The notes beneath the pieces were generated by a model that saw only the letters and a list, made by a program, of their open reading frames with translations, did not search any database and was not told the origin of the DNA. DNA of 64,000 nucleotides from an uncultured Bacilli bacterium (GTDB lineage: Bacteria > Bacillota_I > Bacilli_A > RF39 > UBA660), in contig CALVON010000025.1 in assembly GCA_944350315.1 (NCBI GenBank), positions 1 through 64,000 of the forward strand, given 5' to 3'. The translations under genes were made by a program, and so were the position numbers. Below are positions 1 through 64,000 of the stretch, piece after piece (positions within the stretch are counted from its first letter, which is position 1; every line of letters starts with the position of its first letter).

Positions 1-90
1 ATTATATACGATCATAATTATTTAAGACCTAGTTACGCATTAAAATATAAAACCCCAATTGAATATAGAACTCAATTAGGGTTTAAATGA
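1..90 (+). CDS. IS3-family transposase (OrfB), C-terminal end only
   Basis: The first 30 codons are open from the window edge and end at a TGA. The peptide holds the pattern YDHNYLRPSYALKYKTP followed by IEYRTQLGF, which matches the conserved C-terminal end of IS3-family OrfB integrases (YN..R.H..L...TP.EYR). The catalytic DDE core would lie off the window. The gene faces trmK, and its end is followed within 40 bases by what looks like the terminal repeat of the element. The family call rests on a short but characteristic peptide. Confidence 0.7.
   Translation: MIYDHNYLRPSYALKYKTPIEYRTQLGFK
45..84 (-). terminator. Inverted repeat inside the transposase end, possible trmK terminator
   Basis: AAACCCCAATTGA at 50-62 and TCAATTAGGGTTT at 72-84 form a 13-bp stem with one mismatch and a 9-base loop. 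On the minus strand it is followed by TTTTATATTTT. It lies within the transposase reading frame, so termination of the trmK operon here is inferred. Confidence 0.35.
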
Positions 91-128
91 ATATCTTTTA
101 ATTGTCTACTTTTTATTGACAAGTTCAT

Positions 129-791
129 CTACTTATATAGTTGTATCTCTTTATTTATTTTATATTTTTCAATTATTTTGTTCTTAGGAATTACTTTCTT
201 TATTTTTTCTAATTTTTGTAATTTTTCTTTTTGATACTCTTGAAATAAGGTAGTATTTTTTTTAATGAGTATAGGCCCAAAATATATTTCTTTTTTAGTA
301 TATTTTCTTTGGCCTTTTGTAAATTTAATAATTATATATACCTTATTTGAATCTTTAATAATTTGTTCATCTTCAATGTAATAATTCATTTTTATTATTT
401 CTTTTCTTAATAATTCAAGTTTAGTATTACTTTGAACAATTATATGATTAATACTTTTTAATTTTTCTTTGCCTTTTTTTAAAATTTCTATTATTGTAAG
501 AGCTCCCATTCCTGATAAAACAACTGTATCAATAAGGTCATTTTCTTTTATTACCTCTAGACCATTTCCTTCTCTAGTTTCTATTTTTTTGGTTAAATTA
601 TTTTTCTTTATATTATCAATCGCGTTTTTTAAAGCTGATCTTTTGACATCACTAGCGATTATTTTTTTTGCTTGATTATTTTGGAATAAGTATATATCTA
701 GAAGTCCATGATCACATCCTACATCTAATATTTTAGCGTTTTGTGGAACAAAAGAAGCAATAGCTGCTAATCTTTTAGAAATTTTAATCAT
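129..791 (-). CDS. trmK: tRNA (adenine(22)-N1)-methyltransferase TrmK
   Basis: This 220-residue protein matches the TrmK/YqfN family, which methylates N1 of A22 in tRNA using SAM. The N-terminus [15 protein letters not shown], the SAM-binding motif [13 protein letters not shown] (about residues 23-35) and the [12 protein letters not shown] stretch are characteristic; the later [11 protein letters not shown] segment fits the family catalytic region. The start overlaps the end of rpoD by 8 bases and has AAGGA just upstream, so it is translated from the dnaG-rpoD-trmK transcript, as in B. subtilis. The stop lies directly beside an IS3 end, so the exact C-terminus may have been altered by insertion; the length is near the family norm. 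Confidence 0.93.
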
Positions 792-1887
792 TCATGAAAT
801 CCTTTAATTTTCTGCTTCTTGATGGATGGCGTAATTTTCTTAAGGCTTTTGCTTCAATTTGTCTAATTCTCTCCCTGGTTACTCCAAACATCTGCCCTAC
901 TTCTTCAAGTGTTTTACAGCAACCGTCATCAAGCCCAAAACGAAGTCTTAATACTTGTTCTTCTCTTTCAGTAAGGGTTAACAAAACATCGGATATTTCA
1001 TCTTTCAATAACTCATGAACAGTATATTCTTCTGGTGACATTGTTCTTTCATCTTTGACAAAATCTCCTAAATGCGAGTCATCTTCTTCTCCTATAGGAG
1101 TCTCTAATGAAACTGGTTCTTGAGCAATTTTTATCACTTCTCTTATTTTATCTAACGAAAGGTGCATTTTTTTAGCAAGTTCTTCTTCTGTTGGTTCACG
1201 ATTTAATTCTAGTGTTAATTGTCTTTGGAAACGTGATAATCGATTTATAGTTTCTACCATATGAACTGGAACTCTGATAGTTCTAGCTTGGTCAGCAATG
1301 GCTCTTGTTATGGCTTGTCTTATCCACCAGGTAGCATAAGTAGAAAATTTATATCCTTTTCCAGCGTCAAATTTTTCGACTGCTTTCATTAAACCAATAT
1401 TTCCTTCTTGAATTAAATCTAAAAATAACATTCCTCTTCCAACATATCTTTTAGCAATAGATACAACTAATCGAAGATTAGATTCTGCCAATTTATTCTT
1501 AGCATCTTCATCTCCTGCTACTATTCTAGCTGACAATTCCATTTCTTCTTCTAGCGTCAATAAGCTTATTTTCCCGATTTCCTTTAAATACATTCTTACG
1601 GGGTCACTAATTGTTAATTCTTTTGCAAGTGTATCATCTTTTAGTAAATCATCTAAATTTCCGCCACCACTACTATCTTCGCCGTCAGAACCATTTATAT
1701 CTTCATCTGTTACTACCTGAATATTCGCTTCCATCAAACTATTATATAAATCATCTAGCGAATCACTGTCTAACTCTAATCCTTTTAAAGAAGCTGCTAA
1801 TTCTTCATAAGTAATATATCCTTTCTCAGTACCTTTTTTTATTAATTCTTTCTTTCTTTCGTCATAAGTCTTTATTTCTTCGATCAT
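784..1887 (-). CDS. rpoD: Primary sigma factor RpoD (SigA)
   Basis: A 367-residue group 1 sigma-70 factor that directs RNA polymerase to housekeeping promoters. Region 1.1 is at the N-terminus, followed by an acidic linker, region 1.2 ([11 protein letters not shown]), region 2 with the signature [21 protein letters not shown] and WWIRQAI, region 3, and region 4 with [18 protein letters not shown] near residues 325-345. The ATG overlaps the dnaG stop (ATGA), and the gene end overlaps trmK, so the three form one operon. The length matches the B. subtilis protein closely. Confidence 0.97.
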
Positions 1888-3605
1888 TGTGTCACTCCCT
1901 TTAATATTAACATTTCATTTAAAATTTTTGCTTGTTTCATAGGATCTTTTTCTTCTTTAATTTGTTTTTCTAATTCATTTATTTTTCTCTTTATTGGATA
2001 GTCATTAATCACTTTAATATAATCTTCTATTTCTTCATTTGTATACTTTTCTTTAATTCTAGCATTCATAATTTCATTAAATAAATTTAACAATTTTTCG
2101 TTATTTGATAAGTAACTTATAAAATCGGCAATATTTATTGAATTATATTTATGATAGTAAGATATTATTTCATTTGATAATGCGCGATATTCTTCATTTG
2201 GAAAAAAGGTAATTTTTTTCTCAACTAATTTTATTATCTTTTCATCTTTTAACATATAATAAACAATATTTTGAGTAGCTTTATCGTACTGATTTAATCT
2301 AACTACCTTTTTTATGTTATTTTCAGATATCTTGCTGTTTATCTTTTCTTTTGCTTTAATATATTTATTTTTTAAGATATCATACCCTATTTTAAATTCA
2401 TTAGATAATTTATTTATGGTTAATTCCACTAAAATATCATCATTTTCCTTTGATAATTCTAAAATGCTTTCATCTATATACTTGGAAACATCTTGTAGGT
2501 CACTAAAATTTTTATTGTTTCTGTGGATTCGCATTAGATAGTCAATGGTATTTTCTGGATACGATATTTTAGACTTAAATTTATCAACACCATATTTTAA
2601 TATATATTCATCTGGATCTAAATTTTCTTCTAATCTAATTATTTTGGGATTTACATTTATTTCTTTAAAAATATTTATAGCATTGATAGTAGCTTCTTCT
2701 CCAGCAGCATCGCCATCAAAACATAAAATAATATTTTGGGCCATTTTTTTTAATAAATTTGCATTTTGCTTTGTTAGTGCTGTTCCCATGGTAGCAACGC
2801 AATTTGTGATGCCAATAGTATTGGCTCTAATTACGTCCATAAAACCCTCCATGACAATTATTGTATCATTTTTCTTAAGATGCTCATTAGCATTATGGTA
2901 GTTATATAAAATATTTCCTTTTTTAAAGAGTATAGTTTCTTTAGTATTTATATATTTACTAGCGTCTTTAGTATTATATATTCTTCCTGAAAAGCCAATG
3001 ATATTTCCTTCTAAATCATGTAATGGGAAAATTATTCTGTTAATAAATATATCTGTTCCATTTTCAGAGCTTATTCCTAAATCAATTAATTCTTTAAGAG
3101 TTATCTTTTTAGTTAATAAGTAATCCGTTAATGATGTTTTAGGAATAGATAATCCTATTTGAAATTTCTTTATAGTCTCTTTATCTATCTTTCTTTTTTC
3201 TAAGTATTCTCTTGCATTTTTCCCTAAATTTGTATTTAGGTTATTTTGATAAAATTTGCATGATAAATTATAAATATTATAATACTTTTCATTTTTATTA
3301 TCATTTTTCTTGATTGTTCCCAAATTGTACCCTACTTTATTTCCCAGTAGACGAACCGCCTCATAAAAATTGATGTGTTCGTAATCGGATACAAAGGTAA
3401 ATACATTTCCAGTAGCGCCACAAGAAAAGCAGGTAAAGATTTGTTTTTCTCGTGATACACTCATACTTGGTGAGTGATCATCATGAAATGGGCACACTCC
3501 AAAATAATTTTTTCCACGTTGTGTTAAAGGAATATAGTTTGATATAACATCAACAATATCTAGTTTATTTCTGATTTCATTTACAACTTCGTTTGTTATA
3601 TTCAT
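1884..3605 (-). CDS. dnaG: DNA primase DnaG
   Basis: Synthesises RNA primers at the replication fork. A 573-residue protein with an N-terminal zinc-binding domain ([10 protein letters not shown] with CFSCGATG, about residues 38-63), a Toprim core ([11 protein letters not shown], then [11 protein letters not shown]) and a weakly conserved C-terminal helicase-binding part. The frame is open for 27 more codons upstream, but I chose the ATG at 3605 because GGAGG lies five bases before it and the peptide [20 protein letters not shown] is the usual DnaG N-terminus. It is followed by rpoD with a 4-base overlap. Confidence 0.96.
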
Positions 3606-3707
3606 TTTTTCCTCCACATTAATGATATTCTTAAAAAATTTGCAAATTACTTTTATTTTTATTAACTTTTTGTTAATTTGACACAAATTTTACACATGAT
3701 GTTAATT

Positions 3708-4730
3708 TTATTTGATAAACATTGAGTCTCCGAAAGAGAAAAAACGATACTTTTTCTTGACTGCTTCTGAATAGGCAGTTAATATTTTTTCTCTTCCTGC
3801 TAATGCACTTACTAGCATTATTAATGTAGATTTAGGTAAATGAAAATTAGTAATTAGTGAATCTATTGCTTTAAATTCATAGCCTGGATAAATGAAGATG
3901 TCTGTCCAGCCATGACAAGCTTTAAATTCTCCATATAAATTTACAATACTTTCAAGTGTCCTTGTACTTGTTGTCCCAACACTTATTATTCTTTTTTGCT
4001 TACTCTTTGCTTCATTTAAAACTCTAGCAGTTTCTTCACTCATTTCATAGTATTCACTATGCATTTTATGATTTTCAATGTTATCCACATTTACTGGTCT
4101 AAATGTTCCAAGTCCTACATGTAATGTTATATATTCAATTAAAACACCTTTCTCTTGGATTTTTTCTAATAATTCTTTCGTGAAATGGAGCCCAGCGGTT
4201 GGGGCAGCCGCACTACCAATATTTTTAGCATATACAGTTTGATAACGATCTTTTTCTTTTAATTTTTCATGAATATATGGTGGTAATGGCATTTCTCCTA
4301 ATTCATCTAATATTTCATAAAAGATTCCTTTATAGAAAAATTTTAGTTTTCTAATACCATCTTCTCCTATTTCAAGACATTGAGCTGTCAATTTATCACT
4401 AAATTTAATAATAGTTCCTTTTTTTACTCTTTTTGCTGGTCTTGTGAGGCATGTCCAGATATCGGCTTGTTCTTCTTTTAACATTAATACTTCTATAACT
4501 GCATTAGTGTCTATCTTTGTACCAAATAATCTAGCAGGCATCACTTTAGTATCATTTAAAACCAAGACATCTCCTTCATTTAAATAATCAACAATGTCGC
4601 TAAAATGTTTGTGCTCAATTTCTCCGGTTTCTTTATCCAATACTAATAACCTCGATGCATCTCTTTTTTCTAGTGGTGTTTGGGCAATTAGTTCTTCTGG
4701 TAAATAATAGTCAAATTCTTCCGTTCTCAC
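3708..4730 (-). CDS. queA: S-adenosylmethionine:tRNA ribosyltransferase-isomerase QueA
   Basis: Transfers the ribosyl part of SAM to preQ1 at tRNA position 34 to make epoxyqueuosine. About 340 residues, the usual length. The family signatures are visible: [14 protein letters not shown] at the start, [34 protein letters not shown] and [15 protein letters not shown] use a GTG start at 4730, since GGAGGG lies six bases upstream; a longer TTG start would swallow that ribosome binding site. It has its own promoter. No other queuosine genes are seen here. Confidence 0.95.
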
Positions 4731-4755
4731 ACTTATCCCTCCCAAATCGGACTAT

Positions 4756-4764
4756 ATTATATCA
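4756..4764 (-). promoter_or_regulatory. Extended -10 promoter for queA
   Basis: On the minus strand the sequence reads TGATATAAT, a perfect TATAAT with a TG one base upstream, 26 bases before the queA GTG. No good -35 box is seen, as expected for extended -10 promoters. Confidence 0.55.
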
Positions 4765-4837
4765 CATTTTTCACATTTTGTTTATTATTTAATGTAATTT
4801 TTGTCTTTTTATGTCTTAATATTAATTTAAATTATAT

Positions 4838-4868
4838 AAAAAAAATTAATGGCGTTAGCATTAATTTT
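4838..4868 (-). terminator. Terminator after the YdcF-like gene
   Basis: On the minus strand AAAATTAATG, a seven-base loop and CATTAATTTT form a stem followed by a run of T. It overlaps the stop codon of the YdcF-like gene. Confidence 0.6.
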
Positions 4869-5520
4869 AATTATTAGTCGAGTCACCATTGCCTTTTATT
4901 GAATAAACTTCTCCTAAATATTTTGAAGAAGGGTGCCCTATACTTTTGAAAAAATCTTTTATTCTTGCTAAAAATTCACGAATATCTCGGTTTGATTGAT
5001 TTGGATATTTTATATCGTCTGTAGCTACTCCATAAGATTCTATCCCTAGCATATTTGCTATATATAAAGATCTATATAAATGATATTTTTGAGTTACAAT
5101 AACAATTTTTTCAGTCTTAAAAATTTCTTTTGCGCGATATATACTATCATATGAAGATATTCCATAATGATCCATAAAAATATCTTCTGAAGGTATTCCA
5201 TTTTCTATTAAATAATTTTTCATAACGTTTACTTCATCATAGTCTTCTTGAGTATGATCGCCACTTACTAAAATTTTTTTTGAAATACCACTATTATATA
5301 GTTTAATACCAGTTATTAGACGATCTTCTAACATGGCACTAGGTTTTTTATTTTGAATACTTGCTCCTAGAATTAAAATACAGTCAATATCATCTTGTGG
5401 GACTTTTTCTAGTGGTAATATTTTATTTTTAGTACTAAAAATCATATATGCATTAATTAAGCATAGTGATACTGCTAATAACAATGTCATCTTTATTATT
5501 ATCTTTATTAATTTTTTCAT
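4867..5520 (-). CDS. YdcF/SanA-like DUF218 membrane protein
   Basis: A 217-residue protein with one N-terminal membrane segment (about residues 7-28) and an extracytoplasmic DUF218 domain. Family features include DCILILGASIQNKKPSAML, ILVSGDHTQEDYDEV, SYDSIYRAKEIF and VTQKYHLYRSLYIA. Members such as SanA and YdcF are linked to envelope integrity and vancomycin exclusion, but the reaction is not settled. It stands as a single gene with hairpins on both sides. Confidence 0.8.
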   Translation of the reverse strand: MKKLIKIIIKMTLLLAVSLCLINAYMIFSTKNKILPLEKVPQDDIDCILILGASIQNKKPSAMLEDRLITGIKLYNSGISKKILVSGDHTQEDYDEVNVMKNYLIENGIPSEDIFMDHYGISSYDSIYRAKEIFKTEKIVIVTQKYHLYRSLYIANMLGIESYGVATDDIKYPNQSNRDIREFLARIKDFFKSIGHPSSKYLGEVYSIKGNGDSTNN

Positions 5521-5552
5521 AGCTACCTCATATTAAGTATAACATTAAATAG

Positions 5553-5573
5553 AAAAAAACACAAATCCTTGTG
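5553..5573 (-). terminator. Terminator after the LysM gene
   Basis: CACAA, loop GGAT, TTGTG followed by seven T on the minus strand, about 60 bases after the LysM gene stop. Confidence 0.6.
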
Positions 5574-5635
5574 CCTTTTCTATCACATATAGTGACACTT
5601 AATTATATTATTTATTTATTATATTTATGACAAAA

Positions 5636-6769
5636 TTATCTTGGTATTTTTAAAATTTGATTAATACTTAAATTATTGGTTGTAAGATTATTTAATTTCT
5701 TTATTTCATCAACGGTTACATTATATTTGTTAGCGATTGAATATAGGGTATCGCCTTTTACTACTGTATAGGTTATTATAGCTTCAGATTCTCCATTAGC
5801 AGGAATATTTAATTTCATTCCAATACTTAAATTATTAGTTGATAAATTATTTAGTTTTTTAATTTCATCAACGGTTACGTTATATTTGTTAGCTATTGAA
5901 TATAAGGTATCGCCTTTTACCACTGTATAAGCAATTACATCTTGGAGTTCTTCTTTGATTGGAATATTTAATTTCATTCCTATACTTAAATTATTAGATG
6001 TGAGATTATTTAACTTCTTTATTTCATCAATGGTTACATTATATTTGTTAGCTATTGAATATAGGGTATCTCCTTTTACCACTGTATATGATATTTCTTT
6101 TTCTAAATCTTCAGATTCTTCTTTGATTGGAATACTTAATTTCATGCCGATACTTAAATTATTGGTTGAAATATTATTTAACTTTTTGATTTCATCAACA
6201 GTTACATTATATTTACTAGCAATTGAATATAAGGTATCTCCTTTTTTAACAGTATATATATTGGTAGGATTTATGTATGATGCAATACTGTCTACAATTA
6301 TATCAATAGCTTTTTCATAATCTGTAGCATCTAGATATTCAATAATAATTGTTTCATTGGGATTGGTATTTCTTATAACACTATAATAGTCTAACATTGT
6401 TGCAGTTGGTAATCTTCTTTGATAATAATTATCAACAGTAATATCTTGGGCTTCTAAATTATTACTTATTAAACTAGCTAATTTATCACTATTTCTTAAT
6501 GGATATATTATATTAAATTCGCCATCTTCAGATATCCTATTTTGAATAATTATATCATTATTGTTTTTTATTTCATTAATAATACTATTTCTCTCATCAT
6601 CGGTTAAAGAAACATCATTTGTTCTTATTAGCTCAGTTTCAATTCCTTTTTTTGAGAAAGAATCTTTCATATAGTTAGAAATATTTAATAAAATATTTTT
6701 TTCATATTGACCATTAATATTTTTTCCAGTATCATTACCTCCGCGGTATGGGTCAATAATAATTTTCAT
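5636..6769 (-). CDS. Amidase-3-like domain with four LysM repeats
   Basis: A 377-residue protein. Residues 1-170 resemble the N-acetylmuramoyl-L-alanine amidase fold (MKIIIDPYRGGNDTG, then an E in GQYEKNILLNIS), followed by four nearly identical LysM modules, each with YTVVKGDTLYSIANKYNV and ending SIGMKLNIP. LysM binds peptidoglycan. The zinc-binding His of the usual DPGHGG motif is replaced (DPYRGG), and the usual SIHAN His region reads IIIQNRIS, so catalysis is doubtful. No signal peptide is seen; it may act inside the cell (spore or mother cell) or leave by an unusual route. The repeats are also near-identical at DNA level, suggesting recent duplication. Confidence 0.75.
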   Translation of the reverse strand: MKIIIDPYRGGNDTGKNINGQYEKNILLNISNYMKDSFSKKGIETELIRTNDVSLTDDERNSIINEIKNNNDIIIQNRISEDGEFNIIYPLRNSDKLASLISNNLEAQDITVDNYYQRRLPTATMLDYYSVIRNTNPNETIIIEYLDATDYEKAIDIIVDSIASYINPTNIYTVKKGDTLYSIASKYNVTVDEIKKLNNISTNNLSIGMKLSIPIKEESEDLEKEISYTVVKGDTLYSIANKYNVTIDEIKKLNNLTSNNLSIGMKLNIPIKEELQDVIAYTVVKGDTLYSIANKYNVTVDEIKKLNNLSTNNLSIGMKLNIPANGESEAIITYTVVKGDTLYSIANKYNVTVDEIKKLNNLTTNNLSINQILKIPR

Positions 6770-6819
6770 AATACATCACCTAGTTAATTATATTTTTATA
6801 TTAATAAAAAATAACTTTT

Positions 6820-6848
6820 AATATAAAAGAGGCTTAATAGTAAGCCTC
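6820..6848 (-). terminator. Terminator after the first SipW-type surface gene
   Basis: A perfect 8-bp stem GAGGCTTA/TAAGCCTC with a 4-base loop, followed by TTTTATATT on the minus strand, ten bases after the end of the gene at 6858. Confidence 0.75.
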
Positions 6849-6857
6849 ATATTTATT

Positions 6858-7421
6858 TTAACTAACTGTTGTTCCAGTAAAGTTCTCTGTTTTGGCACCA
6901 ATATATCCGACAAATTCAGAATTAAGAACACTATTGTCTACCATATTTCCATCTATCCATAAGTAAATAGTAAAACTGGTATTTTCTTCAGTTAAAGGAT
7001 AATTTTCAACGACATTAACTATGCTATTATCAGTGTCATTGATATTTAAAAAGTTTCCTTTATTGGTGTATACTTGATCATTATTTTGTATTCCTACAAC
7101 TTCCCAAATAAATCCTTCAATGGCTAAATTAGGAGTTATTTTTTCTACATCAATATATATTGTTCCTGCGGCTAAGGCACTATTCTCAGCCATTTTTATA
7201 TTTACTGTCGTACTAAGTCCATCTTCTTTTTGTTTACCAATTTTTAATGGGCCATTAATAGTTGTTCCTCCAGTATAAATAACTTCAAATTTCTTAGATT
7301 CAGAATTGACAGAGTTCTCATTACCACTTGAACTTGATGCTAAATAAGAGAATGTTGCTCCAACAATGATTGCTGATAGTAATAAAACGGCTAATATATA
7401 ACATATAATTTTTTTCAACAT
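6858..7421 (-). CDS. SipW-type exported TasA/camelysin-like protein A
   Basis: A 187-residue protein with a short basic N-terminus, a membrane helix and then the motif GATFSYLASSSS, the layout of leaders cut by SipW-type signal peptidases. The rest is a beta-rich domain ending FTIYLWIDG...SEFVGYIGA. This aromatic-W-[LI]-D motif recurs in six other proteins here. The family role is inferred: TasA and camelysin proteins form surface fibres or surface coats. It sits 15 bases after the next gene upstream and ends at a strong terminator, so both are one operon. AAGAAGG precedes the ATG. Confidence 0.6.
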   Translation of the reverse strand: MLKKIICYILAVLLLSAIIVGATFSYLASSSSGNENSVNSESKKFEVIYTGGTTINGPLKIGKQKEDGLSTTVNIKMAENSALAAGTIYIDVEKITPNLAIEGFIWEVVGIQNNDQVYTNKGNFLNINDTDNSIVNVVENYPLTEENTSFTIYLWIDGNMVDNSVLNSEFVGYIGAKTENFTGTTVS

Positions 7422-7436
7422 TTTATTACCTTCTTT

Positions 7437-8006
7437 CTACTTTTTTACAGCGCTATTAACATTTATTTTGCCACTAAAATTCTTATTCATCAAATTATTT
7501 TGATTTGTGTTATCTTCACTTAACCAAATATATAATTCATAATTATATGTTTTAGGATAAGAGTCAGGGGTAATTATTGTCATAGGTAGTAGTTTTAATG
7601 TCGTATCATTTCCAATATTGCTAAAGTCCCCACTAGCAACAGTGATGTCATCTTGTAGTAATTCATATTTATAATTTTTTATTTTAAGTTTTGGATCTAT
7701 AGCAATATTTATTAGTGATATTTCTATTCCAACTTCATATTGTTTTAAATTTTCATTGACAGTAATTGTAAAACTATTTTTATTTGCATAATTATATCTA
7801 TCTTCATCATAAATAGGCATATTTTGACTTGCTTTAATATATTCTGTTTGCGAAAAAATTACCGTTGGTACTTCTTTAATAGTATTTCCAGATACATTAG
7901 TTTGTGCATCCTTATAAGCATACCAACTATAAGTAGCCCCAAATGTAAGGATAACTATTGTGACAATAGTGAACGTAAGTATAATTATCATTTTTTTAAA
8001 TTCCAC
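7437..8006 (-). CDS. SipW-type exported TasA/camelysin-like protein B
   Basis: A 189-residue protein starting at GTG with GGGTGATAAA upstream. A hydrophobic helix (residues 6-25) leads into GATYSWYAYKDAQ, a SipW-type cleavage region, and the beta domain ends with YELYIWLSEDN and NLMNKNFSGKINV. The shared motif and size link it to the neighbouring gene and to the proteins at 12.3-13.5 kb. It most likely contributes to the same surface structure. No closer family could be named by eye. Confidence 0.58.
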   Translation of the reverse strand: MEFKKMIIILTFTIVTIVILTFGATYSWYAYKDAQTNVSGNTIKEVPTVIFSQTEYIKASQNMPIYDEDRYNYANKNSFTITVNENLKQYEVGIEISLINIAIDPKLKIKNYKYELLQDDITVASGDFSNIGNDTTLKLLPMTIITPDSYPKTYNYELYIWLSEDNTNQNNLMNKNFSGKINVNSAVKK

Positions 8007-8084
8007 TTTATCACCCTCACTCTACTATTTACTATATAATGATACCATAATTTAAAAATAATATCAATGTTATCTTTTTATTTT

Positions 8085-8121
8085 ATAAAAAAGAACTCTT
8101 TATAACTTACTTAGAGTTCTT
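8085..8121 (-). terminator. Terminator overlapping the end of gap
   Basis: AAGAACTCT and AGAGTTCTT form a 9-bp stem on the minus strand followed by TTTTTATA; the upstream arm lies in the last codons of gap. Confidence 0.65.
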
Positions 8122-9092
8122 ACCATTTGATATGAATAGCCCATTTCATTATCATACCAGGCAACAATGTGGACTAGCTGTTTTCCATCTACTTCAATTA
8201 TATTAGTTAAATTACCATCGACAGTGGCTCCATAGGTTGAAGATATTATATCAGATGATACTATTGGATCATCTGTGTAATTTATAGTTTCATTCATGTT
8301 ATTTTTAAAAGTTTCGTTAATTTTTTCTTTGGTTACATTTTCTTTTAATTCGACAACTAAATCAACTAGTGAACCATCTGATACTGGTACTCGTATTGCT
8401 GAGCCTAGTATTTTGCCATCTAAATTAGGTAATACTTTGCCAATTGCTTTAGCGGCTCCAGTTGATGTTGGGACTATGTTCATTGCACAAGCTCTACCAC
8501 GTCTTTCATAAATTCCTTTTTTGTGGGCTACATCAAGGGTCACTTGATCGTTTGTATATGCATGGATAGTTGTCATATTGCCCTTTACTATTTTAAAATT
8601 ATCGTCTAATACTTTTAATACTGGTGCTAGACAATTGGTCGTACAAGAAGCAGCTGAAACAATAATGTCATCTTCAGTTAAAATATCATCATTAACGTTA
8701 TATACAACTGTTTTCATATCCCCTTTTCCAGGTGCTGATATTAATACTTTTTTTGCTCCTGAATTAATGTGAAGCATAGCTTTTTCTTTACTTGTAAATT
8801 TTCCAGTACATTCTAATACTACATCAATGGCTAATTCTTTCCATGGCAAGTTTGATGGATCTAGCTCGCTAAAAACCCTCACTTTATGATTATCAACATA
8901 AATAAAAGCATCATCATAAGTTACATTTTTATCATACCTTCCATGATTTGTGTCATATTTAAGTAAATATGATAATTCTTCTGGTGTCGATAAGTCATTG
9001 ATTGCTACTACTTCCATGTCATCTAATTGTTCAATAATTCTAAACACTAATCTTCCTATTCTTCCAAAACCATTAATTGCTATTTTTTTCAT
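8100..9092 (-). CDS. gap: Glyceraldehyde-3-phosphate dehydrogenase
   Basis: Oxidises glyceraldehyde-3-phosphate to 1,3-bisphosphoglycerate with NAD in glycolysis. 330 residues, standard length. NAD site INGFGRIGRLVFRIIEQL at the N-terminus, catalytic SAASCTTNCLAPV with the active Cys near residue 150, and WYDNEMGYS at the end. It follows pilC-pilD and a small exported protein at 13 bases, an unusual neighbourhood for gap, and ends at a terminator. Other glycolytic genes are not in the window. Confidence 0.96.
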   Translation of the reverse strand: MKKIAINGFGRIGRLVFRIIEQLDDMEVVAINDLSTPEELSYLLKYDTNHGRYDKNVTYDDAFIYVDNHKVRVFSELDPSNLPWKELAIDVVLECTGKFTSKEKAMLHINSGAKKVLISAPGKGDMKTVVYNVNDDILTEDDIIVSAASCTTNCLAPVLKVLDDNFKIVKGNMTTIHAYTNDQVTLDVAHKKGIYERRGRACAMNIVPTSTGAAKAIGKVLPNLDGKILGSAIRVPVSDGSLVDLVVELKENVTKEKINETFKNNMNETINYTDDPIVSSDIISSTYGATVDGNLTNIIEVDGKQLVHIVAWYDNEMGYSYQMVRTLSKL

Positions 9093-9105
9093 AATTACCT
9101 CATTT

Positions 9106-9582
9106 CTATTTTATTAAGATTTCCCCATTTTGGGCTAAATCTTTAATTTCTCCTTTTTCAAATCCTACTAGAGCTCCTACTAATATGTCAATTTGTGTAT
9201 CACTATTGTTAACTATTTTTAAAGAGATACTTCTTGTCTGATTTGGTTTAATAATATTTTCTAATAAATCAAGTGAATCTTCTGATAAACTTACTATTAA
9301 ACCATCAACTTGGGTATTTGGTTCTATCATGTAATAATACATACCATATTTTACTGTTTGTGAATAAGTATTTGTTAGAACTATATCAACATATTTTTCT
9401 TCGTTTGGATTTATAATTATTTCTTTATTTGATTTTTCTTTTAATTGATATATAAAATTATAATTGGCTTCGGACTCTTCTAAAGTTGTATCTTCTTGAT
9501 TATAAGCAAATGTTGTATATAGTGTTATTGAGCTTAATACAAGAAAAAATAATAAAATAATAATTATTGTTCTTTTTTTCAT
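9106..9582 (-). CDS. Small exported protein of unknown function
   Basis: 158 residues with a classical N-terminal membrane segment (residues 4-22) and the sequence TTFAYNQEDT after it, close to the GATFAY leaders of its neighbours. The mature part looks like a beta-sandwich: KYVDIVLTNTYSQTVKYGMYY and RSISLKIVNNSDTQIDILVGAL. This recalls DUF916-like or TasA-like folds but cannot be named. AGGAGG lies before the ATG. It lies between pilD and gap in the same orientation, so may be co-transcribed with the pilus genes. Confidence 0.5.
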   Translation of the reverse strand: MKKRTIIIILLFFLVLSSITLYTTFAYNQEDTTLEESEANYNFIYQLKEKSNKEIIINPNEEKYVDIVLTNTYSQTVKYGMYYYMIEPNTQVDGLIVSLSEDSLDLLENIIKPNQTRSISLKIVNNSDTQIDILVGALVGFEKGEIKDLAQNGEILIK

Positions 9583-9625
9583 AATACCTCCTTCTTATTT
9601 TTAACAATTAAAATCTTTTTATGTT

Positions 9626-10390
9626 TTAATTAATCAAAAAGTTAATAATATCTGAAAAATTTAATCCCCATATATATAAAATTATTCCGGCCATGCTCAA
9701 GAAAGGTCCAAAGGGTATTATATTATCTTTTTTAAATATTAGTAAAAATAGAGCAATTGGAAAAGCAATAAATGTTGCAAAGAAAATATTACATATGGAC
9801 ATTGGATATCCTATTACTAATCCTACTAAAAACATTAGTTTTATATCTCCTCCGCCAAGAGACTCTTGTTTAAACATGATATCACCAATTTTTTTTATCA
9901 ATATCATAGTTATAAATGAGCCTAATCCAGATGCAACTTTAAAAGCTGTTTCATATAGGCCAATATCTATTATGTCAACAACAATGATAGAAAATATAGC
10001 AATAATTAATACTTCATCTAAAATTATCATATATTCAATATCACTTATAATAATTATTATTAGACTAGAGACAAAGATGAGAGCTACTATCAACTGAAGT
10101 GAATAACCAAATACATGGTAACAGACGGCAAATAATATACCCGTACATATCTCCATTAAAATATAACTAATTGGCATTTTTGCTTTACACTTTCGACATT
10201 TACCACCTTGTATTAAGTAAGATATAATAGGTATTAGTTCATACCATTTTAAATAGTGATTACAATTTTCACAATGTGATGGTGGGCTAATAATCGATTT
10301 TCCTTTGGATAATCTCGAAGCTATCACGTGATAAAACGAGCCCATAACACTACCGAATACGAAAAAAATAGTTAAGTATAAGTATTCCAT
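9626..10390 (-). CDS. pilD: Prepilin peptidase / N-methyltransferase (PilD/ComC)
   Basis: Cleaves the leader of type IV prepilins and methylates the new N-terminus. 254 residues, A24 family, with about eight membrane segments. The cytoplasmic zinc site has two CxxC pairs (CENC and CRKC, residues 41-66). Both catalytic aspartates are visible: one in IIISDIEYMI and one in LGGGDIKLM. Its start lies 12 bases after pilC, and the likely substrate class is the prepilin at 51.8 kb. In many Bacillota the same enzyme serves the competence pseudopilus, which fits comEA/comEC here. Confidence 0.93.
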   Translation of the reverse strand: MEYLYLTIFFVFGSVMGSFYHVIASRLSKGKSIISPPSHCENCNHYLKWYELIPIISYLIQGGKCRKCKAKMPISYILMEICTGILFAVCYHVFGYSLQLIVALIFVSSLIIIIISDIEYMIILDEVLIIAIFSIIVVDIIDIGLYETAFKVASGLGSFITMILIKKIGDIMFKQESLGGGDIKLMFLVGLVIGYPMSICNIFFATFIAFPIALFLLIFKKDNIIPFGPFLSMAGIILYIWGLNFSDIINFLIN

Positions 10391-10402
10391 ATAAAACTCC
10401 CC

Positions 10403-11740
10403 TTATATAATTGTGCTATATATATCAAACATAGGTACTACAACAGCTAATAAGATAATTCCTACAATAACTGCTAACATGATTATCATGACAGGTTCTA
10501 TTAAACTTTTAAGTCTAGATATAATATTAGTTTGTTCTTCTTGATAATATGCGGCAACATGTTCCATCATTTCACCTAGTTTACCAGTTTTTTCACCAGT
10601 TACTAACATTTCATAGGCAGTTTCTGGAAATGCCCAATGATTTTTAAAAGCGACAGACACGCCATTTCCTTTACTTAAATTATTAATTGAGTCATTAATT
10701 ATTTTTTTATAAATTTCATTTTCAGTAATTCTACTTAAAATATCCATACTATCAGTTATAAAGACATCATGCTTAATCAAAGTAGAAAAGGTACTGGTAA
10801 ATATTACTAATTGATTATATTTAATAATATCCTTAACAACAGGAATATGCATAACAATATATTGAAGATAATATTTGAATTTTTTAGATGTTTTATAAAA
10901 GGTTGTAATTGATAAAACAATAATTAAAATTATTCCTAAAATAAAATACCAATAATTAGTTACAAACTCACTCATATTCATAATACTAATAGTTATTTGT
11001 GGTAAATTTGAGCCTGTTGTTTCATACATTGATGTAAATGATGGAACAACATATGTTATAACAAAGGTTAAAACAGCTACTGCAAAAATCATTAAAACAG
11101 AAGGATATGTCATAGCATTGATAATTTGCTTACGATTACTATCTTGTCTTTTATAGTAAGCGGCCATATCATCAAGAACCTCAGTTAAGTCTCCGGTCAT
11201 TTCTGATGTCTTTAACATATTAATTAACATTTTAGGAAAAACTTTTCCTTGCTTTTCTAGGCATTGACTAAAAGATAGTCCTCTATTTAGATTAAAGACA
11301 ATTCTTCTATATAGCATTTGTACACTTCTTTTTTTACTTTGATGGCTTAATATTTCCATTGAATCAAGAAGTGGTATACCTGATTTTACATAAGTAGATA
11401 ATTGAGTTAAAAAGAATGTTAAATCTTTAGAACTCATTTTTCTAGTAGATGATAAATTTGCTAGGCCTAAACTAGTAGATAGTTTATCTTCTTCAATAGA
11501 AATAATTTCATACCCTTTATTTAAAAGAAAAGACTCTACGCTAACTTTGTTTTCAGCATCAAAGTAGCTTTCAATTATTTTCCCATCAGATTGTCTCACT
11601 TTGTATTTATATCTTTTTAGTTTATTGCTTGTATCATTGGTGGTTTTATCATTTAAATTGTTATTTAATTGATTAACAGGATTAATTAGTTTAGTATTAT
11701 TTCCATTATTGTACATATTAGGATTTTGACTATTATTCAC
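10403..11740 (-). CDS. pilC: Type II secretion / type IV pilus inner membrane protein (PilC/GspF/ComGB)
   Basis: 445 residues. An Asn-rich first 40 residues, a small beta domain (YKYKVRQSDGKIIESYFDAE), then two T2SF domains of about 120 residues each (FLTQLSTYVKSGIPLLDSME and FTSTFSTLIKHDVFITDSMD) with three membrane segments. It forms the platform for pilus assembly. GTG start with AGGTGG upstream. The ATPase (PilB/ComGA) usually encoded just upstream is absent; instead a divergent YqfQ-like gene lies there, so the ATPase must be elsewhere. Confidence 0.9.
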   Translation of the reverse strand: MNNSQNPNMYNNGNNTKLINPVNQLNNNLNDKTTNDTSNKLKRYKYKVRQSDGKIIESYFDAENKVSVESFLLNKGYEIISIEEDKLSTSLGLANLSSTRKMSSKDLTFFLTQLSTYVKSGIPLLDSMEILSHQSKKRSVQMLYRRIVFNLNRGLSFSQCLEKQGKVFPKMLINMLKTSEMTGDLTEVLDDMAAYYKRQDSNRKQIINAMTYPSVLMIFAVAVLTFVITYVVPSFTSMYETTGSNLPQITISIMNMSEFVTNYWYFILGIILIIVLSITTFYKTSKKFKYYLQYIVMHIPVVKDIIKYNQLVIFTSTFSTLIKHDVFITDSMDILSRITENEIYKKIINDSINNLSKGNGVSVAFKNHWAFPETAYEMLVTGEKTGKLGEMMEHVAAYYQEEQTNIISRLKSLIEPVMIIMLAVIVGIILLAVVVPMFDIYSTII

Positions 11741-11851
11741 AATTTCACCACCTTTTACTTTTTACTTATATTATAATTGTATCACAAATATTATTTTTTT
11801 TAAAACTTTTTTTATATTTTTACATATATTAGTATAGGAAGGGATATTAAT

Positions 11852-12271
11852 ATGAATCCACAAAGATTTTTTATACCAAATATGTATAATATGAGAATGC
11901 CTGCTGCTTCAATGATGAGAATGGGAAGTACGGGATCTAGAGGAATTGGTTTATTTAATAGACTGGGAATTAATTTTAAAAATTTTAGTTTTAGTGGGTT
12001 ACTTAGTGGTGCTAATAAAACTTTAAACGTTGTCAATCAAACAATTCCACTTGTTAGACAAGCAAAACCGATGGTAAACAATGTAAGATCAATGTTAAAA
12101 CTAGCAAGAGCATTTGGAAATGAGACTATTTCTAAAAATAATGCTAATAATATAGAAAATAATAAAATGAGTAATAATATAAATATTACAAACACCAATA
12201 GTAATGGTAAAGAGATAATTGATAATAATGTGAATAATTATTATGATAATTATCCTAATTTCTTTATATAA
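11852..12271 (+). CDS. VrrA/YqfQ-like protein
   Basis: 139 residues, no membrane segment. The N-terminus is rich in Met, Pro, Phe and Arg (MNPQRFFIPNMYNMRMP), the middle has GLFNRLGINFKNFSFSGLLS followed by TLNVVNQTIPLVRQAKPMV and SMLKLARAFG, and the tail is Asn-rich. This layout matches the VrrA/YqfQ family of Bacillus. In B. subtilis yqfQ lies near trmK, rpoD and nfo, all of which are in this window. The function is unknown. AGGAAGGG precedes the ATG; the gene ends in a bidirectional terminator. Confidence 0.65.
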   Translation: MNPQRFFIPNMYNMRMPAASMMRMGSTGSRGIGLFNRLGINFKNFSFSGLLSGANKTLNVVNQTIPLVRQAKPMVNNVRSMLKLARAFGNETISKNNANNIENNKMSNNINITNTNSNGKEIIDNNVNNYYDNYPNFFI

Positions 12272-12305
12272 AAAGGACTTTATGTTTTTAAATAAAGTCC
12301 TTTTT
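12271..12305. terminator. Bidirectional terminator
   Basis: AAAAAGGACTTTAT and ATAAAGTCCTTTTT form a long AT-flanked stem with an 8-base loop between two convergent genes, with T runs in both directions. Confidence 0.85.
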
Positions 12306-12944
12306 CTATCCTAATTGTCTTATAATTCCTGACCACTCAAGAGTAAAATTTAAATTTTGCATGGAATCGGTATTATTATTACCAATATTAATATGTTCAT
12401 ATGCCGAATCTAACCATATATATAAATATAAAGGTTGAATTTGGGTTTCTGTACTAATATTTGAAGATATATTATTTTGAATGGTAATTAAATTTTGAGG
12501 TAAATTATGATAATCTACATTTGAAAAGTCTCCACTTTGAATAATACCAGTAGTACAACTATTTTCAGTATTAGTAATAACCCATTTCAAATAACTTAAT
12601 TGTTCATTAGTAGGATTACCATTATTAGCAGTAAAACTAGTAATATCTAGATTAGCAACAATTTCTCCACTAATATCAGTATTGTTAATATATGTTATAG
12701 TGATTTCTTTTTGAAGGGCATCGGAACTCAAACAATTTGATGTTGGTATTAAAGAATTAATATCAATACTACTACCACCATCTATTTTAGCAGACATATT
12801 AGACGTATCTCCTTCAACTTTTAAAGAAATACTAGTTTCTTCTTCTTCACTAGTCATCCATTGCCAATATGCAAAAGTTGCCCCAGCTATAACTACAATA
12901 ATCAAGATAGCAATAATTGTTGAAAAAATAAATTTTTTTTTCAT
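12306..12944 (-). CDS. SipW-type exported TasA/camelysin-like protein C
   Basis: 212 residues. The leader is a basic start, a 17-residue hydrophobic helix and GATFAYWQWMTSEEEETS, almost the same as the leader end of the large protein at 13.7 kb (GGTLAYWRWQTSEEQKTN). The beta domain ends LYLYIWLDSAYEHINIG. It contains two Cys (SNCLSSDAL, NSCTTGI) that could pair outside the cell. It follows the next gene upstream by 10 bases and likely belongs to the same surface structure. Confidence 0.6.
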   Translation of the reverse strand: MKKKFIFSTIIAILIIVVIAGATFAYWQWMTSEEEETSISLKVEGDTSNMSAKIDGGSSIDINSLIPTSNCLSSDALQKEITITYINNTDISGEIVANLDITSFTANNGNPTNEQLSYLKWVITNTENSCTTGIIQSGDFSNVDYHNLPQNLITIQNNISSNISTETQIQPLYLYIWLDSAYEHINIGNNNTDSMQNLNFTLEWSGIIRQLG

Positions 12945-12954
12945 TTATATAATC

Positions 12955-13533
12955 CTAATTATGAGATTGTTCAGCAGAAGCATGAATATATCCACTATAA
13001 CTATTTTGATCAGGAGTTTCTAATATATCGTTAGTTATTAGGCTACCATCTAACCAAAAATAAACAAAGTAATATCTATTTGCTGTTGTTAAATCATTAG
13101 GATCTACGTACAAATCTTTTTCACCACTAGCGTTAATAGTACCTGTAGCTACAGCTTGTGAAAAATCGGTTGTACAACTAGAAGCTTCAGTAGAACTTGT
13201 ACATACAGCATAATTTAGAGCACCTGAGGTTGTTAATAAGGTATCAGAATTAGTAGTTAATTTTACAGTTAATTTACCTGCTACGGAATTAGTTGAAAGT
13301 TTAGCTGATACAGTTCTAACTGCTGCACTTTCAGGAGTACCAGTACTTAAAATAGGTACATCGTCTAAAGTTTGTGCACCGACATAATCAATTACAAAAT
13401 TACCAGTAATAGTATTATAATTACCATTTGTTATGTTCGCACTAAATGTTAACCATGCAAAAGTAGCTCCTGCTATTAACACTATAAAAAATATTACGCC
13501 GATTATTGTTCCAATCAATTTTTTCTTATCCAT
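12955..13533 (-). CDS. SipW-type exported TasA/camelysin-like protein D
   Basis: 192 residues. Leader with helix IIGVIFFIVLIAGATFAWLTF, then a Ser/Thr-rich beta domain with VRTVSAKLSTNSVAGKLTVK and the end motif YYFVYFWLDGSLITND followed by NSYSGYIHAS. Two Cys (YAVCTSSTEASSC) may form a disulphide. GGAGG precedes the ATG, and a TGATATAAT box lies about 30 bases upstream. It is the first gene of a two-gene operon with protein C. Confidence 0.6.
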   Translation of the reverse strand: MDKKKLIGTIIGVIFFIVLIAGATFAWLTFSANITNGNYNTITGNFVIDYVGAQTLDDVPILSTGTPESAAVRTVSAKLSTNSVAGKLTVKLTTNSDTLLTTSGALNYAVCTSSTEASSCTTDFSQAVATGTINASGEKDLYVDPNDLTTANRYYFVYFWLDGSLITNDILETPDQNSYSGYIHASAEQSHN

Positions 13534-13563
13534 TTCTTACCTCCATTAATTTTACTTATATTT

Positions 13564-13572
13564 ATTATATCA
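13564..13572 (-). promoter_or_regulatory. Extended -10 promoter for surface proteins D and C
   Basis: TGATATAAT on the minus strand about 30 bases upstream of the ATG at 13533; no clear -35 box. It separates this operon from the variable gene. Confidence 0.45.
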
Positions 13573-13617
13573 TAAAATATTAATAATTTATATATTTTTT
13601 TATAAGTAGCCTACCCC

Positions 13618-13653
13618 GTGCCCGGTTTGCAAAAAAAGAGGCAAACCGGGCAC
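13618..13653. repeat. GC-rich perfect inverted repeat downstream of the variable gene
   Basis: GTGCCCGGTTTGC and GCAAACCGGGCAC form a perfect 13-bp stem around a 10-base loop that carries the T run (AAAAAAAGAG on the plus strand). A T run after the stem, as in intrinsic terminators, is missing on both strands. GC-rich hairpin or cruciform repeats just after the variable region are known to aid homing in DGR target genes. It could also fold in the mRNA. Confidence 0.7.
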
Positions 13654-13729
13654 GACTCCATTTCGTATTTTTCTGCTACCTATTTATCTTTTCTTATTGT
13701 CATAACCTCCGTTTCTAAAGAGCATGTCG

Positions 13730-15586
13730 CTACGCTCCTATGCCGAAAACCAAGTGGGCGGCGCTGCCAGAGTACGCATTACCATAATTGCTGCGGAAGT
13801 AGAAGACGCCCGCACCAACCCCAGCGTGGCAGTAACCACCACGACCGAACCACGGATGACTTGAAGAAACGAAACTGGCATAATCACTATACCATGATTT
13901 TGTTTCTGATAAAGCATGCCCAAAACATACTCCACCATTACAAGCCGTTAAACTACTTGTTGTGGTATATTTATCATAATATTTGCTTACTGGAAATGCA
14001 CTAAAGCCACTATTACTTGCTGTATTATTATAATTTCCCATTACATATTCATATGCTCCACCAGACATATCATATACTCCAGTAATATTTCCTGTGGTAC
14101 TTGCTACCTTAGTTAAATCTCTTGTTGATGATTTAGTATTTGTATTATAATTTAACAAGTATCCATCCCAGGTATAAAAACCATATGTATTATACTGAGT
14201 TGTTGATGTTTGATCTGTATATGTCCCATTTATTGGGGTACTTCCTCCAACATTTCCACCACTTCTTCCCGTATAATATCCACTGCTATTATTTATATAT
14301 ACTTCTCTATTTACACCATATTTTGAGTGTGATAAATAGGCTACGGCTCCCCACTCACTATTTTTCATCATATGACTATCAGTATCTGTAGTTAACCCAT
14401 AAACTGATGAACCAGTAAATGTCACTTCACTTCCTGATAATGTACCTCCAGCAAATATCAAGGCTGTTTGAAACTGTGCTGACACATTTTGATCTCTTAA
14501 TGACGTCACATCCGGTAATACTGTTGGCACTGAGTCACTTCCTGTTGTTTCAAACTTACCTACCCATATACCTGATAACTCTTCTCCTGCATCTCTTACT
14601 CCATCACTATCATCATCCCACCAAAAGGCTGGATGGGTAATATATTCTCCTACTTGAGTGCCTGTTGATATTTCATCTTTTGATTCAAATACGATTTCTA
14701 TTTCTTGTTCTTGTCCTCTACTACTTTCTTGTAGTGTCCATATTTTATATTTATATCTTGGTATCCATACAAGGTATGCTAATATATCTGATTGATCTAC
14801 TTCTACACCAGATGTGTTTAGATATGTATCTCTTGATGATTCTGTTACTAGTATTGCATTAGCCCATTCTTTATTTGAATAATTATACCAACTACTATCA
14901 TCTGCTGATACTGTTTTTATTATGGTATTATCTCCTGATACATCAAATGTTATTGGTATCATTCCTTCATCTAATAATGGATTACTTGGCTTAACTTCTG
15001 ACGATACATCTGTACAACTTCCATTTAATGATAAACTAAATGATTGATTCATTGTTGATGATGATTCTTCTTTAGCATCTAACCATATCCATAAATAAAA
15101 TGTTACTGGATTTGATGAAGAATATTCATTTTCTGTAAATAATCTAATTTTATCTCCAGCTTGTTTTCCTTTAAAATTACCTGATACTACAACGTCTTGA
15201 TATGGACTAGTATCAGTAGTAGTAAATGAATACATAAAATTATCACTATTAGATAGGCCTGTACCGATACTATTTATATCTAACCATAAATCCATATAGA
15301 TAGTTTTATCTGCTACATTAATTGTTGGTGTTACGGTTACTGTTCTTTTTATATAGTTAGCACTATTTTCTTCCGTCACTTCTGTTGGTACTAAAGTAAC
15401 ATCACCTTGACTTATATTACCCCCACCATCAGCTGCACATGAAAAATCTGATTCTAATGTAAATACTACATTAGTTTTTTGTTCTTCACTAGTTTGCCAT
15501 CTCCAATAAGCAAGTGTTCCCCCTAATATTGTAAATATTACTGTTAATATTGATAATGTAATTATTATTTTTTTATTTCTATCCAT
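13730..15586 (-). CDS. Large SipW-type surface protein with C-type-lectin/FGE-like domain and DGR-type variable C-terminus
   Basis: 618 residues. Leader (residues 6-27) ending GGTLAYWRWQTSEE; a TasA-like beta domain (30-205) with IYMDLWLDIN and FYLWIWLDAKEE; a linker; then from about 272 a lectin-type domain: VWIPRYKYKIW, THPAFWW, ELSGIWVGKFE, NSEWGAVAYLSHSKYGVN, VYDMSGGAYEYVMGNY and WFGRGGY. The second large surface protein (35.4 kb) shares all of these. The last 40 codons are 59 per cent GC and mostly NNC codons, unlike the rest. The expected last motif GFR lies in another frame, reading on to a stop at 13680, so the present C-terminus seems frameshifted. Binding function is inferred. Confidence 0.75.
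   Translation of the reverse strand: MDRNKKIIITLSILTVIFTILGGTLAYWRWQTSEEQKTNVVFTLESDFSCAADGGGNISQGDVTLVPTEVTEENSANYIKRTVTVTPTINVADKTIYMDLWLDINSIGTGLSNSDNFMYSFTTTDTSPYQDVVVSGNFKGKQAGDKIRLFTENEYSSSNPVTFYLWIWLDAKEESSSTMNQSFSLSLNGSCTDVSSEVKPSNPLLDEGMIPITFDVSGDNTIIKTVSADDSSWYNYSNKEWANAILVTESSRDTYLNTSGVEVDQSDILAYLVWIPRYKYKIWTLQESSRGQEQEIEIVFESKDEISTGTQVGEYITHPAFWWDDDSDGVRDAGEELSGIWVGKFETTGSDSVPTVLPDVTSLRDQNVSAQFQTALIFAGGTLSGSEVTFTGSSVYGLTTDTDSHMMKNSEWGAVAYLSHSKYGVNREVYINNSSGYYTGRSGGNVGGSTPINGTYTDQTSTTQYNTYGFYTWDGYLLNYNTNTKSSTRDLTKVASTTGNITGVYDMSGGAYEYVMGNYNNTASNSGFSAFPVSKYYDKYTTTSSLTACNGGVCFGHALSETKSWYSDYASFVSSSHPWFGRGGYCHAGVGAGVFYFRSNYGNAYSGSAAHLVFGIGA
13735..13862 (-). other. Candidate DGR variable region (VR)
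   Basis: The last 40 codons of the surface gene. From the Tyr after RGG to the His before the end, 16 of 27 codons end in C (TAC, TGC, CAC, GGC, GTC, TTC, CGC, AGC, GCC). GC is 71 of 120 in 13741-13860 against 19 of 60 in 13921-13980. NNC codons arise when AAC codons of a template repeat are randomised at A. The peptide pattern RGGxxxxGxxAGxFxF, then GNA, fits DGR variable proteins. Template repeat and reverse transcriptase are not in the window. Confidence 0.7.
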
Positions 15587-15616
15587 ATATTACTCTCCTT
15601 TACTATCTTAATATAA

Positions 15617-15645
15617 ATTATACTTTATATTTTTATTTTTGTCTA
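15617..15645 (-). promoter_or_regulatory. Sigma-A promoter of the variable surface gene
   Basis: TAGACA (-35), 17-base spacer, TATAAT (-10) on the minus strand, ending about 30 bases before the ATG at 15586. It implies vegetative expression of the protein. Confidence 0.65.
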
Positions 15646-15660
15646 TGAACAATTTACATA

Positions 15661-15936
15661 TTATTTTATTTTTTTAACAATAAAATATTTACAATCTGGG
15701 GCACAATTTTGTGTAAGATATGTAGATACATTTTTATAATTATTTATTTTATTTACTTTTTTAGATTTAGGGTCATAGAAGCCTTTCAATCTTAGTTTAC
15801 CATAGGCTATATCTCCAACTACATAGTCATAGTCATAAAAATAATCTGTACATTTTGATAAAAATTCTTCTTCATTAAAAGCATCTTTATAATCTTTTAT
15901 TAATTCATATGTATTATTATTTAATTCTATTTTCAT
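15661..15936 (-). CDS. yutD: YutD-like protein (DUF1027)
   Basis: 91 residues matching YutD: NNNTYELIKDYKDAFNEEEF, DYDYVVGDIAYGKLRLKGFY and C-terminal CAPDCKYFIVKK. Function unknown; conserved in Bacilli. It lies 2 bases after the DUF4015 gene with AAGGAG before its ATG, so the two are co-transcribed. It is followed by the promoter of the variable surface gene. Confidence 0.82.
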   Translation of the reverse strand: MKIELNNNTYELIKDYKDAFNEEEFLSKCTDYFYDYDYVVGDIAYGKLRLKGFYDPKSKKVNKINNYKNVSTYLTQNCAPDCKYFIVKKIK

Positions 15937-15938
15937 GT

Positions 15939-17642
15939 TTACTCCTTGTTATAGTCTTTAGAAAAGGCGGATTTTATTTGATTATATTTATTTATATTTG
16001 ATGCCGAATTCCATGTCATAAAACCTCCAGTTAAACCTGCATCAACTAAGGCCCTAGCTTGGTCACTTATTTTTTCTGCACCATAAGTTACAGTAGGATT
16101 CCAATATGGAGTGTCATATGCTGTTATCCATGTTCTAGCGACTGCTGGAGTGGGTATTTCGGTTTGTCTTTCCGCAGCACCTTTTGCCCAGTTATAGACT
16201 GTTTGATAAGCATTTGTCCAAGTATCAGTAGTTCTACCGAAATGATCGGTATATGGCATTGAACTTATCACGTCTACTATATTAGATATTGCTGGCCAAT
16301 ATTGTCCATATGAAGTTACATAAGTTCCTGAACATTCTCCAAAAACATCAACTGATAAATAAACTTCTTTTTTATGTATTTGATCGGTTGCATAATATAA
16401 GAAATTTTGGATGGTTTCGGCTTTTTCTTCGTTATATTTATTTTTGAAATCTGTATTACTATTTTGTGACATATTATAAGCATCTTCTGGGAATCTAACA
16501 TAGTCAAATTGAATTTCATTAAATCCCATATCGTCAATTGCTTGAATTGCTAGAGCAACATTATATTCCCAAGCTCCCCTACTATAACCTGATGGCCATA
16601 ATCTTGATGATACAGGTGAACTAATACAATCTTCTAGATGGTCTTTTCCATAATGTGAATCATTAAAAACAACAATTCTTCCAATAACATATATTCCCGC
16701 TTCTTTTATTTTATCAATTGCATTTTTATAAGTATCATAACTATTAATAGCATTATTATAGGCAGTTTGTGAATATTCTTTAGCTATTTCCATAGGATAA
16801 GCCAATGCTCCATCTTTTAAATCTACGACAATAGCATTAACACCACTAGAAGTGGCTATTTCTAAATACTTATCTATGTTACCAATAACATTAGCACCAG
16901 CGTTTAAATACATAGATTTGGCATTTTTTAATAATGGATTATTTTCAAATTCTACTTTTTCATATGGATAGTAATCTAAGGTTGAAGCTTTTCCCCCATA
17001 TAATTCTCTAGAATATTTTCTATCTTTATGAATATCATATGTACCCGATTCATTATAATTTGCTTGAGCTAATTCTTCATTATCTACTAAATATTTAGCA
17101 TATACCCATCCGGTTATATCATCTTTTTTTATTTTGTACATATTAACTAATCCTTGGTTATCTATTTTATCATAGTCTAATATTTCTAATTTATTTCCTT
17201 TTTTAATAAATGATTCTATCTTATAATCTTCATTATTTTGATATACAGTTACTGATGTTCTTACATATTTTTCAGTTTCTTTTACAACATCATCTTTATC
17301 TTTAGTTAAATTATCTTTAGCTATAAAATATTTTTGGTCATTATAAGTTATTTCTATATATTTTATATCATCTACTATTTTTTCTTTATCTTGTGATTTT
17401 ATTTTTGTTCCTCTATAAATATCGGTGTCTTCAGTCATTTTATTTTCTTCTTCATTATATTTATATAACTTTACAACATTGGTTGTAGATGAGATATAAT
17501 ATGTTTTAGTTATAATATTATTTTTAGGATATTTTATTAATTCAAAAAGAGATATTCCTAATATTAATAATATAAATATAGCAATTATTAATCTTTTAAT
17601 ATTTAATTTTTTCTTTTTACTTTTTCTTAGTCTATCTGACAT
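15939..17642 (-). CDS. DUF4015 glycoside-hydrolase-like membrane protein with SH3-like region
   Basis: 567 residues. A basic cytoplasmic start, one membrane helix (about 18-34), SH3-like repeats (residues 60-190, including GWVYAKYLV), then a DUF4015 TIM-barrel domain from about 235: KSMYLNAGANVIG, NAIVVDLKDGALAYP, YVIGRIVVFND, FNEIQFDYVRFPED, VYLSVDVFGECSG and GGFMTWNSAS. This family is annotated as a putative glycoside hydrolase; the conserved Asp residues in DYVRFPED and DVFGE are kept. It is likely membrane-anchored and acts on the cell wall or surface glycans; substrate unknown. Confidence 0.8.
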   Translation of the reverse strand: MSDRLRKSKKKKLNIKRLIIAIFILLILGISLFELIKYPKNNIITKTYYISSTTNVVKLYKYNEEENKMTEDTDIYRGTKIKSQDKEKIVDDIKYIEITYNDQKYFIAKDNLTKDKDDVVKETEKYVRTSVTVYQNNEDYKIESFIKKGNKLEILDYDKIDNQGLVNMYKIKKDDITGWVYAKYLVDNEELAQANYNESGTYDIHKDRKYSRELYGGKASTLDYYPYEKVEFENNPLLKNAKSMYLNAGANVIGNIDKYLEIATSSGVNAIVVDLKDGALAYPMEIAKEYSQTAYNNAINSYDTYKNAIDKIKEAGIYVIGRIVVFNDSHYGKDHLEDCISSPVSSRLWPSGYSRGAWEYNVALAIQAIDDMGFNEIQFDYVRFPEDAYNMSQNSNTDFKNKYNEEKAETIQNFLYYATDQIHKKEVYLSVDVFGECSGTYVTSYGQYWPAISNIVDVISSMPYTDHFGRTTDTWTNAYQTVYNWAKGAAERQTEIPTPAVARTWITAYDTPYWNPTVTYGAEKISDQARALVDAGLTGGFMTWNSASNINKYNQIKSAFSKDYNKE

Positions 17643-17748
17643 ATTATCACCTATGATTAGTATAGCATAGATTGATATTTTTTTCTACATTAATTTTTGT
17701 TGAATATTATTATTTTTTTTGATAAAATTTTTATTAGAGATGATAGAG

Positions 17749-18069
17749 ATGTATTTGGTTTATGATAATAAAAAAATAAAATTAGTTGAGTGCAAAAGTT
17801 TCTTTTCACGATTAAGAGGGTTTATGGGGGTTAAAGAGATAAATTTAGCAATTGTTTTTAATAGATGTAATAGTATTCATACTTTTTTTATGAAGAGTAA
17901 TATTGATGTTATAATGTGTGATAAGGATAATAATATTTTGTTTTATTTTAATAATTTAGATAAAAATAAAATAATTTGGCCTAAAAAAAAGGTATATAGA
18001 ACAATTGAGTTGCCTGTTAATTATTTTAATATAAAAATTAATAAAAAGATAAGGATGGAAAAAGAATGA
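17749..18069 (+). CDS. DUF192 family protein
   Basis: About 106 residues starting MYLVYDNKKIKLVEC. DUF192 features: FFSRLRGFMGVKE, NSIHTFFMKSNIDVIMCDKDN and a region near KKVYRTIELP. The function is not known. Two start codons a few residues upstream are possible; I chose the ATG that gives the family N-terminus. Its stop overlaps the gpsA ATG (ATGA), so the two are translationally coupled. Confidence 0.75.
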   Translation: MYLVYDNKKIKLVECKSFFSRLRGFMGVKEINLAIVFNRCNSIHTFFMKSNIDVIMCDKDNNILFYFNNLDKNKIIWPKKKVYRTIELPVNYFNIKINKKIRMEKE

Positions 18070-19031
18070 AAATAACAATACTGGGATCTGGGGCTTATGG
18101 TCTTGCTTTAGCTAAAATAATTGATGAGAATGGTTATGATGTTAATTTATGGACAAAAGTTTTAAATGAGTATAATGTAATTAATAATAAAGAAAAAGAT
18201 AATAGTATTCTTAATGGTTTTGTATTAAGTAGAAAAATGAATATCACTATGGATATGCAAGAAGCTGTTTATGGGGCAAAGATTATTTTTATTGCTACTT
18301 CAATTAAGTATATTGATGATATTTTAGACGAATTAGTACTTTATTATGATAAATCTATGATTATTTGTATTGCTTGTAAAGGAATATGTGATAATGAGTT
18401 ATATTTACCGTACGATTTAGTAGTTAATAAATTAAAGAGCAAGAATGTCTGTGTTATATCTGGAGGTACTTTTGCAAAAGATATGATTAAAGATATACCA
18501 ATGGCTTTGACTGTTACTTCAAATGATAATGAAAATATAGTTAAAAAAGTATTAGAAAATAAAAATTTAAAAATAGAAGTTTCTAGTGATATTATTGGTG
18601 TTGAATTATGTGGAGCTATTAAAAATATATTAGCTATTGGATGTGGAATAATCGATGGATATGGATTGCCTATTACTTCTAAGTGTATGTATATGAGTAA
18701 GGTAATTAATGAATTGGTTTTGGTTATATCTTTATTAGGTGGAAAAAAAGAGACTATTTTAAGCTATGCTGGTATTGGTGATATATGGCTTACATGTAAT
18801 TCTTTTAATAGTAGAAATTATACTTTGGGATATATTATTGGTAGTAATAAAGATAAGGAAGAAATTGACAATTATATTGAAAGTAATACTATAGAGGGGT
18901 TATATACACTTAATATTTTTTATAATGTTATTAATGAAAAGAAAATTAATATGAATATTATTAATGTTTTATATAAAATTATATATCAAGAAGGAGATAT
19001 TAAATTAATTTTAGAATATTTAACTAAATAA
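18066..19031 (+). CDS. gpsA: Glycerol-3-phosphate dehydrogenase [NAD(P)+]
   Basis: 321 residues. Reduces dihydroxyacetone phosphate to sn-glycerol-3-phosphate for phospholipids. Nucleotide site ITILGSGAYGLALAKIIDE at the start, ATSIKYIDDIL, the catalytic-domain region ELCGAIKNILAIGCGIIDG with the conserved Lys, and GIGDIWLTCNSFNSRNYTLG. Length slightly short of the usual 335-345. Coupled to the DUF192 gene and ending at a bidirectional terminator. Confidence 0.92.
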   Translation: MKITILGSGAYGLALAKIIDENGYDVNLWTKVLNEYNVINNKEKDNSILNGFVLSRKMNITMDMQEAVYGAKIIFIATSIKYIDDILDELVLYYDKSMIICIACKGICDNELYLPYDLVVNKLKSKNVCVISGGTFAKDMIKDIPMALTVTSNDNENIVKKVLENKNLKIEVSSDIIGVELCGAIKNILAIGCGIIDGYGLPITSKCMYMSKVINELVLVISLLGGKKETILSYAGIGDIWLTCNSFNSRNYTLGYIIGSNKDKEEIDNYIESNTIEGLYTLNIFYNVINEKKINMNIINVLYKIIYQEGDIKLILEYLTK

Positions 19032-19063
19032 AAAGGTATTATAATCTAATAATACCCTTTTTT
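19030..19063. terminator. Bidirectional terminator between gpsA and sigE
   Basis: GGTATTAT, loop AATCTA, ATAATACC, flanked by A and T runs on each side, between two convergent genes. Confidence 0.85.
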
Positions 19064-19745
19064 ATGCTTTAATAATACTTTTTAATTTTTTAATAACTTT
19101 TTTTTCAATTCTTGATATATATGATTGACTTATTCCTAAGAGAGTGGCAACATCTTTTTGAGTCATTTCTTTTTTATTGTTTAGACCATATCTTAATTCA
19201 ATAATTTCTTTATCTCGAGGATTTAATTTTTCAATTTCTTCTAACATCATATTTTTATCTAACTCATCATCTAATCCTTTAGTAACAATATCTTTATCTG
19301 TACCTAGTACGTCTTCTAGATGAAGTTCATTACCATCGGAATCATAACTTAAGCTATCTTCAAAACTAACTTCAGTTTTCTTTCTTTTTATTTTTCTTAA
19401 ATGCATTAATATTTCATTATCAATACATCTTGAGGCATATGTTGCCAATTTTATATTTTTATCTAAACGATATGTATTTACGGCTTTTATTAAACCAATT
19501 GTGCCAATTGATACTAAATCTTCTAAATCAGTTTTTGTATTATCATATTTTTTAGCTAAAAAGACAACTAATCTTAAATTATGTTCGATTAATTTATTTC
19601 TAGCATATTCATCATTATTCATAGCTCTTTCTACATATTTTATTTCTTCTTCTTTACTTAATGGTTCTGGTAAAATATCGGTACTTCCTACAAAAAGAAT
19701 TCTTTGATATTTTTTTAATATTTTTAATAATATTTTTCTAATCAT
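19062..19745 (-). CDS. sigE: Sporulation sigma factor SigE (pro-sigma-E)
   Basis: 227 residues, mother-cell sigma factor. An amphipathic basic pro-sequence (MIRKILLKILKKYQRILFV), GSTDILPEPLSKEEE, region 2 (NLRLVVFLAKKYDNT, DLVSIGTIGLIKAVNTYR, LATYASRCIDNEILM) and region 4 (MTQKDVATLLGISQSYISRI). The combination ILPEPLS and CIDNEILMHLRK marks SigE rather than SigK/F/G. It is coupled to spoIIGA, its activating protease. In B. subtilis sigG follows directly; here sigG is about 38 kb away. Confidence 0.93.
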   Translation of the reverse strand: MIRKILLKILKKYQRILFVGSTDILPEPLSKEEEIKYVERAMNNDEYARNKLIEHNLRLVVFLAKKYDNTKTDLEDLVSIGTIGLIKAVNTYRLDKNIKLATYASRCIDNEILMHLRKIKRKKTEVSFEDSLSYDSDGNELHLEDVLGTDKDIVTKGLDDELDKNMMLEEIEKLNPRDKEIIELRYGLNNKKEMTQKDVATLLGISQSYISRIEKKVIKKLKSIIKA

Positions 19746-19747
19746 AT

Positions 19748-20509
19748 TTATATCCTTTCTAATAATTCTTTATTCAAAATACAGTCTGCTCCTTCTATTC
19801 CAACTTCATCAATTAATCCTATTAATACTTTTTTTCGATAACCTATTTTATCAATATATATTTTTTCCGGCTTAAAACATTTTAAAATACCATGATTATC
19901 AATGGTGTTATATGGAACATATATTATTTTTTCAAATTGATAATTAATTTTATTTTTATCTACTAAAATAATGGGTTTTTTTAAATATGGATCTTTTAAT
20001 ATATTTCCTGTATCTAGATATGATGTTAAGGTTATTTTAGGTTTGTCTTTTAAGTATATGTCTATTTGATAGTAATTAGAATATTTATAGTTTATTTTGA
20101 TGATACTTTTAGTATATAGACGAGTAATTATTGGCGATAAGATTATTAAGATAATAAAATTTAAAAAGAAATTATCTATTTTGGGTAATAAGTTTACATT
20201 TATTAAATAGATTGTTCCTGCTAAAAAAATACTTATTAAAAATAGATATATTACATTTTTAATAGTATATATTAAATCTTTATATTTAAAAGAAATAATT
20301 GACATAATAAAGGAGAAAAAAATAGATATTAGAAAGTTAACAATACTACTTATATTGGTGAAGAGAAATATTAAAGGAATACAGCCAATCATTGATGATA
20401 TAATTACTTTATAAATTTTAGTTATTCTATTTAATAAAATTGCTACTCCTATTAATAGGCAATAATTTAATATTAAATTTTCAATAACTAATAAATCTAC
20501 ATAGACCAT
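19748..20509 (-). CDS. spoIIGA: Sporulation sigma-E factor-processing peptidase SpoIIGA
   Basis: About 253 residues. Five N-terminal membrane segments (MVYVDLLVIENLILNYCLL onward), then an aspartyl-protease domain with the catalytic SYLDTGNILKDPY near residue 160 and GLIDEVGIEGADCILN. It cleaves the SigE pro-sequence at the septum after a signal from SpoIIR. I use the ATG at 20509, which has AAAGGTG upstream, instead of a GTG three codons earlier. It lies 2 bases before sigE. Confidence 0.92.
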   Translation of the reverse strand: MVYVDLLVIENLILNYCLLIGVAILLNRITKIYKVIISSMIGCIPLIFLFTNISSIVNFLISIFFSFIMSIISFKYKDLIYTIKNVIYLFLISIFLAGTIYLINVNLLPKIDNFFLNFIILIILSPIITRLYTKSIIKINYKYSNYYQIDIYLKDKPKITLTSYLDTGNILKDPYLKKPIILVDKNKINYQFEKIIYVPYNTIDNHGILKCFKPEKIYIDKIGYRKKVLIGLIDEVGIEGADCILNKELLERI

Positions 20510-20555
20510 ATCAATCACCTTTTTAAGTATATAATAATAAATATGAATAATATGT

Positions 20556-20585
20556 CAAAAAGAGTTAACAAAAATTGTTAACTCT
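20556..20585 (-). terminator. Terminator upstream of spoIIGA
   Basis: AGAGTTAAC, loop, GTTAACTCT followed by TTTTGAC on the minus strand. It lies after the gene at 20734 and before spoIIGA and would stop read-through or act as an attenuator. Confidence 0.6.
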
Positions 20586-20597
20586 CATCTATATAAA

Positions 20598-20625
20598 CGC
20601 AAGTCTTGCGAACTCACGGCACAAT
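20598..20625 (-). other. GC-rich palindrome in the spoIIGA upstream region
   Basis: CGCAAG-A-CTTGCG followed on the plus strand by AACTCACGGCAC stands out in an otherwise very AT-rich intergenic region of 216 bases, just upstream of the terminator. It could be the 3' part of a small RNA or leader. No known RNA family was recognised. Confidence 0.3.
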
Positions 20626-20733
20626 ATATATTATGCTTAATATTTATAAATTTTTACATTAAATAATTATCTTTTCTAATTTATTATATTCATTTTTTTC
20701 TAAGTTGATACTATTTTTCTTCTTTTTTATCTT

Positions 20734-21411
20734 TTAATCTTTTTTTGGGGATACTAAAGGTTCTCTATAACTCATAAAATTTATAAAATCGTCATCTTCG
20801 ATGTTAGATAATAATTGTCTTAATTTTTCTATATCAAGTAAATTTAAATATGCTAATATGGTTTCTTTATCTAAAGATTTTATATATGATTTTTTAATAT
20901 AACTAATATATTTTTTCTTCATATCACTAAATGGTGAAATGTTATTTAAGTATTCATAATAGTTTTCAAGAATAAATTTTAAATAATCCTTCATTAAACT
21001 TCTATCTTTGCTAAAATCAAGATGTAATGTTATTGCATAACACAATATTCCTTTTAGAGATTCTTCTTTAAAATTAATGACAAATTCTAAGGATATACTA
21101 TCATCATTTAAGTAAGCAGAACGAATTACTTCATGACTAGATAAAATAAAGTCAATTAATTGTTTTAAATCTGCTAAGCTAAGTTTTTCGCTATATTGTG
21201 TTGATTCATTTAAAGGTGTTTTTGCAGTTTTTGTTCCGTGAAGATAAGAGATGTATGTTTTGTTATTGATAAATTTAATTATTATTTCAAGTTCTGGAGC
21301 AACACTATCTTCTAATAAAGATATTCTGTTTTCTACATATGGGTAATGTTTTAAAATAGTATTTTTAATAATATCAAAAATATTTATTTCACTTGGCATT
21401 ATTTCTTTCAT
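20734..21411 (-). CDS. Protein of unknown function, 225 residues
   Basis: Not recognised. A soluble, charged protein with no membrane segment or Cys cluster. The N-terminal half alternates beta-like stretches (ELEIIIKFINNKTYISYLHG, SISLEFVINF), the C-terminal half is helical and Lys/Asp-rich and ends SYREPLVSPKKD. GGAGGG precedes the ATG by three bases, so expression is credible. It lies alone between comEC and spoIIGA and ends before a long intergenic region. Confidence 0.6.
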   Translation of the reverse strand: MKEIMPSEINIFDIIKNTILKHYPYVENRISLLEDSVAPELEIIIKFINNKTYISYLHGTKTAKTPLNESTQYSEKLSLADLKQLIDFILSSHEVIRSAYLNDDSISLEFVINFKEESLKGILCYAITLHLDFSKDRSLMKDYLKFILENYYEYLNNISPFSDMKKKYISYIKKSYIKSLDKETILAYLNLLDIEKLRQLLSNIEDDDFINFMSYREPLVSPKKD

Positions 21412-21451
21412 GATCCCTCCTTGGGGTTTATTATATCATAATTTTAATTAA

Positions 21452-23530
21452 TTATGGTTTATAATTATAAATTTGATAATTATTATCTTTAATGTTTATT
21501 TCTATGCTTCCATTTATATCGGTTCGATGGATGGTACAATAATTATATAATGTATTTAACACTTCATTACTGGGATGATGATACCAATTATTTTTCCCTA
21601 CAGAAATTATACAATTTTGAGGATTAATGGTGTCGATAAAGAATTTACTAGAAGAAGTATTTGAACCATGATGAGCAATTTTTATAAAATCAATGTCTTG
21701 TAAATTATATTTTGCAATCAAAGAATCTTCTACCTTACTACTAGCATCACCCATAAATAAAAATTTAAAATTATTTATTTTAGTATAAATAATAATTGAA
21801 TTATCATTTTCATCTTTATAGTTATTATTATTTAAGAAATATAACTTATTATTTGATATATTTAATTCTTTAGGACAACTATAGTAAGGAATTTCTTTTT
21901 TATCTAATATTTTTTTTAAGTTTTGTTCTGATTCATTAAAATCTCCACAATTGAAAATTATTTTTTTGACTTTAAAATTTTCGACTAAATTAATCGCTTC
22001 TCCAAGATGATCATAATCTCCATGAGTTAAGATTAAGTAATCAATTTGATTAATTCCAATACTTTTTAGATATGGAATTATTTTATCTATAGCTATACTA
22101 TAACTACTATTTATTAAGCCTCCAGTATCTATTAAAATATTTCCTTTATTATATGGATATTTGATAAAAATAGAATCTCCTTGGCCTACGTCTAAATATG
22201 TTATTTTAGTATAAGGGTTTAAATAGATATTGTATTTGTGTAGCAAAATAATAAAAAATATATAAATATGCTTTTTATTATTTAAAAATAAAATAATAAA
22301 AAGATAGTAAATTATAATTAATAGAAAATGCGGTTTTGAGAAATTAACTATTCCTAAATGATATTTGGATATAATTAAAGAGATATTTTGCAATAAGTTT
22401 GTGGCTATCTTTAAAATTATTGATAGTTTAGGAATAATTAAGCTAATTAATGATAAGGGAAATATTATTATACTTACAAAAGGAATAAATATAATATTTA
22501 AGATAATGGATAAAAAATTTACTTGGTAAAAATTATAAAGACATATTGGCAATGAAATTAAAAAAGAAATTAAAGATGTATAGAATGATTTTAATATTTT
22601 ATTGTTAATAGTAGATATTTTTTTACTATACAATACTAAAAAAAATGATATTAAATATGAATATTGAAATGATATGTTATAGAGGTAAAACGGGTTTATG
22701 ATAAGCATAATTATTAATACAATAAGCATAATATCAAGTTTTTTTATTTTTAAATTAAATAATTTATTGAAAGAAAAAATAATATACATAGTAATACTTC
22801 TTATAACAGATGGTGAAGAACCAATAAGAATAGCATAAAATAATAGAAAAGTAATTACTACTCCATAGTTATAATAATTATTGTAAGAAATTCTTTTGAC
22901 GAAATAAAAGATAATAGAAGCAAAAAGGCTGATATGCATTCCTGATATTGAAAATAAATGTGATATTCCATTTTCACGAAAACTTTCTAAAATCTTTTCA
23001 TCTAATAATGAAGAATCTCCAAGAATAAAGATACTTATGTATTCATTAGCGTTTGTTATGTTAGCAATATGATTAGCAATTTTTTCTTTTAAGTAATATA
23101 TAATATTAGTATTGTTAGAAATTTTTTTAATGCTACTTGCTGTTAGAGTATAATAAATGCCATTATAAGATAAGTATTTTTTATAGTTAAAAAGATTAGG
23201 AATAGTGTTATTTGAAGGTTCTTTTAAATTACCTACTACATATATTTTATCTCCTAAAGAAATATCTTCTTCTAATGTATCATAATAATTTACAACTAGT
23301 TTTTCTTTGCCTAAAATATAGATAGTTGTTTTTTCTTCAGTTATTTTTATTTTATATACCTTGCCATAAAATTCTGTATCGGATATATTATAAATACTTT
23401 TTGAGGTTATAAAATTTGTTTTTACAAGAGCAAACAAGACAGTAAATAAACAAAATATTTTAAATAAATATTTATGTTGTAATATATATCTTAATCTCTT
23501 CGTATGTCTTTTCACCAATTCCATCAACAT
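21452..23530 (-). CDS. comEC: DNA internalisation competence protein ComEC
   Basis: 692 residues. Membrane channel for single-stranded DNA uptake. N-terminal OB-like region (residues 50-130), the Competence domain with many membrane segments (ILGDSSLLDEKILESFRENG, HLFSISGMHISLF), and a C-terminal metallo-beta-lactamase-like domain with YLDVGQGDSIFI and LTHGDYDHLGEA. The start overlaps comEA by 59 bases; a GTG five codons in is an alternative. With comEA this is the usual comE arrangement, lacking comEB. Confidence 0.92.
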   Translation of the reverse strand: MLMELVKRHTKRLRYILQHKYLFKIFCLFTVLFALVKTNFITSKSIYNISDTEFYGKVYKIKITEEKTTIYILGKEKLVVNYYDTLEEDISLGDKIYVVGNLKEPSNNTIPNLFNYKKYLSYNGIYYTLTASSIKKISNNTNIIYYLKEKIANHIANITNANEYISIFILGDSSLLDEKILESFRENGISHLFSISGMHISLFASIIFYFVKRISYNNYYNYGVVITFLLFYAILIGSSPSVIRSITMYIIFSFNKLFNLKIKKLDIMLIVLIIMLIINPFYLYNISFQYSYLISFFLVLYSKKISTINNKILKSFYTSLISFLISLPICLYNFYQVNFLSIILNIIFIPFVSIIIFPLSLISLIIPKLSIILKIATNLLQNISLIISKYHLGIVNFSKPHFLLIIIYYLFIILFLNNKKHIYIFFIILLHKYNIYLNPYTKITYLDVGQGDSIFIKYPYNKGNILIDTGGLINSSYSIAIDKIIPYLKSIGINQIDYLILTHGDYDHLGEAINLVENFKVKKIIFNCGDFNESEQNLKKILDKKEIPYYSCPKELNISNNKLYFLNNNNYKDENDNSIIIYTKINNFKFLFMGDASSKVEDSLIAKYNLQDIDFIKIAHHGSNTSSSKFFIDTINPQNCIISVGKNNWYHHPSNEVLNTLYNYCTIHRTDINGSIEINIKDNNYQIYNYKP

Positions 23531-24170
23531 TTAATAATTCTTCAATACTTTTAAAATCGCCATTCTTTTCTCGATAGTCAATAATAGTTTTTGCTTTAGA
23601 TTCTCCTATTCCTGGTAATGTTTGTAATTGTTCTAGGGTTGCTGTATTAATATTTATTAGTTTTGAATCATTATTACCTATTTCATCGGTTATTTCCGTA
23701 TTGATACAACCATCATTTTTTATATTAGGACAAACGCATTCGCTTTCTACATATTTTATTACAGTATCTACTACATTTGAATTTTTAACTTCTTCGTTAG
23801 TGTAAATTATAATAACCATCTCATCAGTTATTTTTTTAGCTAAATTTATAACTGATGTATTGGCATCTTCATTTAATCCTCCTGCTAAAGATATTACATC
23901 ATTAACGTATTTACCACACTCTATTTGATATACTCCAGGTTTTTTTACTGCCCCTTTAATATCTACTGTACATTCTTGTATTTGATTATCATCTTTTTCT
24001 ACAATGTCATTTAGTAATAGATCTTCTGTTTCATTTTCTAATTGATATTCATTATTATTTAGATTTTTTTGTATAATAAATAGGATTATTATTATAATGC
24101 ATACTATAAAAAGGGTTATTAAGTATTTAAATTTTTTTATTATTTTCATTTTCCTCCTTTGGCTCTTCAT
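23472..24170 (-). CDS. comEA: DNA receptor ComEA
   Basis: 232 residues. One N-terminal membrane anchor (about 12-30), an SLBB domain (about 60-130: VDIKGAVKKPGVYQI, VISLAGGL), a linker with two Cys, and a C-terminal helix-hairpin-helix pair (INTATLEQLQTLPGIGESKAKTI, LNVDGIGEKTYEEIK) that binds double-stranded DNA outside the cell. GGAGG precedes the start region. Upstream of comEC with a long overlap. Confidence 0.93.
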   Translation of the reverse strand: MKSQRRKMKIIKKFKYLITLFIVCIIIIILFIIQKNLNNNEYQLENETEDLLLNDIVEKDDNQIQECTVDIKGAVKKPGVYQIECGKYVNDVISLAGGLNEDANTSVINLAKKITDEMVIIIYTNEEVKNSNVVDTVIKYVESECVCPNIKNDGCINTEITDEIGNNDSKLININTATLEQLQTLPGIGESKAKTIIDYREKNGDFKSIEELLNVDGIGEKTYEEIKIYITT

Positions 24171-24212
24171 ATATATTATTATAAAAAAATTTAAATTTTT
24201 CTTTTAATTTTA

Positions 24213-24242
24213 CAAAAAAAGCAAAAGTTTTTTTCTTTTACT
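24213..24242 (-). terminator. Terminator after the Big_2 gene
   Basis: AGTAAAAG, A-rich loop, CTTTTGCT followed by TTTTTT on the minus strand, directly after the stop of the gene at 24244. Confidence 0.55.
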
Positions 24243-24243
24243 T

Positions 24244-25893
24244 TTAATTATATTTTTTCTTTTTATTTTTTACTATCATTCTAATTATGTTAAGAAATAA
24301 TAAAACGGAGATAATACCAATAAAATAAATTGTATAATTTTCTTTCTTTTTAATGTTTATAATGTAAGTCACTTTTTTTTCATCGTTAATAGTAATGGTA
24401 ATAACACTACCATTTTTTAAATTTTCATTTCCTTTTATACTATATTTTTTAGAATCAATATTAATATTAAAAGATAATTTTTCTTCATTTCCTATTTTTA
24501 ATGTATATTCTAATACATCTTTATCAAATCCTAATTTATAGCCAACAACTTCAATGTTAAGAGGATCAGGTTCTTTTTCTAAAACGGTTATTTTAGTTGA
24601 AGCGGTAATACTACCATCATCGTTTGAAATAGTAATAGTAGTAGTACCTGGCTTGATAGCTGTAATAATGCCATCTTCGACAGTAGCAACTGTTTCATCA
24701 CTGCTTGTCCAGACAGGATTGTTAATACTTGATCCTTCTGGATAAGGAATAGTTTTTAAAGTTGTTTTTGTTCCAACATAAACATTTTGTTCTTCTAATG
24801 AAAAGGAAATTGATTCTATTGGAGGTGAGATGACAGTTACTTTGCATATTGCTGTCTTTTTACCTTCTTCACTAGTAACAGTAATATCTACTGTTCCTTT
24901 CTTAATTGCAGTAATGACACCATCTTTGACAGTAGCAATCTTTTTATCACTACTTTCCCAAGTAACATTTTTGTTTTCAGCATAATCTGGTTCATAAATA
25001 ACTTTTAAAGTGTCTTCTTTTCCGGCTTCAAGAGTTAATTCTGTTTTATCTAGTTTTATGCTTTTTAATTCTTTAGAGAGAGCCGTAACCGTTACTTTAC
25101 AGGTTGCTACATAACCTCCATCGTTTGATATAGCTCTTATCTCTGTAGTTCCTGCTTTTTTGGCGGTAACGTTGCCACTGCCATCTACAGTAGCAATACT
25201 TTCATCACTGCTTTTCCAAGTTATTTTTTTATCAGTTGCATTTGTTGGATTATAGGTAACAGATAACTTAGCGCTATTATTTTCTATTAATTCTAAACTA
25301 TTTTTAATACTAATAGATTTTAAAGATATTTTATCAATAACGCTTATATGTAGGTATATTTTATTACTACTTTGGTATTCTGGATCTAATATTGTTATAT
25401 AAGAATCGCCAACTTTCTTACCTGTAATCGTTCCATTTGAGCTTATACTTATTATATCTGGATTTGAACTTGAATAAACAAGATTTTTATTGCTTGCATT
25501 ACCAGGGGAAAAATTAATACTTAATTGTTTACTTTCATTTAGCATTATTGTTTGAATTGAATTATTTAAACTTATATTCGTTATTGGTATATAATTTTTA
25601 ATTACGGTAACATCACAGATAGCTTTATTGTTGTTAGCATCAGTAGCAGTTATTATGGCTGTTCCACTATTATAGGTAGTAAGTATCCCATTGTTGACAC
25701 TAACTACATTAGGATTACTACTAGACCAAATAATAGCTGTCGTATCACCATCTTCAAAATTTACTTTGAGATTGTATTTTCTATTCATACCAGCCGTTAA
25801 TGTTGATGGTGATATACTTATTCCTTTTGCATATACTTTACCGGTAAAAATTGTTAATACAAGTATTGCTACTAATAGACATTTTTTCTTCAT
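24244..25893 (-). CDS. Cell-surface protein with five Big_2 domains
   Basis: 549 residues with a signal peptide (KKCLLVAILVLTIFTGKVYA), five tandem bacterial Ig-like Big_2 domains of about 85 residues, each with a ...WSSSNPxVxxVxxG...GTxxITxT pattern, a cadherin-like beta-sandwich (LNIEVVGYKLGFDKDVLEYTL) and a C-terminal membrane helix followed by basic residues. There is no LPXTG motif, so the C-terminal helix is the anchor. Probably an adhesin or wall-spanning stalk. It is monocistronic. Confidence 0.85.
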   Translation of the reverse strand: MKKKCLLVAILVLTIFTGKVYAKGISISPSTLTAGMNRKYNLKVNFEDGDTTAIIWSSSNPNVVSVNNGILTTYNSGTAIITATDANNNKAICDVTVIKNYIPITNISLNNSIQTIMLNESKQLSINFSPGNASNKNLVYSSSNPDIISISSNGTITGKKVGDSYITILDPEYQSSNKIYLHISVIDKISLKSISIKNSLELIENNSAKLSVTYNPTNATDKKITWKSSDESIATVDGSGNVTAKKAGTTEIRAISNDGGYVATCKVTVTALSKELKSIKLDKTELTLEAGKEDTLKVIYEPDYAENKNVTWESSDKKIATVKDGVITAIKKGTVDITVTSEEGKKTAICKVTVISPPIESISFSLEEQNVYVGTKTTLKTIPYPEGSSINNPVWTSSDETVATVEDGIITAIKPGTTTITISNDDGSITASTKITVLEKEPDPLNIEVVGYKLGFDKDVLEYTLKIGNEEKLSFNINIDSKKYSIKGNENLKNGSVITITINDEKKVTYIINIKKKENYTIYFIGIISVLLFLNIIRMIVKNKKKKYN

Positions 25894-25943
25894 GTTACCC
25901 CTCCTATTATAAATAAATTATAATATAAAAAAGGAAGTTAGTA

Positions 25944-25976
25944 AAGAAAAAGAGTTAATATTTTTCGGTTAACTCT
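25944..25976 (-). terminator. Terminator at the end of glyA
   Basis: AGAGTTAA, loop, TTAACTCT followed by TTTTCTTT on the minus strand; overlaps the glyA stop codon. Confidence 0.75.
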
Positions 25977-27166
25977 AAAACTTCTTTATTTAATTGTTTT
26001 TGAACATCTTCATTGTCAATATTTTTTAAACATTTAGAAATTATCTTTCCTACTTTAATAAAATCTTCTTCGGTAAATCCTCTAGTTGTCATTGCAGGAG
26101 TTCCTAATCTTATTCCGGAAGTTTTCATTGGGCTTTCAGTTTCATTAGGAATGGTATTCTTGTTGACAGTTATATGGATTTTATCTAGGGCGGTTTCAGC
26201 TTCTTTTCCTGTTATACCTAATTTACTTTTTACATCTACTAACATTAAATGATTTTCTGTATCACCACTAACTATGCGAAAGCCTTCATCTTTTAATGTT
26301 TGACACAAAACTTTAGCATTTTTTACTACTTTTTGTTGATATTCTTTAAATTCTGGTTGTAAGGCTTCATAAAAACACTGAGCTTTGGCAGCAATGATAT
26401 GCATTAAAGGGCCGCCTTGTATTCCTGGAAAAACAGTTTTATTTATCTTTTTGATTATTTCTTCACTATTTGTTAAAATAATTCCTCCTCGTGGTCCTCT
26501 TAAAGTTTTATGAGTGGTAGAGGTTACAACATCCGCATAAGGAACGGGATTAGGATGAAGGCCAGCGGCTACTAAGCCTGCTATATGGGCCATATCTACC
26601 ATTAAATAAGCTCCTACGCTATCGGCAATTTCTCTAAATTTTTGGAAATCAATTATTCTAGAGTATGCACTGGCACCAGCAATTATCATTTTAGGCTTTT
26701 CTTTTTTTACTAGTTCTGCTAATTGTTCATAATTGATAGTTTCTGTTACGGGATCAACATCATAAGAAACTATTTCATAATCTTGCCCACTAAAGTTTAA
26801 ACCGTGTCCATGGGTTAAGTGTCCTCCATGACTTAAATTCATTCCCATAACTTTATCTTTAGGATTTAATAAGGCACGATATACTGCCATATTAGCACTT
26901 GATCCAGAGTGTGGCTGTACATTCGCATATTGACAGTTAAAAATTTCTTTTAAGTATGAAATAGCCAATTCTTCTATCATATCCACATATTGGCAACCAC
27001 CATAATATCTTTTGCCTGGATATCCTTCAGCATATTTGTTTGTAAAAATACTTCCTTGTAATTTCATGACATCTTTTGAAGCATAATTTTCACTTGCAAT
27101 TAATTCAATATTGTTTTTTTCTCTTTCTTTTTCCAATCGTAATATTTTAGTTATTTTTTTATCCAT
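25955..27166 (-). CDS. glyA: Serine hydroxymethyltransferase
   Basis: 403 residues. PLP enzyme making glycine and 5,10-methylene-THF from serine. [49 protein letters not shown] and the PLP lysine in [16 protein letters not shown] are all present. AAAGGAG upstream of the ATG. It is directly downstream of a glycosyltransferase gene (16 bases). Confidence 0.97.
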
Positions 27167-27181
27167 TTTCTTACTCCTTTA

Positions 27182-28333
27182 CTATTTTTCTAATAACTTT
27201 TTTGATAATTTGTATATTTTTTCAACCGATTTATTATCGTCTATTTCATTTAGTTTTCTTTTCATATTCAGAATAATATTTTTCTTTTTCAATAGCTTAC
27301 CTACTGATTTAGCTAACTTTCTTGGAGTTTTACAATTTATACCAAAGCCTTTTTTACAAACATATTTGGCATTATATCTTTCATGTCCACCATTTCCTGG
27401 TATTAGGATCATATGTATTTTCATTTTTAAAAATTCAGTAACACTTACTCCTCCTGGTTTGCTGATAACAACATCACTTATATTTAATAATTCATCAACC
27501 TTTTTAGTATAACCAATAGGATATACATTTTTATAATTTTGTTTTTCTATTAATTTTTCAGCTTTTGATTTTACTTTTGCATTTTTACCACATGCATAAA
27601 TAACATTAATATCATATTCTTCTTCTAATAATCGTTTTAAGAACTTATATGAAAATGATGATCCAATAGTTCCACCAGCAAAGAATAAAAATGTCTTTTT
27701 GCCATTATTTACGTGATATTTTTCTTTAATAGATTGCATATTATTTTTATTAATATTGTTTTCGTTAAAAATTTGGGATACTGGTATACCGAAAGGATAT
27801 ATTTTATAACTATCAACGCCTTTAGCAATTAATTCATTTTTTACTATCTCATTGCTAACAATTATTGCGTCTAATTCTTCTTTATATTTAGTAAACATTT
27901 CATGCCCGTCATAATCCGTAACGATACTGATAACTTTAGCACCGGTAACTTTCTTTTCTTTAAGAATTCCCATAACAATACTACCTAAGAAAAAAGTTGA
28001 AATTACTAGATCAGGATTAAAAGAGGTTATATATTGTTGCAATTTCTTATTTTTATGTACCATTTTTGCCATAACTTTATAAGGTATTGGCTGTATTTTT
28101 AAATCAAACAGTTCATAGTATATACTATAGATGAAGCTTCCTAGGCGATATTTAAAATTTTGTTCAAATAGTTTATTACTCAAGAAGCCAATTATGTTTT
28201 CGTATTCTACTAGATCAAGAGTTTTTACTTCATAATTACTATTTTTTATAAAATATTCATATAAACTATTAGTAACACTTTTATGTCCCGATCCTAGCGT
28301 TGCATATAATATCAATATTTTTTTCTTTTCCAT
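27182..28333 (-). CDS. UgtP/MGDG-synthase-like glycosyltransferase
   Basis: 383 residues, GT28/MurG superfamily. N-terminal MGDG-synthase domain (ILYATLGSGHKSVTNSLYEY, YDLVISTFF-like region with NPDLVISTFFLG) and a C-terminal nucleotide-sugar domain (FLFFAGGTIGSS, DVVISKPGGVSVTEFL, PGNGGHERYNAKYV). In Bacillota such enzymes add glucose to diacylglycerol to make glycolipids and the lipoteichoic acid anchor. Donor and exact product are inferred from the family. Confidence 0.85.
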   Translation of the reverse strand: MEKKKILILYATLGSGHKSVTNSLYEYFIKNSNYEVKTLDLVEYENIIGFLSNKLFEQNFKYRLGSFIYSIYYELFDLKIQPIPYKVMAKMVHKNKKLQQYITSFNPDLVISTFFLGSIVMGILKEKKVTGAKVISIVTDYDGHEMFTKYKEELDAIIVSNEIVKNELIAKGVDSYKIYPFGIPVSQIFNENNINKNNMQSIKEKYHVNNGKKTFLFFAGGTIGSSFSYKFLKRLLEEEYDINVIYACGKNAKVKSKAEKLIEKQNYKNVYPIGYTKKVDELLNISDVVISKPGGVSVTEFLKMKIHMILIPGNGGHERYNAKYVCKKGFGINCKTPRKLAKSVGKLLKKKNIILNMKRKLNEIDDNKSVEKIYKLSKKLLEK

Positions 28334-28361
28334 ATGTTTTTTATATCCTCCAAAAAGTATC

Positions 28362-28757
28362 TTACTTTAAGTATCTTTTAAGATATTCTTCTTTAATCAT
28401 TCTTTTTCCTTTATAATTTTTTTTATCTAACCATTCTTTTTCAAAATTATTCAATAAATCATTTATACGTCTTAAGTTACTCATATCTATGTATCCTTGT
28501 GTATTAATGCAAATTAGTTCAGCTGTTATCGCATTATAAATATCCTCATCCATAAGTTCAATTAAATGAATATATGGATGAGATGTATGAGTACATAAAA
28601 TTGCTCCATTTGAATCTTCTGTTAGTCCACCATCTCTACTAGGAATTATATGATGAAAAGAATAACTATCTTCCTTTTGTAATGAATAACCCATAAAGTC
28701 ATATCCTAAATTCATAATTTTAAATCTTTTTATTAATCTAATTTTTATTGATTTCAT
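28362..28757 (-). CDS. HNH-nuclease-like small protein
   Basis: 131 residues. The middle holds YSFHHIIPSRDGG, then SNGAILCTHTSHPYIH, an H...N...H arrangement like the beta-beta-alpha metal motif of HNH nucleases. No DNA-binding domain is visible. It lies 29 bases upstream of the glycosyltransferase gene. The nuclease call rests on the motif alone. Confidence 0.5.
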   Translation of the reverse strand: MKSIKIRLIKRFKIMNLGYDFMGYSLQKEDSYSFHHIIPSRDGGLTEDSNGAILCTHTSHPYIHLIELMDEDIYNAITAELICINTQGYIDMSNLRRINDLLNNFEKEWLDKKNYKGKRMIKEEYLKRYLK

Positions 28758-28895
28758 TGCGTCACTTACCTTATTTACTTTTTTGGTAACTTTTTATTTC
28801 TTTTTTTAATTATATCATACTATGTATATTAAAAAAATCTTTATTACTAATTTTTATTAAAAATATGGTTAATTTATGCACCTATTATAATAAAT

Positions 28896-28924
28896 TTGAC
28901 AACTTTCTTTTTTTGTAGTAAAAT
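28896..28924 (+). promoter_or_regulatory. Sigma-A promoter of the HD-domain gene
   Basis: TTGACA, 17-base spacer, TAAAAT, 32 bases upstream of the ATG at 28957. Near-consensus. Confidence 0.8.
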
Positions 28925-28956
28925 TTTATAGGTGTTTTGAAAGCGAGGAGGATAGA

Positions 28957-29469
28957 ATGTATTCTATCGATGATAAAAAATATAAACATATTGTTAAGCC
29001 AATACTTCGCAATGAAAATTTTAAAAAGACTTATAATATAGAACATCATGGGATTAGTCGAATGGAACATTCTTTAAAAGTTTCTTATTATTCTTATCTT
29101 ATTGCTAAAAAATTAAAATTTGATTATGAAGCTGTTGCTAGAGGTGGATTACTACATGATTTTTATTTAGACGGTGATCAGAGATGTTCAAAGGATAAGT
29201 TTTTAGATGTTTTTATTCATCCAAAAAAAGCCCTTCTCACTTCTAAAAAATTTTTTGAATTATCAAAATTGGAAGAAAATATCATCGTTAGTCATATGTT
29301 TCCTTTTTCTGTATGTTTGGCTATTCCTAAATATAAAGAAAGCATACTAGTGGATTGTGTAGATAAAGTTATTGGGGCATATGAAATGCTACGTGAAGTA
29401 AAATGTAAGACAGTTTATAAATTTAATTATGTTTTAATATTAATTATGTTATTTATTGCTAATAATTAA
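28957..29469 (+). CDS. HD-domain phosphohydrolase
   Basis: 170 residues. HD superfamily metal-dependent phosphohydrolase: GISRMEHSLKVSYYSYLIAK (first His), GGLLHDFYLDG (HD pair), IHPKKAL, and NIIVSHMFPFS (later His), CVDKVIGAYE (last Asp). Substrates of this family are nucleotides or phosphates; not determinable here. The C-terminus ends with a hydrophobic stretch (YVLILIMLFIANN). GAGGAGG before the ATG and a strong promoter. Confidence 0.75.
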   Translation: MYSIDDKKYKHIVKPILRNENFKKTYNIEHHGISRMEHSLKVSYYSYLIAKKLKFDYEAVARGGLLHDFYLDGDQRCSKDKFLDVFIHPKKALLTSKKFFELSKLEENIIVSHMFPFSVCLAIPKYKESILVDCVDKVIGAYEMLREVKCKTVYKFNYVLILIMLFIANN

Positions 29470-29470
29470 A

Positions 29471-29513
29471 AAACCTTAATAATGATGTTATCATCAAAAT
29501 TAAGGATTTTTTT
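29471..29513 (+). terminator. Terminator after the HD-domain gene
   Basis: CCTTAAT...ATTAAGG with an inner ATGA/TCAT extension, followed by ATTTTTTT on the plus strand. Confidence 0.8.
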
Positions 29514-29517
29514 ATAA

Positions 29518-29593
29518 TGGTGACCTGTATGGGATTTGAACCCATGAATGTTACCTTGAGAGGGTAATGTGTTAACCATTTCACCAACAGGCC
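29518..29593 (-). tRNA. tRNA-Glu (anticodon CTC)
   Basis: A full cloverleaf on the minus strand: acceptor GGCCTGT/ACAGGTC, anticodon stem TTACC/GGTAA with loop CTCTCAA (anticodon CTC, reads GAG), T-arm ATGGG-TTTGAAT-CCCAT, and an encoded CCA. It lies 50 bases after gltX. Confidence 0.93.
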
Positions 29594-29643
29594 ATAAATG
29601 TCTTATAAAAAGACATTAATAATTTTAACATATCTTGTTTTTT

Positions 29644-31299
29644 TTAGCAACTGATAATTGCTTTTTTTATTCTTTCTTTGATACGTTGTTCTTTAAGTAT
29701 CTTCATTATTTCATATAAATCAGGAGTCATGTTGCTACTTGTTATTGCTACTCTAATGACTGTAGAGATATCAGCAACACTTCCTTTATATTTTTCAGGA
29801 TTTTCTTTATATTCTTTCATATTAGACGAATATCCTAATTCTTCAGTTAATTGTTTTATTTTATTAAACCAGGTATCTTTATCATCTGTTTCATTATAGT
29901 ATTTTTCTATATATGTATTTAAAATATTTTTTATTTCATCTGGATCAACTATTTTTTGATAATTATAAGTTACGTCATTAAATAGTTCATCATACATATA
30001 CCATATATTTTTTTTAATACTTGACCAAGATTCATAATCTTTACGTGGCTTTTTTTGATATCTTTCAATGCTAAAAATATTTATTGTATATTCTTTATAT
30101 TTAGATATCAATTCATATAGTTGTTTATCATATTCTTTGGCCCAATATAATACGTTATCATATACTTCTTCAGCTTTTAAATAACTAATGTAGTTTCTTG
30201 AAATATTAATCAATTTTTCTAAATCAAATAGAGAACCACTAGCAGATATTTTACGAAAATCAAATTTAAAGTCATCAATCGATTTATCTTTGTTTTGGTC
30301 ATACCATTGTTCAAAATTAGTATTGGCAATAGTCATTAAGTATAGATGAACTGCTTGAATTGGAATTCCTAGTTTTGTGTAGTAACTCATGGCTGCTTCA
30401 GGGTCTTTTCTTTTTGATAATTTTCTTTTAGTATCCCCTTCTTGCTTCATGATTGGTGAAAGATGAGCATACTTTGGAGGGTTAAAGCCAAATACTTGAA
30501 ATAATTGGATATGAATTGGAAGAGATGAAACCCATTCATCGCCTCTAGTTACGTGAGTTGTTCGCATTAAGTGATCATCTACTAGATGGGCAAAATGATA
30601 AGTTGGTAAGCCATCTGATTTCATTATCACAATATCTAAATCATTTTCCGGAAACTCTATTTTTCCTTTTACTAGATCATTGACAATAATCTTTTTTTCA
30701 AAATCTCCTGGTGATTTTAATCTAATAATATATTTTTCTCCATTTTTAATACGGTTATATGCTTCTTCTATTTTTATATTTCGACATACGGCATATCTAC
30801 CATAATATCCGATTCTCGATTTAGTGGCTTCTTGCATTTGTCTAATTTCTTCTAGATGTTTTTCAGAGCAAAAGCAAGGATATGCTAAACCTCTTTCTAT
30901 TAAATTTTTTATAAAGGCGTGATATATTTCTTTTCTTTCACTTTGAATATATGGTCCATAGTTGCCAAGTGATTCGGTTCTTGACAAGGCTCCTTCATCA
31001 ATATCTATTTTAAAATTTTTTAGGTCATTGACTATTCCTTCGATACCATTTTCAACTTCTCTTTTTTGATCAGTGTCTTCTATTCTTAAATAAAAAACTC
31101 CGTTAGTATCTTTTGCAGCCTTACTGGAAATAAATGATGCAAGTAAACTTCCCATATGAACAAATCCAGTTGGTGATGGTGCAAAACGAGTTACCATCGC
31201 ACCTTCAGCTAATTTTCTTTCTGGATATATTTTTTCATAATCATCAATTGTTTTTGCTATGTTAGGAAAAATCAAATCGGCTAAATCTTTTTGTGTCAT
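29644..31299 (-). CDS. gltX: Glutamyl-tRNA synthetase
   Basis: 551 residues, class I. Signature 1 is FAPSPTGFVHMGSLLA (HMG in place of HIG), signature 2 is KLSKRKD. It has a 30-residue N-terminal extension before the Rossmann core, as in some clostridial-type enzymes. I chose the ATG at 31299 with AAGGAG eight bases upstream over an earlier GTG that overlaps the Shine-Dalgarno. The gene is flanked by tRNA-Glu and tRNA-Gln. In Bacillota without GlnRS this enzyme also charges tRNA-Gln; whether it is non-discriminating cannot be seen here. Confidence 0.93.
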   Translation of the reverse strand: MTQKDLADLIFPNIAKTIDDYEKIYPERKLAEGAMVTRFAPSPTGFVHMGSLLASFISSKAAKDTNGVFYLRIEDTDQKREVENGIEGIVNDLKNFKIDIDEGALSRTESLGNYGPYIQSERKEIYHAFIKNLIERGLAYPCFCSEKHLEEIRQMQEATKSRIGYYGRYAVCRNIKIEEAYNRIKNGEKYIIRLKSPGDFEKKIIVNDLVKGKIEFPENDLDIVIMKSDGLPTYHFAHLVDDHLMRTTHVTRGDEWVSSLPIHIQLFQVFGFNPPKYAHLSPIMKQEGDTKRKLSKRKDPEAAMSYYTKLGIPIQAVHLYLMTIANTNFEQWYDQNKDKSIDDFKFDFRKISASGSLFDLEKLINISRNYISYLKAEEVYDNVLYWAKEYDKQLYELISKYKEYTINIFSIERYQKKPRKDYESWSSIKKNIWYMYDELFNDVTYNYQKIVDPDEIKNILNTYIEKYYNETDDKDTWFNKIKQLTEELGYSSNMKEYKENPEKYKGSVADISTVIRVAITSSNMTPDLYEIMKILKEQRIKERIKKAIISC

Positions 31300-31322
31300 A
31301 TAAATCACTCCTTAATAATAAG

Positions 31323-31396
31323 TGGTTGCCCCAGCTAGATTCGAACTAGCGATGATGGAGTCAGAGTCCACTGCCTTACCGCTTGGCTATGGGGCA
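31323..31396 (-). tRNA. tRNA-Gln (anticodon CTG)
   Basis: Minus strand cloverleaf: acceptor TGCCCCA/TGGGGCA, anticodon stem GTGGA/TCCAT with loop CTCTGAC (anticodon CTG, reads CAG), T-arm CTAG-TTCGAAT-CTAG, encoded CCA. It lies 24 bases upstream of gltX. Confidence 0.92.
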
Positions 31397-31438
31397 ATAT
31401 TTTTCTGTTGACGTTTATGATTATATCATAAAAAGATG

Positions 31439-31462
31439 GAAAAAAAAAGACTTTCGTCTTTT
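31439..31462 (-). terminator. Terminator after uppP
   Basis: AAAAGAC, loop GAAA, GTCTTTT followed by T run on the minus strand, at the stop of uppP. Confidence 0.8.
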
Positions 31463-32255
31463 AAAAACAAAAATATTTTATAAGAATGATAATAGCAAAA
31501 ATTACTCTGTAAATGGCAAAGATTGAAAAATCATGTTTTTTGATATAATTTAGTAAAAATTTAATTGATATTACTCCTACAACAAAGGCAATAAATATTC
31601 CTAATAAAGTTTCATAGCTAAATGCTAAGTTGCCTATTTCTAAAATTGTAGCTCCTGCTATTATTGGGACTGACAATAAAAAGGTAAATTTAGTAGCAGC
31701 ACTTTTTGATAATCCCATTAATCTAGCTGATAAAATTGTAGTTCCACTTCGTGAAAATCCAGGAATAATAGCTAGTGCTTGTGATAAGCCAATAATAAAT
31801 GCTTGGTGTAACCTAATATGTTCATAATCTGTTTCTATTTTGTAGTGTTTATCTGCCCATCTATCACCAAGATAGATTAAAACGCCCATAACAGCAAGTG
31901 AAGTCGCAATTAACCAAATTTTTTGTCTAAATACATTTTCAACTACATCATCTAATAAAAAACCTATTAATGCCCCAGGAATGGTTGCAATAACTAAATA
32001 CCAAAACATTTTATTTTCAAATGATTCTTTTTTCTTTGTTACTTTTGCTAAAGCTCCTTTAAATAGTGACCACCACTCATTGAAAAAAACAGTTAAAACG
32101 GCCAATAAAGTTCCAAAATGTAGGGCAATGTCAAAAGCCATTGATGATTGTTCCCAACCAAGTAAATATGGAACTAATATTAAATGAGCAGATGATGATA
32201 TAGGTAAAAACTCACCTATTCCTTGAATAATTCCTAAAATAATACTTTTTAACAT
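31461..32255 (-). CDS. uppP: Undecaprenyl-diphosphatase UppP (BacA)
   Basis: 264 residues, polytopic membrane protein. Recycles undecaprenyl diphosphate for wall synthesis; gives bacitracin resistance when abundant. Motifs GIIQGIGEFLPISSSAHLIL and IPGFSRSGTTILSARLMGLS are the two active-site segments. AAGGAG upstream. It lies 24 bases after a GH31 gene. Confidence 0.95.
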   Translation of the reverse strand: MLKSIILGIIQGIGEFLPISSSAHLILVPYLLGWEQSSMAFDIALHFGTLLAVLTVFFNEWWSLFKGALAKVTKKKESFENKMFWYLVIATIPGALIGFLLDDVVENVFRQKIWLIATSLAVMGVLIYLGDRWADKHYKIETDYEHIRLHQAFIIGLSQALAIIPGFSRSGTTILSARLMGLSKSAATKFTFLLSVPIIAGATILEIGNLAFSYETLLGIFIAFVVGVISIKFLLNYIKKHDFSIFAIYRVIFAIIILIKYFCF

Positions 32256-32279
32256 AATGCATCTCCTTAATTAATTATA

Positions 32280-34619
32280 TTACTTTTTTTGAATAAATTC
32301 TAGTAAACTAATAAACATATTAATATATTTTGGCTCTAAGCCAGATTTTTTTAGTTTACGCAACCCTATTCTTTTTTTGTTTATAGGTAATTCGCTAAAT
32401 ATTATGGCATCAATTTTTTCTTTTAAAAGAGTATTTATTTCTAGATCGTCTAGTATTCCTTCAATTTCTTCATTAATGACACTAATAGTTTCTATTTCAA
32501 TATTTTTTCCAATTATATTTACTTCAATTGGTTGATAAACATCAATATCATTTAATTTTACTATAAGATCATTTTTTTCAATTTCATATTTATGCTCTTT
32601 TTGTTCATTTTGATAATTTACGATAACTTTTTCTGGACTTTTCATATTTCTAAAACGGAGTAGATAATTTCTATTTGGAATGTTATAATTGCCATCTTTT
32701 CTTACAATAGTAAATTTATATCCATTTTCTACTTTATCTAGATTCATTTTAGTAATTAAGAAATTCTGTTTATTGTTTAAAGATATTCCATCATCTTCAT
32801 ATAATTCATAACTACCATATAGACCATTTTCAGCAGGAAAAATTTGTAGTTCCATATTTGTTGGTACTTCGGTTGTTTCTTCTAGTGACATTGGAATAAT
32901 TGAACCTTCTTTTATAAATATTGGATATTCTTCATCTTTATAAAATTCAACATAATATTTGTTTCCAGTAAATTTTTTACCTGTTGTATAATCATACCAT
33001 ATACCATTAGGAATGAATATTCTTTGTACAACACGATTCATCTCTAGATTTTTTCTTTTAATAATTGGACTTATCATAATTTTACTACCAAAGAAATATT
33101 GATTTACATAGTTTGGTTCATCATATATTTTAGGATATTTATAATATAATGGTTGAATGATTGGAACACCGAACTGATGATATGTATATCCTTCATTATA
33201 TATATATGGTACTAGTTTATTTCTTAATTGCATGTATTCTCTAATGACTGATAAATTTAGTTGATTCCATTTCCATGGTTCTCTTTTATAGTACTTACCA
33301 GTATCACTGGCTAAGATAAAGATTGGATTAAAGACACCAAATTGAATATATCTTATATATAATTCATCATCTTCAATTCCACCATAATAGCCACCGATTG
33401 CATGGGCATACCAAGATATTCCCATATTAGCAGCACTATTATTGTAATTTGGTAAAACTCTTAATGTATCCCAACTTACTCTAGTCTTGCCACTATATAT
33501 AATTGGATATCTATGTGGAGCAATGCCTGGATTACGTGATAATATAATTCCTAGTTCATTTAAATTTGCGATTGTATAGTGATAATGATTTAATAAAAAC
33601 AATCCTTGTAAATCCGCTTTGTTATAATAATCAATATTAAAAATATTAATACCGGTATTTTTTAAACTACTTAGAACAATATTTAAGTAAGAATTGATTG
33701 TATTATTATTTAATGGAACAAAACTTATATAATCTTTATAATTATTGATACTTCCTACTAGACTTGGATATAGTGGATCGTTATGATATATTGGTAATTC
33801 TGGGTTTAATGTCAAGCCAAATTTTTGAATTTTATTTTGATAATAGGTATGTAAGGATGATATATCAAACAACGTTTTATCATATGAAAAATTCTCAATA
33901 TTATTATGCCATTTATTTCCTAAAAGAAAAACAGAAATAGGAATATGATTATCATTAAATTTCTTGATGATATTATCAATATCATACATGTTATAAGGGT
34001 CATTTTTGTACCACCATGATCCAAGAGCATATCGCGGTATCATTGGAGGATAACCAGTAAGATTAAAATAATCTTGTAAACATAATCCTAAATCTTGTTT
34101 ATATACAAAAAGATATAAATCAAAAAAATCTTCTCTATTTACAAACATTTCATTATCAATGGCAAAAGTATTATCATAAATAGTTGCAAACCCATCAAAC
34201 GAATATAATCCTTTATTTAATTTCAAGTTTTTATCTAAATCATCTAATGAATAATTTATTGTTCCAAGGTTTCTTACTTCTTTTATTTCTGGATACCATT
34301 CTTTATCAGTACCATTAATTACTACTTTAATATTTTTACCATTTATGGGAGCACTTTTGATATATGTAAGAGTAAAATACTCCGTTGTAATTGTCAAAGA
34401 AATATCTGTTTGATTTATAGTGTAAGGAGTGTATCCAAAGTCTCTTTTAACCACTAAGGCTGTAGCTCTATCTTCAAATTTATTATTTTTATTATATTCA
34501 ATTCTAATTAGCCTTGGAGATAAGACAGTAAAACGATATTTATCTCCTCTTACAATATTTCTTCTATTTGCTATCAAGTCTTTTGAATTTTTGACAAAAT
34601 ACGAACACAAACCAGCCAT
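32280..34619 (-). CDS. Glycoside hydrolase family 31 protein, active site altered
   Basis: 779 residues with the GH31 layout: N-terminal beta-sandwich (residues 1-190), TIM barrel (PRYALGSWWYKND, NHIPISVFLLGNKWH, GINIFNIDYYNKADLQGL), GGYYGGIEDDELYIRYIQFGV, and distal beta domains (FGSKIMISPII, YPIFIKEGSIIPM, YELYEDDG). The nucleophile Asp in NIDYYNK seems present. The acid/base region reads YSGKTRVSWDTL where GD is usual, and HAIGG replaces DIGG. No signal peptide; cytoplasmic. Likely an alpha-glucosidase relative that has changed or lost activity. Confidence 0.8.
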   Translation of the reverse strand: MAGLCSYFVKNSKDLIANRRNIVRGDKYRFTVLSPRLIRIEYNKNNKFEDRATALVVKRDFGYTPYTINQTDISLTITTEYFTLTYIKSAPINGKNIKVVINGTDKEWYPEIKEVRNLGTINYSLDDLDKNLKLNKGLYSFDGFATIYDNTFAIDNEMFVNREDFFDLYLFVYKQDLGLCLQDYFNLTGYPPMIPRYALGSWWYKNDPYNMYDIDNIIKKFNDNHIPISVFLLGNKWHNNIENFSYDKTLFDISSLHTYYQNKIQKFGLTLNPELPIYHNDPLYPSLVGSINNYKDYISFVPLNNNTINSYLNIVLSSLKNTGINIFNIDYYNKADLQGLFLLNHYHYTIANLNELGIILSRNPGIAPHRYPIIYSGKTRVSWDTLRVLPNYNNSAANMGISWYAHAIGGYYGGIEDDELYIRYIQFGVFNPIFILASDTGKYYKREPWKWNQLNLSVIREYMQLRNKLVPYIYNEGYTYHQFGVPIIQPLYYKYPKIYDEPNYVNQYFFGSKIMISPIIKRKNLEMNRVVQRIFIPNGIWYDYTTGKKFTGNKYYVEFYKDEEYPIFIKEGSIIPMSLEETTEVPTNMELQIFPAENGLYGSYELYEDDGISLNNKQNFLITKMNLDKVENGYKFTIVRKDGNYNIPNRNYLLRFRNMKSPEKVIVNYQNEQKEHKYEIEKNDLIVKLNDIDVYQPIEVNIIGKNIEIETISVINEEIEGILDDLEINTLLKEKIDAIIFSELPINKKRIGLRKLKKSGLEPKYINMFISLLEFIQKK

Positions 34620-34696
34620 ACTATCACCCTTTATTTTAATTTATTATATCATAACTTGCAAAAAAAAGAAATATTTGTTTAAAAAGATAATAATTA

Positions 34697-34722
34697 AATT
34701 TAAAAAGACCTTAATGGTCTTT
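34697..34722 (-). terminator. Terminator after the Sel1 gene
   Basis: AAAGACC, loop ATTAA, GGTCTTT followed by TTAAATT on the minus strand. Confidence 0.7.
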
Positions 34723-34734
34723 CATGTAATAAAA

Positions 34735-35286
34735 TTATTTACTTCTATTTTTCTCGCTTGATGAATTTATTTCTTCTAAAAAGCTTTCCGAAGCAATATC
34801 CCCAAGTGAGGATGCATGATCAAGGTAGAATTGTGCTAAAGGGTCATTTTTTTCTGGACCTTCACTTTTATAATAAATTATTCCTAAAGTTCTTATTGCA
34901 TCAACATTCCCTAACTTAGATGCTTCTTTATACCATTTTATAGCTTCATTAGTATTTTGTTCTACACCTAATCCTTTTAAATATAACATTCCTAACTTGC
35001 ACATTGCGTCATCATGACCTTTTTCAGCTGCGGCTTCTAACCAACTTTTAGCAGTTTGGTAATCTTGAGAACAACCAATACCATATAAGTACATTCTTCC
35101 TAGCATGTACATTGCTCCGATATGACCTAAACTAGCTGCTTTTTCATATAGTTCTATAGCTTTTTTATAGTTTTGTTTAACAACATAGTTACGATAGTTA
35201 TATCCAAAATAATATCTATTTCCTTCAAAATAATCTTCATTTGCTAGTTCTTCTTGTGTTCTTCCTTTTTCATAATTACTCTCCAT
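34735..35286 (-). CDS. Sel1-repeat protein
   Basis: 183 residues with four Sel1-like repeats of about 36 residues: AIELYEKAASLGHIGAMYML, AKSWLEAAAEKGHDDAMCKL, AIKWYKEASKLGNVDAIRTL and a last one with AQFYLDHASSLGD. Such alpha-solenoids bind partner proteins. No signal peptide. Monocistronic, between the GH31 gene and the SipW operon. Confidence 0.85.
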   Translation of the reverse strand: MESNYEKGRTQEELANEDYFEGNRYYFGYNYRNYVVKQNYKKAIELYEKAASLGHIGAMYMLGRMYLYGIGCSQDYQTAKSWLEAAAEKGHDDAMCKLGMLYLKGLGVEQNTNEAIKWYKEASKLGNVDAIRTLGIIYYKSEGPEKNDPLAQFYLDHASSLGDIASESFLEEINSSSEKNRSK

Positions 35287-35360
35287 TTACAAAAACTCCC
35301 TTCGTAATATTGATTTTTTATATTATATCATATTTTATAAAAAATAACAAATGGGGCTTT

Positions 35361-37634
35361 TTAACTGTTTTTAATAATAATCCTTGTAGTTAAATTATCA
35401 CTAGCATTATCTTTTGTATAATTATAATTAAAAATTGTAGAACTACTCTCGTTGGCTATTCCTCCTCTTGATAACCAATTATTAACACTGTCCATATAAC
35501 TATAATTATTACTATCCCATATGCCATTATTTAATAATAATTCTTTAGTGGCATCTCCAAGGATAAAACTGTTATTATAATATAAATCATAATCATTATT
35601 ACTTATAGCTATGTTTTGGAAATTAGAATTAGTTAACGATATTTCACTATCTTTGGTTGTGTAATTTGCCATAGTAAATTCTGCTTTACTACCGGCCATA
35701 TCATATACTCCATAAATGTTTAGTGTTGTACTATCTAAATTGTTGGTTCCACTAATATATGTATTGTTGGCTTCAATTTTTTTGCATGTATTATTTTGAC
35801 ATACTCCATATTTAGAGTGCGATAAGTACACGATTGCTCCCCATTCACTATTTTTTATAACACTATATTCATTACCTAGTTTTTTTATCGATTGATAGAA
35901 GTTAGCTAAATTGTTATTACTCCAAACGTTACCACCATACTTACTTTCTAACTTTAATGAGGTATTTTGGCAATTGCTTTTATCTGTTTGGTTACAATTA
36001 CTATCGGTTGTGGATACTTCATATTTACTAACCCATATTCCTGATAATTCATTATCTACTGTAGTAAATGCGGGATGAGTATAATACTTTCCATTATCAG
36101 TTTCATTAACAGGAGTTACCTTCAAGGTATCACTATAACAATTACTGTTTTCACAATATATTGTTCCTGAAGTCGAAGTATCTCTTTCGAAAATAATATC
36201 AATTCCATTTTGATAAGCATTATAACTATCTATACCAGACTCTCCAGTAACATTCCATAATTTATATTTAAATCTCGGTATCCAAACATAATATGAATTA
36301 ATATCATCATTATTAATGGCTGTTCCGTTAGGTCTTGATAAGTAATATTCTTTTACAGTCATTGGGGTAAATTCATTGTATCCTTCAATTAAACCATTAT
36401 AAATAATATCTATATCATCTTTATAATTATTATTAATTTCATCTTCGGTTAAAATACTATTATATATATATATATCACTCAATATTAGATTGCTTACTTT
36501 ATCATTATTAATATTTGTCCCTACTTTAAATGATGAAGGGGATTTAATTTTTGATGATATTTTGGCTGATGACAATAATAGACCGTTGGAATAAAATTTA
36601 ACTGTATCTTCATCGTAAGTAAATCCTAAAGTATACCACATTTTTTCGCTTAAAATATATGCTGATGAAGTAACTTTAACGTCACCATTTTCAAAAACAA
36701 ATTTTTTTAATGATGAATTATAATAATAACTTATTTTATTATTAGTTAGGATATATATATTATCCGTATTTATTTCATCTAATTTTATTTTAACAATAGA
36801 ACTTATTTTATCATATTGATAATTTTGAAGCCCTATATCAAGATAGTCTTCTTGAATAATTAAATTACTATTATTGATAGTAGGATTATCAATTATTAAA
36901 TTGTTATTTCCTGTTACATCATATATTTGCTTACTACTTTCATTTAATATCGCCGTATTAGCCCAAATACTAGAATCATAGTCATACCAAAGATATTTTT
37001 TATTAGTGTTACTTGAATCAGCTTTTTTCCATGTATTTTCATTTTTGTCATAATAAATTGGAATCATATCTTCAGTTAAGTTTGGGTAATTAGCTCCGCT
37101 TGAATCAAGCGTTTTATAGATAGCTGATCCGGAAGATACAACTTTAGCATCAAATTTTTTTCCAAGTTCACTATTAGGAGTATCAATATCTAACCAAATA
37201 CTAATTTTAAATGTTAATTGTTCGTTTGGACGAATTATAATATTAGAAGCAATAATACTTTCAAGATTTGATAAGGTATCTGGCATATTATCATTTACTT
37301 TTACTTTAATATATTTACTATTTATAATATTTTCATCATCTGTAGATAACATTTTTAAATCAAATAAATAAGTAAGAGTTCCATTATTTTTTATAGTTAA
37401 AGTATATGGAGTAAGTTTTTCACCATCACTATCATACATTGGAAAGGCAGAATCTAGTTTTATTTGTTCATCTTCAATAAATTGTAAATCTAATATTCCA
37501 GTATTATAGTTAAATGATTCCGTATTATCTGATTTTAAAAATAAAGAATAAGTTGTATCACTAAGGCTGACAATAACGAAAAATATTGCTAGTGCCATTA
37601 AGTAATTTTTTTTAGTTTCTATAAATTTTAACAT
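35361..37634 (-). CDS. Large SipW-operon surface protein with LamG-like and lectin/FGE-like domains
   Basis: 757 residues from the ATG at 37634 (AGAGGCG upstream). Leader helix (about 10-25), TasA-like beta domain ending LTFKISIWLDIDTPNSELGKKF, a LamG/concanavalin-like domain (about 250-400: MWYTLGFTYDEDTVKFYSNG), then the same lectin-type domain as the 13.7-kb gene: VWIPRFKYKLW, THPAF, ELSGIWVSKYE, NSEWGAIVYLSHSKYGVC, VYDMAGSKAEFTMANY and WLSRGGIANESS. Its C-terminus is AT-rich with no NNC bias, so it is not a present DGR target. Last gene of the sipW operon. Confidence 0.75.
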   Translation of the reverse strand: MLKFIETKKNYLMALAIFFVIVSLSDTTYSLFLKSDNTESFNYNTGILDLQFIEDEQIKLDSAFPMYDSDGEKLTPYTLTIKNNGTLTYLFDLKMLSTDDENIINSKYIKVKVNDNMPDTLSNLESIIASNIIIRPNEQLTFKISIWLDIDTPNSELGKKFDAKVVSSGSAIYKTLDSSGANYPNLTEDMIPIYYDKNENTWKKADSSNTNKKYLWYDYDSSIWANTAILNESSKQIYDVTGNNNLIIDNPTINNSNLIIQEDYLDIGLQNYQYDKISSIVKIKLDEINTDNIYILTNNKISYYYNSSLKKFVFENGDVKVTSSAYILSEKMWYTLGFTYDEDTVKFYSNGLLLSSAKISSKIKSPSSFKVGTNINNDKVSNLILSDIYIYNSILTEDEINNNYKDDIDIIYNGLIEGYNEFTPMTVKEYYLSRPNGTAINNDDINSYYVWIPRFKYKLWNVTGESGIDSYNAYQNGIDIIFERDTSTSGTIYCENSNCYSDTLKVTPVNETDNGKYYTHPAFTTVDNELSGIWVSKYEVSTTDSNCNQTDKSNCQNTSLKLESKYGGNVWSNNNLANFYQSIKKLGNEYSVIKNSEWGAIVYLSHSKYGVCQNNTCKKIEANNTYISGTNNLDSTTLNIYGVYDMAGSKAEFTMANYTTKDSEISLTNSNFQNIAISNNDYDLYYNNSFILGDATKELLLNNGIWDSNNYSYMDSVNNWLSRGGIANESSSTIFNYNYTKDNASDNLTTRIIIKNS

Positions 37635-37658
37635 TATTATCATCGCCTCTTTTCTATT

Positions 37659-39311
37659 TTATCCTTCTATCCATGAGTATACTTTTATTGTTCCATAAAA
37701 ATATTTATTTTGCATAGAGTTAGGAATTGTTTCATAATCTGTCCATAACATTAATCGTATATCTACGGTATCATATGGTTCTATGACATCATCTAGTAAG
37801 ATATAATTGGTTCCTTTTATGTTTAAAGAATTACTAATATTATCTTGATACCAAATGTTATTATCTAAACGTTTGGCTTGATAATATTTTTCTTTTACTT
37901 GAAGTTGATACCGGATATATTGAACATCTAAATCAGTTTTATCAGATTTTTCTATAACAAGTCGATATTTTATTTCTTTATCAGTATTATTGGTTATGGT
38001 AAATATATTATCTTCTTCTTCTAATTCATCAGTTGTAATTTTTTCAATTTTACCATCTTTATCATACAATATTCCATCTTTAGGAACTATTGCTATATAA
38101 TCACTAGTTTCTATCACTGCCGTTTTTTCAAATTGGCTAACTTTTTCATCTTCAATGTTAGTTGTTTTGGTCAACTCTTCTTTTTCACCTTCAACTGTAG
38201 AAATTTGATTATTTTGATATTTTATATTGCTATTTTCATCAGTGTAATATGTTTTATTGTTATAATTAAATACGGCTCCACCATTAGTGTAATATGTTAT
38301 ATTATCAACTTTATAGCTTACTTCAACATATATGTTATCAACAATTTCATATATGTCATTATCATTAATAATTATACTATTACTTTTTCTTACACTAATT
38401 GTTTTAGTGCCATCTTTAATGATGGCTCCACCATCTTGATAATAATCGATGACTATGCCATTTTTCATTTTTTTAGTTTTAATAATTGTAGCAGCATTAT
38501 TATTCTTAAATAAAACATCATTATCAGTGATATTAAGATCATTCTCGCTTCTAACAATAAAATTTTGATTATTTTTTTCTACTAAAATGGTTCCATCATA
38601 ATAATAGTTTAACTTTATTTTTCCTATGCTCTTTGTTTCTTTTAAGTATGTTACTTTATTGTTTGAAATGTAATTGTCTGAAATATCTTTAGCATTTCTA
38701 ACAAACATATCTATTTCAGAATTAGTTATTTCTGCAGAACCGTCAGAAAAATACGAAACGGTTCCCCAAGGGTATTCCTTAGTGGTTGTTAAATAAATAT
38801 CTTTTATAGTAGCATTTGTGTTTATTACTCCATATTTATCAATTCCATAATCACCATTTTCTAATGGATTGATTCTAGTTATTAAGTTACTATTTTTCAT
38901 TATTTTTAAGGCAGTTTTGTCACTATAAAATTTAATAATATAGTTACTAGATTCGACTACTTTAATTGTTAATACTTCACCATTTGGTTTAAATTTACTA
39001 TTATTTAAAAATTGATTTTTAGCAGCATCTTCTGTAAGTGGAATAGGACTTCCTGTTATATATTTATTTTCATCAGTCAAAGATGTTTCTAGAGGAGTCT
39101 CAGTAACGGTTGGCTGATTGCTTTTATAGATATTAGATATGAAGATAAACATTCCGCCAATAAATATAAGAAAAGCTAGGACTAATAAAATAGCTAGGAG
39201 ACGAAAACGATGCTTATGCCAAAAGGCAACTATGTAGTTCTGTTTTTCTTCAAGAACAATTTGTTCTTCTTGCTTATTTAATTCGACAACTTCTAATTTC
39301 TTTTTAAACAT
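37659..39311 (-). CDS. Membrane-anchored repeat protein of the sipW operon
   Basis: 550 residues. Cytoplasmic residues 1-36, a membrane helix 37-60, then five repeats about 50 residues apart, each with a Y-[FY]-x-[DN]-G-x-A/I-x-[IV] core (FYSDKTALKI, YFSDGSAEI, YYYDGTILV, YYQDGGAII, YYTNGGAVF), and a C-terminal beta domain (435-550) with IRLMLWTDYETIPNSMQNKYF like the TasA-like proteins nearby. It is 27 bases after sipW. It may anchor the surface structure as TapA does in B. subtilis, but no homology to TapA is seen. Confidence 0.65.
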   Translation of the reverse strand: MFKKKLEVVELNKQEEQIVLEEKQNYIVAFWHKHRFRLLAILLVLAFLIFIGGMFIFISNIYKSNQPTVTETPLETSLTDENKYITGSPIPLTEDAAKNQFLNNSKFKPNGEVLTIKVVESSNYIIKFYSDKTALKIMKNSNLITRINPLENGDYGIDKYGVINTNATIKDIYLTTTKEYPWGTVSYFSDGSAEITNSEIDMFVRNAKDISDNYISNNKVTYLKETKSIGKIKLNYYYDGTILVEKNNQNFIVRSENDLNITDNDVLFKNNNAATIIKTKKMKNGIVIDYYQDGGAIIKDGTKTISVRKSNSIIINDNDIYEIVDNIYVEVSYKVDNITYYTNGGAVFNYNNKTYYTDENSNIKYQNNQISTVEGEKEELTKTTNIEDEKVSQFEKTAVIETSDYIAIVPKDGILYDKDGKIEKITTDELEEEDNIFTITNNTDKEIKYRLVIEKSDKTDLDVQYIRYQLQVKEKYYQAKRLDNNIWYQDNISNSLNIKGTNYILLDDVIEPYDTVDIRLMLWTDYETIPNSMQNKYFYGTIKVYSWIEG

Positions 39312-39338
39312 ATTATCATTCCTAACTATTATTAAATA

Positions 39339-39995
39339 TTATTCTTTAATTAATTTAGTTTTTTGACCAAGTTTTTTAAACATTTTCATTATGTCATAAG
39401 ACAAAATAATTAAACAAGGGATAAGAACTACGATGATTAATCCGCCTTTGCTAGATAAAATATCTTGAAGATATCCTAATTTGGGTATTTTTAAAATTAC
39501 TTTACCTAAAATATTATCATTAGGAACCAATGCACTGTCAGCAACATTATTATTATCTCCTCTTGTCCGATAAGAATAGGTTCCAAGTGATTCATCATAA
39601 AATTTATCAACTATACGGTGAGTTATTGATATTCCTCCAAATCTGGTATCAGGAGAAATAAAAGTGATAATATCTCCTATTTCTAATTCGTCTTCAGCTA
39701 CTTTTTTGGTGACTACGATATCTTTAATTTGAATTTCGGGAAGCATACTACCTGATAGAACAACATAGGCATTAAATGTAGGAGCAGAATAATCTCCTTT
39801 CATAGCTCTTATTTTTATATCTGCAATATACAAAAGGAGTGTTCCTCCTACTAGTAATAGAAAAATAAAAATAGCATATGACATGACACTTACGAGATAT
39901 CTAAAAGCATTTTCTTTGTGTTTAATTATTTTTACTTTATAGTGTTTTACTTTAAAGATATTATTATTACCGGCTAGTTCAATATTTGTATCCAT
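39339..39995 (-). CDS. sipW: SipW-type signal peptidase I
   Basis: 218 residues. Two membrane segments (about 32-56 and 180-200) and the ER/archaeal-type SPase core: VVLSGSMLPEIQIKDIVV (catalytic Ser), LEIGDIITF, and GISITHRIVDKF (His replacing the Lys of ordinary bacterial SPase I), then YRTRGDNNNVAD. This is the enzyme class that processes TasA and TapA. It heads an operon with two exported proteins, and the window holds several proteins with matching leaders. Confidence 0.9.
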   Translation of the reverse strand: MDTNIELAGNNNIFKVKHYKVKIIKHKENAFRYLVSVMSYAIFIFLLLVGGTLLLYIADIKIRAMKGDYSAPTFNAYVVLSGSMLPEIQIKDIVVTKKVAEDELEIGDIITFISPDTRFGGISITHRIVDKFYDESLGTYSYRTRGDNNNVADSALVPNDNILGKVILKIPKLGYLQDILSSKGGLIIVVLIPCLIILSYDIMKMFKKLGQKTKLIKE

Positions 39996-40023
39996 AGAAA
40001 CACTCCCTTATTCTCTGTTAATT

Positions 40024-40052
40024 ATTATAATATAGTTTTAGGTAAAAAACAA
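40024..40052 (-). promoter_or_regulatory. Sigma-A promoter of the sipW operon
   Basis: TTGTTT (-35), 17-base spacer, TATAAT (-10) on the minus strand, 28 bases upstream of the sipW ATG. Confidence 0.7.
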
Positions 40053-40088
40053 GATGTATTAGGAAAAATATTATGATATTTATTGATA

Positions 40089-40124
40089 ATAAAAACAACA
40101 TCAATGCATAAATGTTGTTTTTAT
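40089..40124 (-). terminator. Terminator after the ArsP_2-like permease gene
   Basis: AAAAACAACAT and ATGTTGTTTTT form an 11-bp stem, T-rich on the minus strand, at the gene end. Confidence 0.8.
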
Positions 40125-40945
40125 TATATATCTAATAAATTGAAGATAATTCCACAGAAACTAGAAAAGATAATTAACGTTAAAACAATTAAAATGTTTT
40201 CTTTTAAACGCTTATTTTGTTTAAATAATATTAATCCCCCCACTCCAGAACCTGCTAATAATCCAGAAATACAACTACCAAAAGAAATAACTTTTTCTAT
40301 ATATAATTGGGTAATAATGACACTGGATGCACAGTTAGGAATTAATCCAATAACACTAGTAATAATTGGAGATATTATCTTGTTATTTTGAGTAAAAGTA
40401 GCAATTATACTTTTATCTATTATTGAATTTAAAAATATATTAATAATTAAAATAAAAAAAGTAATTTTCATAGTGTGAATAATACTTGATTTAATAACAC
40501 TATCTTCACAGTGACAATTTTCATGTTGGCAAAATTTCTCAATTTCTTTAGTACTTTGCTTTCTTTTATATACTAAATCAACAAGCATACCAAAGATAAG
40601 CCCTAATAAAAACTTAATTAGTAATATTTCAAAGATTATCTTACTACTTACTTTGCTTGATATAAGAATAGGAAGCATTTCATCAGATGTTGATAAATAA
40701 ATAGAAAAAAGCGTACCTAGGGTAATAACTCTAGCGGCATAAAGATTGGAGGCTAAAGCGGAAAAACCACATTGAGGAATAATTCCTAATGTTGCTCCTG
40801 CTAATGGGCCAAATTTATTAATTTTAGCTAACTTTTTTTTATTATTAAATTTATGTTCAATTAGTTCCATAATAATAAATGAAACAAATAAGAAGGGAAT
40901 TAATTTTAATGAATCAAGCATAGCATCAATTAATATTTCTATCAT
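40124..40945 (-). CDS. ArsP_2-type putative manganese/metal exporter
   Basis: About 274 residues, eight membrane segments. Paired motifs GIIPQCGFSALASNLYAARV and GLIPNCASSVIITQLY, one in each half, are typical of the ArsP_2/DUF2899 family annotated as putative manganese transporters. Between the halves is a cytoplasmic loop with CQHENCHCED, a Cys/His cluster suited to metal binding. A GTG three codons upstream is an alternative start. Confidence 0.75.
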   Translation of the reverse strand: MIEILIDAMLDSLKLIPFLFVSFIIMELIEHKFNNKKKLAKINKFGPLAGATLGIIPQCGFSALASNLYAARVITLGTLFSIYLSTSDEMLPILISSKVSSKIIFEILLIKFLLGLIFGMLVDLVYKRKQSTKEIEKFCQHENCHCEDSVIKSSIIHTMKITFFILIINIFLNSIIDKSIIATFTQNNKIISPIITSVIGLIPNCASSVIITQLYIEKVISFGSCISGLLAGSGVGGLILFKQNKRLKENILIVLTLIIFSSFCGIIFNLLDI

Positions 40946-41040
40946 TTTTATCACACTTTCTTTTAATTAATTATTTTTCACAAGAGAATTTGTAATTCAA
41001 TTTTTTTTATTATACTATATGTTTTTTTATATGTAAACAA

Positions 41041-41069
41041 TTAAAAAGAATAGAGGTTATCTATTCTTT
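41041..41069 (-). terminator. Terminator after the SASP gene
   Basis: AAAGAATAG, loop, CTATTCTTT followed by TTAA on the minus strand. Confidence 0.7.
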
Positions 41070-41081
41070 AATATTCATTAG

Positions 41082-41291
41082 TTATTTATTTTGATTATAA
41101 GAACCACTTAATTGATTTTGTCCTAATTTAACTAATCTCTTAGTGATTTCTCCACCAACTGATCCGTTAGCTCTTGAAGTTGCATCTGGTCCTAAGTTAA
41201 CACCAAATTCGTTAGCTATTTCATATTTCATTCTTTCGATAGCTTGTTTTGCTCCTGGAACAACTAGTTTGCTATTGTTTGAATTATTCAT
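41082..41291 (-). CDS. Alpha/beta-type small acid-soluble spore protein
   Basis: 69 residues. Contains the SASP core: [10 protein letters not shown], the GPR cleavage region, [20 protein letters not shown] and LVKLG. These proteins coat spore DNA and protect it from UV and heat, then are degraded by Gpr on germination. AGGAGGTG before the ATG. It shows that a late forespore programme is present. Confidence 0.96.
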
Positions 41292-41311
41292 TATTTCACC
41301 TCCTACACTTA

Positions 41312-41340
41312 TAGATTGTGAAATAATATAAATTTAATAC
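41312..41340 (-). promoter_or_regulatory. Possible sigma-G promoter of the SASP gene
   Basis: GTATTA, 16-base spacer, CAATCTA on the minus strand, resembling the sigma-G pattern (G-ATA... CATnnTA), 21 bases upstream of the ATG. The match is partial; the call relies on the known control of SASP genes. Confidence 0.35.
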
Positions 41341-41370
41341 CCTTTTTTTAATGGTAATTTTTACATATAA

Positions 41371-41991
41371 TTATTTTACTATTACATATCGTGTTTTAGT
41401 AGTAGTAACTCCAGAAGAATTTACTACTGTATAAATAACAGTATAAGTTCCTTCTTTTGAAGTATCTACATTATTAGTCACTGTAACTTTATTAGTTATA
41501 TCACTGTCTAATGAGTCAATAGCAATATATCCAGGTTCATTATAAGCAGAACCAACTGAAAGTGATAGGTGTTCTTCACCTTTTAGATAAATAGTTGTAT
41601 TACCTACTCCTCTTTCAATTACCGTTATAGTTCTCTTTTTAACTGTATCTTTTAATCTATAAATTATTTCATATGTTCCAACAGTGTTAGTATCAATATT
41701 ATTTTCAACAGTAACTTCACTTGTCAAATCATTTTGCTTATTATCAAATCCCTCATATCCTAATTCATAGTATGTAGTCCCTTGATATATAGTAATTTTT
41801 TCTTCGCCTTCTAATGTTATAAAGTACTTTGTTCTATTTGCAAAAATGACGATAACCATTATTATAATTATTAAAGCTAAAACAACACCACCAATTATTA
41901 ATGGTAACTTTAATTTAGATAAATTAATACTAAAACCTTTTTTAAACTGATTATCAATATTAGTATTTCCTCTTTCAGTATTTAAATACAT
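41371..41991 (-). CDS. Membrane protein with two DUF5011-like Ig domains
   Basis: About 206 residues from the ATG at 41991 (AGAGGTG upstream). Membrane helix about 30-52, then two Ig-like repeats of about 70 residues, each with ...GxxxYExGYxxxDxxxxDLTxxVTVxNNIDTxxxGTYEIxY... and ending in TVIYTVVNSSG. DUF5011 repeats are found in surface proteins of Bacillota. Anchored outside by the N-terminal helix. Partner unknown. Confidence 0.75.
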   Translation of the reverse strand: MYLNTERGNTNIDNQFKKGFSINLSKLKLPLIIGGVVLALIIIIMVIVIFANRTKYFITLEGEEKITIYQGTTYYELGYEGFDNKQNDLTSEVTVENNIDTNTVGTYEIIYRLKDTVKKRTITVIERGVGNTTIYLKGEEHLSLSVGSAYNEPGYIAIDSLDSDITNKVTVTNNVDTSKEGTYTVIYTVVNSSGVTTTKTRYVIVK

Positions 41992-42045
41992 ATTAACCAC
42001 CTCTAGAATAATTTAATTATACTATAAAATAATTAATTATTCAAA

Positions 42046-43224
42046 CTATATGTCTATTTTTTTATAATTTTTATCAATTATAACAGTTTCTTTATTATCT
42101 ATAGCTTTTTCTATTAGTGATTGATAATCAAAAGTATTTTCATACTCAATAGCTTTTTCTAAATTGGGATTAATAACTGGATGTTTGGGAAGAAAAATTG
42201 TGCAGCAATCTTCATATGGTAAAATAGATGTTTCATACGTACCTATTTTTTTGGCAATATCTATTATTTCAAGTTTATCAAGGCAGGCAACTGGCCTTAT
42301 AACAGGTAAATTAGTTACATTATTTATAACTTGCATACTAGTTAATGTTTGGCTTGCGACTTGTCCAACTGATTCACCATTTATTAATACAAGACATTTT
42401 CTTTGTTTTAAAACTTTTTCAGATATACGATACATCATTCTTCTCATAATGGTAATCATATATGATGGATCTATATTTTTATAAATAGCTTCTTGAAGTT
42501 CCGTAAAATTAATAATATGTAAACAAATACTTGGTTGATATTTGTTTAGTATACTAACTAGTTCTTTTACTTTATTTTTAGCAGCAACACTAGTATGAGG
42601 AGGTGATTCAAAGTAGATACATTCTATTTTTATTCCTCTTTTCATAGCCATATAACCAGCTACTGGTGAATCTATTCCTCCTGATAGCATGAGTAAACCT
42701 TTACCTGCTACTCCTAATGGATAACCGCCAAGAGCTTTTATTTCTTTTGAATAAATATATGTATAATCATTGCGAATTTCAATTTTTAATAAATATTCTG
42801 GATGATGTACATCTACTTTTTTATTAGAAATGTTTTTTAATATTAAACCTCCTATCTCTTTAGAAAATTCAATACTATTAATAGGAAATGATTTATCAGC
42901 ACGATCTGTTTCTACTTTGAATGTAGAAAAACAAGTATTTTTAGCAATTTCTAAAACACTGTTTTTGATAAGATCAATATTAGTATTAACTTTATATGCT
43001 ATAACAATACTATGTATACCAAAAATATTTTTAATTATATCAATAACTTCTTCTATTTGTTCATCCTTAACAGAAATAAACATTCTCACTCTATTTTTAA
43101 TTATTTTAACATCATAATTTGCTAATGATTCTTTTATATTTTCATATATTTTGTTTACAAATAAATTTCTGTTAGCTTTTTTAGTAGTTAATTCTCCATA
43201 TTTTATAAGAATTATTTTTTCCAT
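42046..43224 (-). CDS. thiI: tRNA 4-thiouridine synthetase ThiI
   Basis: 392 residues: N-terminal ferredoxin-like and THUMP domains, then a PP-loop ATP pyrophosphatase (GLLMLSGGIDSPVAGYMAMK, residues about 175-195). The C-terminal rhodanese domain of the E. coli type is absent, as in Bacilli. It makes s4U8 in tRNA; it is also used for thiamine in some species. The Cys-desulphurase partner is not next to it. Confidence 0.95.
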   Translation of the reverse strand: MEKIILIKYGELTTKKANRNLFVNKIYENIKESLANYDVKIIKNRVRMFISVKDEQIEEVIDIIKNIFGIHSIVIAYKVNTNIDLIKNSVLEIAKNTCFSTFKVETDRADKSFPINSIEFSKEIGGLILKNISNKKVDVHHPEYLLKIEIRNDYTYIYSKEIKALGGYPLGVAGKGLLMLSGGIDSPVAGYMAMKRGIKIECIYFESPPHTSVAAKNKVKELVSILNKYQPSICLHIINFTELQEAIYKNIDPSYMITIMRRMMYRISEKVLKQRKCLVLINGESVGQVASQTLTSMQVINNVTNLPVIRPVACLDKLEIIDIAKKIGTYETSILPYEDCCTIFLPKHPVINPNLEKAIEYENTFDYQSLIEKAIDNKETVIIDKNYKKIDI

Positions 43225-43264
43225 ATATTCACTTCCAATCTCTTATGTATAATAACATAATTAT

Positions 43265-43301
43265 AAAAAAAAGAAAAGACTATCACTTTATCTTCTTTTC
43301 A
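43265..43301 (-). terminator. Terminator after mreD
   Basis: GAAAAGA and TCTTTTC enclose a 14-base loop, then eight T on the minus strand; the stem overlaps the mreD end. Confidence 0.7.
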
Positions 43302-43789
43302 TAAAATTTATAATAAATTTTTTTTAAGATTAAATAACTAATCGTAGTATAAATAATTGTATTTATTGTACTTTTTAAAATTATATTTAAAAATATTTTC
43401 ATATCATAACTATTATAATGTGTTAGTAAAAGAATTATAAAAGTCATTATGTGATATGTATATATTGCTACCAATGATTTTATATTGATTGTAAATATAT
43501 TATTAGAAATATAGTAATCTAGTTGTTTTATGATAAGGTATATTATAATAAAAATAATAACATTTAGTAAAAAGGTGTTAGTATAAACAATATCAAATAA
43601 AATAGCTGTGATAATAATTACTAAAAGATATTTTTTTTGATTTTCAAAATAATCATATATTATAACTATGGATATTATAGAAAAAATAGTTGTTAAATAG
43701 CTTAATTCAATAATATTAGCATTTAAATAAGTTGAAATTAGACCATCTAAAGTAAAAGATAATATAATATATATTAAAATAATAATCAT
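43283..43789 (-). CDS. mreD: Rod-shape-determining protein MreD
   Basis: 168 residues with five or six membrane helices, weakly conserved as usual for MreD (LDGLISTYLNANIIELSYL). The identification relies on its position: its start overlaps the mreC stop by 4 bases. It works with MreC in the elongasome. Confidence 0.8.
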   Translation of the reverse strand: MIIILIYIILSFTLDGLISTYLNANIIELSYLTTIFSIISIVIIYDYFENQKKYLLVIIITAILFDIVYTNTFLLNVIIFIIIYLIIKQLDYYISNNIFTINIKSLVAIYTYHIMTFIILLLTHYNSYDMKIFLNIILKSTINTIIYTTISYLILKKIYYKFYEKKIK

Positions 43790-44637
43790 TTATTTATCTC
43801 TTTTCTTTTTAAGATAGCAACATAATTTATATCATTAAAATCAGCTATAGGGGTAACATCAATTATTTTGGCTAAATCATATTCATCTGTAGAGATTTCG
43901 GCTACTTTTCCTATCAATATACCACTAGGAAAAATTTCTCCTAAACCACTAGTATAGACATAGTCGCCAATATTTATCGTCTCAGTATTACTAATTCCTT
44001 CAACTTCTAAATATTTAGTATTATAATTATATCCTTTAATAAGACCATTTATTTTGTTTTCTCCATTACTTATAGTAATACTTATCTTATTATCAGTTTC
44101 TTTTGTAGTAATTAGTCTGATGTCACTAGTGAACGTTGTTGTCGAAACTACTTTGCCAATCAATCCTTGACTATTTACTACAACCATATCTACTTCAACA
44201 CCGTTATATGTTCCCTTATCAACAGTAATAGTATTATACCATGAGGCAACATTTCTATAAATAACTGTAGCATTTAAAAAAGAATACTGATTTAGAGTAT
44301 AATCGATAGATAATTCTTCTTTCATAGCTTCTAATTGTTTTCTTAATTCAATATTTTCTGCTTCAAGTGATTCTATTCTAGAAACTTCTGGTAATAAATT
44401 TTGATATTTTTCTTTAATATTTATTAATTCTTTAAAATCTTCAAATTTATCAATTACAAATCTAAATGGGTAAAAGATAATTTTTTCAACAGAGACAACA
44501 CTATCTTTAATTAAAGATTCAAATTTATTTAATTGTCTATCTTCTTTTAAAGTTAAAGAAAAAATAGCAATAATAATAAAAATTAAGATAATAATTAAAA
44601 TTATAACTTGTTTTGTTTGTAATTTATTTTTTTTCAT
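43786..44637 (-). CDS. mreC: Rod-shape-determining protein MreC
   Basis: 283 residues: one N-terminal membrane helix (10-28), a coiled-coil segment (LEAENIELRKQLEAMKEEL, about residues 90-112) and a C-terminal beta domain (TVDKGTYNGVEVDMVVVNSQ, GLIGKVV, GLGEIFPSGILIGKV). Scaffold of the cell-wall elongation complex. AAAGGAGAG before the ATG. mreB is not in the window. Confidence 0.93.
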   Translation of the reverse strand: MKKNKLQTKQVIILIIILIFIIIAIFSLTLKEDRQLNKFESLIKDSVVSVEKIIFYPFRFVIDKFEDFKELINIKEKYQNLLPEVSRIESLEAENIELRKQLEAMKEELSIDYTLNQYSFLNATVIYRNVASWYNTITVDKGTYNGVEVDMVVVNSQGLIGKVVSTTTFTSDIRLITTKETDNKISITISNGENKINGLIKGYNYNTKYLEVEGISNTETINIGDYVYTSGLGEIFPSGILIGKVAEISTDEYDLAKIIDVTPIADFNDINYVAILKRKEINK

Positions 44638-44689
44638 TGTCTCTCCTTTTCTTAATTATTATTATTAGCAATTAATGATAAATGAATAC

Positions 44690-45718
44690 TTAGAGATTAA
44701 TATTAGGAATTAATTCATCTTGATAAAGGCAAATCTTCCCACTTTTTAAATTTTTTAAAATATCTAATTCATTTATTTTTACAAAATTCTTTTCACGATA
44801 ATTATAACCATAATGACAATTATTATAAGTTATCATAATAAAATGATTTTTATTTTTATTATTTAAATATAAATTATTTATCTTTATATCATAATTAGGA
44901 CAATATTTGTCAAATAAATATTTATATATGATTGATAATTCAGTTGGTTTAATTATATTTAGATTTAATATTTTTTCAGTCGTCGTTAAGATTTTTTGAA
45001 CGCAATCTTCTCTAGTATAATCAATACTTCTTAATGATTTATCAAGATAGTAATCGTTATATTTATTCTTTATATATTTTATTTTTCTATCTAATTCTAA
45101 ACTATCATTATAAGTTGAGAAAAATCTTGTTTGCATTTGAGCTTGTATATATGGTATATCTTTAAATAAATCTACTAATAATATTTGATTATTAATATTT
45201 AAACGATTTAAAACATCTTTAGTATTATTATCAACAACTAATGTTATATCAATATCTAGTCGACGACATAAATAATAGTATATTTTTGAAGCACTCTTAT
45301 CATTTACTTTTCCTATTGCTAAACTTCCCCATAAATTATTAATATTATTTATTAAAGATAGATGACATAGTTCTATTTTATCTTCTGAAATATTGTTATC
45401 AAAAGAAACAAACTTGGCAATGGCAATATATAAATATCTAGCAATTTCTAGCTCATTTAAGTCTTTTGGCATATTGGCATAAATAACATCAATTATTGAT
45501 TCTGCTTTAACAAATTGTTCATAATTAATATATATATATCCTAAATTTCCATCAATAGTTTCTGAATATAAATAATTATTTCCATTATTTATAAAGTATG
45601 AAATAATTTCATGATTATAATTTGTAATATCAATATTAATATATTTTGTATTGTCGTTTATTTTATCAATATCGCTTATATCAGAAACATGAACTACCAA
45701 AGACTTGTTAGCTTTCAT
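44690..45718 (-). CDS. Protein of unknown function upstream of mreCD
   Basis: 342 residues, no signal or membrane segment. Weak resemblance to transglutaminase-like proteins: ELEIARYLYIAIAKFVSFD recalls the segment before the catalytic Cys, but the expected Cys position reads KSASKIYYYL. The C-terminal half is Asn/Tyr/Lys-rich. It lies 52 bases upstream of mreC, so may be co-expressed with the elongasome genes. I cannot assign a function. Confidence 0.55.
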   Translation of the reverse strand: MKANKSLVVHVSDISDIDKINDNTKYINIDITNYNHEIISYFINNGNNYLYSETIDGNLGYIYINYEQFVKAESIIDVIYANMPKDLNELEIARYLYIAIAKFVSFDNNISEDKIELCHLSLINNINNLWGSLAIGKVNDKSASKIYYYLCRRLDIDITLVVDNNTKDVLNRLNINNQILLVDLFKDIPYIQAQMQTRFFSTYNDSLELDRKIKYIKNKYNDYYLDKSLRSIDYTREDCVQKILTTTEKILNLNIIKPTELSIIYKYLFDKYCPNYDIKINNLYLNNKNKNHFIMITYNNCHYGYNYREKNFVKINELDILKNLKSGKICLYQDELIPNINL

Positions 45719-45773
45719 ATTATCACCATAATATAATTATATATCATGTAGTTAACTTTGTAAATATTCAAAA

Positions 45774-45812
45774 AGAAAAAGAACCTAAATATAAAATTTT
45801 ATATTGTAGGAT
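45774..45812 (-). terminator. Terminator after the gene at 45799
   Basis: GATCCTACAATATAAA pairs with TTATATTTAGGTTC with two mismatches, followed by TTTTTC on the minus strand; overlaps the stop codon. Confidence 0.7.
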
Positions 45813-47406
45813 CTTCAGTACCCATTAAATAATCATCTAATCCAGTATCTTCTAATAACTCCATAATACCATCATTTTCAAATAATTTTAATAATATTTC
45901 ATAAATATCATCTTCTGTTAAGTCATCAATTAAAACTGCATTATCAGTTGATAGTTTATCAACACCTTTTGTTGTATCAATTTTACTATTTAAATTAAAT
46001 TTAAAACTGATTTCTTCTTCTAGATTATCTATATTTAATGAAATATCAATTTCTTCTTCCGTTAATTTATTTATTGTCAAATCGCTTTGATATACTAAAG
46101 TATAATTTTCACTGTATTCAAAGTGGTAAGAACTTTCTTTTTTTGTTAATTCAATTTGTTCTTTTTCACCATCATCTATTTCTAGTTTTATAAATTCATT
46201 GTTGAATATACTTAAATAAATGGAAACTTTTGTTATATCATCATTTAAATTAGATAGTGTTTCGTTTAGGGAATCAGTTAATTCTTCAGGAGTAGTTCCA
46301 TATATGTTAGCATAACTTTCAATAAATTTTTCATCATTTAACAACTTTGTTATTACTGTTTCTTTAAACTTTTTATCTAAATCAACGGTTATTTTTTTCA
46401 CATTTTCATTATCTACTTTAGTATATTCTTTAGTATATTTAGCATTTTCTAAAGTTTCTCTTACTGCTTTTGTAAATGAATTTAGAACAATTTGATAATC
46501 TTGACTATTTATATCAATATCTTCTTCTGATATTTCAGATGTTGATTCTACTTTTAAAACCTGACTATATAGGTCTTTTAAGTATATATAACTATTACCA
46601 TTTTCTTCTAGTTCTAGAAGCATCTGAATACTTGGTAATTGATTATCTTTGTATAATGTATTTAATATAATAGAGCCTTGATTATCAGTTTTACTATAAC
46701 CTATTCTTCCAGAAAAACTTAAATCATTTAAAATATCATATATGTATTGTTCTTCTTGATTATTTGATATTATATCAAGATCTATAGAATATTCATAATT
46801 ATATTGTTCATATTCTTCGGTATTTCCATTTTGGATTAAAGATAATGCATTATCGTAAGTTTTTAAAAATAATTTTTGTGGGTTATCCAATACAAAATAA
46901 TAAATTGCACACCCAGCAATAATTAAAACTAAAAGTATCATAATTATAATTAAAGCTATTGGCTTTTTCTTTGGTTCTACAAAACTATCATCCATTTTAC
47001 TTTCAGTTGGTGGAAGATTATTACCTCCCTGAGAAATATTATTTAATGTAGGTTGCGTAGATTTTTCTATACTACTAGTTTCTACATTATTTATAGTTTG
47101 GTCTCCTGTTACTCCATTTATATTATTATTTTCAGTATTTAGAGAGACATCATTTAGAGAAACATTGTTTGTATCTTGATTACTTGTAAATGGAAAACTT
47201 CCGCCCTGACTAGGTTGGTTTGATATTGGCTCTTGCCTAACTTCACTTGATTGAATATTTTCATTTAATGGACTTTGATTAATCATACTACTAATAGTTT
47301 TGGGTGCGTTTAAATCATTTATATCACTACTAGGATATTGATTAACATTTTGTGTATTTAGATTATTTTCTGGAGTTTGATTATTATTTAGATTATTATC
47401 ATTCAT
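45799..47406 (-). CDS. Membrane protein with low-complexity cytoplasmic tail, unknown function
   Basis: 535 residues. Residues 1-145 are rich in Asn, Gln, Ser and Pro and look disordered, then a membrane helix (PIALIIIMILLVLIIAGCAI, about 150-170), and an acidic extracellular domain of about 360 residues (YDNALSLIQNGNTEEYEQYN, then repeated DLSFSGRIGYS-like beta stretches). The layout resembles LPXTG-free DUF-type proteins of uncultured Bacilli that carry a stalk domain. Not recognised further. Confidence 0.6.
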   Translation of the reverse strand: MNDNNLNNNQTPENNLNTQNVNQYPSSDINDLNAPKTISSMINQSPLNENIQSSEVRQEPISNQPSQGGSFPFTSNQDTNNVSLNDVSLNTENNNINGVTGDQTINNVETSSIEKSTQPTLNNISQGGNNLPPTESKMDDSFVEPKKKPIALIIIMILLVLIIAGCAIYYFVLDNPQKLFLKTYDNALSLIQNGNTEEYEQYNYEYSIDLDIISNNQEEQYIYDILNDLSFSGRIGYSKTDNQGSIILNTLYKDNQLPSIQMLLELEENGNSYIYLKDLYSQVLKVESTSEISEEDIDINSQDYQIVLNSFTKAVRETLENAKYTKEYTKVDNENVKKITVDLDKKFKETVITKLLNDEKFIESYANIYGTTPEELTDSLNETLSNLNDDITKVSIYLSIFNNEFIKLEIDDGEKEQIELTKKESSYHFEYSENYTLVYQSDLTINKLTEEEIDISLNIDNLEEEISFKFNLNSKIDTTKGVDKLSTDNAVLIDDLTEDDIYEILLKLFENDGIMELLEDTGLDDYLMGTEDPTI

Positions 47407-47505
47407 TTTACTTCCCTCTTTCTATTTTATTAATTTTATTTTATCATAGATGTATTATTTTTTCAAACAAAATTATACTTTAATCGACATTTTTAAATAA
47501 TTGCA

Positions 47506-47534
47506 ATAAAAAAGAAAGTATTTTTTACTTTCTT
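47506..47534 (-). terminator. Terminator after efp
   Basis: AAGAAAGTA, loop AAAAA, TACTTTCTT followed by TTTTATT on the minus strand. Confidence 0.8.
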
Positions 47535-48082
47535 GATACATATTTACCGTCTTTAGTAGAAACAATAATTTCTTCTCCTTGTTCTATAAAAAGTGGTACT
47601 TTTACTAATAGTCCAGTCTCAATTATAGCATCTTTAGTAGCATTAGTAGCAGTATTTCCTTTTATTGCAGGTTCTGTTTCTGTAATGACATAGTCTATTT
47701 TTTCTGGTAATTCTATTCCTAACATTTCTCCTTCATAAAAGAAAATCAATACTTCTAATCCTTCTTTTAAAAATTTTGCTTCATTTTCAATTTGACTTTT
47801 TGTTAAATCTACTTGTTCATAGGTATTCATATTCATAAATGTATATGAACCACCATTTTCATATAGATATTGCATTTTAATTTTTTCAACATGAGCTGCT
47901 GGAACCTTAATTCCAGAATTGAAAGTTTGTTCTATTATTGATCCAGTTCTTAAATTTTTTAATTTGGTTTTTACAATAGCTGCTCCTTTTCCAGGCTTTA
48001 CATGTTGAAACTCTAGAACTTGATATAAATTATTGTCATAACTTATAGTCATCCCTGTTTTAAAGTCATTAACATTTATCAT
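47525..48082 (-). CDS. efp: Translation elongation factor P
   Basis: 185 residues, three beta-barrel domains. Rescues ribosomes stalled at polyproline. The loop [14 protein letters not shown] holds the Lys that is modified in other species; the C-terminal [16 protein letters not shown] is typical. No modification enzyme is seen nearby. rpmG lies just upstream. Confidence 0.96.
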
Positions 48083-48100
48083 AATTTATTCCTTTCTTAA

Positions 48101-48268
48101 TTATTTTTTTTCTTTATGTGTTGTGTTTTTACGACATTTAGGACAATATTTATTTAGTTCTAAACGTTCAGTGGTATTTTTTTTATTTTTACTAACAGTA
48201 TAGTTTGGAGTTTTACATTCTTCGCATACTAATGATACTAAAACTCTATTTTCATTTTTCTTTGCCAT
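48101..48268 (-). CDS. rpmG: Ribosomal protein L33 (bL33)
   Basis: 55 residues, found by direct reading: [50 protein letters not shown]. It carries two CxxC pairs and so is the zinc-binding form. GGAGG lies before the ATG. It lies 18 bases upstream of efp and is likely co-transcribed with it. Confidence 0.93.
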
Positions 48269-48358
48269 GATTTCCCTCCTTCAAAATATCAATGGTATTA
48301 TAACATAAATTAACTAATTTAGACAACTATTTTCTAATCCTTATATATTTTTTTATCT

Positions 48359-50494
48359 TTATTTATAAAATTCATAATATTTATTAACCATTTTAGCTGA
48401 TATTCTTTTTGTCACTAAACTTTGATAATTAGAATTAGGTGTACTAATATCTGGTGAAACAACAACAATGCTCATTTTAGGATTTTCACTTGGAGAATAT
48501 CCTACAAAAGCAGTAGTAATAGTTTCTGTATCTACTACACCATTATTATCTGTGTCTATAAAACTTTGACTAGTTCCGGTTTTTCCACTTGAATTAGTAT
48601 AATTACCCATATAGCCGTATCCTAAGCCATCTGTTACTACTTGATTAAATCCTAATCGAACGCGGTCAAGGTATTTTTTTTCAATATCAACAGTCCCTAA
48701 AACTTCTTTTTCACTTGCATAGATGAGTTCTCCAAAGGTTTCATCTTTGTTTGCCGATGGAGAATAAACTTCTTTTAAAAGATATGGTTTTAATCTTGAT
48801 CCGCCATTTGCAATTGTGTTGATATATTGCGATAATTGAATAGGAGTGTATGTATCATATTGACCAATTGAAAAATCTAAAAGATGTCCTGGTAAAGTCG
48901 AGGTACCAGTATATCCTAGACTTTCTACAGGTAAATCAATACCTGTTTTTACTCCAAGCCCAAAAGAAGCATACATACTTCGATACTTTTCAAAAGCTCT
49001 TTCATCTATTTTTAAGGCTTCATTGTACTGATAATTACCATTTCCTACTTTTATAGCAATTTTATATTGATAAACATTAGATGAGTATCTTAATGCATAT
49101 AAGTCATCAATATCTCCTAAAGTTTTCCAAGAGCATTTTTCCGGTGTATCTTTTATTTTTATACATTCATCCGTTAGAACATCACCAATATCGATAGCTC
49201 CATATTTATATCCGACTAGCATAGAAGCTCCTTTTACAACTGAACCAGGCGTTACTGGTAAGGTAACAATTCCTGGAGTATAGTCAACAACTTCTTTTTC
49301 CCCTTTATCATTTTCTCTAACTTGTTTTCCTGACATGGCTAATATTTCTCCAGTATTGGGATTGGAAATAATTGCAAAAGAACGATTATAATAAGTTGTA
49401 TTTGGTTCATAAGTAGCATTTAAAACCTCTTCTTTTAAAGTATCTTCAAGATATTTTTGAAGCTCAATATCAATAGTCAAAACGATATCATTTCCACGTT
49501 TTCCAAAACTAACTAATTCGTAGTTGTTATTTTCGCCAATTTTATAAATTGGTTTGGTTCCTTTTAAATAATCTTCATATTGATATTCAAGGTAACTTAT
49601 TCCTACCCGATCATCTAGACTATAACCTTTTTCTAAATAAATACTTGCCAATTCTTCCGGTATTCCTTGAGTATCGGAGGAAACTGTTCCTAATATTGAT
49701 TTAAATACGTCCCCATATAAATAAATTCTTTCCCAATCTAATTTAGTATTAAAACCTTTTAAATTGTCAATATTTTCACTAATTTTTGCATATTCTTCAT
49801 CGGTAACATCTTTATTTTTAATAATTTTTTCAGCATAAGAATATCCTTTATTCATTAAATAATATATGTATGCTGCTTCTTTATCTATTTCATTATAGTC
49901 AGCTAAATCCTCTTCTGTAATCCTTTCAAAAATTAAATCTTCAATATCACCATCATCAAGTTTTCTTTTACTATAATCATCCCATTCTTTTTCAGTTATT
50001 AAATCTTTACATTTTTCAATATTATTTTGATAATAAAAATTTTTTAAACGATAGGTAGATAAATTACTATAATCAATATCTAACATTTGGCCAACAGTAT
50101 ATGCCAATTCTATTTCTTCTTTAGTAGTAATTCCAGTTTGTTTTTTGTAATAAATTGTTTTTATAGCCTCATTATCTACTAATAAATTATAATTTCTATC
50201 ATATATTCTTCCTCTAGGGGCACTAGAGCCTTCCACTGTTTTTTCAGTAGCAATAGACAATTTATCTAAATAAGTCTCATAATCAATAATTTGAAGTTTA
50301 AATAAACGAGATGATATAAATAGAAAAAAGATAAGAAATAAAAATTCAATTAAAAGATATCTTTTATGAATTATTTTATCAAGGTTTTTATTATCTACTT
50401 TATTTTTTTTATTAATTGGTTTAAGTTTGTTTTGTTTTTTTACTTTTTTACTTTTAGTAATTCTATTTATTCGTTTATGTTTAATTATGCTCAT
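48359..50494 (-). CDS. Class B penicillin-binding protein (PBP2-type transpeptidase)
   Basis: 711 residues. A long basic cytoplasmic start, membrane helix about 48-66, dimerisation domain (GRIYDRNYNLLVDNEAIKTI) and transpeptidase domain with the three active motifs: SxxK in PGSVVKGASMLV, SxN in RYSSNVYQYKI and KTG in SSGKTGTSQSF. It crosslinks peptidoglycan, most likely in elongation with MreC/MreD encoded 4 kb away; a septal (PBP2B-like) or sporulation (SpoVD-like) role is possible. No PASTA domain is seen. Confidence 0.9.
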   Translation of the reverse strand: MSIIKHKRINRITKSKKVKKQNKLKPINKKNKVDNKNLDKIIHKRYLLIEFLFLIFFLFISSRLFKLQIIDYETYLDKLSIATEKTVEGSSAPRGRIYDRNYNLLVDNEAIKTIYYKKQTGITTKEEIELAYTVGQMLDIDYSNLSTYRLKNFYYQNNIEKCKDLITEKEWDDYSKRKLDDGDIEDLIFERITEEDLADYNEIDKEAAYIYYLMNKGYSYAEKIIKNKDVTDEEYAKISENIDNLKGFNTKLDWERIYLYGDVFKSILGTVSSDTQGIPEELASIYLEKGYSLDDRVGISYLEYQYEDYLKGTKPIYKIGENNNYELVSFGKRGNDIVLTIDIELQKYLEDTLKEEVLNATYEPNTTYYNRSFAIISNPNTGEILAMSGKQVRENDKGEKEVVDYTPGIVTLPVTPGSVVKGASMLVGYKYGAIDIGDVLTDECIKIKDTPEKCSWKTLGDIDDLYALRYSSNVYQYKIAIKVGNGNYQYNEALKIDERAFEKYRSMYASFGLGVKTGIDLPVESLGYTGTSTLPGHLLDFSIGQYDTYTPIQLSQYINTIANGGSRLKPYLLKEVYSPSANKDETFGELIYASEKEVLGTVDIEKKYLDRVRLGFNQVVTDGLGYGYMGNYTNSSGKTGTSQSFIDTDNNGVVDTETITTAFVGYSPSENPKMSIVVVSPDISTPNSNYQSLVTKRISAKMVNKYYEFYK

Positions 50495-50581
50495 TGTATC
50501 TATCCTTTCATGATTATGATTTCTTATTATTTATTATATCATAAAATCTATCATTTATCATAAATTTAATTAGGTGAGAAT

Positions 50582-50842
50582 ATGAATAAGCTATTTATTT
50601 ATCAATATGTTATGAATATTAAAAAAAGTGATATTTATAATTTTGGTTTGAAGCAAGGAATAAAACTAGATGAAGAGGAATTAGCTCTTTTAGATAATTA
50701 TATAAAAAATGATTTTAAAAAAATTATCGATAATCCTGAAAGAATATTAATGGATGCTAAAAATAAATTAAAAGTAAGTACTTATAATAAATTACTTGAG
50801 TTATATGATACTTATAAAGAAAAATTAGCATTATTAAAATAA
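50582..50842 (+). CDS. DUF2624 protein (YqfT-like)
   Basis: 86 residues, helical: MNIKKSDIYNFGLKQGIKLD, then NDFKKIIDNPERILMDAKNKL. This fits DUF2624, whose B. subtilis member yqfT lies next to nfo, as here (convergent). Function unknown. AGGTGAG precedes the ATG. Confidence 0.7.
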   Translation: MNKLFIYQYVMNIKKSDIYNFGLKQGIKLDEEELALLDNYIKNDFKKIIDNPERILMDAKNKLKVSTYNKLLELYDTYKEKLALLK

Positions 50843-50878
50843 AAGATAAGAACTATTCATTATTTCTTATCTTTTCTA
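50840..50878. terminator. Bidirectional terminator between DUF2624 and nfo
   Basis: AAAAGATAAGAA and TTCTTATCTTTT form a 12-bp perfect stem with an 11-base loop between convergent genes. Confidence 0.85.
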
Positions 50879-51764
50879 ATAACTTATTATCAAATTCTTT
50901 GTTTTTTATCATTTTTATTTCGTATTTATATGGAGGATATATTTTTTCTTTATCATTATCACTTAATGCTACATAAGGTGTTTCTAAAATTCTAGGAATA
51001 TCTTTTAATCTTTCATTATATATAATATCAATTAGGGTATTAAAGCCAATATTTCCTAAACCAATATTTTCATGACGGTCTTTATGTGATCCTGATAAAT
51101 TTTTGGAATCATTTATATGTATGCATTTAATGTATTTAATTCCTATTTCTTTATCAAAATCATCTAAATAGGCATCAAAGTTATTTAAATCAACGCCACT
51201 ATCAAACAAATGACAAGTATCTAGGCAAACTCCTATTTTATCTTTGAATTTTACTTTTTCAATTATTTCTTTCAATTCTTCAAGTGTAGAGCCTATTTCA
51301 GTACCTTTACCAGCCATAGTTTCTAGTAAAATAGTAACATCTTTATCATTATCTAGTATAATATTTAGTCCATCTATAATACTATTTAAAGCCTGCTCTT
51401 TGGTGTATGAAACAGATGCTCCTGGATGAAGAACCATATACTTAATTCCTAGAGTTGATGCTCTTTCTATTTCACCTTGTAAAAAAGAAACAGAAAAATC
51501 AAAATTAGCTAAATTACCCAAATTAACAATGTAGGGAGCATGAATAATTATTTTTGATAAATCTATACTATTTTCTTTCATAAGTTGATATGCTTCGTAT
51601 GTTAAATTATCATCTAATGGTAATCTTTTAGTATTTTGAGGGGCACCAGTATAAAACATAAATGTGTTGGCACCATATGATAGTGCTTCTTTGACAGACC
51701 CCAAAAGTTGTTCTTTACTTGAAAATCCTACATGGGATCCTATTATTAAATCTTCTTTTTTCAT
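50853..51764 (-). CDS. nfo: Endonuclease IV
   Basis: 303 residues. AP endonuclease with three zinc ions, in base-excision repair. Signatures IGSHVGFSS, IIHAPYIVNLGN, MVLHPGASVSYTKEQAL, LLETMAGKGTEIG, IGVCLDTCHLFDSGVDL, CIHINDSKNLSGSHKDRHENIGLGNIG and ILETPY hold the metal ligands. Slightly longer than the B. subtilis protein. In spores such enzymes repair damage on germination. Confidence 0.96.
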   Translation of the reverse strand: MKKEDLIIGSHVGFSSKEQLLGSVKEALSYGANTFMFYTGAPQNTKRLPLDDNLTYEAYQLMKENSIDLSKIIIHAPYIVNLGNLANFDFSVSFLQGEIERASTLGIKYMVLHPGASVSYTKEQALNSIIDGLNIILDNDKDVTILLETMAGKGTEIGSTLEELKEIIEKVKFKDKIGVCLDTCHLFDSGVDLNNFDAYLDDFDKEIGIKYIKCIHINDSKNLSGSHKDRHENIGLGNIGFNTLIDIIYNERLKDIPRILETPYVALSDNDKEKIYPPYKYEIKMIKNKEFDNKLLEKIRNNE

Positions 51765-51782
51765 ATAATTCCTTCTTCTTAA

Positions 51783-51807
51783 TAAAAAAAGATTATTAAC
51801 TAATCAT
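51783..51807 (-). terminator. Terminator after the prepilin gene
   Basis: GATTA, loop, TAATC followed by seven T on the minus strand, 3 bases after the stop. Confidence 0.6.
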
Positions 51808-51810
51808 TTT

Positions 51811-52305
51811 CTATTGACAATTACCACCTTTTACTTGATTATTGTTAGTTCCTTGATTTCCATGTCCTGCATAGTCGCCAGTTTCGTTAGCAGTTAGAGT
51901 TACACATGCTCTTCCTTGATTAAATGTTACTGTTATTGATGAAACATTCCCTGTCTTTAAACCAGCAGCCATAATTAAATTAGCATCTGATGATGGTTCA
52001 GGATTTTCTATTGTCGATGAGGGACCACCACATGCACCATTTCCACTAGTTTTATTTACACCACTACAAAAACTAGCATAATTAGTATCAACAGCAGAAA
52101 TATTTATATCTCCTACTAATGATGATTGATACTGTCTATCAAACCAATCAGCAGCAGTGTCAGCGGCAGTTTGAAATGCTTTTGATTTAGTATTATCTAT
52201 AGTAGTTAGGATGGCAGGAATTGAAATACCTACTACTATTGCTAGGATAATAATTACTGCTAATAATTCTACTAATGTAAATCCTTTATTATTCAATTTT
52301 CTCAT
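51811..52305 (-). CDS. Type IV prepilin-like protein
   Basis: 164 residues from the ATG at 52305, which has AAGGAGG nine bases upstream. A class III leader, MRKLNNKG, is cut before FTLVELLAVIIILAIVVGIS, with Glu at position 5 of the mature protein, the mark of prepilin-peptidase substrates. The pilin head has Cys pairs (FCSGVN...ACGG, and RACV...GGNC) that may form disulphides. It stands alone, about 41 kb from pilC-pilD, which probably process and assemble it. Major pilin or pseudopilin; the window does not decide. Confidence 0.88.
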   Translation of the reverse strand: MRKLNNKGFTLVELLAVIIILAIVVGISIPAILTTIDNTKSKAFQTAADTAADWFDRQYQSSLVGDINISAVDTNYASFCSGVNKTSGNGACGGPSSTIENPEPSSDANLIMAAGLKTGNVSSITVTFNQGRACVTLTANETGDYAGHGNQGTNNNQVKGGNCQ

Positions 52306-52380
52306 TTTTTTATCCTCCTTATATAATAAAAATATATCATATAAGGTGATTATTGTCAATTACAAATACTTGTATTTTAT

Positions 52381-52929
52381 TTATTCTTTAATAAATATAC
52401 TTATTGATTTATTACCATAATTTCTTTCTTTATATAGGGTTAAATTGTGATATTTATTTAAAAATTTTAAATTGTGATGTTCTAGAATAAGTAGGCCATT
52501 ATCTTTTAATAAATTTAAGGTAAATACCTTTTCAATAATTTTTTCATATACATTATAATCATATGGTGGATCTATAAAAATTAAATCAAAAGTTATATTT
52601 CTACTACTAAAATCATTTAATGCTTTTTTCCAATCTGATAAAATAATTGTTGATTGACTTTCTATATTTAAATTTTTAATATTATTTTTTAATATTTTGA
52701 TAGCTTCTTTATTATTATCTATAAAATAGCAATGCTTTGTTCCATTTGATATAGCTTCTATTCCTAAATTTCCTGACCCCGCAAATAAATCTAAAGTAAT
52801 ACTATTTTTTATTTTGTCTTGAATCATTGCAAACAATGATTCTTTAACACGATTCATTGTTGGCCTTGTGCCATCAATATTATATCCTTCGATGTTTCTT
52901 CCTTTTAAATTTCCACTTATTATTTTCAT
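52381..52929 (-). CDS. rsmD: 16S rRNA (guanine(966)-N2)-methyltransferase RsmD
   Basis: 182 residues. MKIISGNLKGRNI, TRPTMNRVKESLFAMI, LDLFAGSGNLGIEAISNG (SAM site) and FDLIFIDPPYDYNVYEK (catalytic DPPY) identify it. It follows pgeF by 10 bases. In B. subtilis (ylbH) it sits after ylbD-ylbE-ylbF-ylbG, an order largely kept here. Confidence 0.95.
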   Translation of the reverse strand: MKIISGNLKGRNIEGYNIDGTRPTMNRVKESLFAMIQDKIKNSITLDLFAGSGNLGIEAISNGTKHCYFIDNNKEAIKILKNNIKNLNIESQSTIILSDWKKALNDFSSRNITFDLIFIDPPYDYNVYEKIIEKVFTLNLLKDNGLLILEHHNLKFLNKYHNLTLYKERNYGNKSISIFIKE

Positions 52930-52939
52930 ACTTACATCA

Positions 52940-53608
52940 TTATCCCTTTATCATAACAATTAAATAATTTCTTTTATCAGTATGATTATAGCGATATGAA
53001 TAAAAGATATCATTGTGGCAATAAGTACATACATTATTATTAAATATATGTTCTTTTAAAACTCCGGTTTTTATTGCATCATCAATTACTATTTGTGGAA
53101 GATCAAGATAATATTTTTCATTTTTTTTAATAGCATATTCTTTAATATTTGCTAATTTTTGAGCAAATTGATCATATACATCTTTGCCAATTTCAAAATG
53201 ACACTTTTTAATTGATGGATATAAATAAAGATATAGGGCTTTAGGATTAGAAGAAAAGTTATCAATCATACTATTGATTGTTTTTTCGATTATACTATTT
53301 AGCGTTCCTTTCCATCCTGAATGAATAGCACCAATAATTTTTTGCTTTTTATCATAAATTACCATAGGAATACAATCGGCGGTTCTAATTACTAAAGCGT
53401 AATTAGGTATTTTAGTAATAAAAGCATCACCATCTTTCTTATCTTGATAATTTTCATCTGCAATATGCACAATGTTTGAATGTATTTGATTTAAACAGAA
53501 ATAATTTTTAATATTTAATTTTTTTAAGGCAGTAGATAAATCATATTCTTTTGTTGTAAAAAAATTAATTATATCTTTATCTATATCATAACTTATTAAT
53601 TTTTCCAT
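52940..53608 (-). CDS. pgeF: Multicopper-oxidase-fold purine nucleoside phosphorylase (YfiH/PgeF)
   Basis: 222 residues. YfiH/DUF152 family: LNQIHSNIVHIAD (His ligand), DGDAFITKIPNYALVIRTADCIPM (conserved Cys), AIHSGWKGTLNSII (His ligand) and CHFEIGKDVYDQF. Members are proposed to act on adenosine or to edit the peptidoglycan precursor pool. It is between ylbF and rsmD, with 10-11 base gaps on both sides. Confidence 0.88.
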   Translation of the reverse strand: MEKLISYDIDKDIINFFTTKEYDLSTALKKLNIKNYFCLNQIHSNIVHIADENYQDKKDGDAFITKIPNYALVIRTADCIPMVIYDKKQKIIGAIHSGWKGTLNSIIEKTINSMIDNFSSNPKALYLYLYPSIKKCHFEIGKDVYDQFAQKLANIKEYAIKKNEKYYLDLPQIVIDDAIKTGVLKEHIFNNNVCTYCHNDIFYSYRYNHTDKRNYLIVMIKG

Positions 53609-53619
53609 ATTACTCCTTT

Positions 53620-53913
53620 TTAGTTACAATTTGTAGTATTAGTATATTCTTTATATTTGTTATTTATTTTTAAAACTATCAAAGCTAGTTCATTATATGA
53701 TTTTATATAATTTTGATAATCTTTATCTAAAAGAATTAATTTTTTAATAGCTATTTTCTCATGGATATTTTTTTCATTTTGATACTGTTTTATTAAAGAT
53801 AAAAGATTATCATTTTTTAGTAATCTTGTTTTAGAAATTGTCATTTTTTTTATCATATTAGATGATTCTATAGCATCTAATAATTCATATGTTTTTATGA
53901 TGATATCTGACAT
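53620..53913 (-). CDS. ylbF: YlbF/YmcA family regulator
   Basis: 97 residues, two long helices, with IIKTYELLDAIESSNMIKKM and LIKQYQNEKNIHEKIA. Its place beside ylbE and rsmD points to YlbF rather than YmcA. In B. subtilis YlbF, YmcA and YaaT form the Ric complex that affects RNase Y, sporulation, competence and biofilm. It is shorter than YlbF of B. subtilis and lacks most of its C-terminal tail, with one Cys left near the end (TTNCN). Confidence 0.7.
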   Translation of the reverse strand: MSDIIIKTYELLDAIESSNMIKKMTISKTRLLKNDNLLSLIKQYQNEKNIHEKIAIKKLILLDKDYQNYIKSYNELALIVLKINNKYKEYTNTTNCN

Positions 53914-53944
53914 ATTATCACCTAGATATATAATAGCATAATAG

Positions 53945-53979
53945 TAAAAAGATGTCTATAAAATCATTTTAAGACATCT
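53945..53979 (-). terminator. Terminator after ylbE
   Basis: AGATGTCT and AGACATCT, 14-base loop, then TTTTTAC on the minus strand. It separates ylbDE from ylbF. Confidence 0.75.
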
Positions 53980-54185
53980 AAAAACGTTTTAAACATATTA
54001 ATATTATCCATCATTTTATTTATTTTATCAGATGGCTTTAATTTATATTTATCTTTCATATCATTTATAAAATCTTTATAGTACATACTATTTCTATTTA
54101 AGTATTTATACCAATATGAGTTTTCTCTTAAAAATATTTTTTGCTTTTCGTCTTGATTAATTCGATATTGAATATCTAGCTGCAT
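53964..54185 (-). CDS. ylbE: YlbE-like protein
   Basis: 73 residues: MQLDIQYRINQDEKQKIFLR, ENSYWYKYLNRNS. The pattern (short helical start, R-x-N-P/S-x-WY-x-x-L-x-R-N) and position after ylbD match the YlbE family; function unknown. It is 2 bases downstream of ylbD with GAGGAT before the ATG. Confidence 0.7.
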   Translation of the reverse strand: MQLDIQYRINQDEKQKIFLRENSYWYKYLNRNSMYYKDFINDMKDKYKLKPSDKINKMMDNINMFKTFLDVLK

Positions 54186-54187
54186 TA

Positions 54188-54532
54188 TTAATCCTCAAAT
54201 CTTTTATATATTGCTCTTGGCTTATATGTATCTGCTTTAGGAGTTGACTTATTTGCAAACAAATCACTAAATAGTCCTACCGCTTTACTTAATGACTCTA
54301 CTCCTGTTTGAAGTTTATCAACATCAATATTTTTAGCAAGAGTAATCACATCGTTTAAGGTTGTAGAGCTTTTTTTTGTATTATTTTGGTAGTCATTCCA
54401 AATTTCATTATCTTCTCCATACATATCATATAATTCATAAAATTTTTGCCATGTCATTGACCCATCTTTAATATAATTTGCAAAGCTAGGATTTTTTTTA
54501 ACAAATGCTTTAAAATTATCTATTTGACTCAT
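54188..54532 (-). CDS. ylbD: YlbD-like putative spore coat protein
   Basis: About 114 residues starting MSQIDNFKAFVKKNPSFANY, with GSMTWQKFYELYDMYGEDNE and later NIDVDKLQTGVESLSKAVGLF. This is the YlbD_coat layout: a start with FK.FVKK.P, a W-x-x-x-Y-E segment, and a coil. AGGTG lies eight bases upstream of the chosen ATG. Spore-coat function is by family annotation only. Confidence 0.7.
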   Translation of the reverse strand: MSQIDNFKAFVKKNPSFANYIKDGSMTWQKFYELYDMYGEDNEIWNDYQNNTKKSSTTLNDVITLAKNIDVDKLQTGVESLSKAVGLFSDLFANKSTPKADTYKPRAIYKRFED

Positions 54533-54627
54533 ATTGAACATCACCTATTACATTATATGTCAAATTGTTCTATTTTTGACAGATTATGCTAAAGTAGTGT
54601 TATAATATTTTATTGTAAGGAGTGGTT

Positions 54628-55089
54628 ATGAAAAAGAATTATTTAATTATATTTGCTATTATCTTATTTACATTGTGCGGTTGTAGTAATAAATCTAAGG
54701 AAGTTAAGGGCATTGATGAATTTAATGAAATTAGTGTAAATAATGATTTTAAAGTTGTTGATAATATGAATTCTTATGAAAATATTAATTACATTGATTA
54801 TGCTACTTTAGCAGTAATTGATGATGATAGTAATCTTGAAATGGTAATTTATGAATCAGTTGATTATGCAAAAGAAGTGCAAGAAAATCAGATAGAAAAT
54901 TTTGCTAGTCGTAAAAGTACAGGAGCTACAGAGAAAAAAGATAAAGGAAAAAATTATTATAAATATTCTTTAATTTCTAATAATCGCTACATGGTTAGCT
55001 CCAGAGTTGAAAACACACTAATTTTTTGTAATACATCTTTGTCTAACAAAAGTAGTGTCGATGCAATATTAGAAGAATTAGAATATTAA
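54628..55089 (+). CDS. Small lipoprotein, unknown function
   Basis: About 153 residues. Lipoprotein signal (KKNYLIIFAIILFTLCGC) with the lipobox LCGC, so the mature protein is anchored outside. The mature part is acidic and small (VNNDFKVVDNMNSY, YSLISNNRYMVSSRVENTLI), reminiscent of DUF4358/DUF6612-like lipoproteins but not assignable. AAGGAG lies five bases before the ATG at 54628. Monocistronic and convergent with typA. Confidence 0.65.
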   Translation: MKKNYLIIFAIILFTLCGCSNKSKEVKGIDEFNEISVNNDFKVVDNMNSYENINYIDYATLAVIDDDSNLEMVIYESVDYAKEVQENQIENFASRKSTGATEKKDKGKNYYKYSLISNNRYMVSSRVENTLIFCNTSLSNKSSVDAILEELEY

Positions 55090-55090
55090 T

Positions 55091-55127
55091 AAAAAGTATC
55101 TTGAGAATTTCAAGGTACTTTTTTTAT
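55091..55127. terminator. Terminator between the lipoprotein gene and typA
   Basis: AAGTATCTTG and CAAGGTACTT with a 7-base loop and TTTTTT on the plus strand; the minus strand has an A-rich flank and a second small hairpin (GATGC/GCATC) in the end of typA. Confidence 0.75.
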
Positions 55128-55128
55128 T

Positions 55129-56946
55129 TTATGATGCTTTTTTAGCATCAAATTTTTTTCTTTGCTCAGTATTTAAAATTTTCTTTCTTAATCTTAAGAA
55201 ATGTGGAGTTACTTCTAAGAGTTCATCTGAATTTATATAGTCTAGGCAGTATTCTAGAGTGATTTGTCTTGGCCTTTTTAAAACAACTGTATGGTCTGAT
55301 CCGGCAGCTCTAGTATTAGTTAATTGCTTTCCTTTTACCACATTAACTGCTAAATCATTTTCACGATTACACTCTCCTACAATCATGCCTTCGTATACTT
55401 CTTCACCTGGTTCAATAAACATTGTTCCTCTATCCTCAAGGTTACCAATGGCATAAGCAGTAGTTTTTCCATTTTCCATAGATACTAAAACGCCTAATTT
55501 TCTTTCACCAACATGTATGTCCTCAATAGGCAAAAATTCTTTAAAAGAATGATTTAATATTCCATATCCTTTTGTCATAGTCATGAAATCAGTAGAAAAG
55601 CCAATTAAGCCTCTTGATGGGATAGTATAGTTAAGTCTTACCAAATTATTGACATTTGTCATATTTTTCATTTTTGCACCACGAAGTCCTAAGGCTTCAA
55701 TAACATTACCAACTGATTCTTCAGGAACTTCTATTTGCACTTCTTCATATGGTTCATATTTTTTATCATCAATTTCTTTAATTATTACTTCTGGTTTAGA
55801 TACTTGAAGCTCATATCCTTCTCTTCTTAAGTTTTCAATTAAAATTGATAAGTGTAATTCACCACGACCAGAAACTATCCATGAATCTTGACCAGACGTT
55901 TCTACGCGAAGCGAAACGTCTCTCTGTGTTTCACGATATAATCTTTCTTCTATTTTTCTAGCTGTAACAAATTCACCATCTTTGCCAACAAAAGGACTAT
56001 CGTTAGTCATAAAAGTCATCTTTAACGTAGGCTCATCGATTCTTAATATTGGAAGCGCTTCGATTTGTCCAATATCTGTAACAGTTTCTCCGACAGAAAT
56101 ATCAGGAAGGCCTGCAATAGCTATAATATCTCCAGCACGAGCTTCTTTTACCTCTATTCTTTTTAGACCAGAAAATCCAAACAATTTTTGAATTCTAAAT
56201 TGTTTAATTGTTCCATCTAATCTAATACAAGATACCATTTGGTTTTCTTTAACAATACCAGATTTAATACAACCAACACCTATTCTTCCTACAAATTCAT
56301 TATAGTCAAGAAGAGCTGGTTGAAATTTTAGTGGAGCATTAACATCTACTTTAGGAGCTGGTATTTCATTAATAATTAAATTATATATACAAGAATAATC
56401 TTCTGCTTGAGTTGATAAATCTGGACTTAATGACGCTGTTCCATTTAAGGCTGAAACGTATGCTACATTAAAATCTAGCTGATCATCATTTGCTCCTAGT
56501 TCAATAAACAAATCAATAACTTCATCGACAACCTCTTGAAGTCTTGCTGTAGGTTTATCAACTTTATTAATAATTACTATTGGTTTAACATTAGCTTCAA
56601 GAGCTTTTTTTAATACAAATCTAGTTTGAGGCATAGTTCCTTCATATGCATCTACTAATAAAAGAACTCCATCAACCATATTCATTATTCTTTCAACTTC
56701 ACCGCCAAAATCAGCATGTCCTGGAGTGTCTAATATATTTATTTTATATTCATTATAATTTATTGATGTTGGTTTTGCTAAAATTGTAATTCCGCGTTCC
56801 CTTTCTATATCATTTGAGTCCATAGCACGAACTTCTACTTGTTCATTTTCTCTAAATGTTCCTGATTTTTTTAATAACTGATCTACTAAGGTTGTTTTTC
56901 CATGGTCTACGTGAGCTATTATTGCAATGTTTCTAATACTATCCAT
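55129..56946 (-). CDS. typA: Ribosome-associated GTPase TypA/BipA
   Basis: 605 residues. Translational GTPase in stress and 50S assembly. G1 [15 protein letters not shown], switch [14 protein letters not shown]4 INKVDKP; EF-G-like domains II, III and V, and the BipA-specific C-terminal domain. I start at the ATG at 56946 ([19 protein letters not shown] upstream) rather than 20 codons earlier. Monocistronic. Confidence 0.96.
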
Positions 56947-57054
56947 AATTATCCTTCTTTCTCTCACACAAGTTATAATTATATGACATAAGTTATAAAA
57001 AAACAAGAAAAAATAAATATTTTTTTACTTATTACATAAATAATACATTGTTTA

Positions 57055-57681
57055 TTAATTGTTTATTTTATCTTTATTCTCATAAACAGGTTTATAACTT
57101 AAGCGATGATATTTTGTTATACCATATTTTTTTATGGCTTCAATGTGTTTTTTTGTTCCGTACCCTTTATTATTTTTTAAATCGTACATCGGATATTCTT
57201 TATCAATTTCATATAGCATATGATCTCTTGTAACTTTGGCTATTACCGAAGCTGCTGATATGGAAATGCTTAAAAGGTCTCCTTTAATAATAGAGGTTGT
57301 TGGAATATCTAAATTTAGAGGCATAGCGTCAATTAAGATATGATCTGGTTTTATATTTAAATTATTAATAGCCATAATCATAGCTTCTTTTGTGGCTTCA
57401 TATATATTAATTTCATCAATTCTTTTTTCGGAGATAATACCAATACCTATAGAAATAGCTTGTTCTTTAATAATTTGATAAAACATTTCTCTTTTCTTTT
57501 CTGATAATTTTTTGGAATCAGTCAACCCTTCCAAAGTAAAATTTTCAGGAAGTATTACTGCTGCTGCTACTACCGGTCCAATTAATGGTCCTCTCCCTAC
57601 TTCATCTACGCCAGCAATATATTTTTTTCCTTTTTTATATAATTCTTTTTCATATTTATAATTGTCTATTAATTCTTTCAT
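57055..57681 (-). CDS. rnhB: Ribonuclease HII
   Basis: 208 residues. Cleaves RNA in RNA-DNA hybrids. Catalytic residues in IAGVDEVGRGPLIGPV (Asp, Glu), ILIDAMPLN (Asp) and SVIAKVTRDHML (Asp). N-terminal extension of 20 residues before the core. A long plus-strand ORF opposite it is a shadow. Confidence 0.95.
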   Translation of the reverse strand: MKELIDNYKYEKELYKKGKKYIAGVDEVGRGPLIGPVVAAAVILPENFTLEGLTDSKKLSEKKREMFYQIIKEQAISIGIGIISEKRIDEINIYEATKEAMIMAINNLNIKPDHILIDAMPLNLDIPTTSIIKGDLLSISISAASVIAKVTRDHMLYEIDKEYPMYDLKNNKGYGTKKHIEAIKKYGITKYHRLSYKPVYENKDKINN

Positions 57682-57745
57682 AATATCACACTTTCAATAC
57701 CATTATAAAAAAAAAGAAGGAATAAATCAATTACTTAAATTACCT

Positions 57746-57847
57746 TTATTCATCTTCTTTAATATTTAAATAAGAATTTAATTTAATAAAAGACACATTA
57801 TCTATCATTTCATCTATTATATCATCTAATAAAACATATTCTGGCAT
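57746..57847 (-). CDS. Small ORF, 33 residues
   Basis: A very acidic peptide (MPEYVLLDDIIDEMIDNVSF) with GGAGAAAAG before the ATG and a TAA stop, in an otherwise empty 237-base gap between ylmC and rnhB. No family recognised. Coding is possible because of the good ribosome binding site. Confidence 0.4.
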   Translation of the reverse strand: MPEYVLLDDIIDEMIDNVSFIKLNSYLNIKEDE

Positions 57848-57918
57848 ATCTTTTCTCCTTTACTTTTATTAGATAATATCATAAAAAAATTTTTTTGTGT
57901 TAAATTCGACAAAACTAG

Positions 57919-58143
57919 TTATTTATTTCTAGTATCAACTAGAATAATATCATCTCCTATTTTTACAATTTGACTCCACGATACATTATACTCTTCTCTC
58001 GTAAATTTACGTCCTCTTTTTTCTTCTAAAACTAAAGTTTTTATAAATCCTTTTTCATCTACAACTGCATCTACTATTACACCAATTCTTTTTCCATTAT
58101 ATATATTTACAATTTCTTTTAATTGAAGATCTGATAATCTCAT
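57919..58143 (-). CDS. YlmC/YmxH family sporulation protein
   Basis: 74 residues, PRC-barrel fold: MRLSDLQLKEIVNIYNGKRI, VVDEKGFIKTLVLEEKRG and WSQIVKIGDDIILVD. Fits the YlmC/YmxH family, in B. subtilis encoded next to sigG. It is 23 bases after sigG, the same arrangement. Its biochemical role is unknown. Confidence 0.88.
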   Translation of the reverse strand: MRLSDLQLKEIVNIYNGKRIGVIVDAVVDEKGFIKTLVLEEKRGRKFTREEYNVSWSQIVKIGDDIILVDTRNK

Positions 58144-58166
58144 ATTATCACCTATTTAAATATATT

Positions 58167-58940
58167 CTATTTAATTAATTTTTTGATATTTGTAATGGCA
58201 CTTTTTTCAATTCTTGATATTTGTGCTTGACTAATACCTAGCTCGCTAGCTATTTCCATTTGTGTTTTTCCTATTAAAAAGCGATCTCTTAAAATTTGAA
58301 GTTCTCTTACTTTTAATTTTTCCATGGCCTTTTCTAATGCTAATTTTAAGTCTTTATCGTATTCATCTTTAGGAGATGATAATTGATCATATAGATAAAT
58401 CGTATCTCCACCATCGTTATAAATCGGTTCATACATACTTACAGGTTCTTTTAACGAAGTTAGGGCGTTAGCAATATCATATTCGGATACTCCTAAAATT
58501 TCTGATAGTTCTTTGTCTGTAGGCATTTTTCCATCAATGGTCATTAATTCTTCTCTTAATTTTATTATTTTGTGTGCTAAATCCTTGACACTCCTAGAAA
58601 TTCTTAATGAGATATTATCTCTAATATATCTTTTCATTTCTCCGATAATTAATGGACATGCATATGTTGATAAAGTAACATTATAAGATAGGTCAAAATT
58701 ATCTATTGCCTTTACTAATCCTAAACATCCTACTTGAAATAAATCATCTAAATTATCAACTTTATTATTATATTTTTTTAAAATTGATAAGACTAACTTT
58801 AAATTACCTTTTATCAAATCTTCTCTAGCAAAGGGATCTCCATTTTTCATTTTAATAAATAATTGATAATTTTCTTCATTAGTCAAAGGTTTTAATAAAC
58901 TTGTATTAATACCACAAATATCTACTTTATATTTTGACAT
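58167..58940 (-). CDS. sigG: Sporulation sigma factor SigG
   Basis: 257 residues, forespore late sigma factor. N-terminus VDICGINTSLLKPLTNEE, the SigG mark; region 2 NLKLVLSILKKYNNKVD, DDLFQVGCLGLVKAIDNFDL, STYACPLIIGEMKRYIRDN; EPIYNDGGDTIYLYDQ; region 4 GKTQMEIASELGISQAQISR. The VEICGVDTS-like N-terminus and EPIYNDGGD loop set it apart from SigF. GAAAGGAG before the ATG. Followed by ylmC. Confidence 0.94.
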   Translation of the reverse strand: MSKYKVDICGINTSLLKPLTNEENYQLFIKMKNGDPFAREDLIKGNLKLVLSILKKYNNKVDNLDDLFQVGCLGLVKAIDNFDLSYNVTLSTYACPLIIGEMKRYIRDNISLRISRSVKDLAHKIIKLREELMTIDGKMPTDKELSEILGVSEYDIANALTSLKEPVSMYEPIYNDGGDTIYLYDQLSSPKDEYDKDLKLALEKAMEKLKVRELQILRDRFLIGKTQMEIASELGISQAQISRIEKSAITNIKKLIK

Positions 58941-59103
58941 AAAAAAGCTCCTTTCACTTATATATTGTTATGAAAAGAGTCTTTTTAAACATTTATTTAT
59001 TTTTTTATGTTTTATTATTTTTTTATAGGCTAGTTTCAAATCTGGTTTTAGTTATAATTTTCAATAAAATTTTTACTTTATAATAAATTACTTTAAATTG
59101 CTG

Positions 59104-59754
59104 TTATAAATATTTCTTTAGCTTTTTCTTAGCTTTTGATTTAATTGTTTTATCACCAATAAAAATGATTATAAATAGAAGAATAGCTACTGTAACTATA
59201 TCAAATTTTGTATAATCATTTGTTTCTTCTCCATCTTTTTTTTCTATTGTTGTATCCATAACTTCTCCATCATAATTATTAGCAGCTTCAGTATTCCATA
59301 TACCAATATTTTTAGCTGATGCTAGTTCTTGTTTTTCTTCTAATAAATTGGTATATTTATAATCGTCATATAGATATGCTACTTTGGCATAGCCATTTTC
59401 TACTAATAATTCTTGAAGAAGTTCATCATCAACAAAAACCCAAGCCAGTAATCGATCATATTTGTCGTTTTTATCACTATTTGCATCATATTCTAACTCA
59501 ATTTTTTTGGCGTTTGTTAATTTATCACATGTATAGTTACTGGCTTCTTTTCCATAGTATTCTACTCCTTTTGTAGGATGAACCGTTTCTGGAGTATCTA
59601 CTGCTAGCATTCTAACGGTGTATTCTTCTTCGTTTAAAATTACTTTAAAAGTATCTCCATCGACGCATTTGGAAAATGTTACTTCTTCGTTAGCGTAGAC
59701 ATTTGCTATTGGCAAAATAAATATAATAAATACAAAAATTAATTTTCTTTTCAC
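59104..59754 (-). CDS. Exported membrane-anchored thermonuclease (SNase)
   Basis: 216 residues from a GTG with AGAGGTAG upstream. Signal peptide (KRKLIFVFIIFILPIANVYA), SNase domain with the catalytic Arg (TVRMLAVDTPETV, Arg and Glu) and Arg in YDRLLAWVFVDD, and a C-terminal membrane helix (about 185-200) with a lysine-rich end. It would cut extracellular DNA at the cell surface. Confidence 0.85.
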   Translation of the reverse strand: MKRKLIFVFIIFILPIANVYANEEVTFSKCVDGDTFKVILNEEEYTVRMLAVDTPETVHPTKGVEYYGKEASNYTCDKLTNAKKIELEYDANSDKNDKYDRLLAWVFVDDELLQELLVENGYAKVAYLYDDYKYTNLLEEKQELASAKNIGIWNTEAANNYDGEVMDTTIEKKDGEETNDYTKFDIVTVAILLFIIIFIGDKTIKSKAKKKLKKYL

Positions 59755-59804
59755 TTTATACTACCTCTAGATTAAGTATAGCAAAAAATTAATTATTTGT
59801 AAAT

Positions 59805-60230
59805 TTAATTTATAAACATAAAGTTTAGATATAGAGCTACTAATAACCAAATAATATAGGGAATTTGCAGATATCCCGATAGTTTATTTATTGATAAGAA
59901 CTTTTTAATCATTATTGCTACTAAAATTATTAAAATAATAATCCAAATAAATGCTAATAAGAAATTTTTTAAGGAAAAAAAGATAAATACCCATAGATAG
60001 TTAAAAATTAATTGAATAATATATATTTTAGGAACAGTGTAAATTTTTTCATATACTATATATGAAGAAATTCCCATTAATGTATATAATATTGTCCATA
60101 CTACAGGAAATATCCAAGACGGAATAATACTATCAATATTAGAATTGGATACGGTAAGTAAGCCAATAACTCCTCCTATAAATATAGGAATAATAATAAA
60201 AATACTAAGTAGTTTGTAATTTATTTTCAT
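59805..60230 (-). CDS. TspO/MBR family protein
   Basis: 141 residues, five membrane helices. WIFPVVWTILYTLMGISSY is the hallmark of TspO (PPxWxFPxxWxxLYxxMG), with an early GG (FIGGVIGLLT). It binds tetrapyrroles in other bacteria. Monocistronic with AAGGAGG. Confidence 0.88.
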   Translation of the reverse strand: MKINYKLLSIFIIIPIFIGGVIGLLTVSNSNIDSIIPSWIFPVVWTILYTLMGISSYIVYEKIYTVPKIYIIQLIFNYLWVFIFFSLKNFLLAFIWIIILIILVAIMIKKFLSINKLSGYLQIPYIIWLLVALYLNFMFIN

Positions 60231-60272
60231 AAATCCTCCTTAGTATTAATATACTTATTTTTTTTATATTTA

Positions 60273-61163
60273 TTATTTATTTTTTATTTCTTTATAGTAA
60301 TCATGACGTGGGTTTTGATTATATTCCTCTTCTATTGCTTTCAAAATTGATTCATTATTTTCTGATGAATATCCTGTAAAAAATTGATCACCAATTATTA
60401 TACAGGGAACATATTTTGTCGATATTCCAGAAACATCAGAAAACTCTTTCATTAAATTACTATTTTCTTGATCATACCATACTTCAAAAGCATAAATATT
60501 AATTTTATCTTGATATTCATCATAAATACTTTCTAAGAATGCAAATTCATTTTCACAATTTGCACAACCATTTCCCCAAAATAAATAAATATTTAATTTG
60601 TCTGTGTCATTAGTTATATCTTCTTCATGATAGTATCTATTTATATTATTTGCAATTAAAGTGTCGGAATCGTCATCTTCTTCGGTTTTATTAAAATTAT
60701 CCTCTTCTTGTGGCTTTTCTAATATAATCTTTTTTGTAAACCATTCATAAAAGCCATCTTTTGTTTCATAGTATTTTAAATGCTCTTCTTTATCAGCTTC
60801 AAGAAAAGAAATAATTTCTCCTTCTTGATATATTGCTACTGTTGGAAAATATTTTAGTTTTTCTTTTATTTCAGTGTTATCTATTTCTGTACCAGAAATT
60901 TTGTAGAAACTTATTTCATATTCTGTTAAAAATTCATTTAATACTGTGTTAAAATTTGCTGAAGTGATGCAATTTGGCATATATACAAATACGGCAAATG
61001 ATTTTTGATTATTTTCAAGTTCTTTTAGTTTGCTATTATCTATTTCTATAAATCCTACATCTTGCTTATATTCTTCACTTAAACTATAGGAATAATTTTC
61101 TTCTTTTTGGCATCCTGTTAATAAAAGGAAAACTAAGAAGAAGTATTTTATAATTTTTTTCAT
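60273..61163 (-). CDS. Lipoprotein with two thioredoxin-like domains
   Basis: 296 residues. Lipoprotein signal with lipobox LLTGCQ. First thioredoxin fold (about 45-150): VFVYMPNCITSANF, a CxxS variant, with cis-Pro in YFPTVAIY. An acidic linker follows. Second fold (about 185-285): IYLFWGNGCANCENEF, a full CxxC, with cis-Pro in YVPCIIIGDQFF. A surface thiol reductase or disulphide carrier is the likely role. Overlaps the rhodanese lipoprotein gene by 4 bases. Confidence 0.75.
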   Translation of the reverse strand: MKKIIKYFFLVFLLLTGCQKEENYSYSLSEEYKQDVGFIEIDNSKLKELENNQKSFAVFVYMPNCITSANFNTVLNEFLTEYEISFYKISGTEIDNTEIKEKLKYFPTVAIYQEGEIISFLEADKEEHLKYYETKDGFYEWFTKKIILEKPQEEDNFNKTEEDDDSDTLIANNINRYYHEEDITNDTDKLNIYLFWGNGCANCENEFAFLESIYDEYQDKINIYAFEVWYDQENSNLMKEFSDVSGISTKYVPCIIIGDQFFTGYSSENNESILKAIEEEYNQNPRHDYYKEIKNK

Positions 61164-61828
61164 TTTGTTACCTCGTGTAAAATAGTAAAATCAATATTAT
61201 GATATGGAACTTTCCAAAAATCATATGTTACTTCGCCATCTTCTGTATCTTTTACTTGAACATTATTTTCTCCTTCGTAGTACCAATAGCCACCAATATT
61301 ATATATTTTATTTTCATCCCATCCTAAAGCTACTAACATATTTTTAGTCATTCCTGCATATCCACCACCACCACACATTAAGAAAATATATTTATCTTTT
61401 GGAAAATAATATTCTAATATTTCTAATGATTCTTCATAATTAGCTATATAATCTCCATCATCTGTTAATGTGTATAAAGTTTTTCCTGTATATCCTGTGC
61501 CAACTTCTTCTGGTAAGTCTTTAACAGTACATAGTAATGGATATGGAATAACCTCAAATCCTTTAATAAATCCTGATAAATATGAGTCTCCACCAATATT
61601 TTCATAGTCTGCTTCGTCAACTAACATACGCATATCATAGTATACTGTATCATCTCGTTGTAAGTAAGAATCAATTGTAGATTCATTTATGTTTGCATCA
61701 ATTCCAAAGCTCCCTCTTAATCCTTCTGTTACTTCAGGTTTAGGTAATTCATTATTATTGCATCCGCATAGTAAAAATAATATTAAAGTAAATATAATGG
61801 TTATTTTATATTTATTTTTTTTAGTCAT
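61160..61828 (-). CDS. Rhodanese-domain lipoprotein
   Basis: 222 residues from the ATG at 61828 (GGAGG upstream; longer upstream starts unlikely). Lipobox LLCGCN. Rhodanese-like domain with the active-site loop YIFLMCGGGGYAGMT (catalytic Cys), preceded by a variable N-half (YYDMRMLVDEADYENIGGDS) as in DUF-type rhodaneses. It ends 4 bases into the thioredoxin lipoprotein gene and lies downstream of an HTH regulator. Confidence 0.75.
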   Translation of the reverse strand: MTKKNKYKITIIFTLILFLLCGCNNNELPKPEVTEGLRGSFGIDANINESTIDSYLQRDDTVYYDMRMLVDEADYENIGGDSYLSGFIKGFEVIPYPLLCTVKDLPEEVGTGYTGKTLYTLTDDGDYIANYEESLEILEYYFPKDKYIFLMCGGGGYAGMTKNMLVALGWDENKIYNIGGYWYYEGENNVQVKDTEDGEVTYDFWKVPYHNIDFTILHEVTK

Positions 61829-61892
61829 GTGTTCCTCCTTCATGTTTAATATTTTATATTTATATTTGTTTTTTTGCAATAAAGAGGCAGTT

Positions 61893-61922
61893 GAAAAAAC
61901 TCAACGCTTGGTTGAGTTTTTA
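61893..61922 (-). terminator. Terminator after the HTH regulator
   Basis: AAAACTCAAC, loop CAAGC, GTTGAGTTTT followed by TT on the minus strand; it overlaps the last bases of the gene and separates it from the redox lipoproteins. Confidence 0.75.
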
Positions 61923-62627
61923 TTTTGTACAGTTGTCTTCTAGTTCTAATGGTATTTTATAGGTTGTTATTTTTCCATTAGTATCAGTTGCATTAATTAA
62001 TAAATATAGGGTATCTTTTTGATATTTTTTGCATGTACTAGTATAATCATCAATATTAAAAGTAATATCTTTCAAAAAATCATCTAATTTTATTGTATTA
62101 TTATCTAAATAATTATAGCTATCTATAATAGTTTCTATATTATTATTTTTTTCATATAATGAACATTCAATTTTTTGATAATCAGTATTATCATGCTCTC
62201 CACAATATGAAATATTTGAAATATAGATTGATGACTTTGTTTGATTATAGGCAATGCTTCCTGATATCTCAAAATGATCACAATTTGTAGAAATTGTCTT
62301 AAATTCAAATGATTCATTTTGAGTATATTTATATATTATAAAAGAAAATATTAAAACAATTACAACTACAATAAATAAAATAATTAAGCGATAGTTTCTT
62401 TTTACAGATATATTAGATGGCAATTTTCCATCTAATATATCTTCAATATTTATATTAAAGTCTTCACTTATTCTTTTTAACAAAGAAATATCAGGCATAT
62501 TTTTGCCATTTTCCCATTTGGAAACAGCTTGATAGGTAACACCATATTTTTCTGCTAAATCTTTTTGTGTCAAATTATTTTTTTTTCTTATTTCTTTAAT
62601 AAAATTTCCTATCTTTTCTTGATTCAT
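61920..62627 (-). CDS. Membrane-linked XRE-type HTH regulator
   Basis: About 235 residues from the ATG at 62627. N-terminal HTH_3 (residues 2-64: IGNFIKEIRKKNNLTQKDLA, KYGVTYQAVSKWENGKNMPD), then one membrane helix (about 76-98, LIILFIVVVIVLIFSFIIYK) and an exported domain of about 130 residues with four Cys (CDHF, YCGE, CSLY, STCKKY). This layout (cytoplasmic DNA binding, external sensor) fits signalling of an envelope state; the Cys could sense redox. Confidence 0.75.
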   Translation of the reverse strand: MNQEKIGNFIKEIRKKNNLTQKDLAEKYGVTYQAVSKWENGKNMPDISLLKRISEDFNINIEDILDGKLPSNISVKRNYRLIILFIVVVIVLIFSFIIYKYTQNESFEFKTISTNCDHFEISGSIAYNQTKSSIYISNISYCGEHDNTDYQKIECSLYEKNNNIETIIDSYNYLDNNTIKLDDFLKDITFNIDDYTSTCKKYQKDTLYLLINATDTNGKITTYKIPLELEDNCTK

Positions 62628-62754
62628 AATTATCACTTCCTAACTATATAAATTAATATTTAATTATGAATTTTATATAATTTATTATATCATAAAAAAA
62701 TAACAATTATAATTATTTTTTTATTATTGATATATTAATTATTTTAAATAGTAT

Positions 62755-62797
62755 AACAAAAAATTAATCAAGTTAATTATTTGATTAATTTTTTGTT
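62755..62797 (-). terminator. Strong hairpin after the frameshifted gene
   Basis: AACAAAAAATTAATCAA and TTGATTAATTTTTTGTT form a 17-bp perfect stem around a 9-base loop, with TTTTTT in the downstream arm on the minus strand. It serves the gene ending at 62777. Confidence 0.75.
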
Positions 62798-63162
62798 ATT
62801 TTCATTACTAATTTCAAGTTTATAATAGTATTCTTCTTCTGATAAAGCTTTATAGTCCATTTTACCATCTGCTCTTTGATAGTAATATAGATAATATTTT
62901 TTCCAGTATTTTCCTGTTTCAAAACAAATGGCTATACAGAAACTTGTACTTCAGAAGGAACACTTACAAAAGTAATTTTGTCATCTTTAATGATAACTAA
63001 ATCAATAATACTAGATATTTTGTTTGCATAGACACCACTTTTTAAATAATCTGATTCTAAAAATCTTTTTTCTGGAAGTGAAACACTAGTGATACCATTA
63101 TATCCAAACATAAAGCTATCAATAAATGTTGTATTTTGTCCTTCTTTCATGTTAATTGTCAA
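62777..63162 (-). pseudogene. Frameshifted gene of unknown function
   Basis: Two reading frames together form one likely protein. The first part (76 residues from a TTG, or 72 from the ATG MKEGQNTTFIDS) ends VSVPSEVQVSV at a TAG at 62932. The next frame, closed upstream, has no ATG start but continues IAICFETGKYWKKYYLYY, ADGKMDYKALSEEEYYYK and LEISNENNKKLIK to a TAA at 62777, inside the hairpin. A single indel near 62935-62945 would restore one frame. It may be a true pseudogene or an error in an A/T-rich stretch. The family is not recognised. Confidence 0.5.
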
Positions 63163-63191
63163 TTGATTTTTATATATTTGTAGTATTATTG

Positions 63192-64000
63192 TTAGTCGAT
63201 ATTTATTAATTCGTATTCACGACTTCCTAATTTATGCTGACATGCTGCTTCTATAGTATGAATTCCATGCCTTGATGTCATTCTTTCTATTAATGAGGCT
63301 TTTCCTTTATCTGGTGAATTAATTACAGAATCGTAACAAGCTTGATCTATAGCTACTGGATCTAGAGACGCAAAAATACCGATATCAGCCATTTCTGGTT
63401 TATGTGGATTAGGATCACAATCGCAATCTACTGATAAGTTATTAGCTACATTGATGTATATAATATTTTCTTTTCCTTTATAGTCAATAATTGATTTTAC
63501 AGCATCTGCCATAGATTCTAAGAAATCATCTTGTTTTGGAAGGTTAGCCCATGTCTTTTCTTGATCTAGACTTGTTCCAGCTGAATGAATATTTAATTTC
63601 CCTTTTGTTGATGCAAAACCTATAGCCATATTTTTTAATGCTCCGCCAAATCCACCCATTGCATGTCCTTTAAAGTGTGATAGACATAATATTGAATCAT
63701 ATTTATCGATGTTTTTACCAACAATATTTTTATTTAAATGAAATCCATTTTCTATGGGGATTTCAAAGTCGCCATCTTCATCCATAATGTCACATGGAGC
63801 AATTTTTTTAAATCCATGTTCTTCGATGACTTTCCAATGGTCTTTGGGATTTTGTCTTTTACCACCATAAGCGGTTCCACATTCAATAATTGTACCATTT
63901 AATTTTTGGACTAAATCTTTAATTAAATTGGGATCTAAGAAATTATTTCCTCCTGGTTCTCCAGTTGATATTTTAACTCCTACTTTTCCTTTTAAATCTA
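63192..64000 (-). CDS. DUF362 domain protein, 5' end cut by the window
   Basis: The frame is open to the window edge, so the start is missing; the visible part has about 268 residues, of which an internal Met at 63785 is not the real start. DUF362 features: KVGVKISTGEPGGNNFL, IIECGTAYGG, LCLSHFKGHAMGGFGGALKN (conserved K and H), CDCDPNPHKPEMADIG (Cys pair) and FASLDPVAIDQACYD. Members often carry a 4Fe-4S domain; none is visible in this part. Function unknown. Confidence 0.85.
   Translation of the reverse strand, partial: DLKGKVGVKISTGEPGGNNFLDPNLIKDLVQKLNGTIIECGTAYGGKRQNPKDHWKVIEEHGFKKIAPCDIMDEDGDFEIPIENGFHLNKNIVGKNIDKYDSILCLSHFKGHAMGGFGGALKNMAIGFASTKGKLNIHSAGTSLDQEKTWANLPKQDDFLESMADAVKSIIDYKGKENIIYINVANNLSVDCDCDPNPHKPEMADIGIFASLDPVAIDQACYDSVINSPDKGKASLIERMTSRHGIHTIEAACQHKLGSREYELINID

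Follow-up and report, generated by a model that had tools for sequence, protein, structure and literature searches.

The window analysed here is a stretch of 64,000 nucleotides (64 kb) from an uncultured bacterium of the RF39-type Bacilli. On its minus strand, positions 13730..15586 form an ORF of 618 aa, with a hydrophobic SipW/TasA-like leader at the N-terminus of its product and an FGE/C-type-lectin-like domain at the C-terminus. The match of the protein to PF03781 is weak and lies below the cut-off. The last 40 codons have a GC content of 59.2%, compared with 32.3% for the remainder of the gene. This tail is the most GC-rich 120-bp stretch of the whole window, in which such stretches average 25.9% GC (sd 6.3%) and every other one stays at or below 50%. 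C is the last base in 16 of the 27 codons from the Tyr after RGG onward; in the remainder of the gene the share is 5%. The preliminary description of this DNA had pointed out such a GC-rich tail with C-ending codons, and the C-terminal peptide, RGGYCHAGVGAGVFYFRSNYGNAYSGSAAHLVFGIGA up to the stop, also reads as it had described. Small SipW/TasA-like secreted proteins are clustered at 7437-13533, beside two genes that resemble those for a prepilin peptidase (9626-10390) and for GspF/PilC (10403-11740).

The genome assembly that contains the window (G000) comprises 1.18 Mb in 46 contigs, is 94.9% complete and has a contamination estimate of 2.06%. A DNA search of this assembly identified the same GC-rich 3′ module in four genes, on contigs C25 (the window), C34, C1 and C39. 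The module consists of a variable region (VR), a spacer of 86 bp and a hairpin rich in GC. Differences among the four modules are clustered inside about 100 bp, in which the blocks CGTGGTG, GCGGGCGTCTTC, GCCGCCC and TTGGTT are near-invariant. The 115 nt past the stop, covering spacer and hairpin, are 93–97% identical among the four, a higher conservation than that of the coding flank. The target genes themselves are duplicated paralogs with 76–86% identity. Three further paralogs (C21, C33 and C4) have AT-rich, diverged tails and are devoid of the hairpin.

A putative template was written from the VR copies alone, with A placed wherever the copies differ, and used as a query. It matched G000:C1:58014-58126 (minus) at 96% over 113 bp, and the DNA search of the assembly also matched this repeat, at 81%. 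The template repeat (TR; C1:58014-58125, minus) reads RGGNYNNGVNAGVFNFNNNNGNANSNNAARLVFG and is not part of a target gene; the C1 target and the C1 hairpin lie upstream of it. Its homology delimits the window VR to 112 bp (13741..13852, minus) at the 3′ end of the target gene, within the C-type-lectin (CLec/FGE) fold, which is the position characteristic of DGR targets. The window VR departs from the TR at 18 of the 29 template adenines and at 3 of the 82 other positions (Fisher p = 1.3e-10). Similarly, the C1 VR, which lies beside the TR, is changed at 21/29 adenines and 4/82 non-adenines (p = 1.6e-12), and the C39 VR at 17/29 and 11/82 (p = 5.5e-6). The suggestion that 13735-13862 is a DGR variable region is therefore upheld by a TR in the same genome from which it differs almost exclusively at template A; the bounds given then miss those of the actual TR/VR homology by no more than about 10 bp, and the repeat it had foreseen, matching the VR except at template adenines, is the one on contig C1. 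The C34 VR has another length: relative to the TR, 12 bp are deleted and 3 bp inserted. Because of these length changes, C34 probably derives from another template, and a second TR probably exists or existed; a search of the genome with the RNA model described below did not find a second TR for C34 or C39.

An ordinary family of paralogs, in which gene conversion and positive selection rather than a retroelement had produced the diversity, would also present duplicated genes of 76–86% identity. Yet the odds ratios for change at template adenines range from 9 to 51 in the three targets, the TR resides outside any target gene and is accompanied by a DGR-type 3′ RNA, and the coding flank is less conserved than spacer and hairpin. 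Gene conversion of this kind is refuted by the adenine-specific comparison of TR and VR, and we give it hardly any credence. The contrast in GC content (59% vs 32%), together with the contamination estimate of 2.06%, could alternatively be taken to mean that the tail was inserted recently by horizontal transfer from a donor richer in GC, or that the contig is mis-binned. Nevertheless, the module is common to four contigs of the bin, the genes upstream of it are paralogs with 76–86% identity, and a GC-rich VR tail at the end of an AT-rich gene is the general rule among relatives. Such tails are expected, since a TR with GC-rich fixed codons turns AAY into NNY. A foreign origin is thus exceedingly improbable and is refuted by the presence of the TR in the same genome.

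The 3′ ends of TR and VR have the features of a DGR pair. Both share the end ..TTTTCGGCA and then diverge, the VR continuing with TAGGAGCG and the TR with GACTACAG, as IMH and IMH* do. In the alignment of the TR with the four VRs, the invariant VR 3′ end TTGGTTTTCGGCA occupies 13741..13753 (minus) and is a candidate initiation-of-homing end. The stop codon and a non-coding spacer common to all four modules follow at 13655..13740 (minus), and then a GC-rich hairpin, CGTGCCCGGTTTGC-CTCTTTTTTT-GCAAACCGGGCACG, at 13617..13654 (minus). A hairpin downstream of the VR is typical of DGRs, and this one is a candidate target-recognition hairpin or cruciform. It is present in 4/4 modules, and its spacing is similar in most of the relatives checked, where several genomes have a hairpin with a CTCTTTT-like pyrimidine loop 63–84 bp past the stop, and others lie at 28–101 bp. 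In the congeneric genome G005, the loop CTCTTTTTTT/GCCTCTTTTTTTGC is kept and the outer stem is different yet still paired. The spacer also holds a mini-ORF, nearly identical across all four modules, at 13680-13710 (minus) of the window (ATG ACA ATA AGA AAA GAT AAA TAG, with a GGAGG site).

The fold of the target domain was modelled with AlphaFold from the C-terminal 419 residues and 14 homologues, giving a moderate pTM of 0.77 and a mean pLDDT of 69.6, with the VR partly below 70. In a Foldseek comparison with the PDB, the best match was TaqVP (5vf4; prob 1.00, E 1.6e-5) and the next was Mtd, both ahead of everything else. The model thus agrees with the lectin/FGE-like domain assigned earlier and supports the fold class of DGR variable proteins (CLec), in class but not in detail because the TM-scores are modest (0.37–0.40).

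The stretch of roughly 165 nt that follows the TR on its 3′ side has two covarying stems in common with the flanks of TRs from six relatives. In the alignment of these seven sequences (six relatives and the G000 TR), 12 of 16 pairs have at least one two-sided change, and the RNA model made from it finds one location only in the genome. The Rfam RT-14 RNA scores 21.9 bits against the G000 flank, below the gathering threshold of 48.1, and 55.6 bits against the TR flank of the relative L136, above the threshold. In the relatives, the RT-14 RNA (RF02921) coincides with the TR 3′ flank at L136:3555-3696, L132:5216-5325 and L133:3706-3856 (all minus), with the scores in L132 and L133 just below the threshold. 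RT-14 may simply be the template-RNA 3′ element of this DGR lineage. The G000 RNA is devoid of the last conserved stem and GTTAGTAG motif of the relatives, which may reflect partial decay.

Searches for the enzymes of the system gave a different outcome. The preliminary description had looked to the genome for a DGR-clade reverse transcriptase (RT) and an Avd-like protein; neither an RT of this clade, with its signature [ILV]GxxxSQ and YMDD, nor Avd was found in the 46 contigs. The DGR RTs of the relative L139 and the congeneric G006, used as queries, gave nothing convincing in the 94.9%-complete assembly. Similarly, there was no PF22296 match for Avd, and the L139 bAvd query gave nothing convincing. 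The same queries (G006 RT and bAvd) match several other genomes. The sole RVT_1 match in the assembly is a retron RT. This RT, on C13, was considered as the DGR RT and rejected, as PADLOC assigns it with its neighbor to a type III-A retron (C13:1291-3688, locus L002; a PRTase-like gene followed by the retron RT) and a comparison of the surrounding region with the VR found nothing. The segment that follows the VR had no exact match in the genome and virus collections searched. The earlier idea of a target acted on in trans was right for the template, because the TR is on another contig; the RT, its other part, did not turn up in the 46 contigs. We therefore claim a DGR target and its TR, short of a complete DGR. 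The RT may be unassembled, off-chromosome or mobile, or lost. An assembly gap is favored, because the DGR RT contigs of relatives are often short or end close to these repeats. The genomes G047 and G124 likewise have a TR with no RT in the stretch read, and no DGR RT or Avd match.

Loss of the RT would make the locus a relic, a former DGR VR whose companion VRs, TR and hairpins are decaying. This is the most serious alternative, though we hold it to be rather unlikely. The lack of RT and Avd matches in an assembly of this completeness, the truncated TR 3′ RNA, and the AT-drifted tails without hairpin in C21, C33 and C4 are all in its favor, and RT-less Treponema denticola strains are known to keep leftover targets (PMC4891356). 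Against decay, the window VR still agrees with the TR at 79 of the 82 non-A positions, in a genome with an average GC content of 26% across the window, and the stem of the window hairpin is intact. The short RT contigs of relatives also make loss during assembly likely.

Complete systems are found in relatives of the same family, in which DGR-type RTs adjoin TR/VR pairs with adenine-specific differences, and also adjoin the same target domain as that of the window gene. For instance, the order in L139 is target, TR, a MutS_I-like protein (PF01624), bAvd (PF22296) and RT, and phrog_3206, 'Avd protein of DGR', was matched in a relative DGR. The DGRs of L134, L138, L139 and L146 share with the window genome the target domain, the TR peptide type RGGNYNNGxNAGVFNFNNNNGNAN, the hairpin and the TR 3′ RNA. 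In these four an RT lies near the TR, and L134 and L139 additionally have bAvd and the MutS_I-like protein, whereas the TR of the window genome stands alone. Several genomes carry two TRs about 420 bp apart (L127–L129) and L221 carries three. The arrays are at L221:8991-10278, L127:6678-7100, L128:529-953 and L129:532-952, with one RT in each of L221 and L127 and none seen in L128 and L129. Other targets also occur. The L139 target (1864-3519) is a fusion of the lectin-like VR domain to the N-terminus of a type IV prepilin (GFTLIELL) and is possibly a self-diversifying pilin. In the congeneric G006, the DGR (L077:5242-6417, minus; TR near 4966, minus; a different RT subtype, LGNQTSQ) has as its target a SipW-type protein with a non-FGE tail.

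Taken as a whole, these observations make it probable that 13741-13852 is the VR of a DGR that acts in trans. What speaks against it is the missing RT and Avd, the non-A differences from the TR (3 in the window VR and 11 in C39), the length changes of C34 and the incomplete TR 3′ RNA. We infer error-prone reverse transcription of the TR RNA in trans, followed by retrohoming. A complex of DGR RT and Avd, with its genes elsewhere in the cell, would reverse-transcribe the TR RNA and place random bases opposite template adenines, and the cDNA would then be copied into any VR that carries both the hairpin and the common 3′ end. This would rewrite about 16 codons, AAY or others with an A, on the exposed face of the C-type-lectin-like domain of a fibre-type surface protein, secreted or anchored. 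As a result, the binding partner, such as a host glycan, a phage or a neighboring cell, would probably vary; we infer this putative role in binding a variable partner because of the leader and the known targets of DGRs (PMC8144416). A bolder and quite doubtful extension is that this family of gut Bacilli keeps RT-less cassettes of TR and targets scattered on the chromosome and served by the RT of a mobile or shared element. If that were true, one mobile RT could rewrite the whole repertoire of fibre-type surface proteins via different TRs.

The locus points to a hypervariation system that has several SipW/TasA-like surface proteins as its targets, in reduced-genome Bacilli known only from MAGs. 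A literature search for DGRs in RF39-type Bacilli found no paper. The target copies alone suffice to recognize VRs and to predict the remote template. Remote targets escape metagenomic surveys in which an adjacent RT is required, as the authors of these surveys state (PMC8144416). With a TR, hairpin and 3′ RNA that recur, what the Rfam RT-14 RNA does can be put to the test.

Earlier work has already described DGRs with multiple targets and loci that have no RT. In Thiohalocapsa PB-PSB1, loci without RT or TR have VRs that match a remote TR, and their activity in trans was deduced by a test of non-A identity (PMC10907252). The window VR, with neither RT nor TR nearby, likewise matches a TR elsewhere by the same test; in PB-PSB1, complete loci are present and population variation has been observed, whereas the window genome, in which no complete locus was found, is known from one assembly. 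The DGR of Treponema denticola (TvpA) has several chromosomal targets per TR, with remote VRs (PMC4891356). It resembles the window genome in having several targets per TR, in surface targets of FGE/CLec fold with a C-terminal VR, and in the presence of targets in RT-less strains. The T. denticola targets are of FGE-sulfatase and lipoprotein type, while the window leader is SipW/TasA-like; the window locus also differs in its hairpin, 86 bp from the VR with a long pyrimidine loop, in an RT that was not found, and in belonging to an unrelated phylum. The DGR of Bordetella phage BPP-1 (Mtd) shares with the window locus A-specific copying from TR to VR, a CLec-fold target, and a GC-rich hairpin after the VR with a variable stem and a constrained loop; in BPP-1, both the stem structure and the loop sequence of the hairpin matter (PMC3240598). 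Hairpins of the BPP-1 type have stems of 7–10 bp and 4-nt GRNA loops at 4–34 bp from the VR, unlike the window hairpin, with its stem of 13–15 bp and loop of 8–10 nt at 86 bp from the VR.
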